Source of the DNA: Microvirga ossetica
GTDB taxonomy: Bacteria; Pseudomonadota; Alphaproteobacteria; Rhizobiales; Beijerinckiaceae
NCBI RefSeq assembly: GCF_002741015.1
Contig: NZ_CP016616.1
Location: 1,099,501 to 1,163,500, forward strand
Direction: 5' to 3'
DNA length: 64,000 nucleotides
Shown here one piece after another: positions 1-64,000 of this stretch (position 1 is the stretch's first letter; the number at the start of each line of letters is the position of its first letter). A program made the position numbers and the translations under genes. The notes under the pieces were generated by a model. That model did no database searches and was not told the DNA's origin. It saw nothing but the letters and a program-made list of their open reading frames with translations.

Positions 1-805
1 AAGAATCTTCGCAGGCCAGGAACAGGTATGCGGGCGCCACCTCGTTCGGCTGCCCTGGGCGCTTCATAGGCGTTTTCGCACCGAACTGCTTCACCTCTTC
101 CGCCGAGAAGGTCGATGGGATCAACGGCGTCCAGATCGGCCCTGGTGCCACACCGTTGACGCGGATGCCCTCGCCCGCAAGCTTCTGCGCCAGCGACCGA
201 GTGAAGGCGACGATGGCGCCTTTGGTCGCGCTGTAGTCGAGCAGATGGGCACTGCCGCGATAGGCTGTGACGGATGTGGTGTTGATGATCGCAGCCCCCT
301 TCTTCAGATGCCGCATGGCGGCCTGCGTCATGTAGAAATAGCCGTAGATGTTGGTGCGGAAGGTCCGCTCGATCTGATCGGGCGTGATCTCCTCGATCTC
401 TTCCTTCGGATGCTGCTCGGCGGCATTGTTGACGAGCACGTCGAGCCGACCGAAGCGCTTGATGACTTGGTCGATGGCGGAACGGCAGAAATCGGGATCG
501 CCCACATCGCCGGCGATTGTCAGGCATGCGCCCCCTTCCCTTTCCACGAGACGCTTTGTCTCCTGTGCGTCCTCACTCTCGTTCAGATAAAGGATCGCAA
601 GATCGGCTCCCTCGCGGGCGAAGAGAACGGCCGTCGCCCGCCCGATGCCGCTGTCGCCGCCGGTGATAAGAGCGACCTTGCCCTTGAGGCGTCCGCTGCC
701 GGGATAGCGCGGCTCGTAATCGGGCCGCGGCTTCATCTCCGTCTCGTGACCGGGCTGATGATCCTGCACCTGCGGCGGCAAGGTCTGTTTCTGTTCGGAA
801 CTCAT
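1..805 (-). CDS. SDR-family oxidoreductase (YghA-like), 3' end cut by window edge
   Basis: The minus-strand frame opens with ATG at 805 and stays open to base 1, giving 268 codons of a protein that should be about 285 residues. Residues 48-55 carry the glycine-rich cofactor motif TGGDSGIG. The NNA motif follows near residue 113, a serine sits in TTSVTAYRG, and the catalytic pair is Y and K of DYSATKGA. The N-terminal 40 residues are hydrophilic, with PRPDYEPRYPGSGRL, as in the longer YghA-type SDRs. The family uses NAD(P)(H) to oxidise or reduce small alcohols and carbonyls in the cytoplasm; the substrate cannot be told. The last ~18 residues lie outside the window. Confidence 0.9.
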   Translation of the reverse strand, partial: MSSEQKQTLPPQVQDHQPGHETEMKPRPDYEPRYPGSGRLKGKVALITGGDSGIGRATAVLFAREGADLAILYLNESEDAQETKRLVEREGGACLTIAGDVGDPDFCRSAIDQVIKRFGRLDVLVNNAAEQHPKEEIEEITPDQIERTFRTNIYGYFYMTQAAMRHLKKGAAIINTTSVTAYRGSAHLLDYSATKGAIVAFTRSLAQKLAGEGIRVNGVAPGPIWTPLIPSTFSAEEVKQFGAKTPMKRPGQPNEVAPAYLFLACEDS

Positions 806-872
806 GCTGACATCCTTCGAAGGAAGTGACGCTCGGGACTTCGGATCGAGGCAGAAGCCGGATGCAAAACGA

Positions 873-899
873 AGCCCGCGTTGAGGCTCAACGCGGGCT
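873..899 (-). terminator. intrinsic terminator of the NCS2 permease gene
   Basis: A perfect 12-bp stem (873-884 with 888-899) closes a 3-base loop (GGC). On the minus strand it is followed by a short T run (TCGTTTTGC). It lies 30 bp past the stop codon of the permease and before the SDR gene, so it should separate the two co-directional genes. Confidence 0.8.
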
Positions 900-929
900 C
901 GAAAAGCGTGTTCCTGAAAAGCGCTGGAG

Positions 930-2261
930 CTAGTGCATCGTGCCCGCCGCTTCGCTCTTATCCGGCGCCATCTGCAGGATGTGATAGAGGATGATGGCGC
1001 CGAAGGTCGCGGTGCCGATGCCGTCCAGGGTAAAGCCTGCCACGTTCAGCTTGAAGTTGCCGGCGCCCAGAACGAGGGCCACCGCGACGGTGATCAGATT
1101 GCGCGGGTTCGAGAAGTCGACCCGGTTCTCCACCCAGATCCGCCCAGCCGTTGCGGCGATCAGGCCGAACACCACGATCGAGAGACCGCCGAGCACCGGT
1201 CCGGGAATGGTGCCGATGAAAGCGCCGAACTTCGGCGACAGGCCGAGCAGCAGCGCGAACCCCGCGGCAATGATGAAGACCAACGTCGAGTAGATCCGGG
1301 TCACCGCCATCACGCCCATGTTCTCGGCATAGGTGGTCATGCCCGTGCCGCCGGCGGCGCCGGAGAGTATGGTGGCGAGACCGTCGCCCATGAAGGCGCG
1401 CCCGAGATAGGGATCGAGGTTGCGGCCCGTCATGGCGCCGATCGCCTTGATGTGCCCGAGGTTCTCGGCCACCAGGATGATGGCGACGGGAGCGATAAGA
1501 GAGATCGCCCGCACGTCGAAGACGGGGCTCTGGAAGGTCGGCAGGCCGAACCAGGCGGCCTGGCCGATCTTCGTGAAATCGATCGGCTGACCGAGGCCCA
1601 GGATGTTGGCGCAGACATAATAGATCAGGTAGCCGGCGGCACCGCCGATCAGCACCGGCAGGCGGCGCCACATTCCGGGCGCGTAGACCGCGACGAGACC
1701 GACCGCCAGCACCGTGGCAAGCGCGATCCAGCGGGCGAAATTGGTGCCCGCCGCGTTGTCGGGCGTGACGCCGGAGGCGCTGTTGATGGCAATCGGCGCG
1801 AGCACGAGGCCGATGGCGGCCACGATGGCGCCCGTGACCACAGGCGGCATCAGCCGCTCGATCCAGCGGTGGCCTGCCATCTGCACCACGAGGCCGATGA
1901 GGAAATAGAGCGCGCCTGCCGCGATGATGCCGCCGAGGGCCAGGGAAATGTTCGGGTTCGGGCTGCCGACGCTCGCGCCCGTTGCGACCAGCACCGGGCC
2001 GATGAAGGCGAAGCTCGAGCCGAGATAGCTCGGCACCCGGCCGCCGACCACGAGGAAGAAGATCAGCGTCGCGAGGCCCGAGAACAGGATCGAGACATTG
2101 GGATCGAAGCCCATCAGGATCGGCGCCAGCACCGTTGCGCCGAACATGGCGACCACATGCTGCAGACCCAGAATCACCATCTGACCGGTCGGCAGCCGCT
2201 CGTCCGGCATGACGATGCCTTCGGTCTTCAGGCGCCATCGTGGAAAGTAACCGTCGCTCAT
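930..2261 (-). CDS. NCS2 family uracil/xanthine permease (UraA-like)
   Basis: This 443-residue, highly hydrophobic protein has the features of uracil:H+ symporters of the NCS2 family. The N-terminal LGLQHVVAMFGATVLAPIL segment, the GGTGMTTYAENMGVMAVTR segment and the later LSPKFGAFIGTIPGPVLGG stretch are typical. It should be an inner-membrane nucleobase importer. The ATG at 2261 is preferred because GGGGGA lies six bases upstream; an upstream in-frame start at 2372 has no such site, and an internal ATG at 2210 is possible. A strong hairpin terminator follows the stop. The gene is divergent from the esterase at 2425. Confidence 0.9.
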   Translation of the reverse strand: MSDGYFPRWRLKTEGIVMPDERLPTGQMVILGLQHVVAMFGATVLAPILMGFDPNVSILFSGLATLIFFLVVGGRVPSYLGSSFAFIGPVLVATGASVGSPNPNISLALGGIIAAGALYFLIGLVVQMAGHRWIERLMPPVVTGAIVAAIGLVLAPIAINSASGVTPDNAAGTNFARWIALATVLAVGLVAVYAPGMWRRLPVLIGGAAGYLIYYVCANILGLGQPIDFTKIGQAAWFGLPTFQSPVFDVRAISLIAPVAIILVAENLGHIKAIGAMTGRNLDPYLGRAFMGDGLATILSGAAGGTGMTTYAENMGVMAVTRIYSTLVFIIAAGFALLLGLSPKFGAFIGTIPGPVLGGLSIVVFGLIAATAGRIWVENRVDFSNPRNLITVAVALVLGAGNFKLNVAGFTLDGIGTATFGAIILYHILQMAPDKSEAAGTMH

Positions 2262-2424
2262 CAGATCCCCCAAGCGGTCGCGAATTCGGCCGCAACCTAG
2301 ACCCGCGAATGCCGAAATGGCTAGGCCGAGAGGATACTTATTAACCGGGGAGACGGGTCGAATTCTGGACAAGATGGCCGATGAGGGTCACATCATTCCC
2401 CGATCACGACGGATGAGGATGACC

Positions 2425-3444
2425 ATGCGCAAGGATTACGAAGTGCCCCAAGGCACCGTGCACAGCCTCTGGATCGACAGCCAAAGCCTCAAGGGCAATT
2501 TCCTCGGCGACCCCTCCCGGCGCCGGGTCGACGTGTATATCCCCGCAGGGCATGACGGCCGGGACCTTCCCCTCCTCGTCGACCTCGTCGGCTACACGGC
2601 CGGCGGCCCGGCCCATACCAATTGGAAGAACTACGGCGAGAACGCGCCGGAGCGCCTCGATCGCCTGATCGGCACCGGCGCCATGCCGCCGGTCGCGGCG
2701 GCCTTTCCCGATTGCTTCACGCGCCTGGGCGGCAACCAATATGTCGACAGCGCGGCCATGGGGCCTTGGGAGACCTTCCTGATCCGCGAGATGCTGCCCT
2801 TCGTCGAGGAGCGCTTCGGCTGCGGCGGAGACGGGCGCCGGGGCGTGTTCGGCAAGAGTTCGGGCGGCTACGGCGCCATGGTCCACGCCCTCAGGCAGGG
2901 CGGCTCGGTCTGGTCGGCGGCCGCCTCCCATTCGGGCGATGTCGGCTTCGAATATCTCTATCATCTCGGCGAATTCGCCGGGGCTTTGCGCCACCTCGTC
3001 GACCACAACATGTCCATCGAGGCCTTCCTGCGCAAATTCGAGGCCGGCCCCAAGGCCAAGGACAAGGACTGGCATGTGCTGATGCTGCTTGCCCAGGCGG
3101 CGAGCTTCGATCCTGATCCGAGCCAATTCTACGGGGTTCGCCTGCCGGTGGATCTCGCAACCTGCGAGATCATCGAAGAGCGCTGGTCCAACTGGCTGCG
3201 CTGGGACCCGCTGCGCATGGTCGACCGGCTCGAGTACCAGGACAACCTGCGCAAGCTGAAGGCCTTCTACATCGATTGCGGCGATATCGACCAGTACAAC
3301 ATGGTCTACGGCTCGCGGATCATGCGCCGGAAGCTCACGGAGGCCGGCATTCCCCACACTTACGAGGAATTCCACGACGACCACTCCTCGGTCGATTACC
3401 GCATGGACATCAGCCTGCCGCTGCTCGCCAGGGCGCTGACTTAA
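2425..3444 (+). CDS. putative esterase, alpha/beta hydrolase fold
   Basis: The 339-residue protein fits the esterase family related to esterase D and antigen 85 (PF00756 type). The nucleophile elbow is FGKSSGGYGAM near residues 142-151, with Ser145 in G-x-S-x-G. Candidate acid and histidine residues lie in DCGDIDQYN and HDDHSSVDYR near the C-terminus. No signal peptide is seen, so a cytoplasmic hydrolase is likely; the substrate is unknown. Three ATGs are in frame (2413, 2419, 2425). The last has GAGG at suitable spacing, so it was chosen. The stop lies seven bases from the stop of the convergent flavoprotein gene. Confidence 0.82.
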   Translation: MRKDYEVPQGTVHSLWIDSQSLKGNFLGDPSRRRVDVYIPAGHDGRDLPLLVDLVGYTAGGPAHTNWKNYGENAPERLDRLIGTGAMPPVAAAFPDCFTRLGGNQYVDSAAMGPWETFLIREMLPFVEERFGCGGDGRRGVFGKSSGGYGAMVHALRQGGSVWSAAASHSGDVGFEYLYHLGEFAGALRHLVDHNMSIEAFLRKFEAGPKAKDKDWHVLMLLAQAASFDPDPSQFYGVRLPVDLATCEIIEERWSNWLRWDPLRMVDRLEYQDNLRKLKAFYIDCGDIDQYNMVYGSRIMRRKLTEAGIPHTYEEFHDDHSSVDYRMDISLPLLARALT

Positions 3445-3451
3445 ATCGGGA

Positions 3452-4399
3452 TCACGCGCCGTCGGGCTCGTCCTCGGTCGGCAACTCGCAATGGTTGTGG
3501 ATATGGGTCGCGGCCAAAGCGGCATGGCCCATGCCGACCACGATCTGGTCGAGCCCGCGGACGATATCGCCGGCGGCATAGAGCCCTTTCACGGTGGTCT
3601 GGCAATGGCTGTCGACGATAAGCCCGCCTGACGGGTCGTGCTCGGCGCCGAGCGAAATCGCCAGATCCGAGCGGTATTTCAGGCCCAGCGCCGAATAGAG
3701 CACGTCGAACCGATGCTCCTTGCCGCCCATATGCACGGCGGAAATCCGATCATTCTCGATCTCCAGGGATTCCACGGGGCTCTCGACGATCTTGATGTCG
3801 TGCTCGTCGAGCCTTGCCTGCTGCTCCGGGTTCAGTTCGAGTACTTGCCCTAGCGTCAGCAGCGTCACGTCGCGGGAATAGGTGCGCGCGATGAAGACGG
3901 CCTCGCCGATGCCGTGAGCGCCGTAGCCGATGACGGCAATCTTGCGGTCGCGGGACTCATAGCCGTCGCAGATCGGGCAATAGCGCACGAGCCCGCGCTG
4001 GACCGCATTGGGCATGTCGGGCAGATCGGGCTCGATATCGACCGAGCCGGTGGCCAGCACCACGCGCCGGGCCGCGATCTGCTCCATGCCGCCATCGTTG
4101 TCTTCCACCACCGCGATGAAGCGGTCCGGCTGCTTTTGCAGGCCGGTGACCCGCCCTGACTGGATCGTCGCGCCGTATTGCTCGAGATTGGTGCGGGTCC
4201 GAGCCAGAATCTCCTGACCGGAGATGCCATCGGCAAAAACCGGGATGTTGTGGCTCGTCGGAATCCAAGCCGCCCTGGGCGTGCCACTGTCGATCACCGC
4301 AAAGCGGCGCTTGAAGCGAGCGAGATACAGCCCCGTGGTCAGCCCCGCCGGGCCGCCGCCGATAATCAGGCAATCCAGAATATCCCCGTTTGAGCCCAT
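3452..4399 (-). CDS. thioredoxin-reductase-like FAD/NAD(P)-dependent oxidoreductase
   Basis: The 315-residue protein has two Rossmann signatures: LIIGGGPAGLTTGLYLAR at the N-terminus (FAD) and AVIGYGAHGIGEA in the middle (NAD(P)H). Between them is CPICDGYE near residue 140, a CxxC redox pair at the position used by thioredoxin reductases. The C-terminal GLYAAGDIV segment contacts FAD. It should reduce a disulfide or small-molecule acceptor in the cytoplasm. The partner is not evident because no thioredoxin lies nearby. The start at 4399 gives the normal length; the frame extends upstream to 4477 without resembling the family. It is convergent with the esterase. Confidence 0.88.
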   Translation of the reverse strand: MGSNGDILDCLIIGGGPAGLTTGLYLARFKRRFAVIDSGTPRAAWIPTSHNIPVFADGISGQEILARTRTNLEQYGATIQSGRVTGLQKQPDRFIAVVEDNDGGMEQIAARRVVLATGSVDIEPDLPDMPNAVQRGLVRYCPICDGYESRDRKIAVIGYGAHGIGEAVFIARTYSRDVTLLTLGQVLELNPEQQARLDEHDIKIVESPVESLEIENDRISAVHMGGKEHRFDVLYSALGLKYRSDLAISLGAEHDPSGGLIVDSHCQTTVKGLYAAGDIVRGLDQIVVGMGHAALAATHIHNHCELPTEDEPDGA

Positions 4400-4560
4400 T
4401 CCGCTTCGGTCCCCCTGCTGTGGTTCCAGAAAGCACAACACGTGAGGGTGGGAAAAGGTCGTGAGGCCTGCAACCACTTTGGGTTCGTTCTGCCAAAATC
4501 GCCGATCGGCAGCCTCTGGGAGCCCCTTCTGTAGTCATCCGGCCACCCGCGAGATTCCGC

Positions 4561-4588
4561 TTGACGTTGTGCAAAGCAACGATATAAT
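4561..4588 (+). promoter_or_regulatory. sigma-70-type promoter for the 184-residue gene at 4618
   Basis: TTGACG at 4561-4566 and a perfect TATAAT at 4583-4588 are separated by 16 bp. A GGGAGG ribosome site lies at 4606-4611, just before the ATG at 4618. The short inverted repeat GTTG/CAAC lies in the spacer. Confidence 0.7.
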
Positions 4589-4617
4589 GTTGTTATTGAT
4601 GTTGAGGGAGGCCGCAC

Positions 4618-5172
4618 ATGCTTGAGGATCAGGATCCGGCGACTGCCCGCATGGCCGACCTCTCCTACGCCATCGCCTCGGCCCGCGCTGTTGTGATGGC
4701 GTTGATTGCGCGGGACCGCGATGCAGCGGAGGAAGCTGCCCTGCGCAGCTGCCGCGATTGCGACCTTCTGATCCGTCTCATTCGAGATCTGGCCGGCATG
4801 CTGCAGACCAACGACCTCAACCAGCTGACATGCTCTCAAGCCGAACTGAGATGGTTGGCCCGGCGCGCAGCGTACGTGCTGACGTTTGTGGGGGCGCAGG
4901 CGCCGAATGCCCGATCACCCCTCTCTCTTTCGGCACAAGGCGAGACCGGCGGGATGCCCGTCGTCAGGCAGCAGGACCGTGCCCCACCGCCAATGCCAAA
5001 TCGGGTGCCGACGCATCCTGCTTCCTCCGGGCTCACCGTCGCCTCGACCGGTCTGCGGGTACGGCTCATTCCTGTCGATGGAGGTGAAGAAGCTGGCTCC
5101 TCACAGGGCGACAAGGAGAGCGACCAGCATGGGCCCGAAGAGGAAGCGCATCCCCCGCCCGTCGAACGCTGA
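4618..5172 (+). CDS. hypothetical protein, partner gene of an HNH nuclease (copy 1)
   Basis: A good promoter and ribosome site support this 184-residue frame. The first ~95 residues are mostly helical, with two close cysteines (CRDC). The rest is rich in Pro, Ser and Glu. Residues near 145-157 read TVASTGLRVRLIPVDGG and resemble TVASLGVRLVPINAG in the small gene at 9317. Each of these genes lies directly upstream of an HNH nuclease gene, so the pair seems to be a conserved cassette. I do not recognise a family or function. The C-terminal tail differs from the copy at 9317, perhaps after a frame change. Confidence 0.6.
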   Translation: MLEDQDPATARMADLSYAIASARAVVMALIARDRDAAEEAALRSCRDCDLLIRLIRDLAGMLQTNDLNQLTCSQAELRWLARRAAYVLTFVGAQAPNARSPLSLSAQGETGGMPVVRQQDRAPPPMPNRVPTHPASSGLTVASTGLRVRLIPVDGGEEAGSSQGDKESDQHGPEEEAHPPPVER

Positions 5173-5184
5173 GGACTGTGCGAA

Positions 5185-5562
5185 ATGCCCTTGGTTGTGC
5201 GAAGCGATGTGGGAACGACACAACGGAGCAAGCTGACATCGCGCCAGCGTTTGTCAATCTGGGAGCGGGCGCGCGGCATCTGCGTTCTGTGTGAGCAACC
5301 GATCGACGGTGTCCGGGAGCGATGGATCATCGAACACATACGTGCGCTGGAGCTTGGAGGTTCGGATGAACCTGACAACATGGGGCCCGCCCACGAGACC
5401 TGCGGGCGCAGCAAGACCCGAGACGATCACCGCAGTGCGGCTAAAGCCAAGCGGCAGAAAATCCATCATCTCGGTGCAGCACACTCCAAGCGGCCGATGC
5501 CCTGTGGCCGGAAGAGCCGCTGGAAGAAAAGGCTTGATGGCACCATCGTGCCGCGAGAGTAG
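5185..5562 (+). CDS. HNH endonuclease family protein (copy 1)
   Basis: The 125-residue protein has the HNH order: CVLC zinc-type pair near residue 33, then EHIRALELGGSD, DNMGPAHETC and a basic tail. The H, N and H of the motif are all present, with a further Cys after the last H. It lies 12 bp after the preceding gene and should be transcribed with it. A close paralogue lies at 9596-9970 with the same upstream partner. Such small HNH proteins cut DNA and occur in prophages and genomic islands. The biological role here (defence, homing or phage packaging) cannot be told. Confidence 0.8.
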   Translation: MPLVVRSDVGTTQRSKLTSRQRLSIWERARGICVLCEQPIDGVRERWIIEHIRALELGGSDEPDNMGPAHETCGRSKTRDDHRSAAKAKRQKIHHLGAAHSKRPMPCGRKSRWKKRLDGTIVPRE

Positions 5563-5638
5563 CTCATCGACTCTCCCAACAGCTCGCCGAGGCCTGCGCA
5601 GCGCGCGCAGCAGTGCTCTTGCCAGCAATGACGGAGTG

Positions 5639-6052
5639 CTATCCCTTGGCCCAGTTCTCGAGAGTGAGGCCGCTGACCCTCTGGAACGCTTTCTCGTTGT
5701 TGGTCACCAGCGTGAGTTTGAGGCTCACGGCATGAGCTGCGATCCAGAGATCGTTGTTGCCGATCAAGGCGCCGCGAGCGGCGAGGTCTGACCGGATGCG
5801 TCCATAGGCTTCGGCCACATCGATGGCCATCGGGACGACGGGGATTAGCTCTGTCAGCTCCTCCAGAACCATCATCGCCTTATCGGGGTCGGAGCTTTTC
5901 CGGACCCCGTAGACCAGCTCGCCGTAGGTAATGACGGAAATGGCTGTCGAGCCTGGGGGCAGGACTTTGAACCGATTGAGGACGGCTTGTGGACGCTCCC
6001 GGCGAATGTAGATGCAGATGTTGGTGTCGAGGAGATAATGGGGCTGGGCCAT
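5639..6052 (-). CDS. vapC: VapC-type PIN-domain ribonuclease toxin
   Basis: The 137-residue PIN protein opens with YLLDTNICIYI, whose D is the first acidic metal ligand. YGELVYG gives the second, and GNNDLWIAAHA and TNNEKAF complete the site. VapC toxins cleave tRNA or rRNA. The ATG overlaps the TGA of the antitoxin gene by one base (TGATG), so the two are translationally coupled. An upstream in-frame extension to 6097 lies inside the antitoxin gene and was rejected. Confidence 0.92.
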   Translation of the reverse strand: MAQPHYLLDTNICIYIRRERPQAVLNRFKVLPPGSTAISVITYGELVYGVRKSSDPDKAMMVLEELTELIPVVPMAIDVAEAYGRIRSDLAARGALIGNNDLWIAAHAVSLKLTLVTNNEKAFQRVSGLTLENWAKG

Positions 6053-6270
6053 CAGAGCCCCTCGCGCCCCTGTGGCGGGGCATCCTCCTGGGTCCAATCA
6101 GGGAGGTTACACAGCAGCTCGAACGCCCGCGCCAGCGTCTTGGGTTTTTCCCGCAGCACGATTTCATCGCCGCGGCGGAAAATCTCGACCTCATCACGGG
6201 TAAGGCGAAACTGCTTGGGCAGCCGGACGGCCTGACTGTTGCCGGACCGAAACACCTTGGCGATGGCCAT
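6052..6270 (-). CDS. vapB: VapB-type antitoxin (AbrB/MazE fold)
   Basis: This 72-residue protein has an N-terminal swapped-hairpin DNA-binding domain (AKVFRSGNSQAVRLPKQFRL) and a C-terminal toxin-binding tail (LLCNLPDWTQED). It should neutralise the PIN toxin encoded just downstream and repress the operon. The ATG at 6270 has a near-perfect GGAGGAG site; the longer open frame to 6366 would cross the operator and is unlikely. A palindromic operator lies 11 bp upstream of the start. Confidence 0.92.
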   Translation of the reverse strand: MAIAKVFRSGNSQAVRLPKQFRLTRDEVEIFRRGDEIVLREKPKTLARAFELLCNLPDWTQEDAPPQGREGL

Positions 6271-6280
6271 CTTCTCCTCC

Positions 6281-6302
6281 GTATATACATGTAAGTATAT
6301 AC
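6281..6302 (-). promoter_or_regulatory. probable VapBC operator/promoter palindrome
   Basis: Two copies of the 8-bp palindrome GTATATAC flank six bases (ATGTAA), and the whole 22 bp forms an imperfect inverted repeat. It lies directly upstream of the vapB ribosome site, where VapBC operators lie. The AT-rich half-site could also act as the -10 element. Confidence 0.65.
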
Positions 6303-6362
6303 GACGCTTGCGGGTGCCTTCAAGGACCTTACGTCCATTGACAACGGCCACCTGCGCCTTGC

Positions 6363-6758
6363 TCACGCATCGGCCTTGCTTCGAGCGGCGGCCCGCGCTT
6401 CATCCAACAGTCGAATGGCCTTGTCGCGCCGGGACAGGGCGCGGCGTTCATACCGGTCAAGCCTCTCGAGCTGATCCCACTCTGCCAGCGATTGCCGCAC
6501 ATCCGCGTTGTGTTGTATGATCCGCTGCCTCTCTTCGTGGCTTTTGAACACTCGCCTGATCTGAGCGTGTTCCCTCCGATGCAACTCGTCGATGGTACCA
6601 TCTAGGACCGCCTGGATACGTGTAGCGAGCGATGATGACTTGTACGACAGGAACTGGGTTGGCATTGGTTCCAAGGTTGGGACAGGTGAGAAATAGACCC
6701 CTTGCGACATTTGCCCAAGGAGCTCGGTTCGCGCTCTGCGCGCACGGAGTACATCCAT
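6363..6758 (-). CDS. hypothetical coiled-coil protein, possible truncated relative of the 7032 gene
   Basis: This is a 131-residue, charged, mostly helical protein without a signal peptide or membrane segment. The end LERLDRYERRALSRRDKA recalls IERIDRLIAGADARRNRAL near the end of the neighbour at 7032-7835. From memory, such sequences belong to a widespread but unnamed rhizobial family. It lies 93 bp upstream of vapB, same strand. The N-terminal 50 residues do not look like the neighbour, so it may be a truncated paralogue. The function is unknown. Confidence 0.5.
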   Translation of the reverse strand: MDVLRARRARTELLGQMSQGVYFSPVPTLEPMPTQFLSYKSSSLATRIQAVLDGTIDELHRREHAQIRRVFKSHEERQRIIQHNADVRQSLAEWDQLERLDRYERRALSRRDKAIRLLDEARAAARSKADA

Positions 6759-7031
6759 CGCAGCACCGGCTACTTATCGCGCCGCCTCCAACACGACTGG
6801 CTCCATTTCATTCTCCCCGGCGATGACTCGAGCGAGATGCGTGACGTCCGGAGCGAGTTCGGGGATCAAGGAGGCCGGTACAGCGAGCCCATGCTTGAAG
6901 GCGTTCACACGAGAGCGCGCTTTGCCTTCCTTGGTTTTGGGTCCGGTGCTGTGCTGAGCATTGGCCCAGTTGGCGGCTAATTTTCACGATGAAGGCATTG
7001 ATCAACCCCATTGACGCTTTGCCGCTGACGG
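6759..7031. other. intergenic, no gene seen
   Basis: A 67-codon minus-strand frame (6808-7011) has no ribosome site and no recognisable sequence. I see no repeat, terminator or RNA gene here. Confidence 0.4.
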
Positions 7032-7835
7032 CTACCCGACATCGGTGACATCCTGCGCCGTAAAACGACGTCGGCGAGCGAAGGAATCCCGCCGGCGTTC
7101 AAGTTCACTCAAAGCGCGGTTTCGGCGGGCATCGGCTCCGGCGATCAGTCGATCGATCCGTTCGATGTCGTCCAACTTTTCCGCAAGTGCCTGCGCCATA
7201 AGCGAGTCGATATCCAAGCCACGGCGACGCAGGATCGTCTCGACTTCGGCCACTGCTGCAGCCTCTCCGGCGGCATACGCCGTGATCAACTCGGGGACGC
7301 TGAAGACGCGAACGCCGTTGACCTGCCCAGCATCCTTGGTCTTCGCCAATAGGTTCGTCAACGCCTGTTGACCGGCCTTCATCAGCAAGCTCGCCTTAAG
7401 GCGTCTCAGGCGCTGCGACTCCCACACGAGGTCGACCATATCCTTGATCCACAGGGCCTCGATGGCGTCCGTCGGCTTTCCCGCAGCGGTGACCTTAGAC
7501 AGAAGTTCGTCATAGTCGGCTTCGCTTTCGCCAAGGACAAGGGGACGCTTGGCAAACAGGGCGCCGAGATCCTTCGGAGAATGCTGAATGTCGGTGGCGG
7601 CAGAAGGAGCCCTGACTGCCTCAATCGGTGGGGCTTTTGCTGTGGGCTCGGCGGGTATCTGTTGTACCGGTGCAGCTGACGCCGGCCTCTGGACCGGCTC
7701 GGCTGGGAGCGGCTTTATCGCGGGTTGCGTCGGGGAAGCTTGGCTCCCAGGCTTCGGTTCCCAGGTTTCATTTTCCACTTCATCACTCATCCACGAAGGT
7801 GTAGATGTTTGCGGTGTCAGCAACTTATTGACCAT
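7032..7835 (-). CDS. hypothetical protein of an unnamed rhizobial family
   Basis: The 267-residue protein has a Pro/Ala-rich, disordered N-terminal third (residues ~20-85) and a helical remainder. RPLVLGESEADYDELLSKV and IKDMVDLVWESQRLRRLKA are the clearest blocks. I associate this block pair with a family of uncharacterised proteins found in several copies in Methylobacterium and Rhizobium genomes, but no function is known to me. It is probably cytoplasmic. The ATG at 7835 has only a weak ribosome site; an internal ATG near 7790 is an alternative. It is co-directional with the 6363 gene, 273 bp away. Confidence 0.65.
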   Translation of the reverse strand: MVNKLLTPQTSTPSWMSDEVENETWEPKPGSQASPTQPAIKPLPAEPVQRPASAAPVQQIPAEPTAKAPPIEAVRAPSAATDIQHSPKDLGALFAKRPLVLGESEADYDELLSKVTAAGKPTDAIEALWIKDMVDLVWESQRLRRLKASLLMKAGQQALTNLLAKTKDAGQVNGVRVFSVPELITAYAAGEAAAVAEVETILRRRGLDIDSLMAQALAEKLDDIERIDRLIAGADARRNRALSELERRRDSFARRRRFTAQDVTDVG

Positions 7836-8286
7836 GGTCAGACCTAATGATGGTGCGTGTTACCTATTATGTTGCCTCCCCCGGGTACTGAAGGCGCTGA
7901 TCGGAGAAGCCTCACTAGCAAGCGACACTTCCTGAACGCCGCCCCCGTCAGCCGTCCCAGTCAAAGCTCCTCAACCATACGGCTGGGTAGAAAAGATGAG
8001 GTTTCTGGTCTGCAGGAGCACGGAAACAGCTGTGGAAAATTGCGCAATTTTATCGCAGAAAGCTGTTGCCATGGCTTTACCTACAAGACTTCGAATCATT
8101 TGGCGTGCACGCATTTGAGCCGTCACGCGCTGTGCTTCGCATAACGGCTTTGGTGGTCGGCTGCGGAGAAGCACAAGCGGACTCAGCGATCCACTCGAAC
8201 AGCGAGCTGCCGGCACACTTTCGGCCTCATTGTCGGGAAATGTGGAGGCGATGGAACTGCCTTCGACCAGCGTCTTGTCAGGAAGT
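7836..8286. other. intergenic, no gene seen
   Basis: Short frames on both strands here lack ribosome sites and recognisable sequence. I see nothing else. Confidence 0.4.
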
Positions 8287-8480
8287 TAGAAAATTGAACC
8301 GTTACACGGACGCACATCCGGCGGCCCTAAGGCTCGAACAGGCTGCAGATATCCCTATGGCTCGCCAGAGTACACCACAAAGGTTCAGGTGTCCGCTTTG
8401 CGCTGGTGGGTTTTGAGCTGGGAGAAGGCGTGCTCAAACAGGGTCAAATTGGTCGAATAGGCAGGCAACAACAAAACTGC
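8287..8480 (-). pseudogene. relic of an IS630-family transposase 3' end
   Basis: Read on the minus strand, 8478-8390 gives LLPAYSTNLTLFEHAFSQLK and then THQRKADT, matching [20 protein letters not shown] of the IS630 transposase at 45119. After a frameshift, LWRAIGI, LRAAGCASV and a stop match LWRALGE and LKAAGYASV there. DNA around 8300-8340 (cggacgcacatccggc) also matches the terminal part of that element. The upstream two thirds of the gene are missing. It is inactive. Confidence 0.75.
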
Positions 8481-8595
8481 TGTAGGATATGGAACAAACT
8501 CACTGATCAGCCTTGGACCATTCTGTCCGTCGACCTGCGAGATTGGACCCATGCGTTGGGAGCAGCAGGACTTGGTATTCAGATCCCAGTATCCA

Positions 8596-8871
8596 TTATT
8601 CTAACTCTTTGCTGCGGTTCTCGCGAATTGGGTGGCGCAACCGAACACCAGGACCACCACCATTCTCTGGGATGAATTCAAGACCAGCTCGCTCGAAGGC
8701 TTCGATGAGGGCGCGGTTTGTCCGGGTTGCAAGCCGAGCTCCCTCATCCTTGATCTCAAACGCTCCAATCGTTGATTTCGAGACGTCTGACGCAGACGCA
8801 AGATCTTTTTGCTCTAAACCTGCGAGTGCCCTGGCTGCCCGGCAGAGGCGAGGTGTGAGACGCACGACCAT
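8596..8871 (-). CDS. XRE-family helix-turn-helix transcriptional regulator
   Basis: The 91-residue protein has an N-terminal Cro/C1-type HTH (CRAARALAGLEQKDLASASD, then VSKSTIGAFE) and the short tail GLEFIPENGGGPGVRLRHP. That tail is seen in a common group of small rhizobial XRE regulators. These bind DNA as dimers and often regulate themselves. The ATG at 8871 gives a full family-length protein. A cluster of TGTAT-based inverted repeats lies directly upstream and may be its own operator. Confidence 0.85.
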   Translation of the reverse strand: MVVRLTPRLCRAARALAGLEQKDLASASDVSKSTIGAFEIKDEGARLATRTNRALIEAFERAGLEFIPENGGGPGVRLRHPIRENRSKELE

Positions 8872-8894
8872 TGGCCGTATTACCCACCAATGCT

Positions 8895-8972
8895 CTGTAT
8901 TTCAGATACAATTTTATTGACAGATTGCCCTGAAAGATGTATCTTAGATATATAAATGAAATTGAAATACAG
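8895..8972. promoter_or_regulatory. cluster of inverted TGTATTT/TGTATCT sites, possible XRE operators
   Basis: CTGTATTTCA at 8895-8904 and TGAAATACAG at 8963-8972 are perfect 10-bp inverted arms. Inside them, TTTCAGATACA (8900-8910) and TGTATCTTAGA (8939-8949) form a second, near-perfect inverted pair. All share a TGTAT(C/T)T core. The cluster lies between the XRE gene (minus) and a possible small frame (plus), so it could control both directions. Confidence 0.5.
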
Positions 8973-8976
8973 CGCC

Positions 8977-9114
8977 ATGCCTCGTTTCCGCCAGAAGTTC
9001 ATTCAGTCTTCCACCTTGAGGGAGGCTCAATATCAAACAACTCCCTACGACGCAGTTAAGACTCTCGGGACTCCTTTGTCCAACTCGCCAAGTCACACGA
9101 CGAAATCAGAATAA
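8977..9114 (+). CDS. possible small ORF divergent from the XRE gene
   Basis: A 45-residue frame (MPRFRQKFIQSSTLREAQ...) starts 5 bp after the outer operator arm. There is no clear ribosome site and no family is recognised. Its placement relative to the repeat cluster is the only support. Confidence 0.2.
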   Translation: MPRFRQKFIQSSTLREAQYQTTPYDAVKTLGTPLSNSPSHTTKSE

Positions 9115-9316
9115 TACAGACTCGCCTGAGCAGTTATGATGGCCACTTTGGCGGGAGCGCTCGGAATGCTCTTCTCACGGAGTAGGAGGTAGCGGCAGAG
9201 CCGTGGCCCTGAATGGGTTTCCCGATCAGCTCTAGGTCCTTGGAGCCTGGAAACTGCAGCTTGTTTCACTCAAAGCGACTTTGACGCCCATTGGGCGGCG
9301 GCACGGAGTTTGACTC

Positions 9317-9589
9317 ATGACAAGATCGACGCGCCCACGCCGGCATCAGCTGGCATTGCAAGAGCCCACCCCAGGAAAAGCAGGGACTCCGACGGTAGCC
9401 TCCCTAGGAGTGCGTCTCGTTCCCATTAACGCTGGCCGAGAGCGCCAGTTCGCCAAGCTCATTGCCTCCTGTGAAATCCTACGGGAGGAGTGCGAACGCT
9501 TGTTTCAGCGCATTATTGATCTTCTTGAAGATGAGGCTGATTCACCACACGGCGATGATAGCCCTTTGTCATGCACAACATCAGAGTGA
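9317..9589 (+). CDS. hypothetical small protein, partner of HNH nuclease (copy 2)
   Basis: This 90-residue frame has GGAG nine bases before the ATG. The N-terminus is basic (TRSTRPRRHQ). It is followed by TVASLGVRLVPINAG, the block shared with the 4618 gene, and then by a helical region (FAKLIASCEILREECERLFQ). It ends six bases before the HNH gene at 9596. Function unknown; the repeated pairing with an HNH nuclease suggests a partner, regulator or immunity role, which is inference only. Confidence 0.6.
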   Translation: MTRSTRPRRHQLALQEPTPGKAGTPTVASLGVRLVPINAGRERQFAKLIASCEILREECERLFQRIIDLLEDEADSPHGDDSPLSCTTSE

Positions 9590-9595
9590 ATACTC

Positions 9596-9970
9596 ATGGC
9601 GTTCGTCGATGTTGGAGATTTGGGAACAACCTCTCGCCGGAAGCTCACGCCGCACCGACGTCTTCAAGTGTGGGAAGCAACGGGTGGTAGATGCGTAATC
9701 TGCGATCAAAAAATCGACGGCGTGCGCGAACGCTGGATCGCGGAACACATACGAGCCCTCGAGCTTGGAGGTTCAGATCATTTGAGCAACATGGGCCCAG
9801 CCCACGAGGCATGCGCTTTGGTCAAAACCAAGGATGATCACCATCGAGCTGGAAAGGCGAAGCGGCAGAAAATCCGATATATCGGGGCAGAGATCTCAAA
9901 AAGGCCGCTGCCGTGTGGAAAGGCCAGCCCTTGGAAACGCAAGATATCGGGCGAGATAGTTGTAAGATGA
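9596..9970 (+). CDS. HNH endonuclease family protein (copy 2)
   Basis: This 124-residue protein is closely similar to the one at 5185-5562: CVICDQKIDGVRERWI, EHIRALELGGSD, SNMGPAHEAC and the basic C-terminal KRQKIRYIG. The H-N-H residues and the cysteines are kept, so both copies look active. It is coupled to the small gene six bases upstream. Confidence 0.8.
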   Translation: MAFVDVGDLGTTSRRKLTPHRRLQVWEATGGRCVICDQKIDGVRERWIAEHIRALELGGSDHLSNMGPAHEACALVKTKDDHHRAGKAKRQKIRYIGAEISKRPLPCGKASPWKRKISGEIVVR

Positions 9971-10470
9971 AATAACCTGTTGGGTGTAATCAACGACACC
10001 ATAATGGACCAGAAAGCTCATCCATCCACCTGTTGGAAACGGAATCGAAGACGCAGGATTAATCTCAACGTATTCTCTATTGAACTGGCAAGTGTCCGCG
10101 CAAATGCCGCTGTCGTGTGATGCCGATCGTGGTACACGATCACGACACAAGTCGCTGTTGGACAGCGGGTGACCCGGCAGAGATCCTATGAAAGATAAGG
10201 AATTGGTATCTGTAGTCGTTCTACTACATCAAGCGTCACATCCGGCCTGAATACGGTCGGGCGATCAGAGACGCAATCCGTCGCCGCCCACTGGCACAGT
10301 TTGCGGACCCATAAGCATCGGCCCAGTCTGCTTCAAGATCCGCGCATCTGGAGAGAATTCCCCCTCCAACGGGAGGAAATTTCCACAGTTCGCCGTGACG
10401 AACTCCACTCACCTAACGGACAAATTCTCCTGCTGTCGAGAGCGGAAGACAGAAGAACTGGTTCTATCAG
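9971..10470. other. intergenic, no gene seen
   Basis: About 500 bp without a credible frame. The minus-strand frame at 9896-10150 overlaps the HNH gene and has no recognisable sequence. I see no hairpin terminator. Confidence 0.4.
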
Positions 10471-10518
10471 TGGTGCCCAGAGGCGGAATTGAACCACCGC
10501 CACTGCGATTTTCAGTCG
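10471..10518 (-). tRNA. 3' fragment of tRNA-Phe (GAA), probable attachment-site scar
   Basis: Read on the minus strand, 10518-10471 gives the anticodon loop CTGAAAA, a T arm (GGTGG TTCAATT CCGCC) and the acceptor 3' strand TCTGGGC followed by ACCA, so CCA is encoded. The 5' half (acceptor 5' strand and D arm) is absent: the bases upstream on the same strand are unrelated, and only three pairs of the anticodon stem can form. Duplicated tRNA 3' ends like this are left where an element has integrated by site-specific recombination. The intact gene is not in the window, nor is a matching integrase. Confidence 0.72.
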
Positions 10519-10602
10519 GTCGTACGCCATTGAAAGTGGTTCGCTTTGTTACTCGCCCTCCACGCGCTTCTCTTCAAGAGGAGGATTAGGGGGCGGGCCC
10601 AC

Positions 10603-11025
10603 TTAGCCCTTGGCTGTAATCGTTGCCCCAGGCTGCGCTGGACAGGCCACGATGAATTCAGAGTGCAACCGGGTGATTTCGACGCCACTTACAAGGATAC
10701 AGCCCTTCATGGCTGGAGTCGTGGCAATATACTCCAATGCGCCCTCCTCGTGTCTGACACCAGTGAGGGGCGAGAGTGACGGCTCGCCTCTCCACGACTG
10801 GCAGAAAGACTGGCGCATTTCCGAGACGGCATACGCTGCCACGAGCAGCCTTCCGTTGACGGGCTGTCGATAGACCTGGTATCCGCCGCCACAGGTGGTC
10901 GTCACATTGGTGTAGCCTACCGCCACATAGTCGGACAGCGAGCCCCCAGTTGGGGCCGATGCACATCCAGACATGGCACCCACGAGTGCCAACAGGGCAG
11001 TTACGAACAAAGGTCGGCTAAGCAT
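10603..11025 (-). CDS. putative lipoprotein of unknown function
   Basis: The 140-residue protein starts with a signal peptide (MLSRPLFVTALLALVGAMSGC) whose lipobox ends at Cys21, so it should be lipid-anchored in the envelope. Four further cysteines could form disulfides. I do not recognise a family. GAGACGAG lies upstream of the ATG at 11025. It lies close to the tRNA-Phe fragment and may be part of the inserted DNA. Confidence 0.65.
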   Translation of the reverse strand: MLSRPLFVTALLALVGAMSGCASAPTGGSLSDYVAVGYTNVTTTCGGGYQVYRQPVNGRLLVAAYAVSEMRQSFCQSWRGEPSLSPLTGVRHEEGALEYIATTPAMKGCILVSGVEITRLHSEFIVACPAQPGATITAKG

Positions 11026-11447
11026 CGCTTACTCGTCTCGGAAGATGGAGGCGCCCTTCTAGCAGATATTGCCGAGCTTGTCGTGCCAGGTTGTTGAACC
11101 CGATATGCGCACTAAACTTGGCTCCTCCTGCGTCTCTTCGGGAGGAGAATGAGCGGGGCCGACTTGGCTAGCAATCGCCTGACACTCTTTTAGAGCTTTC
11201 TGCGCTTAACCTAGTCCACAGGTGAGCGGCCAAGTTCCCGCATTTTCGGTTGCGGCGCTTGAGCAGCAACGACAGATCAACTCCTCGACGCCCTCTCCTC
11301 TACACTGCCAAGGCTAGCGCAATGGTGCCGGTCGCCATGGCCGTTCGCCCACGATGCCGAATGGAACGGCAGCGTCACCAACAGTGTTGATGACAGTGCC
11401 GTCCCTCAGGCGGCCCCAAGATCGCCGCGTTGCTCAAGGAGTTACCC
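11026..11447. other. intergenic, no gene seen
   Basis: About 420 bp between the divergent lipoprotein and RTX genes. AAGGAG at 11435-11440 is the RTX ribosome site. No clear promoter or repeat stands out. Confidence 0.4.
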
Positions 11448-12629
11448 ATGCCCACCGTCATTGCCAGCGAAGCCAAGCCCGTCGAGTTCAAGGGGTTAGA
11501 CAGCGATTTTCTTCATCTCTACCTCGTTAAGACGGTCACGGATGAACAGGGGCGTATTGTCTCAGAGAAGGTGATCCGGGGCACCGCAGGATCGAATGGT
11601 GATCTCGAGACGCTGGTCGATGCCAATCTGGCCACCTCGCCGGACCGGAGAGGCTCAGACACTCCCGAGGAGAGGCATCGCAAGGTCCTCGATCTCGGCA
11701 CCAGGGACGCCGAAGACGTCTGGCAGGTCATGGTTCAGCATGCCAATAACATCGAGACAGCGGATCTCGACTATAGCGTCGATATCTTTGAGGACGTTTC
11801 CGGCGGAGACCTGAACAGCAACTCTGTCGTTGCGTCAGTGCTCCATTCGGTGGGTCTGAACCTGAGCACAAGCCTCCCGGTGGGAGTCAGTCGATCGGAC
11901 GCCCCACTCTATGGCCAACTCCAGTACATGAACGTTGATGACGCACTCTTCGGATCGGCGAACAACGACCGGATTCTGGGCGGTGTTGGGAACGATCGGC
12001 TCTACGGCCATGATGGGAACGACCGCCTTTATGGGGAAGATGGCAATGACCGCCTCTATGGGGAAGTCGGCAATGACGCTCTGTATGGAGGCCACGGCAA
12101 CGACAGTCTAGCAGGCAAAATCGGCAACGACCGCCTATACGGGGACGGCGGCAATGATCGTCTCTATGGCAGTTTCGGTGACGATGTTCTTAGCGGTGGA
12201 AGTGGCAACGACCGTCTCTATGGCAGCTTCGATGACGACGTTCTTAGCGGCGGGAGCGGCGACGACCGGCTCTATGGCGAGTCCGGAGCAGACATCCTTC
12301 GCAGCGGTTCGGGAGAGGACGCCTTTGTCTATAATGCGGTGCCGAATGGCCCGGTAGATGTAGACACCATCCAGGACTTCTCGGTTGCGAATGATACCTT
12401 CTGGCTGAACAACAAGGTGTTCACAGGGCTAGGAAGCGAAGGCCGGTTGAAATCCTCCGCCTTCTGGACTGGAACGGAGGCGCATGACGCAACTGACCGT
12501 GTCATCTACGACCGCACTAACGGTGTTCTTTTCTACGATCAGGACGGCTCTGGAGCGACAGAGCAGGTTGTGGTGGCGAAGCTCTCTACGGGATTGAGGA
12601 TGACCAGCCTGGACATTCTAGTTATCTAG
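11448..12629 (+). CDS. RTX-type calcium-binding protein
   Basis: The 393-residue protein has an unrecognised N-terminal domain of about 165 residues. About ten glycine/aspartate-rich nonapeptide repeats of the GGxGxDxLxG type follow (GNDRLYG repeated, residues ~170-290). A C-terminal region (FVYNAVPNGPVDVDTIQDFS onward) looks like a type I secretion target. The family folds into a calcium-bound beta-roll after export through a TolC-type channel. No ABC/HlyD secretion genes are in the window. The ATG at 11448 follows AAGGAG by seven bases. DNA repeats track the protein repeats, so copy number can vary. Confidence 0.85.
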   Translation: MPTVIASEAKPVEFKGLDSDFLHLYLVKTVTDEQGRIVSEKVIRGTAGSNGDLETLVDANLATSPDRRGSDTPEERHRKVLDLGTRDAEDVWQVMVQHANNIETADLDYSVDIFEDVSGGDLNSNSVVASVLHSVGLNLSTSLPVGVSRSDAPLYGQLQYMNVDDALFGSANNDRILGGVGNDRLYGHDGNDRLYGEDGNDRLYGEVGNDALYGGHGNDSLAGKIGNDRLYGDGGNDRLYGSFGDDVLSGGSGNDRLYGSFDDDVLSGGSGDDRLYGESGADILRSGSGEDAFVYNAVPNGPVDVDTIQDFSVANDTFWLNNKVFTGLGSEGRLKSSAFWTGTEAHDATDRVIYDRTNGVLFYDQDGSGATEQVVVAKLSTGLRMTSLDILVI

Positions 12630-12989
12630 GCTCGGTCCACCGAAATCCCGCGAGCTGGAGCCAAGGCAGCAGGGTCGCCGCACGTAAAGTTAACTTTGGC
12701 TGTTTCAAATGATACTCTCCGGGCGCGTTGCGTATCAGCCCGGCGCACTGTCCTGAGCCCACAGCTTGCGGATTTGGGCGCTCGTCACTCAATTCGACGA
12801 CTCAAGCTTTTCCCAGAAGCCGAGCCTGTCCCTCAGGTCTGATCAACCCTCTCTTCATCCCTTCCTGCCATACCCTCGTCAGCCCATATGAGCGGCATAC
12901 AAGAAGCAAAATGGGATCAGGATGCGTGGTGATGAACCGTCTGACAATAGCTGTGGCCGTGGTACAAAGAGGGGAACCAGGACCTATAG
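12630..12989. other. intergenic, no gene seen
   Basis: No credible frame or RNA gene. A 103-codon plus frame (12728-13039) has no homology I can see and a poor start. Confidence 0.4.
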
Positions 12990-13382
12990 TACATCCAAAA
13001 GCAGATTGCCGCTGCTACTCAGGAACTGAAGCATCTTGAGTATCTTCGGGCTCGGGTCAGTGGCGAGATCGACACCACCCGTCTTCAACTCTCCGACGGC
13101 CCGGCTCAAGCAGCAGTTCCAGAAGAGACAGCACCGCCACCAGTGAGCCCCGCCCGTCCCGCGGAAGCCAGCCTCCCCCTTTCAAAGGAGGAAGTCAGCA
13201 AGGCACAGCAGGCGCTCACGAAACTCAGATATGGGCAATTGAAAGCGGATGGGGTGTTCGGCCCAGGCACTCGCCGATCAATTGAGGCGTTCCAACAGCG
13301 GCATGGGCTGCTGGTAAACGGGCGACTCGACGCCGACACAATTCGTGCGCTTCGCGCTGCTCAAACGGCACCACAGCCCTAA
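12990..13382 (+). pseudogene. peptidoglycan-binding-domain protein, 5' truncated
   Basis: The clear part is a PG_binding_1-type domain at the C-terminus: VSKAQQALTKLRYGQLKADG, then FGPGTRRSIEAFQQRHGL and ADTIRALRAAQ. The only conventional start is GTG at 13143, which gives 79 residues. The frame stays open upstream to a TAG at 12987 and reads like protein: IQKQIAAATQELKHLEYLRA, then a Pro/Ala linker. This looks like the end of a longer envelope protein (coiled coil, linker, PG-binding domain) whose start has been lost. A short functional product from GTG 13143 cannot be excluded. Confidence 0.6.
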
Positions 13383-13778
13383 CTGCGCGATTTCAATGGA
13401 AATTCTATTCACCCTACGTTCGATGCATGCGGCGTTCGGTGACTTGGTCGGAGGTAACGATAGAGCTATTGCGGCCCGTAGGATTATAGAGAGGCCGCCT
13501 GGATGTCCCGGATGAGAAAAATCAAGGTTGCCAGCGACACACCTGCTTACTGCAAAGTTTATTAGGGCGAGATAAATGAGCATTAGGGTTCTTGCTCTTC
13601 CACGGGATACATCCAACTATTCCCGGCGAAAGATGGCAGCCTCGTAAGGTGAAACCCGCCGCCGAGGCACTGCAGGTTGCAGAGGCACTCGTATAGCATG
13701 CTCAGGCTAAGCATCAAGAGGCCAAGATCGCAGATCCTTGCCACTTGTTCAGCATAAAAGGTGCCAAGCTCAAGACGA
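13383..13778. other. intergenic, no gene seen
   Basis: About 400 bp between convergent genes. I see no clear terminator or reading frame. Confidence 0.4.
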
Positions 13779-15776
13779 TTAACGATGATCGGCGGCTTTC
13801 AGGGGCAGATTTAATGCAAGTTTCTCTTGCATCGGCTTGCTGAGCGTTCTGGAATAGGTTGCGGTCATGTGATGACTGTCTCGGTAGACAAGAGCCTCGC
13901 CAATCATGACCGGGCAATATTGGGCGTCACAGAAATACTCTGAGAAATCAAGAATCTTCACATTCAGCATTTTGGCCGTGAGCACCAAGTTGTCCTCCGG
14001 CAATACACTCTGGCGAGAGGGAAGGCAGTTTGCCCTCCACTCCTTCGCACGTTCAAGGCATTTGCCCGGATGAAACGACAGCCACGGGATGTTTCTGACA
14101 TGGCGAACGTCTAACCCCATGTCCAGCAACGGCTTCCAGGTAGTGGCGAGGCCTTCCGGTGTTACGTTCTGATCGCGAGAAGAGTGGGAAATGAGAACGA
14201 TATCCGGACGCTCACGCGAGAGCCACTCGATCACGTTCCTGGACCATTCCGCACATTCCGTGTAAGGCCGCTTGAGGGTGGTGTTGTAGACAGGGTCAAG
14301 CGAGAAGATGCACGCCGATTTTGCTATTCCTCGAAAGTAAATTGGCTGAGTCCGCGCGAGTTCCTCGAAAGCAGGAAACCAGTGCGTGGCATGGGAATTG
14401 CCCACCATGACGACCTTCAAGCTACGCATCGGATCCCCATAATTGCACGTCAGAACATCCGTGCCCTGAATGGTTTGATGGCACTTCGCCCGGTAGGCGG
14501 AGGATACGTCGGCCTTCACTTTCTCCGGTCTTGGGGTGACTTTTGATGGGTCTTCCTTCCTCCAGTCGTATTGAGGATCCTTCATCGCCGATGCGCCGCG
14601 TGGAGCTTCCGCGACAGCAATCGGCTCGGGTTGACTGACCTCTCTCGCAAGAAAAATCGTGCCGGCGATGACCGTGGCGGCAATGCCGGCGGCCCCGAGG
14701 GCGAGGGTGCGACCGACGGCCGGTTTCGATGTCCGGAAGGGATCCTCGACGTAGATCTTGCTCAGATGCGCCAGAACCACCGAGGCGAGGAAGAGGACGA
14801 GTCCGGATCGTGGCCCAATCGCCCGCCCCATCGCCTCGCCATAGAGCACGATGACAGGCCAATGCCAGAGGTAGAGTGAATAGGAGATGTCGCCGACATA
14901 CTGGAACGGGCGCGCGTTCAGAACGAAACCGGCAGATCGGCGCGCCTCTGCGCCGCTCGCGGCGATTACTGCCGCCGCGCCGAGCGTGGGCAGCAAGGCC
15001 GCATAGCCGGGAAAGCTCGTTTCGTCGCTATAGGCAAAACACGCGACAATGATCGCGCCAAGGCCGGTGAGCCCCAGCGCCACACGTGCCGGCTGAGAAA
15101 GAGATCTCTGCGCCTGAAAGACGGCCAAGGCGCCCCCAAGGGCCAACTCCCAGGCACGGGTGGTGGTGGCAAAGTAGGCCACGCCCGGATTGAGCGGGGT
15201 CAGCCAGACCGAATAGGCCAGCGATCCCAGCCCGATCAGGCCGATGAACCACCCGAACGCCGCACGACGGCCCAAGGTCCTGCGCCGCGCCAGCGCGAGA
15301 ATCGGCAGCAGGATCAGGGGCCAGACGATATAGTACTGCTCCTCGACCGAGAGCGACCAGAAGTGGTTCATCGGGACCTTGGCGTCATCGGCCAAGTAGT
15401 CGACGGCCTGGGCGGCCAGGAACCAGTTCTGAACATACAGGGCACTGGCGATGAGGCTGCTGGCGATATCCGACCATTGGGCCTGCCGGAAAAACGGGAT
15501 CGACAAAGCCACCGCCAGAGACACAAGGGTTGCGGCGGGCAGAAGACGCCGGATCCGGCGGGCGTAGAAGGCGGGGATGTCGATCCGGCCGGTGCTCTCG
15601 AACTCCTTGAACAGGGAGCCGGTGATCAGATAGCCGGAGATGACGAAGAAGACGTCGACGCCCACATAGCCGCCCGGCAGCAGGCCCGGCCACAGGTGAT
15701 AAATTAGGACGGCGAGCACCGCCACGGCACGAAGGCCCTGGATCTCTGGAACAAGCTGATGCCGAGAGAGAGACAT
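13779..15776 (-). CDS. OafA/YrhL-type acyltransferase with SGNH domain
   Basis: This 665-residue inner-membrane protein joins two domains. Residues ~8-345 are an acyltransferase-3 domain with about ten membrane helices. It starts with PEIQGLRAVAVLAVLIYHLW and carries GVDVFFVISGYLIT, FYARRIRRLLPA and FWSLSVEEQYY. Residues ~425-655 are a periplasmic SGNH domain, with the Ser in MVGNSHATHW and the catalytic Asp/His in YRDSHHMTA. Such proteins O-acetylate O-antigen, exopolysaccharide or peptidoglycan. Its place next to glycosyltransferases suggests that it decorates the local glycan. The start is MSLSRHQLVPE at 15776. Confidence 0.9.
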   Translation of the reverse strand: MSLSRHQLVPEIQGLRAVAVLAVLIYHLWPGLLPGGYVGVDVFFVISGYLITGSLFKEFESTGRIDIPAFYARRIRRLLPAATLVSLAVALSIPFFRQAQWSDIASSLIASALYVQNWFLAAQAVDYLADDAKVPMNHFWSLSVEEQYYIVWPLILLPILALARRRTLGRRAAFGWFIGLIGLGSLAYSVWLTPLNPGVAYFATTTRAWELALGGALAVFQAQRSLSQPARVALGLTGLGAIIVACFAYSDETSFPGYAALLPTLGAAAVIAASGAEARRSAGFVLNARPFQYVGDISYSLYLWHWPVIVLYGEAMGRAIGPRSGLVLFLASVVLAHLSKIYVEDPFRTSKPAVGRTLALGAAGIAATVIAGTIFLAREVSQPEPIAVAEAPRGASAMKDPQYDWRKEDPSKVTPRPEKVKADVSSAYRAKCHQTIQGTDVLTCNYGDPMRSLKVVMVGNSHATHWFPAFEELARTQPIYFRGIAKSACIFSLDPVYNTTLKRPYTECAEWSRNVIEWLSRERPDIVLISHSSRDQNVTPEGLATTWKPLLDMGLDVRHVRNIPWLSFHPGKCLERAKEWRANCLPSRQSVLPEDNLVLTAKMLNVKILDFSEYFCDAQYCPVMIGEALVYRDSHHMTATYSRTLSKPMQEKLALNLPLKAADHR

Positions 15777-16100
15777 ATCTTAACTTTATAACTCGATTGA
15801 CCTTGGCTCATACTCAGAATTTCGGCTCATTTGCAAGCTTGAGCCAAGATCGGTTTATTTAACGATAAGTTTCCAGATTAAGGCGAAATCTGATGGGGTC
15901 TGATAGAATTCCGATAGCCGTTCCGCGCCATGCGACCTCAAGTCCCAAAGAGGAATTCCCGAGAGCTATGCCGATCAGGGGCCTCCCCTGAAGCTCGATA
16001 TGGGCCAGGTTCTTAGGCTTTAAGATATTTTATCACATGAGGTTGCGTTCGGGAGCGCTCGCGGCTAACGCATTGTTCGGACACCAGCACATAAACGGAC
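15777..16100. other. divergent intergenic region
   Basis: About 320 bp between the divergent acyltransferase and double-GT genes, AT-rich near 15780-15900. It should hold both promoters, but I cannot place them with confidence. Confidence 0.4.
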
Positions 16101-18296
16101 ATGATACGGCGCGCTCTCAGATCGGCATTTTTCTTGGTCCCCCAGCCCGCTCGGCAGTGGATGAGATCTCTCCTGCCGTATCGGGCAGCCAAGATCGTTG
16201 CCGAGCGCATCGCCATCACACCTCCCTCTACGGCAGCCACACACCCTAAAGTTGAGAAATCACTTAAGGAGGAGGTAGCGCCGCCACGGATAGAACCCGC
16301 CTGGCAGTTCTTTGATGCGGCTTGGTATATTGCCCGCCACACTGCTGGATTAAAGGATCCAGAAGAGGCCTACCGCGCCTATCTTAAGATTGGGATGAAG
16401 AAGGGTCATCATCCGAATCCGGCTTTCGAAAACCTCCGTGTTCCGGCGCGCGCCAAGATTCCCCAGACGCATCTGTACCGTGTAACGGCCTCACCTATCC
16501 TTTGCCGCGTGCCGCCCACGAAATATCTGGCGGCGTATCAGATCAAAACGCGCCTGCATAAACTCTACAACACATTCGACGAATATCGCCGGCGGGCCAC
16601 GCTCATGCCCGACGCGATCGGACCGGAGCTGTGGGAAAGTGATCTGCGTGTTGTCGCCTACATGGACAACAGCAAGAAGAAACTCGCTTCCGACTACGCA
16701 GCCCTGCCACAAGGCACGCTGATCTCTATCATCATGACCACGCGCGATCGCGCAGCCATTGTCGCCGATGCGATCGTTTCGGTGCTCGTGCAATCCTATG
16801 AGAATTGGGAACTGATCGTTGTCGACGATGCAAGCGACAATCCCCAGACGGAAGCTGCAGTCAGACAATTCGGCGACAGCCGGATTAAATATGTTCCCCT
16901 TGCCGTAGCTACAGGCATCGGAGGGGCTCGCAATGTGGGTCTCGAGCATGCATCCGGTCCTGTCATTGGATATCTTGACGATGACACCCAATGGGATCCC
17001 GACTTTCTCCTCATCCTCCTTAATCAGCTGCACTCGCAGGACGCACGGATTGCCTACGGCGCCCACGTGATGTGGGACAAATTCGACCCCGATGCCCGCC
17101 TGGGCGTCGCCTTCAAGGGAGTCAGGTTCGCCCCCTTCAATCGCCCACTTCTGGAAAACAGGGACAACATCGCGCCCATCACGGTTTTGCATGACCGTGA
17201 GCTACTGAGCGACGCTGGATGGTTCGATTCATCCCTGAAACAGCAAGTCGGATGGGATTTCATCCTCAGGATGACCGAGGTCGCACAGCCGCTCGCCGTT
17301 CCCTGCCTCCTCAGTCATTCTTTCCAGGGCCATTCAGAAGGTAAAGCCGGAGCCGACGAGGATGCGACCACCGCGCTCAGATCGGTTCAATCGAAACTCG
17401 TCGGTCGAGCGGATTGGTCACAGCCATTTACGACGATTGACGGGCAAGATCATCTGGCCTTCTCCATTGCCCGGCCAGCACGAGCTCTGCGTCAGCCGAA
17501 ACTCGGTCGACTGCCTGTCGAGCCTGTTCAAATCGTCATTCCAAATTACGAGTCGGTTCCCGAACTGGAGATGTGTCTGCGATCGATCGCAGAGCATACA
17601 CCGACCCCCTATCATGTCCTGGTTGTCGACAACGGGTCTTCCGAGGAAGCCTACGCGCAGTTGGAAAAGCTGCCGAAACGGTTCGAGAATGTGCGTCTGA
17701 TCAACGAGGACCAAAATTCCGGGTTCAGCTTTGCTGTGAACCGAGGTCTCGCCGAGGTTATGAATTGCAACGAAAAGATCCTGATCCTCAACAACGATAC
17801 GCTTGCCACGCCCGATTGGCTCGATGAACTACGCTACGTTCTCTTCAAGCATGCCGATGTGGGGATGGCCGTCCCGCGGCAGGTTCTTCCGGCCGACAAC
17901 CGAATCACCAAGGTTCACATGCCTGGGGCGGTGAAGGCCCTCGAGTGCGACATCAATCTGTCTATTCACCACAACAACATCCTCGATCTGGAGTTCGATC
18001 GGGAAGACGGGCTGGTTGAACTCACCTATGCTCCCCTGTTCTGCGGCCTCCTGCGGCCGGAAACGATCCGGGCTGCCGGTGGCCTGGATAGCGGCAATGC
18101 CCCGCATTACCGCTCCGACTGGATCCTGTGCGATTTCATCCGGCGTCATCTCCAGCAGAGGATCATCTACACCCCGCACAGCAAAGTTTACCACCTTCAG
18201 GGTGTGGCGACGGAAATACGCAAATCGACGGGTGAGGACTTCCTGGGCCGTGGCAAGGCTCAGATCGCGGAAGCTGGCCCGCAAGCCCGCCGGTAA
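16101..18296 (+). CDS. glycosyltransferase with two GT2 domains
   Basis: The 731-residue protein has an N-terminal region of ~200 residues (basic start, then FFDAAWYIARHTAGL, a motif common ahead of such GTs). GT2 domain 1 covers ~206-400 (LISIIMTTRDR, ELIVVDDASDN, DxD-like GYLDDDTQ). GT2 domain 2 covers ~474-720 (VQIVIPNYES, VLVVDNGSS, LILNNDTLA). GT-A enzymes of this type transfer sugars from nucleotide donors with a divalent metal. Two domains suggest two linkages or a repeating action. It is probably cytoplasmic or peripheral to the inner membrane. A GT4 gene follows 70 bp later, likely in the same operon. Confidence 0.88.
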   Translation: MIRRALRSAFFLVPQPARQWMRSLLPYRAAKIVAERIAITPPSTAATHPKVEKSLKEEVAPPRIEPAWQFFDAAWYIARHTAGLKDPEEAYRAYLKIGMKKGHHPNPAFENLRVPARAKIPQTHLYRVTASPILCRVPPTKYLAAYQIKTRLHKLYNTFDEYRRRATLMPDAIGPELWESDLRVVAYMDNSKKKLASDYAALPQGTLISIIMTTRDRAAIVADAIVSVLVQSYENWELIVVDDASDNPQTEAAVRQFGDSRIKYVPLAVATGIGGARNVGLEHASGPVIGYLDDDTQWDPDFLLILLNQLHSQDARIAYGAHVMWDKFDPDARLGVAFKGVRFAPFNRPLLENRDNIAPITVLHDRELLSDAGWFDSSLKQQVGWDFILRMTEVAQPLAVPCLLSHSFQGHSEGKAGADEDATTALRSVQSKLVGRADWSQPFTTIDGQDHLAFSIARPARALRQPKLGRLPVEPVQIVIPNYESVPELEMCLRSIAEHTPTPYHVLVVDNGSSEEAYAQLEKLPKRFENVRLINEDQNSGFSFAVNRGLAEVMNCNEKILILNNDTLATPDWLDELRYVLFKHADVGMAVPRQVLPADNRITKVHMPGAVKALECDINLSIHHNNILDLEFDREDGLVELTYAPLFCGLLRPETIRAAGGLDSGNAPHYRSDWILCDFIRRHLQQRIIYTPHSKVYHLQGVATEIRKSTGEDFLGRGKAQIAEAGPQARR

Positions 18297-18366
18297 GCGC
18301 GGCTTTGACCAGAATGAAAGCGGGTCGAAAATCGTCGCAATCAAACTTTGAGCGATCAGGTGGAGA

Positions 18367-19647
18367 ATGACAGGATCATCAATATCGTCCAAGCACTCCG
18401 AGCTTCGGACGATTGTTCACCTGGTGCAGGACGTGTCGGCGATCGGCGGCATCTCCGGCCGCGTTCGCAACACAGTGAGGGCAGCAGCCGGCCGCGACAT
18501 CCGCCACGTTTGTCTGTCCGCCAAGGGTGAGCCCGCTGCTGTTGCGCCCAACACCTTCTATGCCGAGGGCAACGAGGCCGAGGTGCTGACCTTTCTGGGC
18601 ACCTGCCGTGCCGCCGACACGGTCGTCGTTACCCCGAACTCGGTCATCCGCGCCTTCTCTCCCGCCATCCAGGAGCAACTTTCGCGTCTGCCGGTTCTTC
18701 ACATGGCGTCGGGGCAGCTCTCGTTCATCCTGCAGGACACCCTGGCGCTCGCCGACCAGGACTACATCGACAGCTACCGCGTCTCGCGCATCCTGTGCCT
18801 GTCCGACATGGACATGGCCTTCCACCGCCAGCTCGGGATCCACGAGCTGACCAAGATCCGGCTGCCGGTCGAAACCCGGCCCCACAACGGCTACGCTCCG
18901 GACAGGAACCGCTTCGTCACCTATGTCGGGCGCATCGACTTCCACACCAAGGGCGCCGAGCGCCTGGTGCCGATCGCCACGCTGATGAAGGCGCGCGGCC
19001 TGCCGCGGCTGCGCCTCTTTACCACCGACGGCCCCAACTCGCCCGACCTGCCGGCCTTTCTCGCCCGGCTCGAGGAGGCGGGGGTGCGCGACTGGGTCGA
19101 GATCCTCTACAACGTCACCGACAAGACCCGCCTCTACGGCGAGGCCAGCCTCATCCTGCTGCCGTCGAAGAAGGAGTCGTTCGGCAACGTCATCCTGGAG
19201 GCGTTCTCGTTCGGGGTGCCGGTGGTGGCGGCCAGCTATGCGCCGGGTCCGGCGGAGGTGATCCGCCCGGGCGAGGACGGGTTCCTGCTCGACGAGTTCT
19301 CGGCCGAGGCCGTGGTGGAGCTGCTGGAGAGCCTGACACCGGAGCGGCTGGCCGCGTTGTCGCAGGCGGCCTTTGCCCGCCACCACGACTATTCGATGGA
19401 GCAGTATCTCGCCTCGCTCGAGGCCATCGCCGCCGAGACAGCCCGCACCTTCCCAGGCCAGAACACACTCAGCCCCTTCCCAAAAATCAAAGCTATTGGA
19501 ACATTGAACGATAAGCTGGCGTCGGCCCGCCGCCGTATCACCATGCTGAAATCCCACATCAATGACCTGGAAAGCTCGTTCTCCTGGCGGGTGACTGAGC
19601 CTTTGCGCTCTCTGAAGGCAGGCCTGAGCAAGAAGCCGCGCCGATAG
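18367..19647 (+). CDS. GT4-family glycosyltransferase
   Basis: The 426-residue GT-B enzyme has its N-terminal lobe at ~12-170 (TIVHLVQDVSAIGGISGRVR) and its C-terminal lobe at ~180-345. The latter has YVGRIDFHTKGAERL and SKKESFGNVILEAFSFGVP, including the E-x7-E donor-binding signature. A C-terminal helix leads to SSFSWRVTEPLRSL, a block also seen in two other glycosyltransferases of this window. AGGTGGAG precedes the ATG. Residues ~103-372 are encoded by a DNA block that appears identical to one in the next gene, while the first ~100 residues differ. Confidence 0.9.
   Translation: MTGSSISSKHSELRTIVHLVQDVSAIGGISGRVRNTVRAAAGRDIRHVCLSAKGEPAAVAPNTFYAEGNEAEVLTFLGTCRAADTVVVTPNSVIRAFSPAIQEQLSRLPVLHMASGQLSFILQDTLALADQDYIDSYRVSRILCLSDMDMAFHRQLGIHELTKIRLPVETRPHNGYAPDRNRFVTYVGRIDFHTKGAERLVPIATLMKARGLPRLRLFTTDGPNSPDLPAFLARLEEAGVRDWVEILYNVTDKTRLYGEASLILLPSKKESFGNVILEAFSFGVPVVAASYAPGPAEVIRPGEDGFLLDEFSAEAVVELLESLTPERLAALSQAAFARHHDYSMEQYLASLEAIAAETARTFPGQNTLSPFPKIKAIGTLNDKLASARRRITMLKSHINDLESSFSWRVTEPLRSLKAGLSKKPRR
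18675..19481 (+). repeat. 807-bp direct repeat, copy 1
   Basis: This block and 21002-21808 show no difference that I can find by eye, and even the antisense frames are the same. The sequences diverge abruptly at both edges. This points to recent gene conversion or duplication. Confidence 0.85.
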
Positions 19648-19904
19648 TTCCGGTCCAATGCGGCGCTCTCATTGAGCCGATGTGCCCATGGGGCGGCCCT
19701 GCTCGACGTTGACGGCTCATGGGAAAACGCAATAAAGCGTCTACCAGCAATACTTTAAATGACAGACTTTCCATGAACCACGCTTAAGAGCCCAAGAGAG
19801 AAAACTCCCCTCGGATGCGCCCTTCATTCAGGCGCCCCTGAAACAGCGCTGGCGAATGGTCCTCTCCTTGCGGCAACCTTGCCACGACCCGTAGAGATCC
19901 ATGC
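19648..19904. other. intergenic between glycosyltransferase genes
   Basis: About 257 bp with no credible frame. No clear promoter or hairpin can be assigned. Confidence 0.4.
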
Positions 19905-21977
19905 ATGAATCCCATTCTGACGGTCGGTGTCACCACTCATAACGAGCAGGAGAATATCAAGCGTCTCCTCGACCGTCTCTCACGGCTCGATGAGACGCTC
20001 ATCCACATCATTCTCTTCGATGATGCCAGCACCGATGGAACCGCCTCTCTGATCGTTCAGCATCCGATCTCGAAGAAGCGCAACTTTCAGGCACAGTTGG
20101 CCGAGGCCAACTTCGGCTCGCCCTCGATTGGGCGGCAGTTCATTGCCAACAATGCCAAGAGCCCCTACGTCACGTTTGTCGATGGCGACGATCTCATCAA
20201 CCCGAAGGCGTTAACGGCTCTGGCGAGACGTCTGACGCCAGGCCTGGACATGATCGTCACGCCCTTCATGATTGGACCGTTGAGGATCTTTCCGAAATCC
20301 TTTGACAACGAAAGGCCGATCTCCAACGACACGATCTCACGAATTCTTTCAGGGATCGGCGGCAAGATCTATAACCGCGAAGCCTTGGTCCGGCACACCC
20401 GTGACGAGATCAAGGGACGAAGCGAAGATGTGCGCCTCAACATGCGGATCATCCTTGGAGGGTTTGATCGGGTACGAATTGAGGATACTGCGCCGTTCTA
20501 CTTCATCGCCGCGTCTCGAAAGTCGACCCTTGCCAAAAACATACTTCTGCATGAGATCGCCGCGCGAATACAGAACTACCAAATTCTCAAGGAACGCTAC
20601 GGCATCAATGACACGTACGTTCAAACTCTACACCGCAATCTTCTGAAGGTGGTTCGCGAGGATGCATCGCTGGGCAGCCAGGACCGGCTTGAGCGCTACA
20701 AGGCCCTGCACGACACCATGCCGTTCCGGCTGAAGACGATCATTCACCTGGTGCAGGATCCGGGTCAGATCGGCGGCATCCCGGGACGTGTGCGCAACAC
20801 GGTGAAAGCGGCGGGGGCCCGTCCTATCCGCCACGTCTGTCTGGCCGTTCAAGGTGACCCGACCGGCTCCCTGCCTGGCGCCCTATCCGCCTCTGACGAT
20901 CTAGAAGGGGTACTGGCCTTACTGGGCAGCTGTCATGCCACCGACACGGTCGTCATCACCCCAAACAATATCATCCGCAAGTTTCCGGCCAACATCTACA
21001 GGCAACTTTCGCGTCTGCCGGTTCTTCACATGGCGTCGGGGCAGCTCTCGTTCATCCTGCAGGACACCCTGGCGCTCGCCGACCAGGACTACATCGACAG
21101 CTACCGCGTCTCGCGCATCCTGTGCCTGTCCGACATGGACATGGCCTTCCACCGCCAGCTCGGGATCCACGAGCTGACCAAGATCCGGCTGCCGGTCGAA
21201 ACCCGGCCCCACAACGGCTACGCTCCGGACAGGAACCGCTTCGTCACCTATGTCGGGCGCATCGACTTCCACACCAAGGGCGCCGAGCGCCTGGTGCCGA
21301 TCGCCACGCTGATGAAGGCGCGCGGCCTGCCGCGGCTGCGCCTCTTTACCACCGACGGCCCCAACTCGCCCGACCTGCCGGCCTTTCTCGCCCGGCTCGA
21401 GGAGGCGGGGGTGCGCGACTGGGTCGAGATCCTCTACAACGTCACCGACAAGACCCGCCTCTACGGCGAGGCCAGCCTCATCCTGCTGCCGTCGAAGAAG
21501 GAGTCGTTCGGCAACGTCATCCTGGAGGCGTTCTCGTTCGGGGTGCCGGTGGTGGCGGCCAGCTATGCGCCGGGTCCGGCGGAGGTGATCCGCCCGGGCG
21601 AGGACGGGTTCCTGCTCGACGAGTTCTCGGCCGAGGCCGTGGTGGAGCTGCTGGAGAGCCTGACACCGGAGCGGCTGGCCGCGTTGTCGCAGGCGGCCTT
21701 TGCCCGCCACCACGACTATTCGATGGAGCAGTATCTCGCCTCGCTCGAGGCCATCGCCGCCGAGACAGCCCGCACCTTCCCAGGCCAGAACACACTCAGC
21801 CCCTTCCCGAGGATGAGGGCGGTCGAGTTCCTAGCCACGCAGCCGGTCTCCACCTTCCTCATGAGGCGCTATCGGGTTCGGGAAAGAATGCTTGCGGGAC
21901 GCATTTATCTGGTTGAGAGGGTGCTACCAGGGAAAGCGGTGAAAACTCTGCGTTGGCTAAAGCGAAAGCTATCCTGA
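19905..21977 (+). CDS. fused GT2-GT4 glycosyltransferase
   Basis: The 690-residue protein joins a GT2 domain (residues ~1-230: PILTVGVTTHNEQEN, IILFDDASTDGT, YVTFVDGDDL) to a GT4 domain (~285-625: TIIHLVQDPGQIGGIPGRVR, then the E-x7-E segment SKKESFGNVILEAFSFGVP). A short basic C-terminus follows. Two transferases in one chain may add successive sugars. The GT4 half from residue ~367 to ~634 is encoded by the 807-bp block shared with the gene upstream. The C-terminal LATQPVSTFLMRRYRV is instead shared with the broken third copy at 28787-30622, so this gene is a mosaic. Confidence 0.88.
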   Translation: MNPILTVGVTTHNEQENIKRLLDRLSRLDETLIHIILFDDASTDGTASLIVQHPISKKRNFQAQLAEANFGSPSIGRQFIANNAKSPYVTFVDGDDLINPKALTALARRLTPGLDMIVTPFMIGPLRIFPKSFDNERPISNDTISRILSGIGGKIYNREALVRHTRDEIKGRSEDVRLNMRIILGGFDRVRIEDTAPFYFIAASRKSTLAKNILLHEIAARIQNYQILKERYGINDTYVQTLHRNLLKVVREDASLGSQDRLERYKALHDTMPFRLKTIIHLVQDPGQIGGIPGRVRNTVKAAGARPIRHVCLAVQGDPTGSLPGALSASDDLEGVLALLGSCHATDTVVITPNNIIRKFPANIYRQLSRLPVLHMASGQLSFILQDTLALADQDYIDSYRVSRILCLSDMDMAFHRQLGIHELTKIRLPVETRPHNGYAPDRNRFVTYVGRIDFHTKGAERLVPIATLMKARGLPRLRLFTTDGPNSPDLPAFLARLEEAGVRDWVEILYNVTDKTRLYGEASLILLPSKKESFGNVILEAFSFGVPVVAASYAPGPAEVIRPGEDGFLLDEFSAEAVVELLESLTPERLAALSQAAFARHHDYSMEQYLASLEAIAAETARTFPGQNTLSPFPRMRAVEFLATQPVSTFLMRRYRVRERMLAGRIYLVERVLPGKAVKTLRWLKRKLS
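21002..21808 (+). repeat. 807-bp direct repeat, copy 2
   Basis: Apparently identical to 18675-19481, offset 2327 bp. It codes for the C-terminal lobe and part of the N-terminal lobe of the GT4 domain in the fused GT2-GT4 gene. Confidence 0.85.
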
Positions 21978-22018
21978 AGTGATGACCTTGTCATTTCCAG
22001 CAAAGTTATAGGTTTGCT

Positions 22019-23143
22019 ATGATCGGCATCAGCCGCCGGAATAACTCATTTGATTTCATTCGGTTTGCGGCTGCAATCTCGGTATTGATCAGCCATCATT
22101 TTGCTCTTAGCGGCTTTTCGGAGCCGTTTGTCCCGGTGTTTCGCGACACCCTGGGCGGAGCTGCGGTGGCCGTGTTCTTTGTCATGAGCAGCTTCCTGAT
22201 CTGCGACAGCCTTCAACGCTCTAATCGATGGGATATCTTTTTCGCTGCGAGGTTTCTTCGCATCATGCCCAATCTCGCGTTTGCGTTGGTTTGCAGCTCG
22301 GTAGTGATGCTGTTGTGGTTTTCGAACTATGACGATTTAATTTTCCACATCGACTATGTGACCCACAACTTGGGAATGTTCTTTCATGGAGCGAGATCCC
22401 GGATTTCTGGCGTACTCACAGGGCAACCGTTAGAAAGTATTAACGGATCTGTTTGGACCCTACCCTACGAGTTCTGGCTTTACGTTTCGCTCTTTTGCGT
22501 TTTTCTGTTGCCATCCCGCTATCGACTGGCGGCATTGATGGCAGGCGCAGTTGTAGCAAATGGCCTGTGTCTCTTCACCCCAGAGAATAGTAGAATCTTT
22601 TTCCTTCGCTCTTACTTTGTAGGAAAGCTCGGCCTCTATTTTTTCAGCGGAGCGTTGGTTAGCGTATTATGGCCATTACTCTCGAACCATCGTGCGGCAA
22701 TATTATGCTCGTCATTGACAGGAATCTGCTTATCTCGCTTGCTGCTTCCTACTGACAACCTCGTCCAAACGATCTCGCTTGCCGCGCTCGTTGTTCTTAT
22801 TTGCACGACGAGCAGATTCGCGGCCTTCGGCCGCTATGGCGACGCTTCTTACGGAATTTACATTCTCGCATTTCCAATTCAGCAATTGGTCATATTTGCC
22901 ATCAAGGATTTCTGGCTCTCGATGACGGTGTCTCTGGCCGTTACAATAGCCTTTGGTTATGGGACTTGGCACGCTTTCGATACTGCTGGCGAACCCGCTT
23001 CAGGGCTGCCGAGGCGGCTGCCAAGCTTTCGGAGTGGACAGCCGGCGCTCTGTATCCGAGCGCTGCAGGTCGGCCCTCAATCTGCGAATGAAGCGGCAAC
23101 ATCGAATTCGCCAGCAGTATCGCTTTCGAAGAAAGGTGCCTGA
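22019..23143 (+). CDS. acyltransferase-3 family membrane protein, C-terminus replaced by a MITE
   Basis: The 374-residue frame has the acyltransferase-3 pattern: NSFDFIRFAAAISVLISHHF, AVAVFFVMSSFLICDS, FFAARFLRIMPNLAFAL and NGSVWTLPYEFWLYVSLF, with about ten membrane helices. It should acylate a surface sugar. The last ~55 residues, from DTAGEPASGLPRRLPSF on, are encoded by a 143-bp MITE. The real C-terminus (HAFEERCLRYKSQLASILSG onward) continues in frame past the MITE from 23122 to a TAA at 23266-23268 once one target duplication is removed. The altered tail lies after the last membrane helix, so some activity may remain. Confidence 0.85.
   Translation: MIGISRRNNSFDFIRFAAAISVLISHHFALSGFSEPFVPVFRDTLGGAAVAVFFVMSSFLICDSLQRSNRWDIFFAARFLRIMPNLAFALVCSSVVMLLWFSNYDDLIFHIDYVTHNLGMFFHGARSRISGVLTGQPLESINGSVWTLPYEFWLYVSLFCVFLLPSRYRLAALMAGAVVANGLCLFTPENSRIFFLRSYFVGKLGLYFFSGALVSVLWPLLSNHRAAILCSSLTGICLSRLLLPTDNLVQTISLAALVVLICTTSRFAAFGRYGDASYGIYILAFPIQQLVIFAIKDFWLSMTVSLAVTIAFGYGTWHAFDTAGEPASGLPRRLPSFRSGQPALCIRALQVGPQSANEAATSNSPAVSLSKKGA
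22979..23121. mobile_element. 143-bp MITE, copy 1
   Basis: Terminal inverted repeats begin GATACTGCTGGCGAA and end TTCGCCAGCAGTATC. It is flanked by a 6-bp direct repeat GCTTTC (22973-22978 and 23122-23127), the likely target-site duplication. It has no transposase gene. A second, similar 143-bp copy lies inverted at 28644-28786. Confidence 0.85.
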
Positions 23144-23686
23144 GATACAAGTCTCAACTTGCCTCAATCTTATCCGGAGGTCGCTTCCTTCGTAGATTCT
23201 GCTCAAAACATAGCGGCACTTCGGCCACTGGATATAAGCCGCCCCTGGCTCCAACACTGAAAGAGTAAAGTCCATTCCAGCTCATGCCTGAGAGCAAGCC
23301 CCGCCCTGAATAGCCAGGGATGAGGGCATCCGGCTTTGTAGCCCTACTCTAAACCTTTGCTCTGCCCCTTGCGCCCTACTTAGCGCGCCGTACGGACCCG
23401 AAGGACCGCATCAGCAAGCCAGAGGGCCACGTCAGCGAAAGGTGGCCCCGGTTTTCCGCTGCAAACGATGCGCTCTTCAAGAGGCGAAGCATCGGAACCA
23501 AAAGTGGGGCCATTCTTGGGTTCGATGCTCTAGCCCACCCTATTCATAAGACATGTTGATGACTGCCGTTCTGGACTGCGATCGCGGGGGCTCGTTGCGT
23601 CTGTTTCATCGCGATGAGGTCTGGAACATGGGGAACGCGTTGGCAGGAGTTGGATGGACTGATGGGGGCGATCGTGGCCCCGCCGT
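23144..23686. other. displaced acyltransferase tail, then IS-end-like sequence
   Basis: Bases 23122-23268 encode the original C-terminus of the upstream acyltransferase. After that no gene is seen. An imperfect inverted pair, GGTGGCCCCGGTTTT (23441) and AAAAGTGGGGCCATT (23500), resembles insertion-sequence ends but cannot be assigned. The IS1380 copy probably begins near 23540, but I could not define its ends. Confidence 0.45.
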
Positions 23687-25042
23687 TCATGGCGACGCCG
23701 TCCGCGGCCGAGGTGCGAGAGCCCAAGCAAGACGGCGGAAGAGGTCGGCTTCGGGACAGCAGGACGCATAGGCCAAGCGGATGCGGCTGGTGGTTTCCTG
23801 CACCCTCACGGCGATCTTGAGCAGGCGCAACCGCAGTGTTGCAAACTCCGCCCGGGCGAGATCGCGAGCGGCCGGGATGGCCTCGCGCACGGACAGCATC
23901 AGCCAGTAGGCCGCCGTGTGCAGCACGAGACGAACCTGATTGGCCACAGCGCGCCGGCACGACGTCCGGTCGGAGGCGAGTTGCGCCTTGTGGAACTTGA
24001 TCCAGTTCTCGGCCTGGCCGCGGGCACAATACAGGCTCTCGTAGACGACGCGTGGGCTGGTCCCAGTCAGGTTGGTGACGACAAAGCGGATGTCGAGCCC
24101 CAGGCGGGTCGCCTCGATGCGGGCCACCGCGCGACGCTCGCACGACCAGCTCTTGGCCCGGTGCGTCGTCTCGGCAAAGCCACGCACGATCTCACCGTCT
24201 TCCAGCGCCCTTTGGGTGCGCACCGCATCGGCCACTTCCTGAACTTTGGTGGTGAGTGGCCGGCTGCCGGCCAGCCCGAACAGATAACTGAGGCCGTTCT
24301 GCTCGCAGAAGTCCATGGCTTCGGGACGGGCATAGTGACTGTCGCCCCGAACGGTGATGCGGGTGAGAGGCCAGCGGGCGCGGATCCGGCGCACAAGCCT
24401 GCGTAAATGAGCCCGCACCTCGACGCCCGAGGGCGTCTTGCCCGGCCGCAGCACGACGGCAACCGGACGGCCGGTGGCGCTGTCGTAGACATGGATGGGG
24501 AGAAAGCAGCGTTCGTCATAATGGGCGTTGAACAGCGACAACTGCTGATGGCCGTGCACCACGTCGCAGGTGTCGTCGATGTCCAGCACCACGCCGTCGG
24601 GCGGAGTGGCATAGCTGTCCATCCACTGATCGATCAGAGCAGAGGTCAGACGGATGGCATCGCGGATCGTCGGGGCGTTCTCCAAACGTGAGAGGGTTGG
24701 CTGGGATGCCAGATCCGCCCCGGTTTCCGGCAAGCGCCCGCAGGCGAGCTTGAACGCCGGATCGGCGCGCAGCGGGCCGAAATCGTTGCAGTCCTCATAG
24801 CCGCAGGCGATGGCGAAGATGCGGGCGCGGATCATGTCTGTGATCGCGTGCGTCACACGGCCTGGATCGCGCCGATCCGGGATGAAGCCAGCGAGCCGCT
24901 CGGCGATCCCGAGCCGGCGCTCGGCCTGGGCCAGGAGCATGACGCCGCCGTCGGACGACAAGCGCCCGCCATCGAAAGCGGCGGTGATCTTCTTGCGGCC
25001 AACGGCTGGAAACGGGAACGTTGCGGTTGTATCGTCCGTCAT
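23687..25042 (-). CDS. IS1380-family transposase
   Basis: This 451-residue DDE transposase has the IS1380 layout: FDGGRLSSDGGVMLLAQAER near the N-terminus, VLDIDDTCDVVHGHQQLSLF with the first catalytic Asp, RGDSHYARPEAMDF with the second, and a C-terminal CARGQAENWIKFHKAQ with the Glu. No frameshift is seen, so it may be active. Start ATG at 25042; a slightly longer frame reaches 25063. Terminal repeats were not found with confidence. Confidence 0.9.
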   Translation of the reverse strand: MTDDTTATFPFPAVGRKKITAAFDGGRLSSDGGVMLLAQAERRLGIAERLAGFIPDRRDPGRVTHAITDMIRARIFAIACGYEDCNDFGPLRADPAFKLACGRLPETGADLASQPTLSRLENAPTIRDAIRLTSALIDQWMDSYATPPDGVVLDIDDTCDVVHGHQQLSLFNAHYDERCFLPIHVYDSATGRPVAVVLRPGKTPSGVEVRAHLRRLVRRIRARWPLTRITVRGDSHYARPEAMDFCEQNGLSYLFGLAGSRPLTTKVQEVADAVRTQRALEDGEIVRGFAETTHRAKSWSCERRAVARIEATRLGLDIRFVVTNLTGTSPRVVYESLYCARGQAENWIKFHKAQLASDRTSCRRAVANQVRLVLHTAAYWLMLSVREAIPAARDLARAEFATLRLRLLKIAVRVQETTSRIRLAYASCCPEADLFRRLAWALAPRPRTASP

Positions 25043-25256
25043 GGCGGGTGTGGCACAGTGCAATCGTGGCAGGGGTTAGTCTCAGCAACCAAATCCTACG
25101 CTGCTTCAAATGCTTAACCTACATCCGCCAGCCCTCTCCAGACGCCTCGTGCATAAGAACGGCTAGCAAAGAAACGATTGCCGGGAGGCGGCGTAGACAG
25201 CGGGGTAGGTTTTGCTAAGTTACACACCCCTTGAAGCGGCGCAGGAGCGTGAGCAA

Positions 25257-26207
25257 ATGTTATTTGAAAATAATTTCTTGAATAATGGAATGCGTTGCGT
25301 GTATTCAGACGGCGTATACATCGATGATGCGTGGGAGCCTGCCGGAGTTACTGAGCAATTTCTTGGCAATGCCGAGATTTATCATGAACGTTATTTCAGC
25401 GACGCCTATTGGAAATACCTGCTGGATCGTGGATTAACCTGTGCAACGGTCGATATACCCAACACTGCCCGAGTTCTAGACATCGGCTCCGGCAGCGGAA
25501 ACACAGCCCTCATCGCGGCAACGATCTTCAACGGGTCCGAGGTCTTCGCGTCCGATATCTCGCCGCAACTGCTGAAAATTCTGATGAAGCTAGCTAACAA
25601 CGCCGGCCTCACGAACGTGAAGTCGTTCTGCTTCGATCTGCACAAGGATTTCTTCGCGCCTGCCTCATTCGATCTCGTCATTGGCGGCGCCATCCTGCAC
25701 CACATGCTCGATCCGCTCGCCGCGCTGAAGAATGTCGCTAAGTGGCTCAAGCCCGGTGCGCCTATCATCATGATGGAGCCGATGGAGGCCGGCGGCCATT
25801 TGATGTGCGCGGTTTACCAGACAATTCTTGACGAATGCGGCGAAGAACTCGATCCCCGGATCGCGCATTTTCTGAATGCCATGGTTCAGGACTATGAGGC
25901 GCGCTTCGGGGTGCCGCGTGTCAAACCCTGGACAGGCAATCTGGATGACAAGTGGCTGTTTAATCGCACCTATCTGAAATGGCTGGTCAACGAACTCGGC
26001 CTTCGGCTGGACTCTGTGAACGCGATGAGCGACGACTCCTCCCGCTGGATTGAAAGCATGATCCGCGGGAACCTGAGCACAAGCGGAAATGCCACCGTGC
26101 CGACGCCGCCGCGCATGTGGGAGGTCGTCGCCGAGTTCGATCAAGGTATCTCGACGACGGTCAAGCGATACCTCATGCAGGAAGCCATCATCGTCCTGCG
26201 GAAATAG
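25257..26207 (+). CDS. class I SAM-dependent methyltransferase
   Basis: The 316-residue protein has the SAM motif RVLDIGSGSGNTALIAATIF, an acidic second strand (VFASDISPQLL), FDLVIGGAILHHMLDPLAAL and a long C-terminal helical part. It should methylate a sugar or small metabolite of the glycan pathway. The ATG at 25257 follows AGGAG; a TTG at 25212 would add 15 residues. It sits between IS1380 and IS1182 and may have lost its original promoter to the IS1380 insertion. Confidence 0.82.
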   Translation: MLFENNFLNNGMRCVYSDGVYIDDAWEPAGVTEQFLGNAEIYHERYFSDAYWKYLLDRGLTCATVDIPNTARVLDIGSGSGNTALIAATIFNGSEVFASDISPQLLKILMKLANNAGLTNVKSFCFDLHKDFFAPASFDLVIGGAILHHMLDPLAALKNVAKWLKPGAPIIMMEPMEAGGHLMCAVYQTILDECGEELDPRIAHFLNAMVQDYEARFGVPRVKPWTGNLDDKWLFNRTYLKWLVNELGLRLDSVNAMSDDSSRWIESMIRGNLSTSGNATVPTPPRMWEVVAEFDQGISTTVKRYLMQEAIIVLRK

Positions 26208-26274
26208 GCCATCGCTTTTTCTAGGAGTGGTGCGCTGATCATTCGCCGCATGGCAATGGATCTGCGGTGCTAAC
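26208..26274. other. short spacer before IS1182
   Basis: 67 bp between the methyltransferase stop and the left end of the IS1182 element. Nothing else is seen. Confidence 0.4.
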
Positions 26275-27979
26275 GCTGTCGGCGAATTCAGAGGGCAGGC
26301 GCCAACGCAGCAAAGCGGGTCACGCGCGTCTTGGTGCGCGGCCATCCGTCCAACCAGTGTACGACCCGCAAGACGTTCATCGCAGCCGCCGAACACACCT
26401 CCTGGAGGCCGGTCTTCAGGAGCCCGATATACCGGCTCCGGCGCATTCCGAATACCCGCACACCCTGTGAGAGAGTGCCCTCGACGCCAGCCCGGATATG
26501 ATACCGCTCCTTCCATGTGGGATCGTGCATCCGGGATCGGGCTGCATTCAATGCCTCGTACTCCTGGCGCGTGTGGAAGTAGACGGCGCGGCGGGCTTCC
26601 TTCGCGGGCGTGCACAGCGCTCTGACGACGCAGGCTCCACAATCAGAGCGGCTGAACACGGCATTGATGCGCGGGCTTCCATCCTCTCTGCGCGCGACGC
26701 GCCACGTCACGGAGACCTTACCCTGTGGGCAGGTTACTTGTTCGCGCTCCCAGTCGATCACGAAGTTGGGCAGATCATATCCCTGTCCCGTGCGGGCCTG
26801 CCAGGACGATACGCCCCGCACCGGCCCCTCGAGCGAGATCCCGTGGTCCCGCCGGCTGCTGACCAACAAGGCCGCATCAATGTAGGCCGAGTCCACGTAA
26901 TGCTCAGAAGGGAGGAGGCCTTTGGCGGCCAGGCACGCATGGATCTCGGCCGTGCTCGTCATGTCCTGCTCCATGGCCGGGCAGGTCTTGACGTGCGTGA
27001 TCAGGTGCGCGGCATCGTCATCGCAGGTCTCGGTGACGTGGACCTTGTAGCCGGACCACTCCATCTGACGCTTTGTGCAGTAATGCATCTCGGGATCATA
27101 GGGCGACTGCAGCCGTTCGCCGACCGGTGGCAGTTCCGCTCCCGCCCGCCAGCGCGGCCGCCCATCGTCCCGTGCGTAATGCACCCGCCACACGTCGCGC
27201 AGCGTCTGCACCATCGGCACCGCTCGAGCCGCAGCCGGTGCGCTCGCATCGTCCAAGGCGTCGAGCAGGAAGAACCCGTCCGTGCCAATCTCCAGCGAGA
27301 GAGCTTCACGCTTCTCCCGGCTCTTGGGCAGACGATAGTCCTCAATGCGATGTGCATAGCGCTCGAACCACGCCGGCTGAGCGATCACGCGAATCCAGTC
27401 CGGAACAACGGCGGCCAGATCATCGAGAGTGGCGCGCAGCGTCTCAGCGACAAGTTCGAGAAGATGGAGGTCATGCACGGCCCCCAACACATGCGTGCTG
27501 TCGGTGCGTTGCTTGCCGCGCGCTTTGATCAGACCGCGGGCCTTGAACCGCTCGAGCATGGTGTCCAACAGCAGATGCTCCGCTTGGCCGGCGACAAGGC
27601 GGGCCCGAAATTCGGTGAGCACGCTGAAGTGGAACCCGGGATCGGTCAGCTCGAGCCTCAGAGCGTACTTCCAGTCGATCCGCGCACGGACTGCGTCGGC
27701 GGCCTGCCGATCACTGAGGTGCTCGAGGAACTGGAAGATCGTGATCAAAGCCAGCCGCCACGGCGCAAGGGCGGGTTGCCCCCGGCTCGGGTAGAACCGT
27801 CGGAAGTCCTCATCCTGGTAGAGGATGCTAAATTCATCCCGGAGCCGGGCCACAATGTTGCCCTTAGGGAAAGCTGCCCGGGCAACTCGCACGGTCTCGG
27901 CCGGGATCTCACCAATCGGCTCGGGATGAAGGCTCATGCAGTCCTCCTCTTGCTGAATAGCCAGGAATTCGCCGACAGT
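26275..27979 (-). mobile_element. IS1182-family insertion sequence
   Basis: A perfect 14-bp inverted repeat, CTGTCGGCGAATTC at 26276-26289 and its complement at 27965-27978, bounds a single transposase gene. At the right end the repeat extends to GATACTGTCGGCGAATTC on the complementary strand, which closely resembles the MITE ends (GATACTGCTGGCGAA). The right edge touches IS3-type sequence. No clear target duplication was found. Confidence 0.85.
26288..27937 (-). CDS. IS1182-family transposase
   Basis: The 549-residue protein has the IS1182 order: RGQPALAPWRLALITIFQFL near residue 50, LIKARGKQRTDSTHVLGAVH with the first catalytic Asp, SEHYVDSAYIDAALL with the second, and RAGVEGTLSQGVRVFGMRR with the Glu. 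It appears intact. AGGAGGA precedes the ATG at 27937. The stop codon falls inside the terminal inverted repeat. Confidence 0.92.
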   Translation of the reverse strand: MSLHPEPIGEIPAETVRVARAAFPKGNIVARLRDEFSILYQDEDFRRFYPSRGQPALAPWRLALITIFQFLEHLSDRQAADAVRARIDWKYALRLELTDPGFHFSVLTEFRARLVAGQAEHLLLDTMLERFKARGLIKARGKQRTDSTHVLGAVHDLHLLELVAETLRATLDDLAAVVPDWIRVIAQPAWFERYAHRIEDYRLPKSREKREALSLEIGTDGFFLLDALDDASAPAAARAVPMVQTLRDVWRVHYARDDGRPRWRAGAELPPVGERLQSPYDPEMHYCTKRQMEWSGYKVHVTETCDDDAAHLITHVKTCPAMEQDMTSTAEIHACLAAKGLLPSEHYVDSAYIDAALLVSSRRDHGISLEGPVRGVSSWQARTGQGYDLPNFVIDWEREQVTCPQGKVSVTWRVARREDGSPRINAVFSRSDCGACVVRALCTPAKEARRAVYFHTRQEYEALNAARSRMHDPTWKERYHIRAGVEGTLSQGVRVFGMRRSRYIGLLKTGLQEVCSAAAMNVLRVVHWLDGWPRTKTRVTRFAALAPAL

Positions 27980-27985
27980 ATCTCT

Positions 27986-28640
27986 CGTACGTCTGGACAA
28001 GTGAGGGCTGGCTCTACCTCGCCGTGGTCCTCGATCTCTTCGCGCGCCGGGTGGTTGGCTGGGCGGTCAGTGATCGGCTGCACAAGGAACTGGCGCTTGA
28101 GGCGCTGCGCATGTCCGGGAAGGGCAACTGTTATGATTGTGAGAATGTCAGAGCCGCTCGGAGGGCCTGACCCTTGTTATGATTGACCGCGTGTCATTGA
28201 GTTGACGTGTCGGCCTTCCGGGCGGCACCTGACCGCCTGCTATGGCGTGACTTGATAGGAGCTTGAGGGCCCTCGTCCCGTCACAGTCCTGTCTGCCCGC
28301 AGGATCCGTCAGGTTCTGACCTGCGGAGGACCAAGAATGCCAGAGACCGATCCTGCCGAGATCATCATCGGCGTTGGAGCAACAGACTTCCCGCGGCGCC
28401 CTCTTACAGCACTTGACCTCTATAGGAGCATCAATTCGGTGGTCGAGACGTTCTTCAAGACCTTGAAGTCCGAGTTGGTCTGGCGCACCGTGTTCCAGAC
28501 ACGAGCAGCGGCCAAGGATGCGATTGGGCGTTACATCGACGGCTTCTACAACCCCGTCCGGCGTCATTCGACACTGGACTATGTCAGTCCGGCTCAGTTC
28601 GAAAGGCTGGCCGGATAGCTACAAAGCCGCTCTCCACTAA
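27986..28640 (+). pseudogene. IS3-family transposase remnant, internally deleted and interrupted
   Basis: Bases 27991-28085 read VWTSEGWLYLAVVLDLFARR, part of the DDE domain of IS3 OrfB. After a deletion, SGKGNCYD (28110-28135) matches the block just before the catalytic Glu. Foreign sequence follows, and SVVETFFKTLKSELV to VSPAQFERLAG (28436-28615) gives the OrfB end. The 5' half of the element is missing, probably lost around the IS1182 insertion. It is inactive. Confidence 0.75.
28150..28395 (+). mobile_element. fragment resembling the 5' end of an IS110-type element
   Basis: The sequence between the two IS3 pieces includes a long leader and then ATG at 28337, encoding MPETDPAEIIIGVGATDF. 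This recalls the start of IS110/IS1111 transposases (IIVGVDTHK-like). The similarity ends after about 20 residues. The assignment is tentative. Confidence 0.35.
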
Positions 28641-28643
28641 ACC

Positions 28644-28786
28644 GATACTGCTGGCGAATCCGATGTTGTCGCTTCATTCGCAGATGGAGGGCCGACCTGC
28701 AGCGCTCCGATACAGAGCGCAGGCTGTCCACTCCGGAAGCTTGGCAGCCGCCTCGGCAGCCCTGAAGCGGGTTCGCCAGCAGTATC
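28644..28786. mobile_element. 143-bp MITE, copy 2 (inverted relative to copy 1)
   Basis: Same length and ends as the copy at 22979-23121, in opposite orientation and with scattered base differences. The right flank begins GAAAGC, the complement of the GCTTTC target of copy 1; the left flank is the IS3 end, so no matching duplication is seen. It truncates the broken glycosyltransferase copy that follows. Confidence 0.85.
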
Positions 28787-30622
28787 GAAAGCGAAGCAAA
28801 TCCAAGAGCAGGTTATGTCACTTTCGTTGATGGGAATGACCTCATCCGACCGAACGTGCTCACGGCGATGGCTAGTCGTCTCACGCCAGGTTTCGATATG
28901 ATTGTCACGCCCTTCGAGATCGGGCAAATGAGAATGTTTCCAGAGGCTATCGATCCTGAGCACCCAATTTCCAGCCACACGATCACGCGTATCCTTTCCG
29001 GTATTGGAGGAAAGATCTACTACCGGGATGCACTCCGCCTGCACACGCGAGATAGCGTCAAAGGGCGCAGCGAGGATGTGCGTCTGAATATGCGACTTCT
29101 GAGGCGGCTTTGATCGTGTCCAGTTGGTCGACACAACTCCTTTTTATCTGATCGCATCGCCTCACAAATCCACACTTTCGAAGAACATCCTTCTACCGGA
29201 AATCGCAGCCCGAATTGAGAATTATCAAACCCTCAAGGAGCGGTACGGCCTCGACGATACCTATATCAAGAATTTGCATCGCAATCTGCTCGTGGTCGTG
29301 AGCGATGACACGTCCCTCACGGAAAGCGAAAAATTGACACTGCGTAAGGCATTGAATGACATCATGCCGTTCAAGCTTCGCACGATTGTTCATCTTGTTC
29401 ATGACCTGTCGTACATCGGCGGGATCTCGAGCCGCGTGCGCAACACCGTGCTCGCCGCCCAGGGGCGGGCGGTCCGGCACGTCTGCCTGGCCCGGCCCGA
29501 TCCGAACCACTCGCTGCCAGGCGCTCTGCGCGCGGAAGACGACGGGGCCGGCGTGCTCGCCTTCCTGAGCACCTGTCATCCCGCCGACACAATGGTCATC
29601 ACCCCGAACAACGTCATCCGCGGCTTCTCACCCGCCATCCGCGCCCACCTTGATCGCCTGCCCATCATCCACATGGCCTCAGGCCAGCTGTCCTTCATGC
29701 TGCAGAATTCCGAAGTTTTGGCCCATCAGAGCTACATCAACAGCTACAAGGTCTCGCGCATCCTGTGCCTGTCGGACATGGACATGCTTCTCCACCGCCA
29801 GATGGGCATCCATGAGTTGACCAAGGTTCGGCTGCCAGTAGCCACCCGCTCCCACAACGGCTACAATCCTGGCCATCACCGCTTTGTCACTTACGTCGGG
29901 CGCATCGACTTCCATGCCAAGGGCGCCGAGCGCCTGGTGCCGATCGCCCGGCTGATGAAGGCACGCGGCCTGCCGCGCCTGCGCATCGTCACCACCGATG
30001 GCCCCAACTCCCCCACCTACCAGCTTTCCTCACGATGCTGGACGAAGCAGGCGTGAAGGATTGGGTCGAGGTCGCCTACAACGTCACCGACAAGGCCACC
30101 CTCTATGGCGAGGCCTCGCTCATCCTGCTGCCGTCGAAGAAGGAGTCGTTCGGCAACGTGATCCTGGAGGCGTTCTCGTTTGGCGTGCCGGTGGTGGCGG
30201 CCAGCTATGCGCCGGGTCCGGCCGGGGTGATCCTCCATGGCGCGGACAGGTTTTTGCTCGACGAGTATTCGGCCGAGGCTGTGGTGGGGCTGCTGGAGAG
30301 CCTAACCGCGGACAGGCTGGTCGAGTTGTCGCAGGCGGCCTTTGCCCGTTACCACGACTACTCGATGGAGCAGTATCTGGCCGCCGTTGAGGCCATCGCC
30401 GCCGAGACAGCCCGCACGTTCCCAGGCCAGAGCACCATCAGCCTCTTCCCCAAGTTGAGGACGGTCGACTTCCTGGCGACGCAGCCGGTCTCCACCTTCC
30501 TGATGAGACGCTATCGCGTCTGGGAAAGGGTGTTTGCCTGGCGTGTTTACCTGGTCGAGAGAGTGCTGCCTTGGAAAGTGGCGGCAGCTCTGCGGTGGCT
30601 AAAAGCAAAGCTGAAGGCATAA
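28787..30622 (+). pseudogene. broken third copy of the GT2-GT4 glycosyltransferase
   Basis: The sequence matches the fused gene at 19905 from AGYVTFVDGNDL (GT2 domain) to the C-terminal LATQPVSTFLMRRYRV. The first ~90 codons are replaced by the MITE. One extra base near 29101 shifts the frame before GGFDRVQ. One base is lost near 30014 (ACC TAC CAG for what was GAC CTA CCA), which splits the GT4 domain. In between and after, the protein is well conserved, including the GT4 segment SKKESFGNVILEAFSFGVP. The GT4 part has clear silent differences from the 807-bp block, so it did not share that conversion. Confidence 0.88.
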
Positions 30623-30798
30623 CGGCCCTGCTGGGACTCACACAGTTCGCTTTCCTTACTTTACAGGCGCGCGAAAACTTGCGTTATAACGCAACCTGCG
30701 AGAACGTTGAGCCTTCCGTCCGTTGAACATTCCTCCATGATATGGGGTGACATTCTAGCGGAATTGCTCCTCGAAAAGATTTAGATTATGGCTGGGTT

Positions 30799-31914
30799 AT
30801 GGAACAAAACTCACCCACAATTGCCACCACATTCACCAGTATGCCAAACAACTTCGACCTCCTCCGTCTTTGTGCGGCGTTGCTGGTCCTGTTTAGCCAT
30901 AGCTTTCCTTTGACGGGTTTCGCAGAACCCATCGCTAGGAGCGGATATGGTGATGGTGGAAGCTTGGCTGTATCGATCTTCTTTGCGATAAGTGGCTTCC
31001 TCGTGACACGTTCCGTTCTTTCCCGCGACTTTACGACCTACTTTGTTGCACGTGCTGTAAGGATTTTACCAGCACTAGCCGTAGTTGTATTGTTGCAAGC
31101 ACTAGTCCTTGGCCCAATATTCACTACATTAACGCTCAATGATTACTTCAGCTCGCATGCCACCTACAGCCATTTAAAAAGCGTATTTATTTTCAATATC
31201 CATTTTCAACTCCCTGGTGTATTTCAGACACTGCCCCATCACAGCGTTAATGGTTCTTTATGGACACTGCCGCTTGAAGTGGCTTGTTATCTAATTCTAC
31301 CATTTCTTGTCATTGGCAGAATTCTCAAGCCGCTCGTGGCATGGCTCCTCGTTCTCGCTACCGCGGTCGCGCTGACTGTCAGCGTTCACTGGGCTGGCCT
31401 TGGCTGGACTAAGCCCGGACCTGCACTGTTCGGAAGCGCTAGCACATACCCTTTCCTAAAGTACGCTTTGTTCTTCGTGATAGGCAGCGCATTATGGATC
31501 TACAGATCCGCAATACCTCTCAATGCTGGCGCAGCAGCTTGCTGCTTTGTGCTTCTTTATGCAGGGTCAAATACTTTCATAGCTCCGGCAATACTATATC
31601 TGACCCTTCCGTACTTGGTGATCTATTTTGCCCTTTCAGTTCCAGTAGCACCCAGCACTATGAAGCGCCTGGGAGACCTATCCTACGGCGCTTATCTTTA
31701 TGCCTTTCCGGTGCAGCAAAGTCTGATTCAGATATCGGGCGGTTCGATAGCCCCGCTGAGACTGACTGCTTATGCACTACCGATCGTTCTTGCATTGGCT
31801 TGGTTGTCGTTCCATCTCATTGAAAAGCCCGCACTTAAGTTCAAAGGCGGGCGAGCCCCACGAGAACCAAGGACTGCGGATCTACCGGTACCACCTATTC
31901 GGGTCGTCTCTTAA
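30799..31914 (+). CDS. acyltransferase-3 family membrane protein
   Basis: The 371-residue protein has about ten membrane helices and acyltransferase-3 landmarks: NNFDLLRLCAALLVLFSHSF, LAVSIFFAISGFLVTRSVL, YFVARAVRILPALAVVV, NGSLWTLPLEVACYL and GDLSYGAYLYAFPVQQSLIQ near the end. It is similar in layout to the protein at 22019 but intact. It lacks an SGNH domain. It should transfer acetyl or another acyl group to a lipid-linked or exported sugar at the inner membrane. The DNA is clearly lower in GC than the glycosyltransferase genes upstream, as if separately acquired. Confidence 0.88.
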   Translation: MEQNSPTIATTFTSMPNNFDLLRLCAALLVLFSHSFPLTGFAEPIARSGYGDGGSLAVSIFFAISGFLVTRSVLSRDFTTYFVARAVRILPALAVVVLLQALVLGPIFTTLTLNDYFSSHATYSHLKSVFIFNIHFQLPGVFQTLPHHSVNGSLWTLPLEVACYLILPFLVIGRILKPLVAWLLVLATAVALTVSVHWAGLGWTKPGPALFGSASTYPFLKYALFFVIGSALWIYRSAIPLNAGAAACCFVLLYAGSNTFIAPAILYLTLPYLVIYFALSVPVAPSTMKRLGDLSYGAYLYAFPVQQSLIQISGGSIAPLRLTAYALPIVLALAWLSFHLIEKPALKFKGGRAPREPRTADLPVPPIRVVS

Positions 31915-32055
31915 AGTGGACTCAGTTTCCGGCCAATTGCTGGTTCTGATTACAGATAACGGATTCATAGCCTACCCTCGAGAGTGCTCTAACATGATCT
32001 CTCGGCGGATCCGGCTTAGTGGCTTCACGACACGCAAACAAACGCTGTGATCTCT

Positions 32056-35000
32056 ATGATAAACCTCTCGCGCGATCAACTTGATAGCCTGACCTCAACG
32101 GCGACCACCCAGTACGGCAAGCTTAATTACTTCCGGAATGATGATCCTATCGGCAAAGCACTAGAGGCATATGGCGAGTGGGCAGAAGTAGAAATAAGCT
32201 TTTTGCTGCAGTTCTTGCACCCAGATGACGTCGCTCTCGATATTGGAGCCAACATCGGCACCCATTCAATCGCTTTTGCACAACGCGTTGGCCAGAATGG
32301 AAGGGTCCATGCCTTTGAGCCACAGGGTCCAATTTTTGAAGTACTGTCAATAAATGCTGCGATTAACAATCTCACAAACATCGACGCTCGTCGCTGTGGT
32401 GCGGGCGCCGTTCGGAGCACCTTGGTCGTTCCGGCCACAGATTACATGGCACATGCCAATTTCGGAGCAGTACAACTCCTTGATGATACGTCTGCACCGG
32501 GTGAGACGGTCGACATCCTTCCAATAGATGAGTTGTGCTTAGACAGGGTCAACTTCATCAAGATTGATGCCGAGGGCATGAATCACTACGTCATTGATGG
32601 TGCTCATCAGACAATTACACGATGCTCACCCATAGTGTTTTCAGAATGTAATTCGATCGAAGAAGGGTATTTAATAATCGAGCGGATAAGGCGACATGGC
32701 TACAGATGCATCTACGTGAGCACTCCCGCGTTCAACTCCGATAACATAAAGCATCAAACTCTAAATTTCTTTGGACACGCGGAGGAGTCTGGGTTGCTGT
32801 TTCTTCCCCCTTCGTTCAATTCAACTCAAATTGAGCGAGCCGATGGCAAAGTCACAATAGCTCCGATAAACACCCTCGAGGATCTGGCAACTGCATTCAT
32901 TGCCACCCCGCGATATGGCGACGTGACTCCGTATGATCGCGATCCCAAAGGGCTTCATAATGAGAACACGCGCCTGAATGGAGAGATCACGCGCCTGAAT
33001 GGAGAGATCACGCGCCTGAATGGAGAGATCACGCGCCAACGCTTCCAGATTGTTGATGCAAATGCTCGAACAGAAGCGACCCTGTCAAAGCTGCAGGAAG
33101 CGGAGCAACATTGGCCATCTCTACATGCGCAACTGAAGAAAGAGCTAAGATCTCGCGAAGTTTTTTACAAAAGGAAACTCAAGGCTCGCGATGTGCTACT
33201 CCATTCTGTCTACAACTCGACCTCATGGAAGTTTGCACGTCCGATTCGAGGCGCTAAAAAAGCCATCGAAGCAATTAGAAGGACGACTGCAGGTTTAGTT
33301 CGGGCTCGGACGGGGTCAGGATCTTCATCTCTAGGCGCCATGACAATAGGACATGAACTGCACCCCCCGCGGAAAGCGGGAGCGACGGAGCATGCTCAAC
33401 AGAAGACGGTCAGCGCATCAGCACAACCCCTTACCCAAGGATCTACGATTGATCCAGTTGGAAGAGAAGGCAAGCACGATAAGAAGAATAAACAGGGATC
33501 TAGAACAGTAAAACAAGATGCAATCTTTGACACGAGCAGAAGGGTTACAGTTCCCGCCCCGCCTACTCTTGAGACATGGCGAAACTTGGCTGACGCACTT
33601 AAACTGCGACCGGCCCATAATCCAGCAATTGATATTATTGTCCCAGTCTACGGCCAGGCCCGCGAAACACTCAATTGCTTGGCGCACGTTTTGAGCGCAA
33701 CCCAAAAAACGGGATACGAACTTATTGTCATTGATGACTGCGGCCCCGATAAAGATTTGCCGGCGCAACTTGAGGAGTTGGCAGCTTTAGGGCTATTCAC
33801 ACTACTCAAGAACCGACAGAATCTTGGGTTCGTTGCAACGGTCAATCGCGGTATGCAACTACACCCTGATCGTGATGTTCTACTGCTCAATTCAGATACA
33901 GCGGTATATGGTGATTGGCTGGACAGAATACTTAAATCCGCCCATTCCGAGGACAAGATCGGCACAATTACACCATTGTCGAATAACGCAACGATTTGCA
34001 GCTATCCGAAATTCGTCAGCGACAATGACGACGAACTCGAACTAGATAATGCAACGCTTGATCAGATTGCTGCAGAAGTTAACGCTGGAAAATCAGTGGA
34101 GATTCCAACAGGCGTAGGTTTCTGCATGTTCATCAGTCGAGCCTGCATCGCGGAAGTTGGGCTGTTTGATGTCGAAAACTTCGGGCGTGGATACGGCGAA
34201 GAGAATGATTTCTGTCGTCGCGCCGCAAAAAGAGGTTGGCGGAACATCCTGGTAGGTGATGTTTTCGTACGTCATTACGGTGGCGCATCTTTCGGTGACA
34301 CGAAGCATGCTCGGGTTATGGAAGCGCAGAAGAAGCTTGAGAAACTGCATCCCGAGTACTTTTCTCTGGTACATCAGTTCATTAAGGATGATCCTGTACT
34401 GGAGATACGTGAGCGTCTGGACATTGAACGTCTCCGGCGGACCGCGTCGACCGGTGAAGCGATGCTTTTCATCACGCTCGGACGAGGTGGAGGCACTGAA
34501 CGACATGTACAAGAGATGAAATCTGCTCTGGAGGCAGAAGGGACACCTGTTTTCATTGCGAGATCAAACACACGTCAGCATGGTGTTCTAAGTCTCGATT
34601 CTCACGGCCTTTGCAATGTCCCAAATCTTCCAACCTTTGACGTGCCGGAGGATGTCGAAGCACTTGTGCGGGCGATAAGAGCTTTAAACATCAAGCATAT
34701 TCACGTGCAGCACTTGGCAGATGCTGGCGATGATGTCGAGCAGATGATCCGCACGGCAGCGGAAAGCGTCGGACTGAACTACGACGTAACTGTACACGAC
34801 TACATGTTTATTTGCCCACGCATTAACCTTATCGGACAGTCCGGCCTATATTGTGGAGAGCCTGAAGATGAAGGATGCAATGCATGTCTCAAGGCATTTC
34901 CGTCCATCGCTGGACATCATACGATACAGGACTGGCGAGGACGCTTCGGCGAGTTCCTTTCAGGTGCAAGAGCTGTGTTTGTTCCGAGCACAGATGTCGC

Positions 35001-35610
35001 CAAACGCTTGCGGAGATATTATCCACAAACTTCGTTCGTGGTGCGTCCTCACTTCACGGCCATGAATGAGCCTGTAAGTCACCGAAGCTCCCACCATAGT
35101 TCGCGCCGAATTGCGATCATCGGTGCGATTGGACCGCACAAAGGCGTAAGGCTCCTTCTGGAATGCGCAAAGTACGCCGCATCGCAGGGGGTACCGTTAA
35201 GCTTTGTCGTCATCGGCTATACAGCCATTGATGACGAGCTACGTACCCTTCCAAATGTCACGATTACGGGGGCCTATGGCGAGGCAGACGTTCAAAGACT
35301 CATTGCCGAGCATGCGCCTGACATAGCGTGGTTCCCTGCTGTGTGGCCTGAAACGTTCAGCTATACATTGTCAGTTGCGTTTGAAGCCGGTCTTTTCCCA
35401 GTGACTTACGATTTCGGAGCTCCAGCTGAGCGCATGAGAGCAGTAGGTTGGGGTGCCACTATGCCCCTCGAACACATGATGTCCGTGCCTGAGATGGTGC
35501 ACTTTCTACAGACCGTTTCAATAACGCCACCGCCTGAAGGTATATGGCAGGCTTCGAACGTTTCCTACGGCTCCATTCTGTCGGACTATTATCGCTTACC
35601 TCCGATCTAA
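32056..35610 (+). CDS. FkbM methyltransferase - GT2 - GT4 fusion protein
   Basis: This 1184-residue cytoplasmic protein joins three enzymes. Residues ~45-240 are an FkbM-type SAM methyltransferase (VALDIGANIGTHSIAFAQRV, VNFIKIDAEGMNHYVIDGAH). Residues ~300-385 are a coiled coil with three perfect LNGEITR repeats, then NSTSWKFARPIRGAKKAI. Residues ~520-790 are GT2 (IDIIVPVYGQARETLNCLAH, LLLNSDTAV, GYGEENDFCRRA). Residues ~808-1180 are GT4-like (LGRGGGTERHVQEMKSALEA). The set suggests coupled transfer and O-methylation of sugars. GTG at 32047 is an alternative start; neither has a good ribosome site. GC content is low compared with the window ends. Confidence 0.88.
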   Translation: MINLSRDQLDSLTSTATTQYGKLNYFRNDDPIGKALEAYGEWAEVEISFLLQFLHPDDVALDIGANIGTHSIAFAQRVGQNGRVHAFEPQGPIFEVLSINAAINNLTNIDARRCGAGAVRSTLVVPATDYMAHANFGAVQLLDDTSAPGETVDILPIDELCLDRVNFIKIDAEGMNHYVIDGAHQTITRCSPIVFSECNSIEEGYLIIERIRRHGYRCIYVSTPAFNSDNIKHQTLNFFGHAEESGLLFLPPSFNSTQIERADGKVTIAPINTLEDLATAFIATPRYGDVTPYDRDPKGLHNENTRLNGEITRLNGEITRLNGEITRQRFQIVDANARTEATLSKLQEAEQHWPSLHAQLKKELRSREVFYKRKLKARDVLLHSVYNSTSWKFARPIRGAKKAIEAIRRTTAGLVRARTGSGSSSLGAMTIGHELHPPRKAGATEHAQQKTVSASAQPLTQGSTIDPVGREGKHDKKNKQGSRTVKQDAIFDTSRRVTVPAPPTLETWRNLADALKLRPAHNPAIDIIVPVYGQARETLNCLAHVLSATQKTGYELIVIDDCGPDKDLPAQLEELAALGLFTLLKNRQNLGFVATVNRGMQLHPDRDVLLLNSDTAVYGDWLDRILKSAHSEDKIGTITPLSNNATICSYPKFVSDNDDELELDNATLDQIAAEVNAGKSVEIPTGVGFCMFISRACIAEVGLFDVENFGRGYGEENDFCRRAAKRGWRNILVGDVFVRHYGGASFGDTKHARVMEAQKKLEKLHPEYFSLVHQFIKDDPVLEIRERLDIERLRRTASTGEAMLFITLGRGGGTERHVQEMKSALEAEGTPVFIARSNTRQHGVLSLDSHGLCNVPNLPTFDVPEDVEALVRAIRALNIKHIHVQHLADAGDDVEQMIRTAAESVGLNYDVTVHDYMFICPRINLIGQSGLYCGEPEDEGCNACLKAFPSIAGHHTIQDWRGRFGEFLSGARAVFVPSTDVAKRLRRYYPQTSFVVRPHFTAMNEPVSHRSSHHSSRRIAIIGAIGPHKGVRLLLECAKYAASQGVPLSFVVIGYTAIDDELRTLPNVTITGAYGEADVQRLIAEHAPDIAWFPAVWPETFSYTLSVAFEAGLFPVTYDFGAPAERMRAVGWGATMPLEHMMSVPEMVHFLQTVSITPPPEGIWQASNVSYGSILSDYYRLPPI
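32970..33032 (+). repeat. three perfect 21-bp tandem repeats in the coiled coil
   Basis: The unit gcgcctgaatggagagatca plus one base occurs three times without change, encoding three heptads. A whole unit changes the protein by seven residues without shifting the frame, so length could vary by slippage. Confidence 0.95.
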
Positions 35611-35716
35611 ATGCTCCAAAACCCGCGATGAGTTTACAGAGACGTCGATTTACCACAAATATTCAGTGCGAGCCGTTGCCATGCCGTTTGGACATCGCAA
35701 CGGCTCAAGTTGCCTC

Positions 35717-35818
35717 TAGAGCACCGGACGCTTGATTGGCCGCATGTCCTGCGGCCTTGAGGCAGTTCCAGCATTCCTGAGGCTCGAAGCGGTTGCAAAT
35801 GTCACGTAAGCGGTGTTC
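35717..35818 (-). pseudogene. relic of an IS630-family transposase 3' end
   Basis: On the minus strand this reads [20 protein letters not shown], matching [20 protein letters not shown] at the end of the IS630 transposase at 45119. The flank TAGAGCA plus CGGACG also matches. The rest was cut off where a different IS630 element inserted at 35819. Confidence 0.8.
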
Positions 35819-36897
35819 TAGTGGATGGAATCTAACGCTTGGTGCCCACGCCTGACGGCGGCGATGATTTCATCTGGATCAGCCGTCCACGTGAAGGGCT
35901 TGGGACTGGCGTTCGTCTCGGCAACGTACCGGTTGATGGCCGTCTGAAGGTCAACCACCGAATAGAAGACGCCGCGCTTGAGCCGCTGGCGGGTCAGCTT
36001 AGCGAAGAAGCCCTCAACCGCATTGAGCCACGAGCATGAGGTCGGGGTGAAGTGGAAGGTGAAGCGCTCGTGGCGATCCAACCAGGCTCGAACCTTCGGG
36101 TGCTTGTGGGCAGCGTAGTTGTCGAGGATCACGTGCACGGCCTTGCCGGGTGGCACTTGGGCTTCAATGGCATTGAGAAAGCGGATGAATTCCTGATGCC
36201 GGTGGCGCTGCATGTTGCGCCCGATGACGGAGCCATCCAGCACGTTCAGAGCGGCAAAGAGCGTAGTGGTGCCGTTGCGTTTGTAGTCGTGCGTCATGGT
36301 CCCCAGCCGGCCCTTCTTCAGCGGCAGGCCGGGCTGGGTGCGGTCGAGCGCCTGGATCTGGCTCTTCTCATCAACCGAGAGAACAATGGCATGAGCGGGT
36401 GGATCGACGTAGAGCCCGACCACGTCGCGGAGCTTCTCGGCGAATTTGGGGTCGTTGGAGAGCTTGAACTGGCGATAGCGGTGCGGCTGGAGACCATGCG
36501 CTCGCCAGATGCGCCGGACGGCGCTGGCGCTGATGCCAGTCTCCTTGGCCATCATAGCAGCGGTCCAGTGCGTTGCCTCGGCCAGTGGGTCGGCCAATGT
36601 CAGGGTGACCACCCGCTCGGCGATGTCAGGCCCGAGCGGCTTGATCCGGGAGGGGCGCGTCTTGTCGCGCAGCAGGCCGTCGACGCCTTCCTGCATGAAG
36701 CGCTCCTGCCAGCGCCACACGCAAGTTTTGGAGGTGCCGGTCCGACGCATGATCTCAGCGGTGCCGACGCCATCGGCGCTCAGCACCACGATGGCAGCCC
36801 GCCAGACGTGTTTCTGGGCCGTGTTCCGGTTGCTGGTCAGCGCCTCAAGGCGATGTCGGTCCGAGGACGTCAGGGTGATCGAGATGCCAGTGCGCAT
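35818..36897 (-). CDS. IS630-family transposase
   Basis: The 359-residue protein has an N-terminal HTH region (GVGTAEIMRRTGTSKTCVWR) and a DDE domain: IVLSVDEKSQIQALDRTQPG (first Asp), AVHVILDNYAAHKHPKVRAW (second Asp), and SWLNAVEGFFAKLTRQRLKR (Glu). No frameshift, so it may be active. The ATG at 36897 is preferred; the frame is open to 36912. The stop lies at the left end of the element. Confidence 0.92.
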   Translation of the reverse strand: MRTGISITLTSSDRHRLEALTSNRNTAQKHVWRAAIVVLSADGVGTAEIMRRTGTSKTCVWRWQERFMQEGVDGLLRDKTRPSRIKPLGPDIAERVVTLTLADPLAEATHWTAAMMAKETGISASAVRRIWRAHGLQPHRYRQFKLSNDPKFAEKLRDVVGLYVDPPAHAIVLSVDEKSQIQALDRTQPGLPLKKGRLGTMTHDYKRNGTTTLFAALNVLDGSVIGRNMQRHRHQEFIRFLNAIEAQVPPGKAVHVILDNYAAHKHPKVRAWLDRHERFTFHFTPTSCSWLNAVEGFFAKLTRQRLKRGVFYSVVDLQTAINRYVAETNASPKPFTWTADPDEIIAAVRRGHQALDSIH

Positions 36898-36967
36898 GCC
36901 ACAGCCTCGCATGCACCCCGGCTAAGGGGAATCCTTCAAACGGACTCTTTTGTTAGGCGGAAACCAC
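35821..36967 (-). mobile_element. IS630-family insertion sequence with TA target duplication
   Basis: The element is flanked by TA at 35819-35820 and 36968-36969, as expected of IS630/Tc1-mariner elements. Its ends match as inverted repeats (CTAGTGG, seven variable bases, CTAAC, counting the target). It holds one transposase gene and sits inside the relic at 35717. Confidence 0.85.
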
Positions 36968-37013
36968 TAGATGTTTAGTCGCGGCATTTGGTGGAGCGGG
37001 TCGAGCCTGAAGC

Positions 37014-37528
37014 GTAAGCACTCGGCGTGCGCCCTCTTGTGAGACCGCTGTTTGCACGTGACGTTCTGACCTTAAGGCTCGCTTTAAGGTCAGCAGATCA
37101 ATGAAGATCGAAGTTCTCGGCACAGAGCGCCGGCGGCGCTGGAGCCTCCAGGACAAACTCCAGATCGTGGACGAGACGCTGCAGCCGGGCGTGACGGTGA
37201 CCGAAGTGGCCCGCCGCCATGGGCTCGCGGCCAGTGTCGTCTTCACCTGGCGCCGGCTGGCTCGCGAAGGACGGCTCGGCGACGCTGGTCCCGCCTTCGT
37301 GCCGGTCGAGATCACGCCCGTCCCAAGGCAGACCACGCCGATAGCATCCCCAGCGCGGCGTACCGGCCTGATCGAGATCGTCCTGGGCCGCGGGCGCCGC
37401 ATTCGCGTGGATCGCGAGGTCGATGCCGAGGCGCTGCGGCGGGTGCTGCAGGTGGTGGAGAGCCTGCCATGATCCCGGTCCCGAGCGGCGTGCGCGTGTG
37501 GCTGGCCACCGGCCACACCGATATGCGT
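37014..37528 (+). mobile_element. left IS66 fragment (tnpA and first 20 codons of tnpB)
   Basis: It begins with the IS66-type end GTAAGCACTCGGCGTGCGCC and runs through tnpA into tnpB. The tnpB start overlaps the tnpA stop (ATGA at 37469) and reads MIPVPSGVRVWLATGHTDMR. It then stops exactly where the RIT terminal repeat starts. The rest of tnpB and all of tnpC are missing. Confidence 0.85.
37101..37472 (+). CDS. tnpA: IS66 family accessory protein TnpA
   Basis: The 123-residue protein has the TnpA helix-turn-helix pattern (WSLQDKLQIVDETLQPGVTV, then EVARRHGLAASVVFTWRRL). The C-terminus, IEIVLGRGRRIRVDREVDAE, is typical. TnpA is needed for IS66 transposition but is not the catalytic subunit. 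It is whole here, but tnpB and tnpC are lost. Confidence 0.88.
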   Translation: MKIEVLGTERRRRWSLQDKLQIVDETLQPGVTVTEVARRHGLAASVVFTWRRLAREGRLGDAGPAFVPVEITPVPRQTTPIASPARRTGLIEIVLGRGRRIRVDREVDAEALRRVLQVVESLP

Positions 37529-37567
37529 AATTATGTGGAGTGCCGGATTATGCGGAGTCCGCAGCGG
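37529..37567 (+). repeat. RIT left terminal inverted repeat (39 bp)
   Basis: Perfect inverted match to 40950-40988. The first base follows codon 20 of the left IS66 tnpB. Confidence 0.95.
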
Positions 37568-37681
37568 TCCGAGCGACTTCGCCCTTTTTATCCAATAGCT
37601 TAGACCGCTCAAGAGCCTTCCCCACTTGGCATAATTGTTGTCGTCTCCCGACGTTCTTTTGACCTCGAGAGGAGAGCCCAC

Positions 37682-38997
37682 GTGCCAAAATCGACGGAAG
37701 GTTTGCCGGAATGCGCGCAACTGATGAACCCAGGTGCCTTGCGGCCGTTCGTGGAGGCGTTCACGGGCCGATTGCTAGGTCTGGGTTACACCCGCCTGAC
37801 CGTGTCAGGCTACGAAGCCTCGGCTCGTCACTTCGGACAATGGCTGCAGAACAAGAAGATCGCCGTCGCTGAGATTGACCACAGGATCGTTCGCGGGTTT
37901 GCGCGGCATCGATGCCGTTGCCCTGGCATCCGGCAGACCACTCGACTGTCGGTCAAATACGTCAACCGCGCTCTCCGGTTCGTTGGCTTCCTGGCGGAAT
38001 GCGGGGCGGTGAAACTGTCGGAACGGGTGCCGCCGTGTCCCGACCAGGACGAGATCCTTGCGTTCCAGGCCTGGCTGAGACGGCATCGCGGAATCTCGGA
38101 GCGCACCGTCTGGCGCCACGGTCGTATGATCATGCGCCTGCTTCCTGCTCTGGGCCCCGATCCCATGCAGTACGACGCTGCTCTCGTCCGGCAGGTGATC
38201 CTGGACGAGGGAAAGCTAAGTTCGCACGCCTACCTCAAGACTATGACGATGGCGTTGAGGGGCTACCTTCGATATCTGGCTGCCCACGGCTTGTGCCATC
38301 CGGGGCTTGATCAGGCTATACCGACAATCCCGCAATGGCGGCTGTCAGCGTTGCCGCGCTTCATCCCCATTGCGGACGTCGAGCGTGTCATTGCGTCGTG
38401 TGACGTCACGACGCCGATGGGCATCCTCGACCGCGCGGTGCTTCTGCTGCTGGCCCGTCTCGGCCTGCGCGCCGGCGAGATCTCGGGCATGCGCCTTGAC
38501 GATGCCCTGGAATGGATGATCACGATCCTCTGGAATCGGTGATCACGATCGTCTGGAACGCGCACCTTGACGACATCGACTGGAGAGAAGGTACCCTGCG
38601 TGTCCGCGGCAAAGGCCGTCGTGAGATCCGGCTTCCGCTCCCACAGGACGCGGGCGACGCGATCATCGCCTATCTCCGGGTTGCCCGGCCGCTCGCGGCC
38701 TGTGAGCAGGTTTTCCTGCGGACCATTGCACCGCATCGGCCGTTGGCGAGCGCGAGCGTCTCGAGCATCGTCAGTCTTGCCCTTGAGAGGGCCGGCATTG
38801 ATGACCCGCCGTCCCGAGGGACCAATCTGATTCGGCACTCCGCAGCGACCGGCCTGCTGCGTGCCGGCGCCACGCTGGACACGATCGGGACCGTGCTTCG
38901 CCACCGATCGATCGACACCACCGCCCATTATGCGAAGGTGGACGTCAATATGTTGCTCCAGATCGCTCAAGCCTGGCCCGGGAGCGTGTCATGCTGA
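37682..38997 (+). pseudogene. RIT recombinase A, frameshifted
   Basis: A GTG start at 37682 with GAGGAG upstream opens a tyrosine recombinase. The core-binding domain (residues ~15-180) runs to RLGLRAGEISGMRLDD, which holds the first catalytic Arg. A 71-bp insertion (38503-38573) then shifts the frame and gives a stop at 38542. The reading resumes at DDIDWREGTLRVRGKGRREI and ends NLIRHSAATGLLR, VLRHRSIDTTAHYAKVD and a stop at 38997. The catalytic Tyr is present, but the usual His before the second Arg is Asn. The stop overlaps the ritB start by 7 bp. Confidence 0.85.
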
Positions 38998-39905
38998 GCC
39001 TGGATCTCGCCCGCTATGCGGAACTGCAGCATCATTTGGGCTTCAAGTTCCGCGTCCAGCACACGCTGCTCAAGAGCTTTGTTGCCTTCGCTCAGAGCCA
39101 TGGCGATCGGTATGTTCAAACGGCGCGCGTGCTCGAATGGGCGACGCTCGCCCCTTCCCCGCAGCAGCGTCGCAATCGCTTGCTGACGGTCCGCCGCTTT
39201 GCCCTGGCGCTGTCGGCCGAGGATCGGTGCCATGAGGTCCCGCCCGCTGATGCCCTGGGCCGCAGCCTGCTCGAGCGGCGGATTCCGCACATCTATACAG
39301 CCGACGAGATCACCACGCTGATGCGAGCAGCGGCCAGCCTCAAGCCCTCAGGCTCGATCAGGCCGCTGCTGTACGAGACCCTGTTCGGCCTGCTTGCCGC
39401 CACCGGCATCCGCGTTTCCGAAGCCCTCGCTCTCCGCCTTGATGACCTGACGGCCGATGGGCTGGTCATCCGACAAACCAAGTTCCAAAAGAGCCGCTTG
39501 CTGCTGCTCCACGCCACCACATGGGAAGCCCTGGACCGGTATGTGTCGGCGCGCCAGAGGCTGGGGACCTTGAACCACGCCCTGTTCGTTTCGAATACTG
39601 GCACGCCGCCGTCCTATCCCACGGTGATTGCCATCTTCCTCCGCCTTACCCGATCAACCGGCCTGAGAGGGCAGCCTGGTCAGCCGGGGCCGCGTATTCA
39701 CGATCTGCGGCACACCTTCGCCGTCCGCTCTTTGGAGCAATGCCGGCCTGATCGCGACGCCGTCGGCCGCCATATCGTTGCGCTCAGCACCTACCTCGGT
39801 CACGCCCATGTCACCGAGACCTATTGGTACTTGCAGGCAACGCCAATCCTCATGGGGCAGATTGCATCCGCCGGTGAGGCCTTGCACCAGGGAGCCGTCG
39901 CATGA
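38991..39905 (+). CDS. RIT recombinase B (tyrosine recombinase)
   Basis: The 304-residue protein has the catalytic pattern ATGIRVSEALALRLDDL (Arg I), IHDLRHTFAVRSL (His and Arg II), YLGHAHVTETYWYLQ (His and Tyr). All key residues are kept. It overlaps ritA by 7 bp (ATGCTGA) and ritC by 4 bp (ATGA), so the three are translationally coupled. It is the only member of the trio that looks intact. Confidence 0.9.
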   Translation: MLSLDLARYAELQHHLGFKFRVQHTLLKSFVAFAQSHGDRYVQTARVLEWATLAPSPQQRRNRLLTVRRFALALSAEDRCHEVPPADALGRSLLERRIPHIYTADEITTLMRAAASLKPSGSIRPLLYETLFGLLAATGIRVSEALALRLDDLTADGLVIRQTKFQKSRLLLLHATTWEALDRYVSARQRLGTLNHALFVSNTGTPPSYPTVIAIFLRLTRSTGLRGQPGQPGPRIHDLRHTFAVRSLEQCRPDRDAVGRHIVALSTYLGHAHVTETYWYLQATPILMGQIASAGEALHQGAVA

Positions 39906-40915
39906 CCGTGCTGGCTCCCCATCTCGCCATCTTTCTGCAAGAACATCTCCCCCATGAGCGGCGGGCAAGCCCGCACACGTGTGAGGCCTACGCCTACAGC
40001 TTTCGGCTGCTGTTGTGCTTCGCGGCTACCCGATTGAGGACCACGCCATCCCGCATCGCGATCGAGCAGCTCGATCCGCCGCTCGTCCTCGCCTTCCTCG
40101 AGCATATCGAGAAGGCACGCGGCAACTCGGCGCGCACCCGCAACGCCCGCCTTGCCGCGATCCACTCGTTCTTCCGCTTCCTCGAATACCGGCTCCCGTC
40201 CTGTCTGGACCAGGCACGCCGGGTCCGAGCAATCCCGATGAAGAAGGCCGACGAGGCGCTCGTCAGCCATCTCACGCGCGCGGAGATGCAGGCTCTGCTT
40301 GATGTGCCGGACCCGCGTCAGGTCTCCGGCATCCGGGACCGGGCGATGCTCTACCTGGCCTTCGCCGCAGGCCTGCGCGTCTCCGAACTCGTCAGCCTCC
40401 GCATCGATCAGATCGACCGCCAAACGGTCGCCAGCATCCACGTCATGGGCAAAGGACGCCGCGAGCGCGTGCTGCCCCTCTGGAAGGAGACAACGGCGGC
40501 GCTGAAGGCTTGGCTGGCGGCTCGTCCGGCGAGCGGCGATGAAGAGCTCTTCCTCAATGCCACAGGACGGGCGATGACCAGGTCTGGCTTCGAATATATC
40601 CTCGCCAAGCACGTGGCCACTGCAGCGCAGAAGTTGCCCTCGATCGCCGACAAGCGCGTCACCCCGCATGTTCTGCACCACACCTGCGCCATGCATACCC
40701 TGCAGGCGACCCGCGACATTCGCAAAGTGTCGCTCTGGCTTGGTCACGCCAGTCTACAGAGCACGGAGATCAATCTGCGAGCTGATCCGACCGAAAAGCT
40801 TGAGGCGCTTGCCGCGATGGCGCCGCTGTCGCTCAAGCCGGGTCGCTTCCGCGCTCCCGACAAGCTGCTGGCGATGCTGAAGTCCATCGGCCAATCGACA
40901 AATTATGTCGAGTGA
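39902..40915 (+). CDS. RIT recombinase C, catalytic residues replaced
   Basis: The 337-residue reading frame is complete: SAM-like N-terminal domain (HTCEAYAYSFRLLLCFAA), catalytic domain with AAGLRVSELVSLRIDQI (Arg I) and MGKGRRERVLPLW (Lys). The block that is normally HxLRHT reads HVLHHTCAMHTL, so Arg II is His. The block that should hold the nucleophile reads STEINLRADPTEKL, with Asn at the expected Tyr position. It should therefore bind but not cut DNA. It ends 35 bp before the right terminal repeat. Confidence 0.88.
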   Translation: MTVLAPHLAIFLQEHLPHERRASPHTCEAYAYSFRLLLCFAATRLRTTPSRIAIEQLDPPLVLAFLEHIEKARGNSARTRNARLAAIHSFFRFLEYRLPSCLDQARRVRAIPMKKADEALVSHLTRAEMQALLDVPDPRQVSGIRDRAMLYLAFAAGLRVSELVSLRIDQIDRQTVASIHVMGKGRRERVLPLWKETTAALKAWLAARPASGDEELFLNATGRAMTRSGFEYILAKHVATAAQKLPSIADKRVTPHVLHHTCAMHTLQATRDIRKVSLWLGHASLQSTEINLRADPTEKLEALAAMAPLSLKPGRFRAPDKLLAMLKSIGQSTNYVE

Positions 40916-40949
40916 TTGCTACATAAACACCGCAGTCGGCAAGCGATTG

Positions 40950-40988
40950 CCGCTGCGGACTCCGCATAATCCGGCACTCCACATAATT
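40950..40988 (-). repeat. RIT right terminal inverted repeat (39 bp)
   Basis: Perfect inverted match to 37529-37567. The outermost base abuts codon 20 of the right IS66 tnpB. Confidence 0.95.
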
Positions 40989-41524
40989 GCGGAAGTCGAC
41001 GGGCTTGGTCGCCACCAGGACGCGGACAGTCCCGCTCGGTCCGATCATCGCAGGCTCTTGAGCGCATGCAGCACGAGGGCCAATGTCGCTCCATCGGCTC
41101 CGGACGGGACGCGAATGACGGCGCCCTCCACGACAATCTCGATTACCGCCTCCCGGCAGGCTGCCGGGGTGGGCTGCGGCACGTCAGGGGCGACAACAAC
41201 CGGGGTAAAGCCCAGCGGAGAATCGTCCGCCTCGCACTTGGCCTGACGACGCCAGGTGAACAGGTGCTGGGGCGACATGCCGTTGCGGCGGGCCACGCCA
41301 GACACCACCGCGCCCGGCGCCATGGCCTCCTCCAGGATCCGCGCCTTCTCATCGGCTGACCAGCGCCGGCGTCCGCGAGCCCCAGTGATCACTTCCAGGC
41401 GCCGCACCGCTCGGGGCGGCTCAAGCATATGGTCAACCATCGACACAAAACGATCCCCAATCAGAGATCGTCAGTCTCGCTGCTCAGACATGCGAATGTA
41501 AGGTGCGGCGAGAACACCGCTTAC
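40989..41524 (-). mobile_element. right IS66 fragment (tnpA and first 20 codons of tnpB)
   Basis: It runs on the minus strand from an IS66-type end (GTAAGCGGTGTTCTCGCCGC, read from 41524) through tnpA into tnpB. tnpB (start 41048, overlapping the tnpA stop as ATGA) reads MIGPSGTVRVLVATKPVDFR and stops at the RIT repeat. It is a different IS66 member from the left fragment. Confidence 0.85.
41045..41446 (-). CDS. tnpA: IS66 family accessory protein TnpA
   Basis: The 133-residue protein has RRRWSADEKARILEEAMAPG, then VARRNGMSPQHLFTWRRQAK and IEIVVEGAVIRVPSGADGAT, the standard TnpA blocks. It is clearly diverged from the TnpA at 37101, so the two IS66 fragments come from different elements. Confidence 0.88.
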   Translation of the reverse strand: MSMVDHMLEPPRAVRRLEVITGARGRRRWSADEKARILEEAMAPGAVVSGVARRNGMSPQHLFTWRRQAKCEADDSPLGFTPVVVAPDVPQPTPAACREAVIEIVVEGAVIRVPSGADGATLALVLHALKSLR

Positions 41525-41604
41525 GATCGGCCGGGCGGACAGTGCTTCTGTAATTCGTCCGCCATCGGGGTGTTTGGCGGAAGTCGTTTTGCAATTGTTC
41601 TGGT

Positions 41605-42651
41605 TCACGCTTCCTGATCTGCAGAGGGATTCGCATGTCCCGCTAAGAGAGTTGCATGGGCCTGATCAGAACGCCTTGAATGTAGTGTGTTGGAAAGGTT
41701 GGGATGTATGGCCTCCCTGGGAACGGAGGACACATCGTATGAAAGCGCCGCAAGAAGCAACTGCACCCCGATGATGATTGGCAACGCGGATATCATGACC
41801 GCGCCAGCTGTCGCTACATCGCCTTGGGCGCTTTCAGTGACCCACTTATAAAGTCCAAAGACGGTACCAAATGAGATCAGCAATATTGAGCTGAGCAATT
41901 CCAACGAGGCGACGTTGAAGTCGCGAAGATAGTAATTGTAGCCGATTCTTTTGGCCATGTTCTTGAGATGGCCAAGCATGAATGGTCCGATGATTTTGCT
42001 TATCTTAAGCCCGCTTTCCTCATCGGCGTACTTTGCCAGCATCGGAATGTCGACGACTTTTGCCCGAATGATGTTCAAACGGAAAAGCATGTCACTTTCG
42101 AAAAAGTATCGCTCATGCAACCTGTCGAGATTCATGATTCTCAACACTCTTGCACTAATTGCAGTATACCCGTTTGTCGGATCGAATATGTCCCAATAAC
42201 CGCACGACAGCTTCGTCATAAAAGAAAGAATAGCGTTTCCGAAAACACGAACTTTCGGCATCTGCTCCAGGAACTCAGGGCTATAGAAGCGATTACCTTT
42301 TGTATAGTCGGCGAGACCGTGGACGATAGGATCAGCAAACTGGCCCAGCAGAACAGGATCCATTTGGCCGTCACCATCAATTTTGATGACGACATCCAAG
42401 TCCATTTCAATTGCTTCGCGGTAGCCTCGGATCATTGCGCCACCGACACCCCGATTTCGCTCGTTCCGGATCACTTTGATACGAGGGTCTGAGCAATGTG
42501 CTGCGATGAAGTCTCCGGAGCCTTCCGGACAGGCATCATCGACGCACAGGATGGCATCTACCTCCGGCCCTATGCGACTGATCACACCTTTGATATGGCG
42601 CGTCACCTTATAGCAAGGGATGACAACTCCGACTCTGACGCCACCGATCAA
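41605..42651 (-). CDS. GT2 glycosyltransferase with C-terminal membrane helices (GtrB/DPM-like)
   Basis: The protein of about 348 residues has VGVVIPCYKVTRHIKGVISR, ILCVDDACPEGS, VVIKIDGDGQMDP (DxD) and a C-terminal pair of membrane helices (LELLSSILLISFGTVFGLYK; MISALPIIIGVQLLLAAL). This is the layout of polyprenyl-phosphate sugar transferases such as GtrB and ArnC. It should load a sugar onto undecaprenyl phosphate at the inner face of the membrane. A TTG start at 42651 overlaps the TGA of the upstream methyltransferase (TTGA) and fits the family length. An ATG at 42768 would need a 120-bp overlap. Confidence 0.85.
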   Translation of the reverse strand: MIGGVRVGVVIPCYKVTRHIKGVISRIGPEVDAILCVDDACPEGSGDFIAAHCSDPRIKVIRNERNRGVGGAMIRGYREAIEMDLDVVIKIDGDGQMDPVLLGQFADPIVHGLADYTKGNRFYSPEFLEQMPKVRVFGNAILSFMTKLSCGYWDIFDPTNGYTAISARVLRIMNLDRLHERYFFESDMLFRLNIIRAKVVDIPMLAKYADEESGLKISKIIGPFMLGHLKNMAKRIGYNYYLRDFNVASLELLSSILLISFGTVFGLYKWVTESAQGDVATAGAVMISALPIIIGVQLLLAALSYDVSSVPREAIHPNLSNTLHSRRSDQAHATLLAGHANPSADQEA

Positions 42652-43511
42652 TTCGAAACTCCGTGAAGTCCGCTTTTCTTGAATGCAAAGTATTGAATAT
42701 CTGACGCCGTAACGCGTCCAACTAGTCTCATGACGTGTGCAGCTCCATAGATCCCTAATGCCTTCCACGTGCTGACATTTTTGTCATATCGAATACGCGC
42801 ATATAACCCCTCGGTGGCGATGGCATTAAGATTTCCCTGCTTCACCAACGTGAAACCAACACTCTCCATAAGCATGCGCAACGTGCGTGCCGAAAAGTAA
42901 CTTAGGTGTGGCGATGGCAAGCCCTTCTGCCACATGCGCTCGAGCGGGCCACTCAATCCAAGCTTCGCTGCGATGCGGGTCGATCGAAACACCATTCCGT
43001 CTGAAACAGGAAGGTTGATCAGAGCCAAACCGTCAGGCTTGAGGCGGGCATGGACGGCTTGTGCCATACCTTCGACATCGGGCAAATGTTCAAATACGTC
43101 ATTAAATGTGATTGCATCATATTGTTCGCCGACAGGAAGCGCATCCGGGAAAAACCCGACAATAGCTGAATGACCTGCCGAATGGGCCTTTTGGGCCATC
43201 TCGCGATCAGGTTCAATGCCGCTCGCCTCGTAGCCCCGCTTCTTCGCTGCCTCCAAAAACCACCCATGGGCGCACCCAACGTCGAGGATGTGCGCAGCCA
43301 GCGGCAGGAGCGGGCCGCACTCGTCCAGAAGCTGCTTGAAATTCGCCGTCCGGATCGGCTTTAGGGCCTGCTCCCGTGCCGATTCATCGATCCTTTGAAT
43401 CTCATTGATCTGAACACGGAATGTGCTTTTGAAGAAGCCACATGACGGACAGCAAAAAGTATCCGGGAGCACGTCCATTTCCAACGTGGCGGAACAGATG
43501 TCACACTTCAT
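42648..43511 (-). CDS. class I SAM methyltransferase with zinc-ribbon N-terminus
   Basis: This 287-residue protein starts with a four-cysteine ribbon (CDICSATL ... FCCPSCGF). A Rossmann methyltransferase domain follows (HILDVGCAHGWFLEAAKKRG, ITFNDVFEHLPDVEGMAQAV, LALINLPVSDG). This architecture is common among sugar methyltransferases of surface-polysaccharide loci. ATG at 43511, or a GTG three codons earlier at 43520. It is coupled to the GT2 downstream and divergent from the flippase-like gene at 43576. Confidence 0.85.
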   Translation of the reverse strand: MKCDICSATLEMDVLPDTFCCPSCGFFKSTFRVQINEIQRIDESAREQALKPIRTANFKQLLDECGPLLPLAAHILDVGCAHGWFLEAAKKRGYEASGIEPDREMAQKAHSAGHSAIVGFFPDALPVGEQYDAITFNDVFEHLPDVEGMAQAVHARLKPDGLALINLPVSDGMVFRSTRIAAKLGLSGPLERMWQKGLPSPHLSYFSARTLRMLMESVGFTLVKQGNLNAIATEGLYARIRYDKNVSTWKALGIYGAAHVMRLVGRVTASDIQYFAFKKSGLHGVSN

Positions 43512-43575
43512 AAATTTCACACTTGTGTGTATGGGCCGTTATCCCTTAACTGAGCCAAATTATTGCTTAAGGCCC

Positions 43576-43908
43576 ATGAGATACCTTTTCCTTCTCGGAA
43601 CCATTGCCCTTCTAGCCGCAGGCCAAGTCTTATTCAAGCTCTCCGCTGGCCGCGCCACTCTGAACAAATGGGATTTTTTGCTCAGCCCTCCCTTCATAAT
43701 TGCGCTTTTCACCTATGGCGTGGCAACGCTTCTCTGGGTTTTCACGCTTAAAGTTTGGCCCCTTACAATTGCATATGCGGCGCAAGCTATAACAATCGTC
43801 ATAGTTATCACCATAGGTGTTGTTGTATTTAAAGAAAGCTTAAGTACAGTTCAATATTTAGGCGTAGGAGTAATAATCTTTGGCCTAGCCATACTAGCAA
43901 GTGGATAG
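43576..43908 (+). CDS. SMR/ArnE-type small membrane transporter
   Basis: The 110-residue protein has four membrane helices and the SMR/EamA half-size layout: LGTIALLAAGQVLFKLSAG, LFTYGVATLLWVFTLKVWPL, AYAAQAITIVIVITIGVVVF and QYLGVGVIIFGLAILASG. ArnE/ArnF proteins of this type flip lipid-linked sugars across the inner membrane. With the divergent GtrB-like GT2 and the methyltransferase, it could form a module that supplies a modified sugar at the periplasmic face; this is inference. AAGG lies just before the ATG; the frame extends upstream to 43423 without transporter sequence. Confidence 0.78.
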   Translation: MRYLFLLGTIALLAAGQVLFKLSAGRATLNKWDFLLSPPFIIALFTYGVATLLWVFTLKVWPLTIAYAAQAITIVIVITIGVVVFKESLSTVQYLGVGVIIFGLAILASG

Positions 43909-44168
43909 AATATTTGTGAAAAGAAGCTATTGCAGCTTGCAGGTAAAGTTTGATTTCAACATCCTTCGGAATCAATTTGAATAAAATTCTGCACTTTAAG
44001 GCAGCTTGATATCCTCACGATACTAGATGTCACGCCCGATCTCCCTGCAGATATAATCTTCAGGGACCGGGACCATGGCGCGCAGAAAACTATGTTGATA
44101 AGGAAAAAAGTTAAAGTGAGGATTGAAAGTATAAATTGATTCCCTCTCCAAGGGAACTATGATGATAA
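43909..44168. other. AT-rich intergenic, no gene seen
   Basis: About 260 bp, AT-rich, without frame or hairpin that I can assign. Confidence 0.4.
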
Positions 44169-45103
44169 GAGTCGGTCCGAGCGATTCATGAGCTTTGACA
44201 AAGCCTTGCGATCCTGCGGGTCATGAGCCGGATCATGGCGAGTTGCACGAACGCCAGCTGCGTGCGCGTGAGGTTCTCAAAATCCTTGACCAGCCGGCGG
44301 CAGCGGCCGAGCCACCCGAAGGTTCTCTCGACAACCCACCGCTTCGCGACCACCACGAAGCCTTTGGCGGCATCCGATCGTTTGACAATCTCCAGAACCA
44401 CCTTGCCGGTCCGTTTCGCGGTCGCGGCTGTTGCTGCGCCACTGTAGGCGCCATCGGCAAACAGGCGCTGCAGGAACACGAACACGCGCCGCACACTCGT
44501 CAGAAGCGGCAGAAAGCCCTCCCGATCCTGCACATCGGCCGGTGTCACATTCAGCCCGAGCATCAGGCCCAGCGTGTCGACGATAAGGTGACGCTTCTTG
44601 CCTTTGACTGTCTTGGCCGCGTCATCGCCGATCGGATCGATAGGCCTCCCCCTTTTTCGGCGCTCTTGACGCTCTGGCTGTCGACGATCGCGGCGGTGGG
44701 ACTGGCGTGGCGTCCCTCAAGCTCGCGGACCTGCTGGTAGAGCGCGAAGTGCAGGCGCTCGAGCACGCCATCGCAATGCCAGCGCACGAACCAGCCGTGC
44801 ACGGTGCTGCGCGGCGGCAGGTCTCTGGGCAAAGCCCGCCACTGGCAGCCTGTGCTCAAGACGTACAGAACGGCATTGAGGATCTCGCGCAAGCGCTCCG
44901 GCACTGGCCCGGACCTCGTGCGACGGCGCAGAAACGGTCGCACCAGATCCCATTCGGCATCCGCCAGGTCGCTCGGGTAGCGCAAACCTGTGCGAGCGTA
45001 GCGACCTCGGTTCTCTGGGGTCCACATGGGACCCTCCGCAAATCGGCGCCAACCAGTGAAGCACAAGTCATTGCTCGGATTCAACTTTCACTCGGACAGG
45101 CTC
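44169..45103 (-). mobile_element. IS5-family insertion sequence (IS427-like)
   Basis: Imperfect inverted ends, GAGTCGGTCCGAGCGA at 44169 and GAGCCTGTCCGAGTGA read from 45103, bound two transposase frames. The right end abuts TA at 45104, where the next IS630 element starts. Confidence 0.8.
44186..45084 (-). CDS. IS5-family transposase encoded in two frames
   Basis: The first frame (45084-44563) covers the N-terminal part: RYPSDLADAEWDLVRPFLRR, TGCQWRALPRDLPPRSTVHG and AIVDSQSVKSAEKGG with the first catalytic Asp. The second (to 44186) covers LFADGAYSGAATAA (second Asp) and RWVVERTFGWLGRCRRLVKD (Glu). Reading continues in the -1 frame (IDPIGDDAAKTVKGKKRHLI) after a GAAAAAGGGGGA tract. IS427-group elements normally use such a shift, so this may be programmed and not a defect. 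Confidence 0.82.
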
Positions 45104-46080
45104 TAGAGCATCGGACGGTTAAACGGACGCATATCCGGCAGCCTTAAGGTAGTTCCAGCACTCTTGTGGTTCGAACAGGTTGCAGATCTCACCGAGCGCT
45201 CGCCAGAGCGCGTCGAACGTTCGGGCCTCGGCCTTGCGCAAGTGCGCTTTGATCTTGGCAAAGGCCTGTTCAATTGGATTAAGATCAGGCGAATAAGCAG
45301 GTAAAAACAGGAACCAGGCTCCGCGTTGCTTCAGACACTGAGCGGCCTTCTCGCTCTTGTGGACAGCCAGGTTGTCGAGGATCACCACATCGCCTTTGCG
45401 CAGCGTCGGCGCGAGCTGCGTCTCAATGTAAGCCTCGAACGCCAACCGGGTGATCGGGCCATCGATGATCCACGGCGCGCACAACTCGTTGCACCGTAGC
45501 CCAGCCAGAAAGGTATGGGTTTTCCAGTGTCCAAAGGGAGCTTTCATGCGTAGGCGCTGGCCCCTGCGGCTCCGCCCGCGCAGGCGCGTCATCTTGGTGT
45601 TGACATACGTCTCGTCCAGGAACACCAGCCGGTGCGTCTCCTGGCGCATGCGCGGCTGGCGCTGGGCATGCCAGACCCGGCGCTCATCCCGCACATCGGC
45701 GCGTGCGCACTCCGCCGCCATCAGGCATTTTTTTATATGAGAAGCCGTGCCGGCACAGGAAGCGCGAGAGCATCGCGGGAGCCGCAACGATCCCATGCTC
45801 AGTCAGCAGCCTTGCGGCCAGCTCGGGCATGGTGATGGCCGGCTCGGCCTCGACCGTCTGGATCAAGAAGCTCTCATAGGGCACCAGCTTGCCGCGTCCG
45901 GGCGGACGGCCTTGCCGGGCCGGTGCCGGCGAGCCGAACCGCCGCTTCCGCTGCACCAGCTTGATGGCGAAACTCTCGCTGACGTCAAAGTGCTGGGCTG
46001 CCGCCCGGCAGGAATGACCTGCATCGACAAAGTCGGCGACGCGCACCCGCAGATCCAGGGAATAGCAATGACCCATAATC
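45104..46080 (-). mobile_element. IS630-family insertion sequence (second type)
   Basis: Two overlapping frames encode an IS630 transposase. The left edge at TAGAGCATCGGACG matches the edge of the relic at 35717 and, more loosely, that at 8287. The right edge could not be fixed. Confidence 0.65.
45119..46076 (-). CDS. IS630-family transposase split at an A7 tract
   Basis: The first frame (from ATG 46076) carries the HTH part: [38 protein letters not shown] and [10 protein letters not shown]. At seven A residues (complement of 45728-45734) the reading must shift by one base to continue [14 protein letters not shown]. It then reaches the DDE domain: [38 protein letters not shown], and [22 protein letters not shown]630 members with A-tract slippage are known. 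An indel mutation cannot be excluded. Confidence 0.82.
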
Positions 46081-46159
46081 CACCTCCCAGTCCAGGCAGT
46101 GAATCACAGCTCGGCCTCGCACAGAAGCCAGGAGTCTCATTTCCGGTCCGAGGCTCTAA
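46081..46159. other. short flank between IS630 and IS701
   Basis: About 80 bp, ending in CTAA (46156-46159), which is the left copy of the IS701 target duplication. No gene is seen. Confidence 0.5.
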
Positions 46160-47569
46160 CACTACAGTTGCACCTTTCGTTTGCGATGTGAGGCTTGCGC
46201 CCTGGCCTGATGCGCTCGTCGCCACGCGGACCAGGCGATCACGAAGGCCGGCTCGATCCGGCGCTGCTGGAGGCGTGTGGCAACCCGGCGGATTTCCTGG
46301 ACAGACCAGCATACCAGCGCTGCAGTCGGGCTTCGTCGTTTCGTTTTTGGGGTGAGGTAAGGCGGTTGGCGTGCTCACGCACCACCGTCATCATGGCAAA
46401 CGCCAGCATCACCAGCGACACATGCCGATGCCAACCGTGCCACGAACGCGTCTCATTGTGCGTCAGCCCCAACTCCGTCTTCGCGGTCTCGAACGCATCC
46501 TCAATCGCCCAGCGCTGGCCCTCCACCCGCACCAGGGTCTCCATCGGTGTGCCGGCCGGGCACCAGGTCGAGAAGAACGCCAGATCCTGATCGCTGATGC
46601 TGCGCCGGATCAGCAGGCCGCGCGTCCACAGGCCGGTCAGCGCCTCGTTGAATTCCTCGGCCTCGAGATCGGCCAACGCGACATAGGCCCAATCATACAG
46701 GCGCGGCCCCTTGGTGCCGATCCCGGCCGACAGACGCTGCCAGGTCTTGGGAGCAAGCCCCTGTGCAATCGTCGCGGCCGTGCCGGCCACCGGCGGGCTC
46801 TTGTCCCAGGAATTGAAGCGGTCTGTGGCTTGAACGCCCAGCACGTAACCCTTGCCAGCTCGGCGCAGCTGCATGGCCAGGGCCCCATAGATGGTGTCGG
46901 TGGCCACCCACTCAAACGGTACGCCGGCCGCCAGGGCCCGCTCGATCATCGCGGCGGCGATCTGCGGCTTGGTGACGAAGCGGATCGCATCGGGCACGTG
47001 AGCCGTGGCCAGGCGCTCGGGCTTCGTCGTCCAGTCCTTGGGCAGATAGAGCTGGCGGTCGATCAAGGCGCAGCCCTTGTCCGACGCGTAAGCGGCAAAC
47101 ACGCCGATCTGGCAGCTGGCAATCTTGCCGGCTGACCCAGTGTACTGGCGTCCCACCCCGCACGAGTTCTGCCCCTGCTTGAGAAAGCCGGTCTCATCGA
47201 TCACCAGTACCGCTCCGGGAGAGGCGAGCGTCTCGAGCGCATAGTCGCGCACCATGTCCCGCAAAGCATCCGCGTCCCAGTGGCTGCGCCCGAGCACCGC
47301 CTGCTGGCGCCATGGTCCCGGATCACCGGCGGCTTCCGCCCGCATCCAGCCGGTCTTGCGCCGCTCCGGCCCGAGCAGACCGTCGAGGAAGGCGGCCGCG
47401 GAGGCCGCGGCGCTGGGATGAGCAAACTGGGGTTTGAGATCAGCTTTGACCTGACGCAACTCCACACACCAGAGTTCGAGCATCTGCTCGATGGCCACGC
47501 CTGACATGGCAGCCTCCTGTATCAGATCAGGAGGTAATTAGGGCGCCAGTGCAGCGTGCAACTGTAGTG
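46160..47569 (-). mobile_element. IS701-family insertion sequence
   Basis: Perfect 14-bp inverted repeats (CACTACAGTTGCAC at 46160-46173 and complement at 47556-47569) are flanked by a 4-bp duplication CTAA (46156-46159, 47570-47573). Four-base YTAR duplications are typical of IS701. Length 1410 bp. Confidence 0.92.
46162..47507 (-). pseudogene. IS701-family transposase with C-terminal frameshift
   Basis: The frame from ATG 47507 carries the IS701 blocks: VIDETGFLKQGQNSCGVGRQ (first Asp), ATDTIYGALAMQLRRAGKGY (second Asp), and GQRWAIEDAFETAKTELGLT (Glu). Near 46305-46318 it slips out of frame and ends at 46239 with an unrelated tail. In another frame the expected C-terminus continues: SVQEIRRVATRLQQRRIEPA, and WSAWRRAHQARAQASHRKRK to a TAG at 46162-46164, just inside the terminal repeat. 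About 45 residues are lost. The catalytic core is intact, so residual activity is possible. Confidence 0.85.
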
Positions 47570-48106
47570 CTAAGCTTCCGAGCAGCTATGCGCCTCAACT
47601 CAGAAATTGCTGTTTTGTAATCAAGGATATGCTCGATGACATGAGTGAAGACAACTATATCGAATTCATCATCTCTAAAGGGAAGATTTTCGACTTTTTC
47701 CTTCGACAAATTCCACTCGTTGAATATTGGTAGCTGACGGAACATCGAAGTTCATACCGACAAGGCGGCGGAAGTCCGAGACTGCGTGCGTCTGAATGTA
47801 ATTGAGCAGATACCCGTTGCCACACCCCACATCACAAACAGATGTCCCGACAATATCTGATGTCGCCTGGGCAAGGCAGGCCGAAGAATTATCTGTGCCA
47901 CTGTGAATGTGTGGATATTCTCGATAAAGTTTCTCGTACTCTTTCTCGGTCAGAAATGGCGCGCGCTTGCGAAAATCGGCCATATGATCGATATAGGGGC
48001 CATAAACCATCCGGCCGAGGCACCGAAACAAAGCAGAGTCTTTCAGTGCCGGCGGAATCAAGTCCTCTATGACAAAGCGAATGCGATTGCTTGTTTCTCG
48101 CCGCAC
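47570..48106 (-). pseudogene. SAM methyltransferase, frameshifted and 3' truncated
   Basis: From a GTG at 48106 (GGAGAAGAG upstream) the protein reads RIRFVIEDLIPPALKDSALF and then SVCDVGCGNGYLLNYIQTHA, a class I methyltransferase. At an A5 run (complement of ~47695-47699) one extra base breaks the frame. Removing it joins VEFVEGK to VENLPFRDDEFDIVVFTHVI and EHILDYKTAISELRRIAARK. The gene then meets IS701. Since IS701 is bounded by a clean CTAA duplication, and the sequence beyond it does not continue the protein, the C-terminus was already missing before IS701 inserted. Confidence 0.8.
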
Positions 48107-48398
48107 ATCTCTTCTCCGATTATCAGTATCATAATGCAAATGCCGACCTTTGCCACAGGCCCTGCGCATAATCAGCATCCCAAGATGAGTGAGCCAGTCG
48201 CACTCGTCCGGCACAATCGAGCCACGCATCATGCTTGCACATACGATATTTTCATGGCACGGCCGCTGAAGAGCAATGTCCTGCCCGAGGAACTAAAGAG
48301 CCTGTTACTGAGTATACTCGCGCAACACCATGCAACAGTATATGATTTGGCATGTAGTTGACCTAGCAAGATGAGCGTATGAACGAAGTTCGAATGAA

Positions 48399-49748
48399 AT
48401 GAAGCAAATACCGTTGATACCTTCCCAAACTGCGAACTACATGGAAACCAGGTGGCTGAACTTCGGCCTATCTCGGGTATTTTGTGTCTTACAAATCTTA
48501 GGTTTGGTTATTGGCATATTTGCAGCAATTATCATACCGCCGTTCGTTCTTCCTGATGAGCCGGCGCATTTTTTGCGTGCTTATGAGATCAGCCGCTTGC
48601 ATTTGGTGAACACCCCGGAACGGAATGGCGTGCCAATCTCTTGTTCCGATTATCTGGTCATCGGATCGAAGTACGCCCCAATGGCCTATTTTCAGGATGT
48701 CCGTGAGCAGGTCATCCAGCAAGGAGGGGCATGCAGTGTTCTGTCCCTGAACTCCGCCAATATTTATTCGCCCGTTCCATATCTAGCCGGTGGGCTCGCG
48801 ATAGCTCTAGGGGATGGCTTTGGGCTGAGCGTCGAAGAAAAACTTTATTTTGCAAGAATCCTTACATGCATTCTCTGCGCTTCGATCATCGGATGGGGAC
48901 TGAAGGGCAGCGTCGCCCAAAATCATGTTCTTTTATTCTTAATTTTTACGCCGCTCTGCTTCTTTATAAGATCATCGGTATCTGCAGATGCTATCACGAT
49001 GTCTCTGCTGATAGCCTTTACAGGAAAAGTGATATCGTCCAAAAAAGCCCCTGAGGTTAGAGGAGACCTCATAGCTTTAATAGCACTTGGCTTTTTACTT
49101 GGGTCATGCAAACTGATCTATGGCGCATACGCAGCAATTTCTTTGATCTTGATCCGCAAGGAGCATGCTTGGTTTGGCAATATCCGCTCGGCTGGATTAT
49201 ATGCGCTGCCATCTGTAGCCGCCCTCGTCGGGGCAGTAATGTGGCTGCCCCGGATATCTCCCTATATCGGGAACAATGCGAATCCTGCGGAGCAGCTTCA
49301 ACTTCTGATCAGCCAGCCGGGACATCTTTTTCGGGTTATGGCCACCACATACACTGAGTATGGGATTGCGTACCTCCATCAGTTCTTCCTGCCTCCTGGC
49401 GGCTACCCGATTTGGATCCCGAATTCAGTCAACTTCATCCTAATCCTGGCGCTGACGGTTCTCTCTCTCTCCACACCACTGCGTCTTGCGCTTCTAAATC
49501 GAATTTTCCTGATTGTACTTTCAGCTTCGTTCTTCGTGATCATACTAGTTCCGCTCTATCTGACTTACGCTCCGGTCGGCTATAAGGTCGCTCTCGGACT
49601 ACAGGGGCGATACTATTTTCCGGCGGTTCTGGGCTTATCATTTGCACTGTTCGGGCTGTGGCGGAGCGGAGATAGCCAGCCTCTCAGACTCATACTCGTC
49701 GGGCTTCCCTTTTCATTGACGTTGCTCTGCGTTGGGTCACTTTTGTAA
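48399..49748 (+). CDS. DUF2142 family membrane protein
   Basis: The 449-residue protein has about eleven membrane helices. It carries the DUF2142 marks: FVLPDEPAHFLRAYEISRLH in the first periplasmic loop and GYKVALGLQGRYYFPAVLGL near the C-terminus. The family is related to GT-C glycosyltransferases, where the loop acidic residues bind a lipid-phosphate sugar donor. It may transfer a sugar in the periplasm using the lipid-linked donor made by the GtrB-like protein; this is inference. Low GC. An internal ATG after residue 14 is an alternative start. Confidence 0.82.
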   Translation: MKQIPLIPSQTANYMETRWLNFGLSRVFCVLQILGLVIGIFAAIIIPPFVLPDEPAHFLRAYEISRLHLVNTPERNGVPISCSDYLVIGSKYAPMAYFQDVREQVIQQGGACSVLSLNSANIYSPVPYLAGGLAIALGDGFGLSVEEKLYFARILTCILCASIIGWGLKGSVAQNHVLLFLIFTPLCFFIRSSVSADAITMSLLIAFTGKVISSKKAPEVRGDLIALIALGFLLGSCKLIYGAYAAISLILIRKEHAWFGNIRSAGLYALPSVAALVGAVMWLPRISPYIGNNANPAEQLQLLISQPGHLFRVMATTYTEYGIAYLHQFFLPPGGYPIWIPNSVNFILILALTVLSLSTPLRLALLNRIFLIVLSASFFVIILVPLYLTYAPVGYKVALGLQGRYYFPAVLGLSFALFGLWRSGDSQPLRLILVGLPFSLTLLCVGSLL

Positions 49749-49749
49749 G

Positions 49750-50115
49750 GAGGGGATGGGCAGCCCGTGACTAATTTCGTCTTGCCATTGGCCAGCACCG
49801 GCGTGTCGTCGTCATGCAGCCGCCCGGCCACCAGGCCAGGGATTGCGCAAGTCGACGCCCCTCTAGGAGGTGACTCAGCTACGCGGTCGTGATGGAGACC
49901 GGCCATCCGCCTGAGCGTCTCCTGCACGAGCAACGATAACGCGCCGAGCCTTTGCGCATATCGGTGTGGCCGGTGGCCAGCCACACGCGCACGCCGGTGA
50001 GTACCGGGATCATGCCGAGCTCTCCACGACCTGTAAAACCCGCCGCAGCGCCTCTGCATCGACAACGCGGATAACTCGCACGACTCAGCGACTTCCCATG
50101 AGGATCTCGATCATG
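49750..50115 (-). pseudogene. IS66 relic (tnpA end, tnpB start, tnpC scrap)
   Basis: Minus-strand reading gives VVDAEALRRVLQVVES (TnpA end, ~50085-50035). MIPVLTGVRVWLATGHTDMR, then KG, is the TnpB start near 50015. GRLHDDDTPVLANGKTK (~49830-49780) is a piece of TnpC. The parts are fused by deletions. Here tnpB runs straight through codon 20, unlike the two copies next to the RIT element. The relic lies between DUF2142 and rfbA, where other sugar genes may have been lost. Confidence 0.75.
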
Positions 50116-50239
50116 CCGTACAACCGTTCTGGAAAAATCCCAGGACGGATGTTGCCTCACGTCGCGCCTTCATCCATGCGCTTCCGGTGTTCCCTTGCCC
50201 GCGACTCGGAGCCGTTCTCATGACCCGCAGGAATGGCTC

Positions 50240-51112
50240 TCAGCCTTCATCCTTGGCGATCCGGAGCAGATATTGCCCGTAGGTACTTTTGGATAGGCGG
50301 TCGGCAAGAACCAAAAGCTCGGTACGATCAATCCAACCAGAATTGTAAGCGATTTCCTCGGGACACGCGATGCGGAAGCCCTGGCGTTTTTCAAGAGCGC
50401 GGACAAATTCGGCGGCTTCGACAAGGCTATCCGGCGTTCCTGTATCGAGCCAAGCATAACCGCGCCCCATCAACTCGACTTGGAGCTGACCTCTTTCTAG
50501 GTAAACTTGATTGACATCCGTTATTTCTAATTCGCCCCGCGCTGATGGCTTCAGGTTTGCAGCTATGTCGACCACCTGATGGTCGTAAAAGTAGAGCCCG
50601 GTGACAGCCCAGCTGGACCGCGGCTTCTTCGGCTTCTCTTCAATGGAAACGGCTTTACCTTGGCTGTCGAATTCAACGACCCCATAACGGTCGGGGTCGG
50701 TGACATGATACGCAAAGACCGTGGCTCCAGAAGTGCGTCTTGCAGCAGAACGCAACAATTCGGTCAGCCCATGCCCATAATAGACGTTGTCGCCCAGGAT
50801 CAACACGGATGGCCCGCGCTCAACAAAATCCCCACCGATGATATAAGCTTGGGCAAGCCCTTCCGGTCTCGGTTGCTCCGCGTAACGCAGGCGAATTCCC
50901 CATTGTTCACCAGAACCCAGGAGCTGTTTGAAACGCGGCAGATCATCAGGAGTGGAGATGATGAGGATATCGCGGACGCCAGCCAGCATGAGAGTCGTGA
51001 GCGGGTAGTAGATCATAGGCTTATCATAGATCGGAAGCAGCTGCTTCGATGTGACGTAAGTCATCGGATGCAGTCGGGTTCCGCTCCCACCCGCCAGAAT
51101 GATACCCTTCAT
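50240..51112 (-). CDS. rfbA: glucose-1-phosphate thymidylyltransferase
   Basis: The 290-residue enzyme makes dTDP-glucose from dTTP and glucose-1-phosphate, the first step to dTDP-rhamnose. It begins [20 protein letters not shown] (nucleotide loop), with [33 protein letters not shown] and the Mg-binding [14 protein letters not shown] lies eight bases before the ATG at 51112. It is the last gene of the rfbB-rfbC-rfbA run, 55 bp after rfbC. Confidence 0.95.
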
Positions 51113-51167
51113 CACAGTGCCTCCTTGGTACCTGCTGCCCTCATGACGAGGTACATTCAGCCCGAAA

Positions 51168-51722
51168 TCATGGAAAGTAAGCAGCCAATTCGGCCAGTCT
51201 TGGTTGACTTCGGTCTTTGTCGGAGAGGATCGCCCTCTCTGGATCAACCGGCCAGCTGATCTTCAGGACCGGATCATTCCAAAGCAGCCCATGATCGTGA
51301 GCTGCGGAATAATAGGAGGAGACCTTATACTGGATTTCTGTGTTGGGCTCGAGTGTGCAGAAGCCATGGGCAAAGCCGACTGGCACATAGAGCTGGCTGC
51401 CGTTCTGGGCAGAAAGCGTCACGGCGACATAATTGCCATATGTCGGGGATGACTGCCGGAGGTCCACTGCGACATCGAGAATGCTGCCACGCACGACTCG
51501 GATCAATTTAGCTTGGGCAAACGGCTCGCTCTGAAAATGTAGTCCCCGCACGGTGCCGACCGTCGCGGATAACGAGTGATTATCCTGCACAAATTCTGCA
51601 CTGATGCCAGCTTCTACGAAAAGTCGCAGGTTGTATGTCTCGGAAAAGAATCCGCGATTGTCGCCAAAGCGTCGCGGAGTCACGATCTTCACATCCGGGA
51701 TTGCAGTCGGCTCAACAAGCAC
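51168..51722 (-). CDS. rfbC: dTDP-4-dehydrorhamnose 3,5-epimerase
   Basis: The 184-residue cupin epimerase has [39 protein letters not shown] (catalytic His), [16 protein letters not shown] and [20 protein letters not shown]. It converts dTDP-4-keto-6-deoxyglucose to the L-lyxo form. The start is a GTG at 51722 after AGGAAAGG; a longer frame to 51959 is not family sequence. 70 bp separate it from rfbB. Confidence 0.95.
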
Positions 51723-51792
51723 GTGACACCTTTCCTCACTCACGTTCAGCACTATCAGCCTGGGTAACCTTTCAGTGGGCTGAGCAATAAGC

Positions 51793-52854
51793 TCAGACCG
51801 CGATTCCGAGCCGCTCGCCCTGATACACACCGGAGCGGACGCGCTCCCACCAAGCTTGGTTGTCAAGGTACCAGGCAACGGTCTTGCGCAAGCCGGTCTC
51901 GAAGGTCTCGGCCGGACGCCACCCCAATTCGCGCTCGATCTTGGTGGCATCGATGGCATAGCGCAAATCGTGGCCCGGCCGGTCGGTCACATAGGAAATC
52001 AGCTTTTCCCGTGGTCCAATCGCATTGCTCGGCACCATCTCGTCGACGAGCTGACAGATGGAACGGACGACATCGATGTTCGTGCGCTCGTTCCAGCCGC
52101 CGATGTTGTAATTCTCCCCCACCCTGCCCTTTTCGGCGACCAGGATTAGCGCCTCCGCGTGATCGTCGACATAGAGCCAGTCGCGGACGTTCTCACCCTT
52201 GCCATAGACGGGCAGAGGCTTTCCCTCGAGCGCATTCAGGATCATGAGGGGAATGAGCTTCTCGGGAAAATGGTACGGCCCATAATTGTTGGAGCAGTTG
52301 GTGATCAGCGTCGGCAGGCCATAGGTGTGGTGCCAGGCCCGGACGAAATGGTCCGATGCGGCCTTCGAGGCCGAGTAAGGCGAGTTGGGCTGATAGGGAT
52401 ATTCCTCGTGGAAGAAGCCGTCCTCGCCCAAGGAGCCGAAGACCTCGTCGGTCGAAATGTGATGGAAGCGAAAGGCATCGCGCCGATTGGCGTTCAACGT
52501 GTTCCAGTAAGCCAGGGCGGCCTGGAGCAGCGTGAAGGTGCCGACGACATTCGTCTGCACGAACTCCCCCGGGCCATCGATGGAACGGTCGACATGGCTC
52601 TCGGCCGCCAGATGCATGATGACGTCCGGCTGGAATCCGCCGACAATCTCCTCCATCCGCTTGGCATCCGCAATATCGGCTTGGACGAAGCTGTACCGCT
52701 CGTTGCCAACCACAGGGCTGAGCGAATCCCGATTTCCGGCATAGGTGAGCTTGTCGACGACCAGAACCTGATGCGGCGTGCTCCGGATGAGCGTGCGAAC
52801 GACTGCAGAACCAATAAATCCGGCGCCCCCGGTTACCAAGTATTTCTTTGCCAT
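51793..52854 (-). CDS. rfbB: dTDP-glucose 4,6-dehydratase
   Basis: The 353-residue extended SDR has [20 protein letters not shown] (NAD), [35 protein letters not shown] and the catalytic [15 protein letters not shown]. It makes dTDP-4-keto-6-deoxyglucose. The start at 52854 is the family start; the frame open to 53022 is not. It heads the rfbBCA run. rfbD, which finishes dTDP-L-rhamnose, is not in the window. Confidence 0.95.
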
Positions 52855-53068
52855 GAATCTTGCTCTTCCCGCCAACGGCTGTGTCAGCCCTGTGCCCTGC
52901 CCGGGGGTGAGCCAGCGCTCCGACCCACCTGACCTGCCTTGATTGGATAGGCTACTAGCCGATAACAGTAATATCGTCCATGGCTGGCCGGCCCACCTGT
53001 CCCGCCAAGGGCGATAAGCCACATCTCACGAAGACTCAACCTTCACCTTTACCCTCCGGCAGGCCCTA

Positions 53069-55054
53069 TTAGGCCAATCTGAAGTAAAGCTTGGCTTCAT
53101 CCCTGATCCGCTCCAGGAGGGGATGATCCGCGACCTGGGAATGGGCCTTCAGGATGTTCTGGGCACCGTAGAGCTCTCGCAGTCGCGTCCACGCCTCAGC
53201 CATGTGAAGAAGGCGCTTCTCCTCATCGATGCTCCGAGACTTGTGGTGAAATACGAAAGTATTCGTTGCAACCGCAAGCTCAAATCCTGCAGCGACAGCC
53301 CGGAAGCAGTAGTCGTTTTCCTCACCATAGAAGAGCTTGAAATTCTCTTCATCGAAGAGGCCGATCGCATCGATGACCTCTTTTTTCACGCCGAAGCAGA
53401 AGCCATGCACGAGCGGCACGCGCGGCAGGAGATCCGCCAGGCTCCACCGTTCGCAGGCAAGGTCAAGATCGGATGGGCTGAGCCCCTGCGGCAGTTCGTT
53501 GATGGCGGTGTTGTTGCTCGTGTCCTTGATGGACGGGATCGATTGGGCGCCGGCCGCGTTCGAGAGCGGGCCGACAATGCCGATCCTCTCGCTCGTGTTG
53601 GCGGCATCGAGCAACTTCAACGCCCAGTTGCGGCTCACGATCGTGTCGCTGTTGAGAAGGATGCGGAACCCGGCCGTGCCGGCTGCCATACCGCGGTTGG
53701 CCGATCGTGTATAGCCGAGGTTCCGCTCGTTCTCGAGCAGTTGCGCCTGCCCTTCACGGGATACGAACGCGCGCAGGTAGGCACTCGTCGCCTCGTCGGA
53801 GCAGTCATTGACGAGGATGATGCGGTGTTCGGGAAGCAGGTGAGCCTGAACCGACTCGAGGCAGAGGCGAACATCCTCCAATGCGTTGTGAACGCAGACG
53901 ACGATATCGATTGGAACCCGGGCCAGGGTTTTGAGGCGTTCGTCCTTGACGTTGGAGAAAGCTTTTCCCTCCAGCGGGCTTGCAACCCTGCCCAATCGGA
54001 GAAGAGCGTCGGGAACGATCAAGGCGCGCGCAAACTTGTGCCGGAAATAGCTGAAGTCCTCATGATCCCGGACTGAGGCCCCCTGCGGCAGGAGTTGGGC
54101 GATTTGGAGAGCGGGAAACCGGTGGGTCACCCAGGCGAACCCCAACTGGTCGCGACGGCTGAAGCGCTCGATTTGCTGCCACCAGGCCTGCAGGGCAGCG
54201 GCGCTCTCCTTGTTCGTCAACGGGACCACCATGAAGCCTGTCTCGAACAAGGGCTGGTTCAGGGGCAATCCATGGGTCCGGTAATGCTCCACCTGTGCGT
54301 CGATGACCTTGACGGAATCCTTCTTCAACAGCTTGCAGGCCTTCGCCTCCTCATAGAAGCAGACCCGGTGAGGATGGGAGACAAGCCCCAGATGCGCGCC
54401 ACCGCGCCTGACCGTGTCGATGTACCAGCGAACATCGCCCTTGAGCACGATGTTGGCATCCAGCCACACCGCAACGTCATGTGCGGGAAACAGCTCGTGC
54501 GGATGCGTCTTCACCCACCGTGCAATGCGCGTCGGATCGGGATGGAAGAACGGTGCCGCGCGCATCTGCCAGACGCCGTAATCGTTGCGCGGTCGATCCG
54601 TGAAGCAAACATAATCGACATCCGGGTCGATGCTTTCCGGAAGCAGCAGAGTGTCGTACTCGCCATAGATGGCGGTATAGAAGACGATCCTTCGTTGTCC
54701 TCCAGGAGCCGCGGCACGATAGGCGGCGATCCGGTCCCCGATATCGTCCCTGACCCGCCAGCGATTATTGAGCAGGACCTGGATGGTCCTCCTCGGCAGG
54801 ATCGATGCGATGCAATCTCTTGTCCAATGGACGGCCCGATAACCCAACGCGATCACGCGCGGGAGACGATGGGCCAGGGCACGCAAGGGGCGCGTCAGCC
54901 TCCAGGAGAGAGAGCCGCGAAGCCCTTTGATCTCAGACTGCAGATCCCTGATCGTGAGCTGGAGATCCCGGATCTCCTCGTGCTGCTTCCCGATCTCGGC
55001 CTGCAGTGCGGCGACATCGCTCTTCGGCGCGTTGGGAAAGGCGTCCTCGGTCAT
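53069..55054 (-). CDS. DUF616-GT2 bifunctional glycosyltransferase
   Basis: The 661-residue protein has an N-terminal coiled coil (~15-50) leading to GSLSWRLTRPLRALAHRL. A DUF616-type domain follows (~120-340: RIVFYTAIYGEYDTLLLPES, DYVCFTDRPR, DVAVWLDANIVLKGDVRWYI), a family related to TOD1/MUCI70 glycosyltransferases. A GT2 domain covers ~385-620 (IDIVVCVHNALEDVRLCLES, RIILVNDCSDEA, FRILLNSDTIV, FYGEENDYCFRA). It probably adds two sugars of the exported glycan. It lies 214 bp upstream of rfbB on the same strand. Confidence 0.87.
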   Translation of the reverse strand: MTEDAFPNAPKSDVAALQAEIGKQHEEIRDLQLTIRDLQSEIKGLRGSLSWRLTRPLRALAHRLPRVIALGYRAVHWTRDCIASILPRRTIQVLLNNRWRVRDDIGDRIAAYRAAAPGGQRRIVFYTAIYGEYDTLLLPESIDPDVDYVCFTDRPRNDYGVWQMRAAPFFHPDPTRIARWVKTHPHELFPAHDVAVWLDANIVLKGDVRWYIDTVRRGGAHLGLVSHPHRVCFYEEAKACKLLKKDSVKVIDAQVEHYRTHGLPLNQPLFETGFMVVPLTNKESAAALQAWWQQIERFSRRDQLGFAWVTHRFPALQIAQLLPQGASVRDHEDFSYFRHKFARALIVPDALLRLGRVASPLEGKAFSNVKDERLKTLARVPIDIVVCVHNALEDVRLCLESVQAHLLPEHRIILVNDCSDEATSAYLRAFVSREGQAQLLENERNLGYTRSANRGMAAGTAGFRILLNSDTIVSRNWALKLLDAANTSERIGIVGPLSNAAGAQSIPSIKDTSNNTAINELPQGLSPSDLDLACERWSLADLLPRVPLVHGFCFGVKKEVIDAIGLFDEENFKLFYGEENDYCFRAVAAGFELAVATNTFVFHHKSRSIDEEKRLLHMAEAWTRLRELYGAQNILKAHSQVADHPLLERIRDEAKLYFRLA

Positions 55055-55229
55055 CTGCTCTCAATCTCACTGCTCGCAAATGCGCAGGCCTGGAAATCCT
55101 TTAGCCCCTCAGATCCCCGGTGCGGGACCTGGAATCCGGCTTGACGCTCTTCCTGCAATCCTTGTCCTTCCCTTTACGCCCGACCATCGACCATGGAAAC
55201 CTCCGGGACGAGGTCCAGGAAGATCGCCT

Positions 55230-55994
55230 TCAGTCTGCGCTCACACCGGCCGCATTCTTGTAGATCTCAAGGACCTCCTCGACGGTGCCGAAGGCCTTCA
55301 GCTTTCCATGTTCCAGCAGCAGAGCCTTGTTGCAGAGCTCCCTCAAGACCTTGTTGGAGTGCGAGGCCAGCACCATGATCTTCGCATCCCTGGCGAAGTT
55401 CTCCAGCTTCTCATTGGCCTTGTGGATGAAGGCGGCGTCGCCGGTTGCCACAACCTCGTCGAGCAGCAGGATATCGGTGTCGACATGCGTTGAAATGGCA
55501 AAGCCTAAGCGCGCCCGCATGCCGGAGGAATAGGTCCGCATTGGAAGGTCCAGGAATTCGCCAAGCCCGCTGAACTCGGCGATGCTGTCGATCTTTTCCT
55601 TGATCTCGGCGCGGCTCATTCCAAGGTAGAGACCCCGGATGAAAATGTTCTCGTAGCCTGTCGATTCCGCGTCGAGACCGAAGCCGAGGTTGAGCAGCGG
55701 CGCAACGCGTCCTTGCACAGTCACACGGCCGAATGTGGGGGCGTACAGTCCGGCCATGAGGCGCAGCAGCGTCGACTTGCCCGCTCCGTTATGCCCAACA
55801 AGGGCCAGGCGATCTCCCGGTTCAAGGGTGAACGACAGATTCTGAAGGGCTCGCACGAGCAAATACCCCGCCTTGCCTCTCGTCAATTGTCCGCCGATGG
55901 CGTTGGTTGGCTGGCCGGGCGTCTGCCCTTTTCTGACCTTGCTTTCCAGGACCGGGTAATCCAGCGTCACTTTCTCGAGTTTTACAAAAGCCAT
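55230..55994 (-). CDS. wzt: polysaccharide ABC exporter, ATP-binding subunit (Wzt/KpsT type)
   Basis: The 254-residue ATPase has Walker A VGHNGAGKSTLLRLMAG, the signature YSSGMRARLGFAIS, Walker B ILLLDEVVATGD and a C-terminal switch. It ends without the extra carbohydrate-binding domain that some Wzt proteins carry. It powers export of a finished lipid-linked glycan through Wzm. The ATG at 55994 lies 10 bp after the wzm stop. Confidence 0.92.
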   Translation of the reverse strand: MAFVKLEKVTLDYPVLESKVRKGQTPGQPTNAIGGQLTRGKAGYLLVRALQNLSFTLEPGDRLALVGHNGAGKSTLLRLMAGLYAPTFGRVTVQGRVAPLLNLGFGLDAESTGYENIFIRGLYLGMSRAEIKEKIDSIAEFSGLGEFLDLPMRTYSSGMRARLGFAISTHVDTDILLLDEVVATGDAAFIHKANEKLENFARDAKIMVLASHSNKVLRELCNKALLLEHGKLKAFGTVEEVLEIYKNAAGVSAD

Positions 55995-56004
55995 GATTGC
56001 CCCC

Positions 56005-56826
56005 TTAGATCCAGAAGGTGATCCGGCGACGCCAATAAGCATAGATCGGCAAGGTTACCGCCCAGCCGACAATGGTAACTGCAATCGCCACGGTCCAGAC
56101 AAGCGGGGCCGGCGTCTGGCCGAGCAGCGGAGCCCGCAGAACCTCCATCATGTAGTATGCAGGATTAAGATAGACGACGAGAGCACGAGGCCCGTCCACA
56201 CGATCCGCATACCAGAGAATGGGCGTGATGAAGAAGATCAGGCGCATGGCATTGGGGATCATGTGGCCGAAGTCGCGGTAGCGCACATTGATGAGCCCGA
56301 GAAGCAGGCCGAGCCAGACGCCGTTCAGAAGGATCAGTCCAAGAGCCGGGAGAGCCCAAAGCAGTTCGGGGAAGGGCCAGATCTGAAAAACGAGCAGAAC
56401 AGCGACATAGACGAGGGCGCTATAGCCGAAGATGAGCAAATTCCGCCATAGGAGGCGATAGACATAGACGACGCCCGGGACTGCGATTTCTCTGATCGCC
56501 GAAGCGTTTCCGACGAAGGCATCCTTGCCGTCGCTCACGAAGGCCGACAGCAGGTTCCAGGTCATAAAGCCCGTCACGAGGTAAGGAACATACTCGTGCG
56601 CCGGCACCTGCATGATGGCGCTGTAGATCGTGCCCATGCAGGCCGCGACGAATGCCATGCTGAGCGAAATCCAGAACGGCCCCAACCGCGAGCGGCGGTG
56701 GCGCAACTGCACGTCCCGCCAGCCGAGCGTCAGCCATAACTCATGCCAGCGCCAGCCATCGCGAACCTCGCGCAGCGTCTCTAGCAATCCCGAACCACTC
56801 GTTCTCAAGGTCTTGTCCTTCATCAT
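56005..56826 (-). CDS. wzm: polysaccharide ABC exporter, permease subunit (Wzm type)
   Basis: The 273-residue protein has six membrane helices and the ABC-2 pattern RDVQLRHRRSRLGPFWISLS, YLVTGFMTWNLLSAFVSDG, NVRYRDFGHMIPNAMRLIFF and TPILWYADRV. The start at 56826 gives normal length, with ATG at 56823 equally possible; the frame to 56958 is unlikely. It forms the exporter with the ATPase just downstream. The pair shows that the glycan is exported by the ABC route and not by Wzx/Wzy. Confidence 0.92.
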   Translation of the reverse strand: MMKDKTLRTSGSGLLETLREVRDGWRWHELWLTLGWRDVQLRHRRSRLGPFWISLSMAFVAACMGTIYSAIMQVPAHEYVPYLVTGFMTWNLLSAFVSDGKDAFVGNASAIREIAVPGVVYVYRLLWRNLLIFGYSALVYVAVLLVFQIWPFPELLWALPALGLILLNGVWLGLLLGLINVRYRDFGHMIPNAMRLIFFITPILWYADRVDGPRALVVYLNPAYYMMEVLRAPLLGQTPAPLVWTVAIAVTIVGWAVTLPIYAYWRRRITFWI

Positions 56827-56966
56827 CGACCGGGTCCCAGAACCTGCAAGCCGATCATTCCTCTGCAACTGAGAACCGGCCGGTATGAAATCCGGCCGGC
56901 TTTGAGTGGACTGCCCGGTGCGGCTGCTGATTTGCCACTCGCCAGCTGTGGCAGCCAAGAGACGAT

Positions 56967-58274
56967 TTACGCCTTCACCACGTTGGCGCGAGCACCGAGA
57001 TATCGACCGCGGGTATCCACGATGAGCTTTGCGTGCCTCTCGATGGTTTCGTAGTCAAACCGGTCGTGGTCCGTTGCCAGCAGCACCAAGTCGTAGCTGG
57101 CCAGTTCCTCGGCGGTCAGATCGACGCTTACAAGGTCGAACGCGTAGCGGCGCATCTTCGGGAAGGTCGGCACATGCGGATCGCTGTAGGCGATCTGCGC
57201 ACCTTTCGCCTGCAGAAGGCTCATCAGCTCGACGGAGGGTGATTCCCGCATGTCGTCGACGTTCTTCTTGTAAGCGATGCCGAGAACCAGGATCCGGCTG
57301 CCGCGGATCGACTTCTCACGGTCGTTCAGGGCATCGGCAATCTTTTCCACGACCCATTCGGGCATCGTGCTGTTGATCTCGCCCGCAAGCTCGATGAAGC
57401 GGGTGTGAAGACCGTATTCGCGGGCCTTCCAGGTGAGGTAGAACGGATCGATCGGGATGCAGTGCCCGCCGAGACCCGGGCCGGGATAGTAGGGCACGAA
57501 CCCGAACGGCTTGGTGGCGGCCGCCCGGATGACCTCATGGATGTCGATGCGCATCCGGTCGGCGATAATCTTCATCTCGTTGACGAGGCCGATATTGACG
57601 GCACGGTGGATGTTCTCGAGGAGCTTCGTCAGCTCAGCGGCCTGAGTCGAGCTTACCGGGACGACCGTGTCGATCACCTGACCGTAGAGGGCAAGCCCCA
57701 CCTCGAGGCAGGACGGCGTGGTGCCGCCGCAGACCTTCGGAATATTTCGGGTGGTAAATTTCGGGTTGCCCGGGTCTTCGCGCTCGGGCGAGAACACGAG
57801 GAAAATGTCGTCTCCCACCGAGAACCCGGCCTTCTCGATCCGGGGGCGCAACTCCTCTTCGGTCGTGCCGGGATAGGTCGTGCTCTCCAGGGAGATAACC
57901 TGTGCGGCCCTCAGGTGCGGCAGCAGGGCCTCGACGGTATTCAGGACGAAGCTCAGGTCCGGCTCACGGTACTTGTTCAGTGGCGTCGGGACGCACAGGA
58001 TCAGAGCATCGACGTCTCGGGCCCGGGACAGGTTGGAGGTGGGCTCGAAACCTCTCTGGATCGCCTTGGCAATGCCATCGGTGGCAATGTGCTCGATATA
58101 GGTCTGGCCCTGCTTGAGAACATCGACCTTGCTCTGGTCGATATCGAAACCGACCACCTTATAGCCGATTTCCGAATAGCGAAGGGACAGCGGCAACCCA
58201 ACGTAACCGAGCCCGACGATACCGATAACAGCCGTCTTATCGTTCAGTTTCTTCAGCAGCGCATCTTTGTTCAT
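56967..58274 (-). CDS. UDP-sugar 6-dehydrogenase (WbpA/UDP-GlcNAc dehydrogenase type)
   Basis: The 435-residue enzyme has [20 protein letters not shown] (NAD), [40 protein letters not shown], and the catalytic Cys in [16 protein letters not shown]. It oxidises the C6 hydroxyl of a UDP- or GDP-sugar to a uronic acid. Its sequence is nearer to the UDP-HexNAc group than to UDP-glucose dehydrogenase, but the substrate is not certain. It sits 140 bp upstream of wzm on the same strand. Confidence 0.88.
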
Positions 58275-58292
58275 CGGAAATCTCGGTCTCAA

Positions 58293-58717
58293 GCTCGTTG
58301 AAAGTGCGTCCCCTTTATAAAGCCATCGAACGGGGCCGCACGCTTCCGGGAAGCGCCATTGTGCCGCGCCTACCGGAAAAAGGGAGGCGGCTGTCTGGCC
58401 GATAAATGCCGACCGGAGCTGCCTCGGACGCCGCTATACCTTCTCACCGTTCCTCCAGCAACCCTCACTGAGCGTGAGGCTAGGCGCCAAGCATCCAAAG
58501 CCAATCTTGGGAACGTCGAGCCTTTCTCTGCTCCTAGAGCACCCCGGCAGACGGGCACGGGCCTAAGCGGGGCTCTACGAACAGCGGCAACCTGGAGTCC
58601 CTGGCTGCGCCGGGACATTTTTCCTGAAGGAGTGCCCACCCCCTGGTTCCGGCCCCTCGCTTGCCTTGCAACGGAGGATCGCTCTAGTAGGTCGAACCCG
58701 GTCCAGGAGAACAACAA
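58293..58717. other. divergent promoter region with imperfect inverted repeat
   Basis: About 440 bp between the divergent dehydrogenase and GT2 genes, with no credible frame. TAGAGC at 58535 and GGGGCTCTA at 58569-58577 form an imperfect inverted repeat around a GC-rich loop. The GT2 ribosome site AGGAGA lies at 58705-58710. Confidence 0.4.
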
Positions 58718-59611
58718 ATGCGCATCCTCGCCGTCACGGTGACCTACAACCCAGACACCGCCCTGCTCGGCAAGGCTCTGCAATCGGCGGCTCCGCAAGT
58801 TCAGGGGCTTGCCGTGGTCGATAACGGTTCTGCCAATGCAGAGGAGATCCGCACCCTTGTCTCGGCGGTCGGGGCCCATTTTCTTGCCAACCAGCAGAAT
58901 CTCGGCATCGCCGCCGCCCAAAACCAAGGCGTCGACCTAGCACGAACGACTGGCTTCTCGCACATTCTGCTGCTCGACCAAGACACGGTTCTGACGCCTG
59001 GGGTCGTCGCGGACCTGTCGGCCAACTTGGCCGCCCTGGAAGAGCAGCACGGGAGAGTGGCCGCAATCGGTCCTGCCTATTTCGAGGTCAACAGCCAACA
59101 GCAGACCCGAGCCTACCGCACCCATGGCCTTCGGCTCTCCCGGATCTCGCTTGGATCGGCGACACAGCCCGTCGCAAGCGATTCGATCATCGCCTCCGGC
59201 TCCCTGATCCCGCTTACAGTCCTGGACCGGGTCGGAGGGTTCAAAGAGGACCTCTTCATCGACCTGGTTGACGTGGAATGGTGCTTCCGGGCACGCGCGG
59301 CAGGATACGTGAGCTTCCTGTCGCCGACGGCCGCAGTCGACCACCGTCTCGGCAGCGGAACGGTCAAGCTTGGATCGCGTCAAATCGCCATTCACGTTCC
59401 GATCCGGAACTACTATTGGGTCAGGAACGCCCTCTGGCTCGCCCGGCAACCCTATACCCCCCTAGCCTGGCGACTTTATTTTATCAGCCGCTGCCTGGCC
59501 TTTCTCGGAACTTATCCGACCCTGGCCGACAGAAAAGTTCAGAGATTGCGGCTGATGGCTCGGGGAATCCGCGACAGCTTGGCAAGCCGCCTTGGGCCCC
59601 TCGATCCATAA
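58718..59611 (+). CDS. rhamnosyltransferase-like GT2 glycosyltransferase
   Basis: The 297-residue GT-A enzyme has ILAVTVTYNPDTALLGKALQ, GLAVVDNGSANAE, HILLLDQDTVLTPGVV and SGSLIPLTVLDRVGGFKEDL with FIDLVDVEWCFRARAAGY. These blocks are typical of RfbF/rhamnosyltransferase-type GT2 proteins. It probably adds rhamnose from dTDP-rhamnose, which fits with rfbBCA nearby. CAGGAGA lies eight bases before the ATG. It is convergent with the phosphomannomutase, 11 bp away. Confidence 0.88.
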   Translation: MRILAVTVTYNPDTALLGKALQSAAPQVQGLAVVDNGSANAEEIRTLVSAVGAHFLANQQNLGIAAAQNQGVDLARTTGFSHILLLDQDTVLTPGVVADLSANLAALEEQHGRVAAIGPAYFEVNSQQQTRAYRTHGLRLSRISLGSATQPVASDSIIASGSLIPLTVLDRVGGFKEDLFIDLVDVEWCFRARAAGYVSFLSPTAAVDHRLGSGTVKLGSRQIAIHVPIRNYYWVRNALWLARQPYTPLAWRLYFISRCLAFLGTYPTLADRKVQRLRLMARGIRDSLASRLGPLDP

Positions 59612-59622
59612 ATCCTGACGCT

Positions 59623-61080
59623 TCAGCCCACCTGCCGTGCCGCTTGTGCCAGCCCCCATTCCAGAAGGCTTTCGACACGCTCATGCGTCTGCGCCTCGAC
59701 ATAGACCCGCAGTTCCGGGGCATTGCCTGAGGCGCGGAAATGGACGACTTCGCCGTTCCGGGCCATCAGACGCACGCCGTCCTGCCCGTCGAGCGCCGCA
59801 ACGCCGCCCAGCGGCCCCATCAGATCTTCGCGGAAAGCCTCGTCCTGCTGGAGCCGCCTCAGGAAGGCGGCGCTCCTCTCGCTCGGCACGTTCTTGAGGC
59901 GATGGCTCGCCGCCGCCTTGAAGGCGAAAGCGGCTCCGACCTCGGCAAGGGTCTTGCCCTGTGCCTTGGCCGTGCCGAGAGCGCACAGGATCGGCAGCAT
60001 GGCATCGCGGGTGGGAAGGGCTGCAAGCCAGCGGTCCTCACGCCCGATATCGGAACCGAGCAGCACGCCGCCATTGGCCTCGAACCCGACCACCGCCTTG
60101 GCCCCAGAGGCGGAGGCCTCCGCCATGCCCTCAATGACGTAAGGCGAACCCACTCGCGTGCGAAGGACCGTCTGGAAGGCCCTGGAGGCCTCCAGGGCGG
60201 AGTTGGAGGTCACGGGGGTGACGATCGCGTCCGCCCCCAGATACTTGGCCGTGATCGCCCCCACCAGGTCGCCGCGCAGGAAGGCGCCGGTCGCATCGGA
60301 GATCAAGGGGCGGTCCGCATCGCCATCGGTCGAGACAATGGCATCGAGCCTCTGCTCGCCGGCCCATTGCCGCGCCAGAACCTCGTCCTCCTCACGCAGG
60401 GCCTCGGTGTCGACCGGGATGAAGCTCGTGGCCCGCCCCAGCGGCACGGCCCGAGCGCCCAGGGTTTCGAGCATCTCGACGATGATGTCCCGGGCCACCG
60501 ACGAGTGCTGGTAGACTCCAACGGTGAGACCCTCCAGCGCCCTTGCACCGAAGAAATCGCGGTAGCGAGCCTTGTAGGCGGCGATCACATCGAGATCCGG
60601 TTTTCCCGGGCGGATGCCACGGGCTGTCTCCGGCACGGCTGTGATCCCCATCCTGGCATGCCATGCCAGGATGGCTGCCTCGTCCTTTTTGTCGATCTCG
60701 CCTTGAGCCCGATAAAATTTCAGCCCGTTGCGGTCCTCTGGAATGTGACTCCCGGTGACCATGATCGCTGGGATGCCGAATCGCATGCCGTGGTACGCGA
60801 GCGCCGGCGTCGGAAGCGCACCGCAATCGACCGCGCCGAGCCCTGATTCGTGCAGGGCCGCACAGCAAAGCTGGGCAATGCTCGGGCTGCTCTCGCGCAG
60901 ATCCCGTCCAACCAGCACGAGATTCTTGGCCGCCGCCGCCGAGCCGTCCTCCTTGAGCATCTCGGCAAAAGCGCGCGTGTAAGCAAAAGCCGGCGCGCCA
61001 TCCAGCTCCACCACAAGCCCTCGCAATCCACTGGTGCCAAACTTCAGGGAGGATGGGAGGGCTTCTGAATTCAGATCCAT
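59623..61080 (-). CDS. phosphomannomutase/phosphoglucomutase
   Basis: The 485-residue alpha-D-phosphohexomutase has KFGTSGLRGLVVEL, the active-site serine in VTGSHIPEDRNGLKFYRAQG, the metal loop STDGDADRPLI, the sugar-binding GFEANGGVLLG and a C-terminal phosphate-binding ASGNAPELRVYVEA. It interconverts hexose-6- and 1-phosphates for nucleotide-sugar supply. The SHIPEDRNG active-site loop is typical of the mannomutase group. Start ATG 61080. Confidence 0.9.
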   Translation of the reverse strand: MDLNSEALPSSLKFGTSGLRGLVVELDGAPAFAYTRAFAEMLKEDGSAAAAKNLVLVGRDLRESSPSIAQLCCAALHESGLGAVDCGALPTPALAYHGMRFGIPAIMVTGSHIPEDRNGLKFYRAQGEIDKKDEAAILAWHARMGITAVPETARGIRPGKPDLDVIAAYKARYRDFFGARALEGLTVGVYQHSSVARDIIVEMLETLGARAVPLGRATSFIPVDTEALREEDEVLARQWAGEQRLDAIVSTDGDADRPLISDATGAFLRGDLVGAITAKYLGADAIVTPVTSNSALEASRAFQTVLRTRVGSPYVIEGMAEASASGAKAVVGFEANGGVLLGSDIGREDRWLAALPTRDAMLPILCALGTAKAQGKTLAEVGAAFAFKAAASHRLKNVPSERSAAFLRRLQQDEAFREDLMGPLGGVAALDGQDGVRLMARNGEVVHFRASGNAPELRVYVEAQTHERVESLLEWGLAQAARQVG

Positions 61081-61104
61081 TTTGGTTTGCCTATGCGCGC
61101 TCAA

Positions 61105-61268
61105 GGGCCTGGCACCGTGGCCAAGCTGGCCCCGCGGTCCCTCTTATATCGGCGATCGAACGGAATTTCGAGGTCAGCTCTATTCCCCGAACCCGCCCTC
61201 CAAGCTTCAGCAGCGAGGGACAAGTTCCCCCTTGCACCCTGTGTCGTGTTGGCTTCCGTCAACGGCCG
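61105..61268. other. short intergenic region
   Basis: About 160 bp between the oxidoreductase stop and the mutase start, same strand. It may hold the mutase promoter; none can be placed. Confidence 0.35.
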
Positions 61269-62273
61269 TCAGAGGACTATGGTCTCCCATGCCCCCGAGT
61301 CTTCCGACCGGCGGAGCGCATCCAGAATGCGCATGTTCATGATCGCATCCTCCAGGTCATAGGCGAGGTTTGAGCCCTCCCTGACCGCACGGCTGAACGC
61401 CTCTCCCTGCAGCTGATACTGATCGACCGCCGGAAACTCGATGGCGCGGGCGGAGCGGTTGGCGTGCGCGGTTCCTTCGTCGACGAAGATCCGGGTTGGC
61501 ACGTCCGGAGGGGCGTTGAAGGGGATCTCGATCTCGATCCGTCCCTTCGTTCCGAGAATCTGGACCCGCTGGTACGGCACCGACTGGGTCGAGACGGTAA
61601 AGGTCAGCTGCCGTCCGCCACCGAAATCCATGAGGGCGCTTGTGGTGCGATCGACGCCGAAGGCCGGATCCCGGTCCATGAGCGTGACCGCCCGAACGGG
61701 CTCCGCGTCGAAGAAATACCGCCCGGCGACGATTGCATAGCAGCCGATGTCGAGGAGCCCTCCCCCACCGATATCCGCCTTGTTGCGAATATTCGCGGGA
61801 TCGCTGTTGAAATAGGCGAAGAGGATCTGGATCGCACGCAGCTCACCGATCTCGCCGCTTTGGATGATCTCGCGGGCCCGGTGCCATTGCGGATGATGGC
61901 GGACCATGAAAGCCTCTGCGATCAGAACCTGCGACGAGGCCTGCCGGAGTTGCTCCGCCTCCCCTGCCGTGATGGCGATCGGCTTCTCGCACAGCACGTG
62001 CTTGCCGGCAGCAGCGGCTGCCAGCGTCATCGGCACGTGCAGGTGATTGGGCAACGGATTGTAGATCGCCTCGATCTCGGGATCGGCGAACAGGGCCTCA
62101 TAGGAGCCGTAAGCCTTGGGAATGCCGAACTCCGCCGCCATGGCGCGGGCCGTCCCCTCGTCCCGCGAGGCGACGGCCACCACATCGCAGAGCGGACTTT
62201 TCATCAGGCCCGGAACGACTTTCGTTCGACCGATCTTGGCCGTGCTCAGGATTCCCCAGCGGACGGGTTGCAT
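61269..62273 (-). CDS. Gfo/Idh/MocA-family oxidoreductase
   Basis: The 334-residue protein has RWGILSTAKIGRTKVVPGLM (NAD(P) fold), IYNPLPNHLHVPMTLAAAAA, KHVLCEKPIA with the conserved Lys, and GGGLLDIGCYAIVAGRYFFD. The family oxidises or reduces sugars and polyols. It lies 45 bp after the LacI gene on the same strand and near a sugar-uptake gene, so it is probably catabolic and under that regulator. Confidence 0.9.
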   Translation of the reverse strand: MQPVRWGILSTAKIGRTKVVPGLMKSPLCDVVAVASRDEGTARAMAAEFGIPKAYGSYEALFADPEIEAIYNPLPNHLHVPMTLAAAAAGKHVLCEKPIAITAGEAEQLRQASSQVLIAEAFMVRHHPQWHRAREIIQSGEIGELRAIQILFAYFNSDPANIRNKADIGGGGLLDIGCYAIVAGRYFFDAEPVRAVTLMDRDPAFGVDRTTSALMDFGGGRQLTFTVSTQSVPYQRVQILGTKGRIEIEIPFNAPPDVPTRIFVDEGTAHANRSARAIEFPAVDQYQLQGEAFSRAVREGSNLAYDLEDAIMNMRILDALRRSEDSGAWETIVL

Positions 62274-62318
62274 GGCGTTCTCCTCACATCGCGCTCATTG
62301 CGGAGCACTTTTTCGATT

Positions 62319-63389
62319 TCAGAATACCGAGCGGCGCAGCGATTTGTAATCCTTGTGCAGAACCGGACCGGTCGTCTCGCGCTCGAGAAGGGTCAGCGGC
62401 AACCGGATGCTCCAGTCCTCGGATTTCATGTCGCCCCGGATGAGCTTCATGAGGACATCCGCTCCCACGCGCCCAAGCTCGTGCAGGGGCTGGCGGAACG
62501 TGGTGAGCGTCGGTTCGCTATAATCGGAAAGCTCGATCCCATCGAAGCCGATCACCGACACATCCTGCGGCACGCGCACGCGCTCGGCGCGCACGCGCTT
62601 GATGAAGCCGATCGCGCTCTCGTCGCAGGCGGCGAAGATCCCGGTCGGACGATCCTCCATTCGCAGGAAGGATTCGGCGGCCGCGACACCGGTTGCGAAG
62701 ACGAAGGGCCCTTCCCAGCGCACGAAATCGTGCTGACCGAACCCGGCCGCCGCGATCCCCTCCTTGAATCCCCGAAAGCGCTCGGCTTCGATGATCGAGC
62801 TCGGCGTGCCCGAGATATAGCCGAACCTGCGATGACCGAGAGCGCCGAGATATTCCACGGCCCTGCGGGAGGCTTCGCGGTCCTGAACGACCACATTGGG
62901 AATGCCGTCGTCCTGGATCGCAGCGCACATGGCCACGATCGGAAGCCCTGATTCGCGCATGTCGCGCGCCCCGTTCTCAGGGATGTAGCCGGTCAGCAGC
63001 AGAATGCCATCCACCTGCCGCGACAGGGCGAGATCGACATACCGGGCCTCGCGCTCGCGCCGGTTGTCCAGATTGCCGATGATGATGCCGTACCCGGACT
63101 TCGTCAGTTCGTCGTCGACGCCTCGGAGAATCTCGGCGAAGACCGGATTGGTGAGCCTGGGCGCCACCACCAGCACATTCATGGTGCGGCGGGTGCGCAG
63201 ATTCTGAGCCGTGCTGTTGGGGGTGTACCCGCTGCGGCGCACGGCCTCCATCACGACATCGTGGGTTTTCTTCCGGACCTTGTCGGGGTCCGAGAGGACG
63301 CGACTGACAGTTGCCGTCGATACGCCTGCAAGTCGAGCGACGTCGGCAATGCGTATGTCCTTGACCGCCCTCCAGCTTTTCCGACTCAT
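62319..63389 (-). CDS. LacI-family transcriptional regulator
   Basis: The 356-residue protein has an N-terminal HTH and hinge (IRIADVARLAGVSTATVSRV, LSDPDKV, TAQNLRTRRTMNVLVVAP) and a periplasmic-binding-protein-like sensor domain to the end. It should bind a sugar effector. GAGGTAACC lies before the ATG at 63389; the frame to 63434 is unlikely. It is divergent from the sugar-binding protein gene at 63548. A perfect palindrome between the two (63503-63516) is the likely operator. Confidence 0.92.
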   Translation of the reverse strand: MSRKSWRAVKDIRIADVARLAGVSTATVSRVLSDPDKVRKKTHDVVMEAVRRSGYTPNSTAQNLRTRRTMNVLVVAPRLTNPVFAEILRGVDDELTKSGYGIIIGNLDNRREREARYVDLALSRQVDGILLLTGYIPENGARDMRESGLPIVAMCAAIQDDGIPNVVVQDREASRRAVEYLGALGHRRFGYISGTPSSIIEAERFRGFKEGIAAAGFGQHDFVRWEGPFVFATGVAAAESFLRMEDRPTGIFAACDESAIGFIKRVRAERVRVPQDVSVIGFDGIELSDYSEPTLTTFRQPLHELGRVGADVLMKLIRGDMKSEDWSIRLPLTLLERETTGPVLHKDYKSLRRSVF

Positions 63390-63502
63390 ACAGGTTACCT
63401 CTGGCCCCCGGCAAGATATGTTACCCTCTTTCAAGGGTCGACAACTTACCTCAACTTCCTTCTTGACTAATCAAAAAAGCAGCTCCAACCTATATCTCAA
63501 GA

Positions 63503-63516
63503 TGTAATCGATTACA
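63503..63516. promoter_or_regulatory. LacI-family operator palindrome
   Basis: TGTAATCGATTACA is a perfect 14-bp palindrome with the central CG typical of LacI-family sites. It lies 32 bp before the start of the binding-protein gene and 114 bp from the regulator start, so it can control the transporter operon and perhaps the regulator. Confidence 0.75.
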
Positions 63517-63547
63517 AAAGTCGATAAAGCGCTTCTGGGAGGAAGCT

Positions 63548-64000
63548 ATGAGCATGAAAACACGCGTTTCCGCGTATACTCTTTCTGTTGCCCTCGTCTG
63601 CAGTTCCGGAGCACTCGCGCAACAAAAGGCCGAGGTTCTCCATTGGTGGACCTCCGCCGGCGAATCGGCCTCCGTGAGGGTCTTCGCCGACCAGTTCACC
63701 AAGGCCGGCGGCACCTGGGTCGACAACGCCATCGCCGGCGGCGCCAATGCGCGCACCGCCGGCATCAACCGGATGGTTGGCGGCAATCCCCCGACCATGA
63801 TGCAGTTCAACACCGGCAAGCAGTTCGACGAGCTGGTCAGCAACGATCTCTTGCGCGACGTCGACGCGCAGGCGAAAGCCGGCAAGTGGCGCGAGATCAT
63901 GCCGAAGCCCATCGTCGATGCGACTGTGCGCAATGGCAAATTCTATGCGGTTCCGGTCAATATTCACGGCCAGAACTGGATGTTCTACAACACCAAGATC
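63548..64000 (+). CDS. sugar ABC transporter substrate-binding protein, 3' end cut by window edge
   Basis: 151 codons are visible. A Sec signal peptide (RVSAYTLSVALVCSSGALAQ) is followed by EVLHWWTSAGESASVRVFAD, NPPTMMQFNTGKQFDELVSN and YAVPVNIHGQNWMFYNTKI. This matches family 1 solute-binding proteins of the glucose/mannose type. It should be a periplasmic sugar-binding lipid-free protein of an ABC importer whose permease and ATPase genes lie beyond the window. GGGAGGA is placed well before the ATG at 63548. A LacI-type operator lies just upstream. Confidence 0.9.
   Translation, partial: MSMKTRVSAYTLSVALVCSSGALAQQKAEVLHWWTSAGESASVRVFADQFTKAGGTWVDNAIAGGANARTAGINRMVGGNPPTMMQFNTGKQFDELVSNDLLRDVDAQAKAGKWREIMPKPIVDATVRNGKFYAVPVNIHGQNWMFYNTKI

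Follow-up and report, generated by a model that had tools for sequence, protein, structure and literature searches.

Sequence comparison makes it very probable that one subfamily of RIT (recombinase-in-trio) elements integrates at a single site in the tnpB gene of IS66, that it moves as a circle which carries a palindrome, and that the copy studied here is a fossil in which two tnpB 5′ parts were brought together by recombination. The copy lies in a 64,000-nt stretch of DNA (the window), and it was compared with related loci, designated by L numbers. The codon-exact target, the near-constant anatomy of spacers and palindrome (6-20-6) and the apparent travelling of the palindrome bear on how RITs move and why they have three recombinases.

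The window element and its decay

The features of the element and its surroundings were determined mainly by direct reading of the sequence and were as follows:

37014–37530, plus strand: 5′ half of IS66 copy A, with the left terminal repeat (GTAAGC..., from 37014), tnpA (37101–37472) and 20 tnpB codons (60 bases, 37469–37528, MIPVPSGVRVWLATGHTDMR)
37525–37530, plus strand: 6-bp spacer GCGTAA (Arg codon plus AA) between tnpB-A and the RIT arm, with length and register taken from homologues
37529–37567, plus strand: left 39-bp perfect terminal inverted repeat (AATTATGTGGAGTGCCGGATTATGCGGAGTCCGCAGCGG), with two direct TTATGnGGAG repeats, from sequence self-match
37531–40986, plus strand: RIT proper, 3,456 bp, with arms TTATGTGGAG...CTCCACATAA, from sequence and 91% identity to the RITs of L005 and L036
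37682–38997, plus strand: ritA, in two overlapping frames (37682–38542 and 38512–38997) with tyrosine-recombinase domains
38494–38564, plus strand: 71-bp insertion in ritA, containing diverged copies of TGATCACGATCnTCTGGAA, absent from L005 and L036
38991–39905, plus strand: ritB, tyrosine recombinase, 304 aa (PF00589)
39902–40915, plus strand: ritC, tyrosine recombinase, 337 aa (PF00589)
40950–40988, minus strand: right 39-bp perfect terminal inverted repeat, from sequence self-match
40987–40992, minus strand: 6-bp spacer CCGCAA (toward the RIT) between tnpB-B and the RIT arm, from coordinates
40987–41524, minus strand: 5′ half of IS66 copy B, with the terminal repeat GTAAGC (41524, GCTTAC on the plus strand), tnpA (41446–41045) and 20 tnpB codons (60 bases, 41048–40989, MIGPSGTVRVLVATKPVDFR)
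49940–50013, minus strand: IS66 tnpB relic with an unoccupied site (...GHTDMRKG), read by eye

These data agree with the initial annotation in that the inverted ends are perfect over 39 bp, that tnpB starts of two different IS66 members adjoin them in opposite orientations, and that tnpB of the relic runs on uninterrupted as DMRKG. As the Lys codon is cut behind its second base, the AA that opens the 39-bp repeat is tnpB spacer and lies outside the RIT. Both TnpA proteins scored above the NCBIfam cut-off for IS66 TnpA, NF047595 (118 bits for copy A and 96 bits for copy B), and both copies have the GTAAGC terminal repeats of IS66. The 20-residue TnpB pieces of the window are too short for a profile search; the restored TnpB of the sister locus L006 matches PF05717 (8.9e-18).

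Profile search found PF00589 in three consecutive genes, in ritA in its second frame, and these genes overlap by 7 bp (ritA/ritB) and 4 bp (ritB/ritC). A trio of overlapping recombinase genes, inverted repeats of about 28–39 bp and a total length of about 3.4–3.5 kb, as in RIT elements, are thus all present. On the other hand, the catalytic R-H-Y, which belongs to all three recombinases, is not kept throughout. The 71-bp insertion disrupts ritA, and the alignment showed that in RitC the catalytic Tyr is changed to Asn (residue 291) and a motif Arg to His (residue 259). Since Tyr and Arg are kept in all eight other RitC rows of the alignment, the window RIT is, as judged from its sequence, a degenerate member of the RIT elements, and with RitA and RitC inactivated this copy would be a fossil. 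The window copy is also devoid of the 20-bp palindrome that normally stands at one RIT end, and the TTATG form of this palindrome was not found in the window's own genome. Neither the brokenness of the RIT nor the missing palindrome had been mentioned in the initial annotation.

The target site in IS66 tnpB

The normal unit reads tnpB 5′-s1 (6 bp)-RIT-s2 (6 bp)-palindrome (20 bp)-s3 (6 bp)-tnpB 3′. When the RIT flanks of 55 related loci were searched by script for tnpB starts, a start cut at the Asp-Met/Phe-Arg↓Lys site (the arrow marks the cut) was found on at least one side in 40 of them. One of these calls is apparently spurious; the one for L067 was made only from a terminal DFR, and the one for L053 from 18 bases ahead of a contig end. 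Some of the 55 loci are the same or nearly the same as others (L006/L037, L018/L038, L015/L020 and L016/L019, the last pair being from a single strain). The recurrence of these junctions in many other loci bears out the earlier view that they are hard to explain by chance. The cut after codon 20, as originally described, holds for the window, while IS66 members whose TnpB is shorter at the N-terminus have the homologous D[MF]R↓K site at codon 18. Most readable related loci have the RIT within a single IS66 and a tnpB start beside only one of its ends. In 22 of the 55 loci one RIT end adjoined a tnpB start and the other a palindrome, with the ritA side on tnpB 5′ in 11 and the ritC side in 11 (10:10 in 20 loci after removal of duplicates). 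The 5′/5′ form was seen in five of the 55 (the window, L012, L046, L050 and L066), and the palindrome/palindrome form in one (L064).

The cut is shared by distantly related hosts, as the median TnpB identity over 19 loci sharing it was 43%. RITs that are 98–99.9% identical were found in IS66 whose TnpB were 36–48% identical over the first 56 residues (L007/L008, L007/L011, L008/L011 and L015/L017). The first TnpB identities (30–41%) were too low for some pairs, as a result of a frame shift upstream in L010 and downstream in L015, and of a second RIT in L007; in the revised values L010 was omitted and the first 56 residues were used, with L007 and L036 still affected. The comparison of RIT and TnpB pairs omits L037 and L020 (duplicates), L053, L054 and L064 (incomplete or double palindrome), L028 (irregular spacer) and L065.

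Deletion of the RIT together with 6+20+6 bp restored the tnpB frame as ...R↓KG or ...R↓KA in all 22 tnpB loci with both halves (including the duplicate pairs L006/L037 and L015/L020), and in 17 of the 22 the restored frame stayed open for at least 93 aa past the junction. The joined flanks were read in the fixed tnpB frame, since the longest frame proved misleading in GC-rich DNA. In 5 of the 22 loci, reading on from tnpB directly into the RIT also gave a frame open for more than 100 aa, so openness is weak by itself and the evidence is the TnpB-like sequence.

Empty copies, which had been proposed earlier as a check, were found for both IS66 types of the window, with neither RIT nor palindrome at the site. 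A 91.5% identical copy of all 517 bases of IS66-A, with the site uninterrupted, is on contig C2 of the same genome, while uninterrupted relatives of IS66-B, 86–90% identical over the whole 538 bases, are in three other genomes. Contig C2 also holds two identical RITs (3370/3371 nt), which have a common s2 and lie in different IS66 tnpB genes. The same cut at a median TnpB identity of 43%, the two orientations, the empty copies and the restored frames strongly support the suggestion that RIT recombinases recognize a conserved tnpB sequence, and the homologues show that the insertion is site-specific.

The palindrome and other RIT subfamilies

The palindrome was on the tnpB 3′ side in all readable cases, whichever way the RIT points, and past it the flank was the 3′ part of tnpB in 26 of 26 labelled tnpB loci, the spacer of L028 being irregular. 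With few exceptions, each of the three spacers is a form of an Arg codon followed by AA. Since a scan with fixed arm motifs missed diverged subfamilies, a self-consistent search was used instead. A script with the spacer fixed at 6 bp, and with 20 bp and arm similarity favored, placed a palindrome 6 bp off a RIT end in 51 of 116 loci from all subfamilies; it found none in the other 65, many of which are contig-cut, rearranged or too diverged for it. A free search gave 43 of 116, in which symmetric spacers extend the palindrome, so that its boundary may be ambiguous. In 1.12 Mb there are 66 perfect 20-bp palindromes, of which 38 adjoin a RIT in this way. Symmetry was perfect in 38 of the 51 loci despite varying arm sequences, and the palindrome arms matched the RIT outer arms at 6–9 of 10 positions in 48 of the 51, similarity being favored by the script. 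In six loci a foreign IS91-like end occupies the place where the palindrome is expected. The possibility that the palindrome is a normal part of IS66 was ruled out, as the intact IS66 copies examined do not contain it and its TTATG form, as noted above, does not occur in the window's own genome.

Spacers were tabulated for 24 loci (omitting L037, L020 and L028). In 10 of these s1, s2 and s3 are the same, and hence these loci do not probe a carry-over of s2. In eight others s2 is unlike both s1 and s3 and is still a variant of Arg codon plus AA; one of the eight (L064) is the double-palindrome locus without a true s1.

The 6-20-6 anatomy was also observed in RIT subfamilies located in IstB, IS91, Tn3 and rve transposases, DUF736 and plasmid helicases. 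The RitC tree comprises the 68 loci that could be labelled, which was done by eye, and has a suspiciously long L144/L145 branch. On it 10 changes account for all 11 target labels, which is the minimum possible. The RITs at tnpB site 1 do not form a single clade, as helicase- and Tn3-targeting RITs are nested among them. In L069 (67% RitC identity) the palindrome is present and the target is other than the tnpB site; the identity of the target was not recovered from the flanks of L069, L072, L074, L079, L085, L098 and L155. A palindrome search of 397 genomes of the order gave matches in six genomes, at six loci, five of which (L021, L022 and L024–L026) adjoin RIT-like ends, while L023 is apparently unrelated. 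Pfam confirmed DUF736 for the three loci submitted (L021, L022 and L026).

A model of RIT movement and comparison with known systems

The presence of the palindrome at one side of the insertion suggests how a RIT moves. The tyrosine recombinases of the subfamily would integrate the RIT within the Lys codon of Asp-Met/Phe-Arg↓Lys, after its second base. The moving form would be a circle, RIT-s2-palindrome-s, in which the palindrome may supply the second half-site on both its sides and so create two equivalent crossover sites of the Xer/dif type, each with a 6-bp spacer between 10-bp arms. Crossover of either site with the 6-bp tnpB spacer would insert the RIT either way round, with the palindrome always downstream, and s2 would be carried over from the previous host gene, like the coupling sequence of Tn916. 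The best explanation of the 5′/5′ hybrid of the window is that two IS66 copies of different types, A and B, each loaded with a RIT, recombined to yield A5′-RIT-B5′ with loss of both tnpB 3′ halves and their palindromes; they could have recombined homologously within the RIT body or site-specifically at one RIT end. Since the partner halves of the hybrid were not found, this is a step that we infer.

Several other explanations were weighed. The initial annotation had considered that IS66 halves travel as the outer ends of the element, so that a 4.5-kb composite ending in GTAAGC...GCTTAC would be moved whole by an IS66 transposase. This is very unlikely, even though an IS66 left end stands at each outer end, the two being inverted to each other, and such 5′/5′ loci recur. 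IS66 duplicates 8 bp of its target, and no such duplication was found at the outer ends (CCTGAAGC versus GATCGGCC). The unit occurs once in the window's genome, with no second copy where one had been proposed to be sought, and no full-length match was found among the best two candidates from each of 297 other genomes of the family. Moreover, the IS66 pieces of the five 5′/5′ loci all differ, and most readable relatives, as described above, carry tnpB 5′ on one side only; mobility of the whole unit was rejected on the missing duplication and second copy. Common descent, with the RIT as an old passenger of one IS66 lineage and the constant junction inherited, would fit the 3 of 11 pairs with RITs at least 97% identical in which TnpB is 81–97% identical (L005/L006, L059/L060 and L017/L047). 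It is highly improbable, however, given the near-identical RITs in opposite orientations in the diverged TnpB pairs and the intact, RIT- and palindrome-free copies of both window IS66 types. An assembly artefact or chance resemblance is scarcely credible; repeats of this kind are able to mislead assemblers, but these junctions recur across many independent assemblies, among them plasmid records labelled complete, and 5′/5′ forms occur at five different loci.

The resemblance of the palindrome to two RIT outer arms placed back to back could also mean that it is what remains, after decay, of a RIT-like element inserted earlier at the site, left by tandem insertion and loss of the interior, and lies outside the moving unit. 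Remnants would be expected to differ in length and decay, whereas the palindrome is almost constant at 20 bp and mostly perfectly symmetric in spite of its varying arms, and it is found in subfamilies with other target genes and missing from the intact targets examined, which makes this origin unlikely. It is plausible, although less favored, that the window hybrid formed when the RIT recombinases joined one RIT end to another tnpB that was empty. The dif-like look of the RIT-palindrome junctions and the existence of both 5′/5′ and palindrome/palindrome forms are consistent with it; on the other hand, homologous recombination between 3.4-kb repeats yields the same products with no special activity, and RitA and RitC of the window are now broken. 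The data fit both routes, and the joining of two RIT-loaded copies is the preferred origin of the hybrid.

As a tentative generalization, the RIT family might be a guild of site-specific hyperparasites, in which every clade of recombinases keeps to a single codon-level site in one gene of another transposon or plasmid, the circles carry a 20-bp palindromic docking sequence that gives two equivalent crossover sites, and three recombinases serve three half-sites (target, RIT arm and palindrome arm). The proposed targets of the guild are IS66 tnpB (two sites), IS21 istB, probably istA, IS91, Tn3, rve transposases, DUF736 and helicases. A layer of parasitism among mobile elements is suggested, as a RIT interrupts its own host IS, and RIT-RIT recombination, by joining unrelated IS copies, may give rise to rearrangements in large replicons. 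The 6-20-6 anatomy also allows RIT elements and empty sites to be delimited automatically.

Among solved structures RitC is closest by sequence to XerD (1a0p). The dif site recognized by Xer consists of a 10-bp arm, a 6-bp spacer and a 10-bp arm, and the RIT-palindrome junction has the same layout; unlike Xer/dif, which serves chromosome resolution, a RIT is a mobile element that encodes three recombinases. Conjugative transposons of the Tn916 type carry a 6-bp coupling sequence with the circle and leave it at one junction. A RIT spacer brought from the old site would be similar, while the RIT target is fixed at codon level and the element apparently takes the 20-bp palindrome with it as well. 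Strand-biased circularizing elements (SEs), GInts and Tn554 also combine several tyrosine recombinases with site-specific targets, and the circle of an SE includes 6 bp from the left flank, but these elements have different gene sets and the relevant passages describe no palindrome partner (PMC10214605, PMC5385486).

RIT elements have been known since about 2009 (reference in PMC10214605), and a table in the same paper seems to list their target specificity, empty site and movement as not tested. Their mobility was still to be demonstrated according to a 2012 paper, which reported no convincing recombination sites (PMC3414803). In the literature passages covered, no description of a RIT target site or palindrome unit was found, although Ricker 2013 may hold one. 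The RITs of Cupriavidus metallidurans CH34, one of which was reported to inactivate an IS66 gene, and of C. necator pHG1 are like the window element in having three adjacent overlapping tyrosine-recombinase genes, a length of about 3.5 kb and terminal inverted repeats (PMC2864759, PMC3414803). The end of the pHG1 RIT resembles the loci described here, as a 20-bp palindrome with 6-bp inverted spacers joins it to an annotated IS66 transposase gene. The relevant passages of these accounts treat insertions singly and give no convincing binding sites beyond the inverted repeat and an overlapping palindrome (PMC2864759, PMC3414803), while those passages mention neither the precise site in tnpB nor the 6-20-6 unit, the rule of orientation or the pattern of targets by clade.

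The RIT element and its IS66 flanks

The recombinase-in-trio (RIT) element lies between the 5' halves of two IS66 elements, a left-hand one (IS66-A) and a right-hand, inverted one of a different type (IS66-B).

Features of the RIT element in the window
37531-40986: RIT element proper, three overlapping tyrosine-recombinase genes
37529-37567 and 40950-40988: perfect 39-bp inverted ends
left of the RIT, GTAAGC end at 37014: IS66-A 5' half, with tnpA and 20 codons of tnpB
right of the RIT, outer end at 41524: IS66-B 5' half, inverted

The genes, the inverted ends and the two unlike tnpB pieces (MIPVPSG... versus MIGPSG...) bear out the initial annotation, which had described a RIT flanked by two IS66 tnpB starts. 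The window (G000:C1:1099501-1163500, on contig C1 of its genome, G000) holds the single copy of this RIT in that genome. In comparison with the Microvirga RITs L005 and L036, its ritA is split by a 71-bp insertion, while its RitC has Asn in place of the catalytic Tyr and His in place of the motif Arg; these replacements are unique to the window in the RitC alignment, and both residues are retained in all 8 other rows. Because ritA is split and the RitC Tyr and Arg are lost, this copy, judged by its sequence, should not move by itself. Microvirga sp. VF16 and Sinorhizobium kummerowiae carry copies that look complete.

The ritA insertion (38494-38564) carries diverged repeats (TGATCACGATCnTCTGGAA) and resembles the terminus, or a footprint, of another IS. 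A gene for a DDE transposase with helix-turn-helix domains (PF13358), which we take to be IS630-like, adjoins the IS66-A end at 35818-36912, and glycosyltransferase- and methyltransferase-like genes, named by look from the ORF list, flank the element at 32047-35610 and 41605-43520.

The search for IS66 copies with an empty site, which had been proposed as a check, was successful for both halves. A copy of IS66-A on contig C2 of the same genome aligns along all 517 bases at 91.5% identity and reads uninterrupted through the site (DMRKGFGG), and copies of IS66-B in other genomes (L166-L168) are 86-90% identical over all 538 bases, with an uninterrupted DFRKGADG or DFRKGAEG. In each case the likeness to the window ends at the RIT.

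tnpB as a target and the anatomy of the insertion

RIT relatives were drawn from plasmid and genome collections, and the ends of 55 loci of the clade (the window, L005-L020, L027-L029, L036-L069 and L146) were classified by script; the set includes the duplicates L006/L037, L018/L038 and L015/L020, and L016/L019 come from one strain. Since the script assigns each end as either palindrome or tnpB start, these labels are mutually exclusive by construction in the following counts: a tnpB start at one end and a palindrome at the other in 22 loci, a tnpB start at both ends in 5, a palindrome at both in 1, a tnpB start with an IS91-like end in 6, a tnpB start with the other end unrecognised in 7, and no tnpB start called in 14. 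The last group consists of 8 loci without a readable end and 6 in which one end has a palindrome; of these 6, the tnpB start of L010 is displaced by one base, and L069 has another target. At least one end was thus called as a tnpB start in 40 of the 55 loci, although L067 is probably spurious and L053 rests on 18 bases. This recurrence agrees with the earlier suggestion that RIT recombinases recognise a conserved tnpB sequence, and on such sequence comparisons the D[MF]R|K site (site 1) is a real RIT target. The tnpB junction was also visible by eye in L042, L044 and L065. In a separate reading, the flank past the palindrome was the 3' part of tnpB in all 26 labelled loci, with an irregular spacer in L028.

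An IS91-like element end (CTAAAAACGCTCT) replaces the spacer and palindrome at the RIT end in L013, L016, L019, L039 and L041-L044. In L016, an IS91-type transposase and a tyrosine integrase (Pfam) separate the RIT from the palindrome and tnpB 3' part.

In every readable case the tnpB-3' side consists of 6 bp, a 20-bp palindrome (TTATGCGGAGCTCCGCATAA, TTATGTGGTGCACCACATAA and others), 6 bp and the remainder of tnpB. All 22 tnpB loci that retain both halves, two pairs of duplicates among them, regain a TnpB frame reading ...R|KG or ...R|KA once the RIT and this 6-20-6 segment are removed from the sequence. The restored frame is open for at least 93 aa past the junction in 17 of the 22, one of which, L007, enters a second RIT; upstream of the junction, L008 contains a stop and L010 is frame-shifted. 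In 5 of these 22 loci the frame that reads directly into the RIT, left unjoined, likewise stays open beyond 100 aa, so the evidence is the TnpB-like sequence and not the openness. A free palindrome search was positive in 43 of 116 loci, and one with the spacer fixed at 6 in 51 of 116 (38 perfect 20-mers, 12 with one mismatched pair, 1 irregular). The 1.12 Mb of sequence from these loci contains 66 perfect 20-bp palindromes, 38 of them RIT-associated.

The three 6-bp spacers (s1 between tnpB start and RIT, s2 between RIT and palindrome, s3 before the tnpB 3' part) all have the form N-Arg codon-AA in 22 of 24 tnpB loci. They are identical in 10 of the 24, s1 differs from s3 in 13, and s2 is unlike both others in 8, including L064, which has no true s1. 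A foreign yet Arg-codon-like s2 is what would be expected if part of a former tnpB site had been carried along.

Inheritance of the RIT with one IS66 lineage was considered as an alternative source of the shared junction. Among 11 RIT pairs at least 97% identical, 3 reside in similar IS66 (TnpB 81-97%), while the other 8 gave TnpB identities of 30-41% in a first comparison, 3 of these values being affected by the shifted upstream frame of L010. For five clean and near-clean pairs, TnpB identity over the first 56 residues (RIT identity in brackets) was 36% for L007/L008 (99.8%), 41% for L007/L011 (98.4%), 48% for L008/L011 (98.4%), 40% for L015/L017 (99.9%) and 42% for L015/L047 (97.3%), the L007 values being depressed by the second RIT farther along its tnpB. 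Median TnpB identity was 43% over 19 loci, and RIT orientation was split 10:10 in 20 loci. Near-identical RITs in divergent TnpB hosts, in both orientations, exclude inheritance with a single lineage.

A second tnpB site and other target genes

A second tnpB site, after ...NPA or ...DPH and before SG, is occupied by a pair of RITs from another subfamily that agree at 3370 of 3371 positions.

RITs at the second tnpB site in the window's genome
L144, G000:C2:119000-129500: RIT inside IS66 tnpB
L145, G000:C2:211000-221500: RIT inside a different IS66 tnpB

They share s2 (CCGTTC) despite their different hosts, and their palindrome is ATATGTGGCGCGCCACATAT; the IS66-A copy intact at site 1 hosts one of them. 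The same kind of arm is found at this site in L036, and a similar one in L007, in the 3' part of the split tnpB after CCGCAT/CCGTTC (arms TTATGTGTCGTGGGAGATTATGTGG, TTATGCGTCGAGCGAGATTATGTGG). Both RIT sites of one tnpB thus look occupied in these loci, which suggests that a single tnpB can carry both insertions.

The RIT-6-20-6 anatomy, read from restored frames, is one that recurs with other target genes.

Targets in restored frames
IstB: L082, L089
IS91 transposase: L091, L105
Tn3 transposase: L106
rve transposase: L099
strawberry-notch helicase: L031
SNF2-type helicase: L070

L077 has a Mu-type C-terminal domain (3' side alone scanned), and its target is probably IstA; DUF736 is the target adjoining L021, L022 and L026. 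In pHG1, the point where a RIT end meets an annotated IS66 transposase gene has a palindrome of 20 bp and inverted spacers of 6 bp. On a RitC tree with 68 labelled rows, the 11 target labels need 10 changes, the minimum possible, compared with a mean of 22.7 for shuffled labels (0 of 200 as low as 10), with the caveats that labels were assigned by eye, near-copies favour clustering and the length of one branch is suspicious. Site 1 of tnpB, IS91, the strawberry-notch group and one IstB group take two changes each, since the helicase and Tn3 groups branch from among the tnpB rows.

Proposed movement and comparison with known systems

The moving form may be a circle, RIT-6-palindrome-6, in which the palindrome would create two identical crossover sites; such a circle would explain why the RIT can lie in either orientation and why the palindrome keeps to one side. 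The form with a tnpB start at both ends is present in the window and in L012, L046, L050 and L066, and is the form expected from recombination between two RIT-loaded IS66 copies, which would also yield a palindrome/palindrome form. L064 has a palindrome at both RIT ends; together with L104 it is the counterpart of these hybrids. Among 7 places recovered by a tnpB profile search of the window's genome, none was a tnpB 3' half starting at site 1, hence the other product appears to have been lost there. Around position 5000 of L033, a palindrome and tnpB 3' half are joined not to a RIT but to sequence that looks IS110-like, with spacers TTCCTA/TAGGAA; this junction is possibly a reciprocal product.

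Earlier papers describe an IS66 gene inactivated by a CH34 RIT (PMC2864759), RITs of about 3.5 kb with variable ends, lacking convincing sites besides the inverted repeat and overlapping palindrome (PMC3414803), and extra domains in RitA and RitC (PMC8138268); a table in PMC10214605 appears to enter target specificity, empty site and movement of RIT as 'not tested'. No published target rule or 6-20-6 unit was found in a literature search of incomplete coverage, so that, as far as searched, the element is of a known kind and its target rule and anatomy are newly described. The arm-6 bp-arm layout resembles Xer/dif sites, and the solved structure closest to RitC by sequence is XerD.
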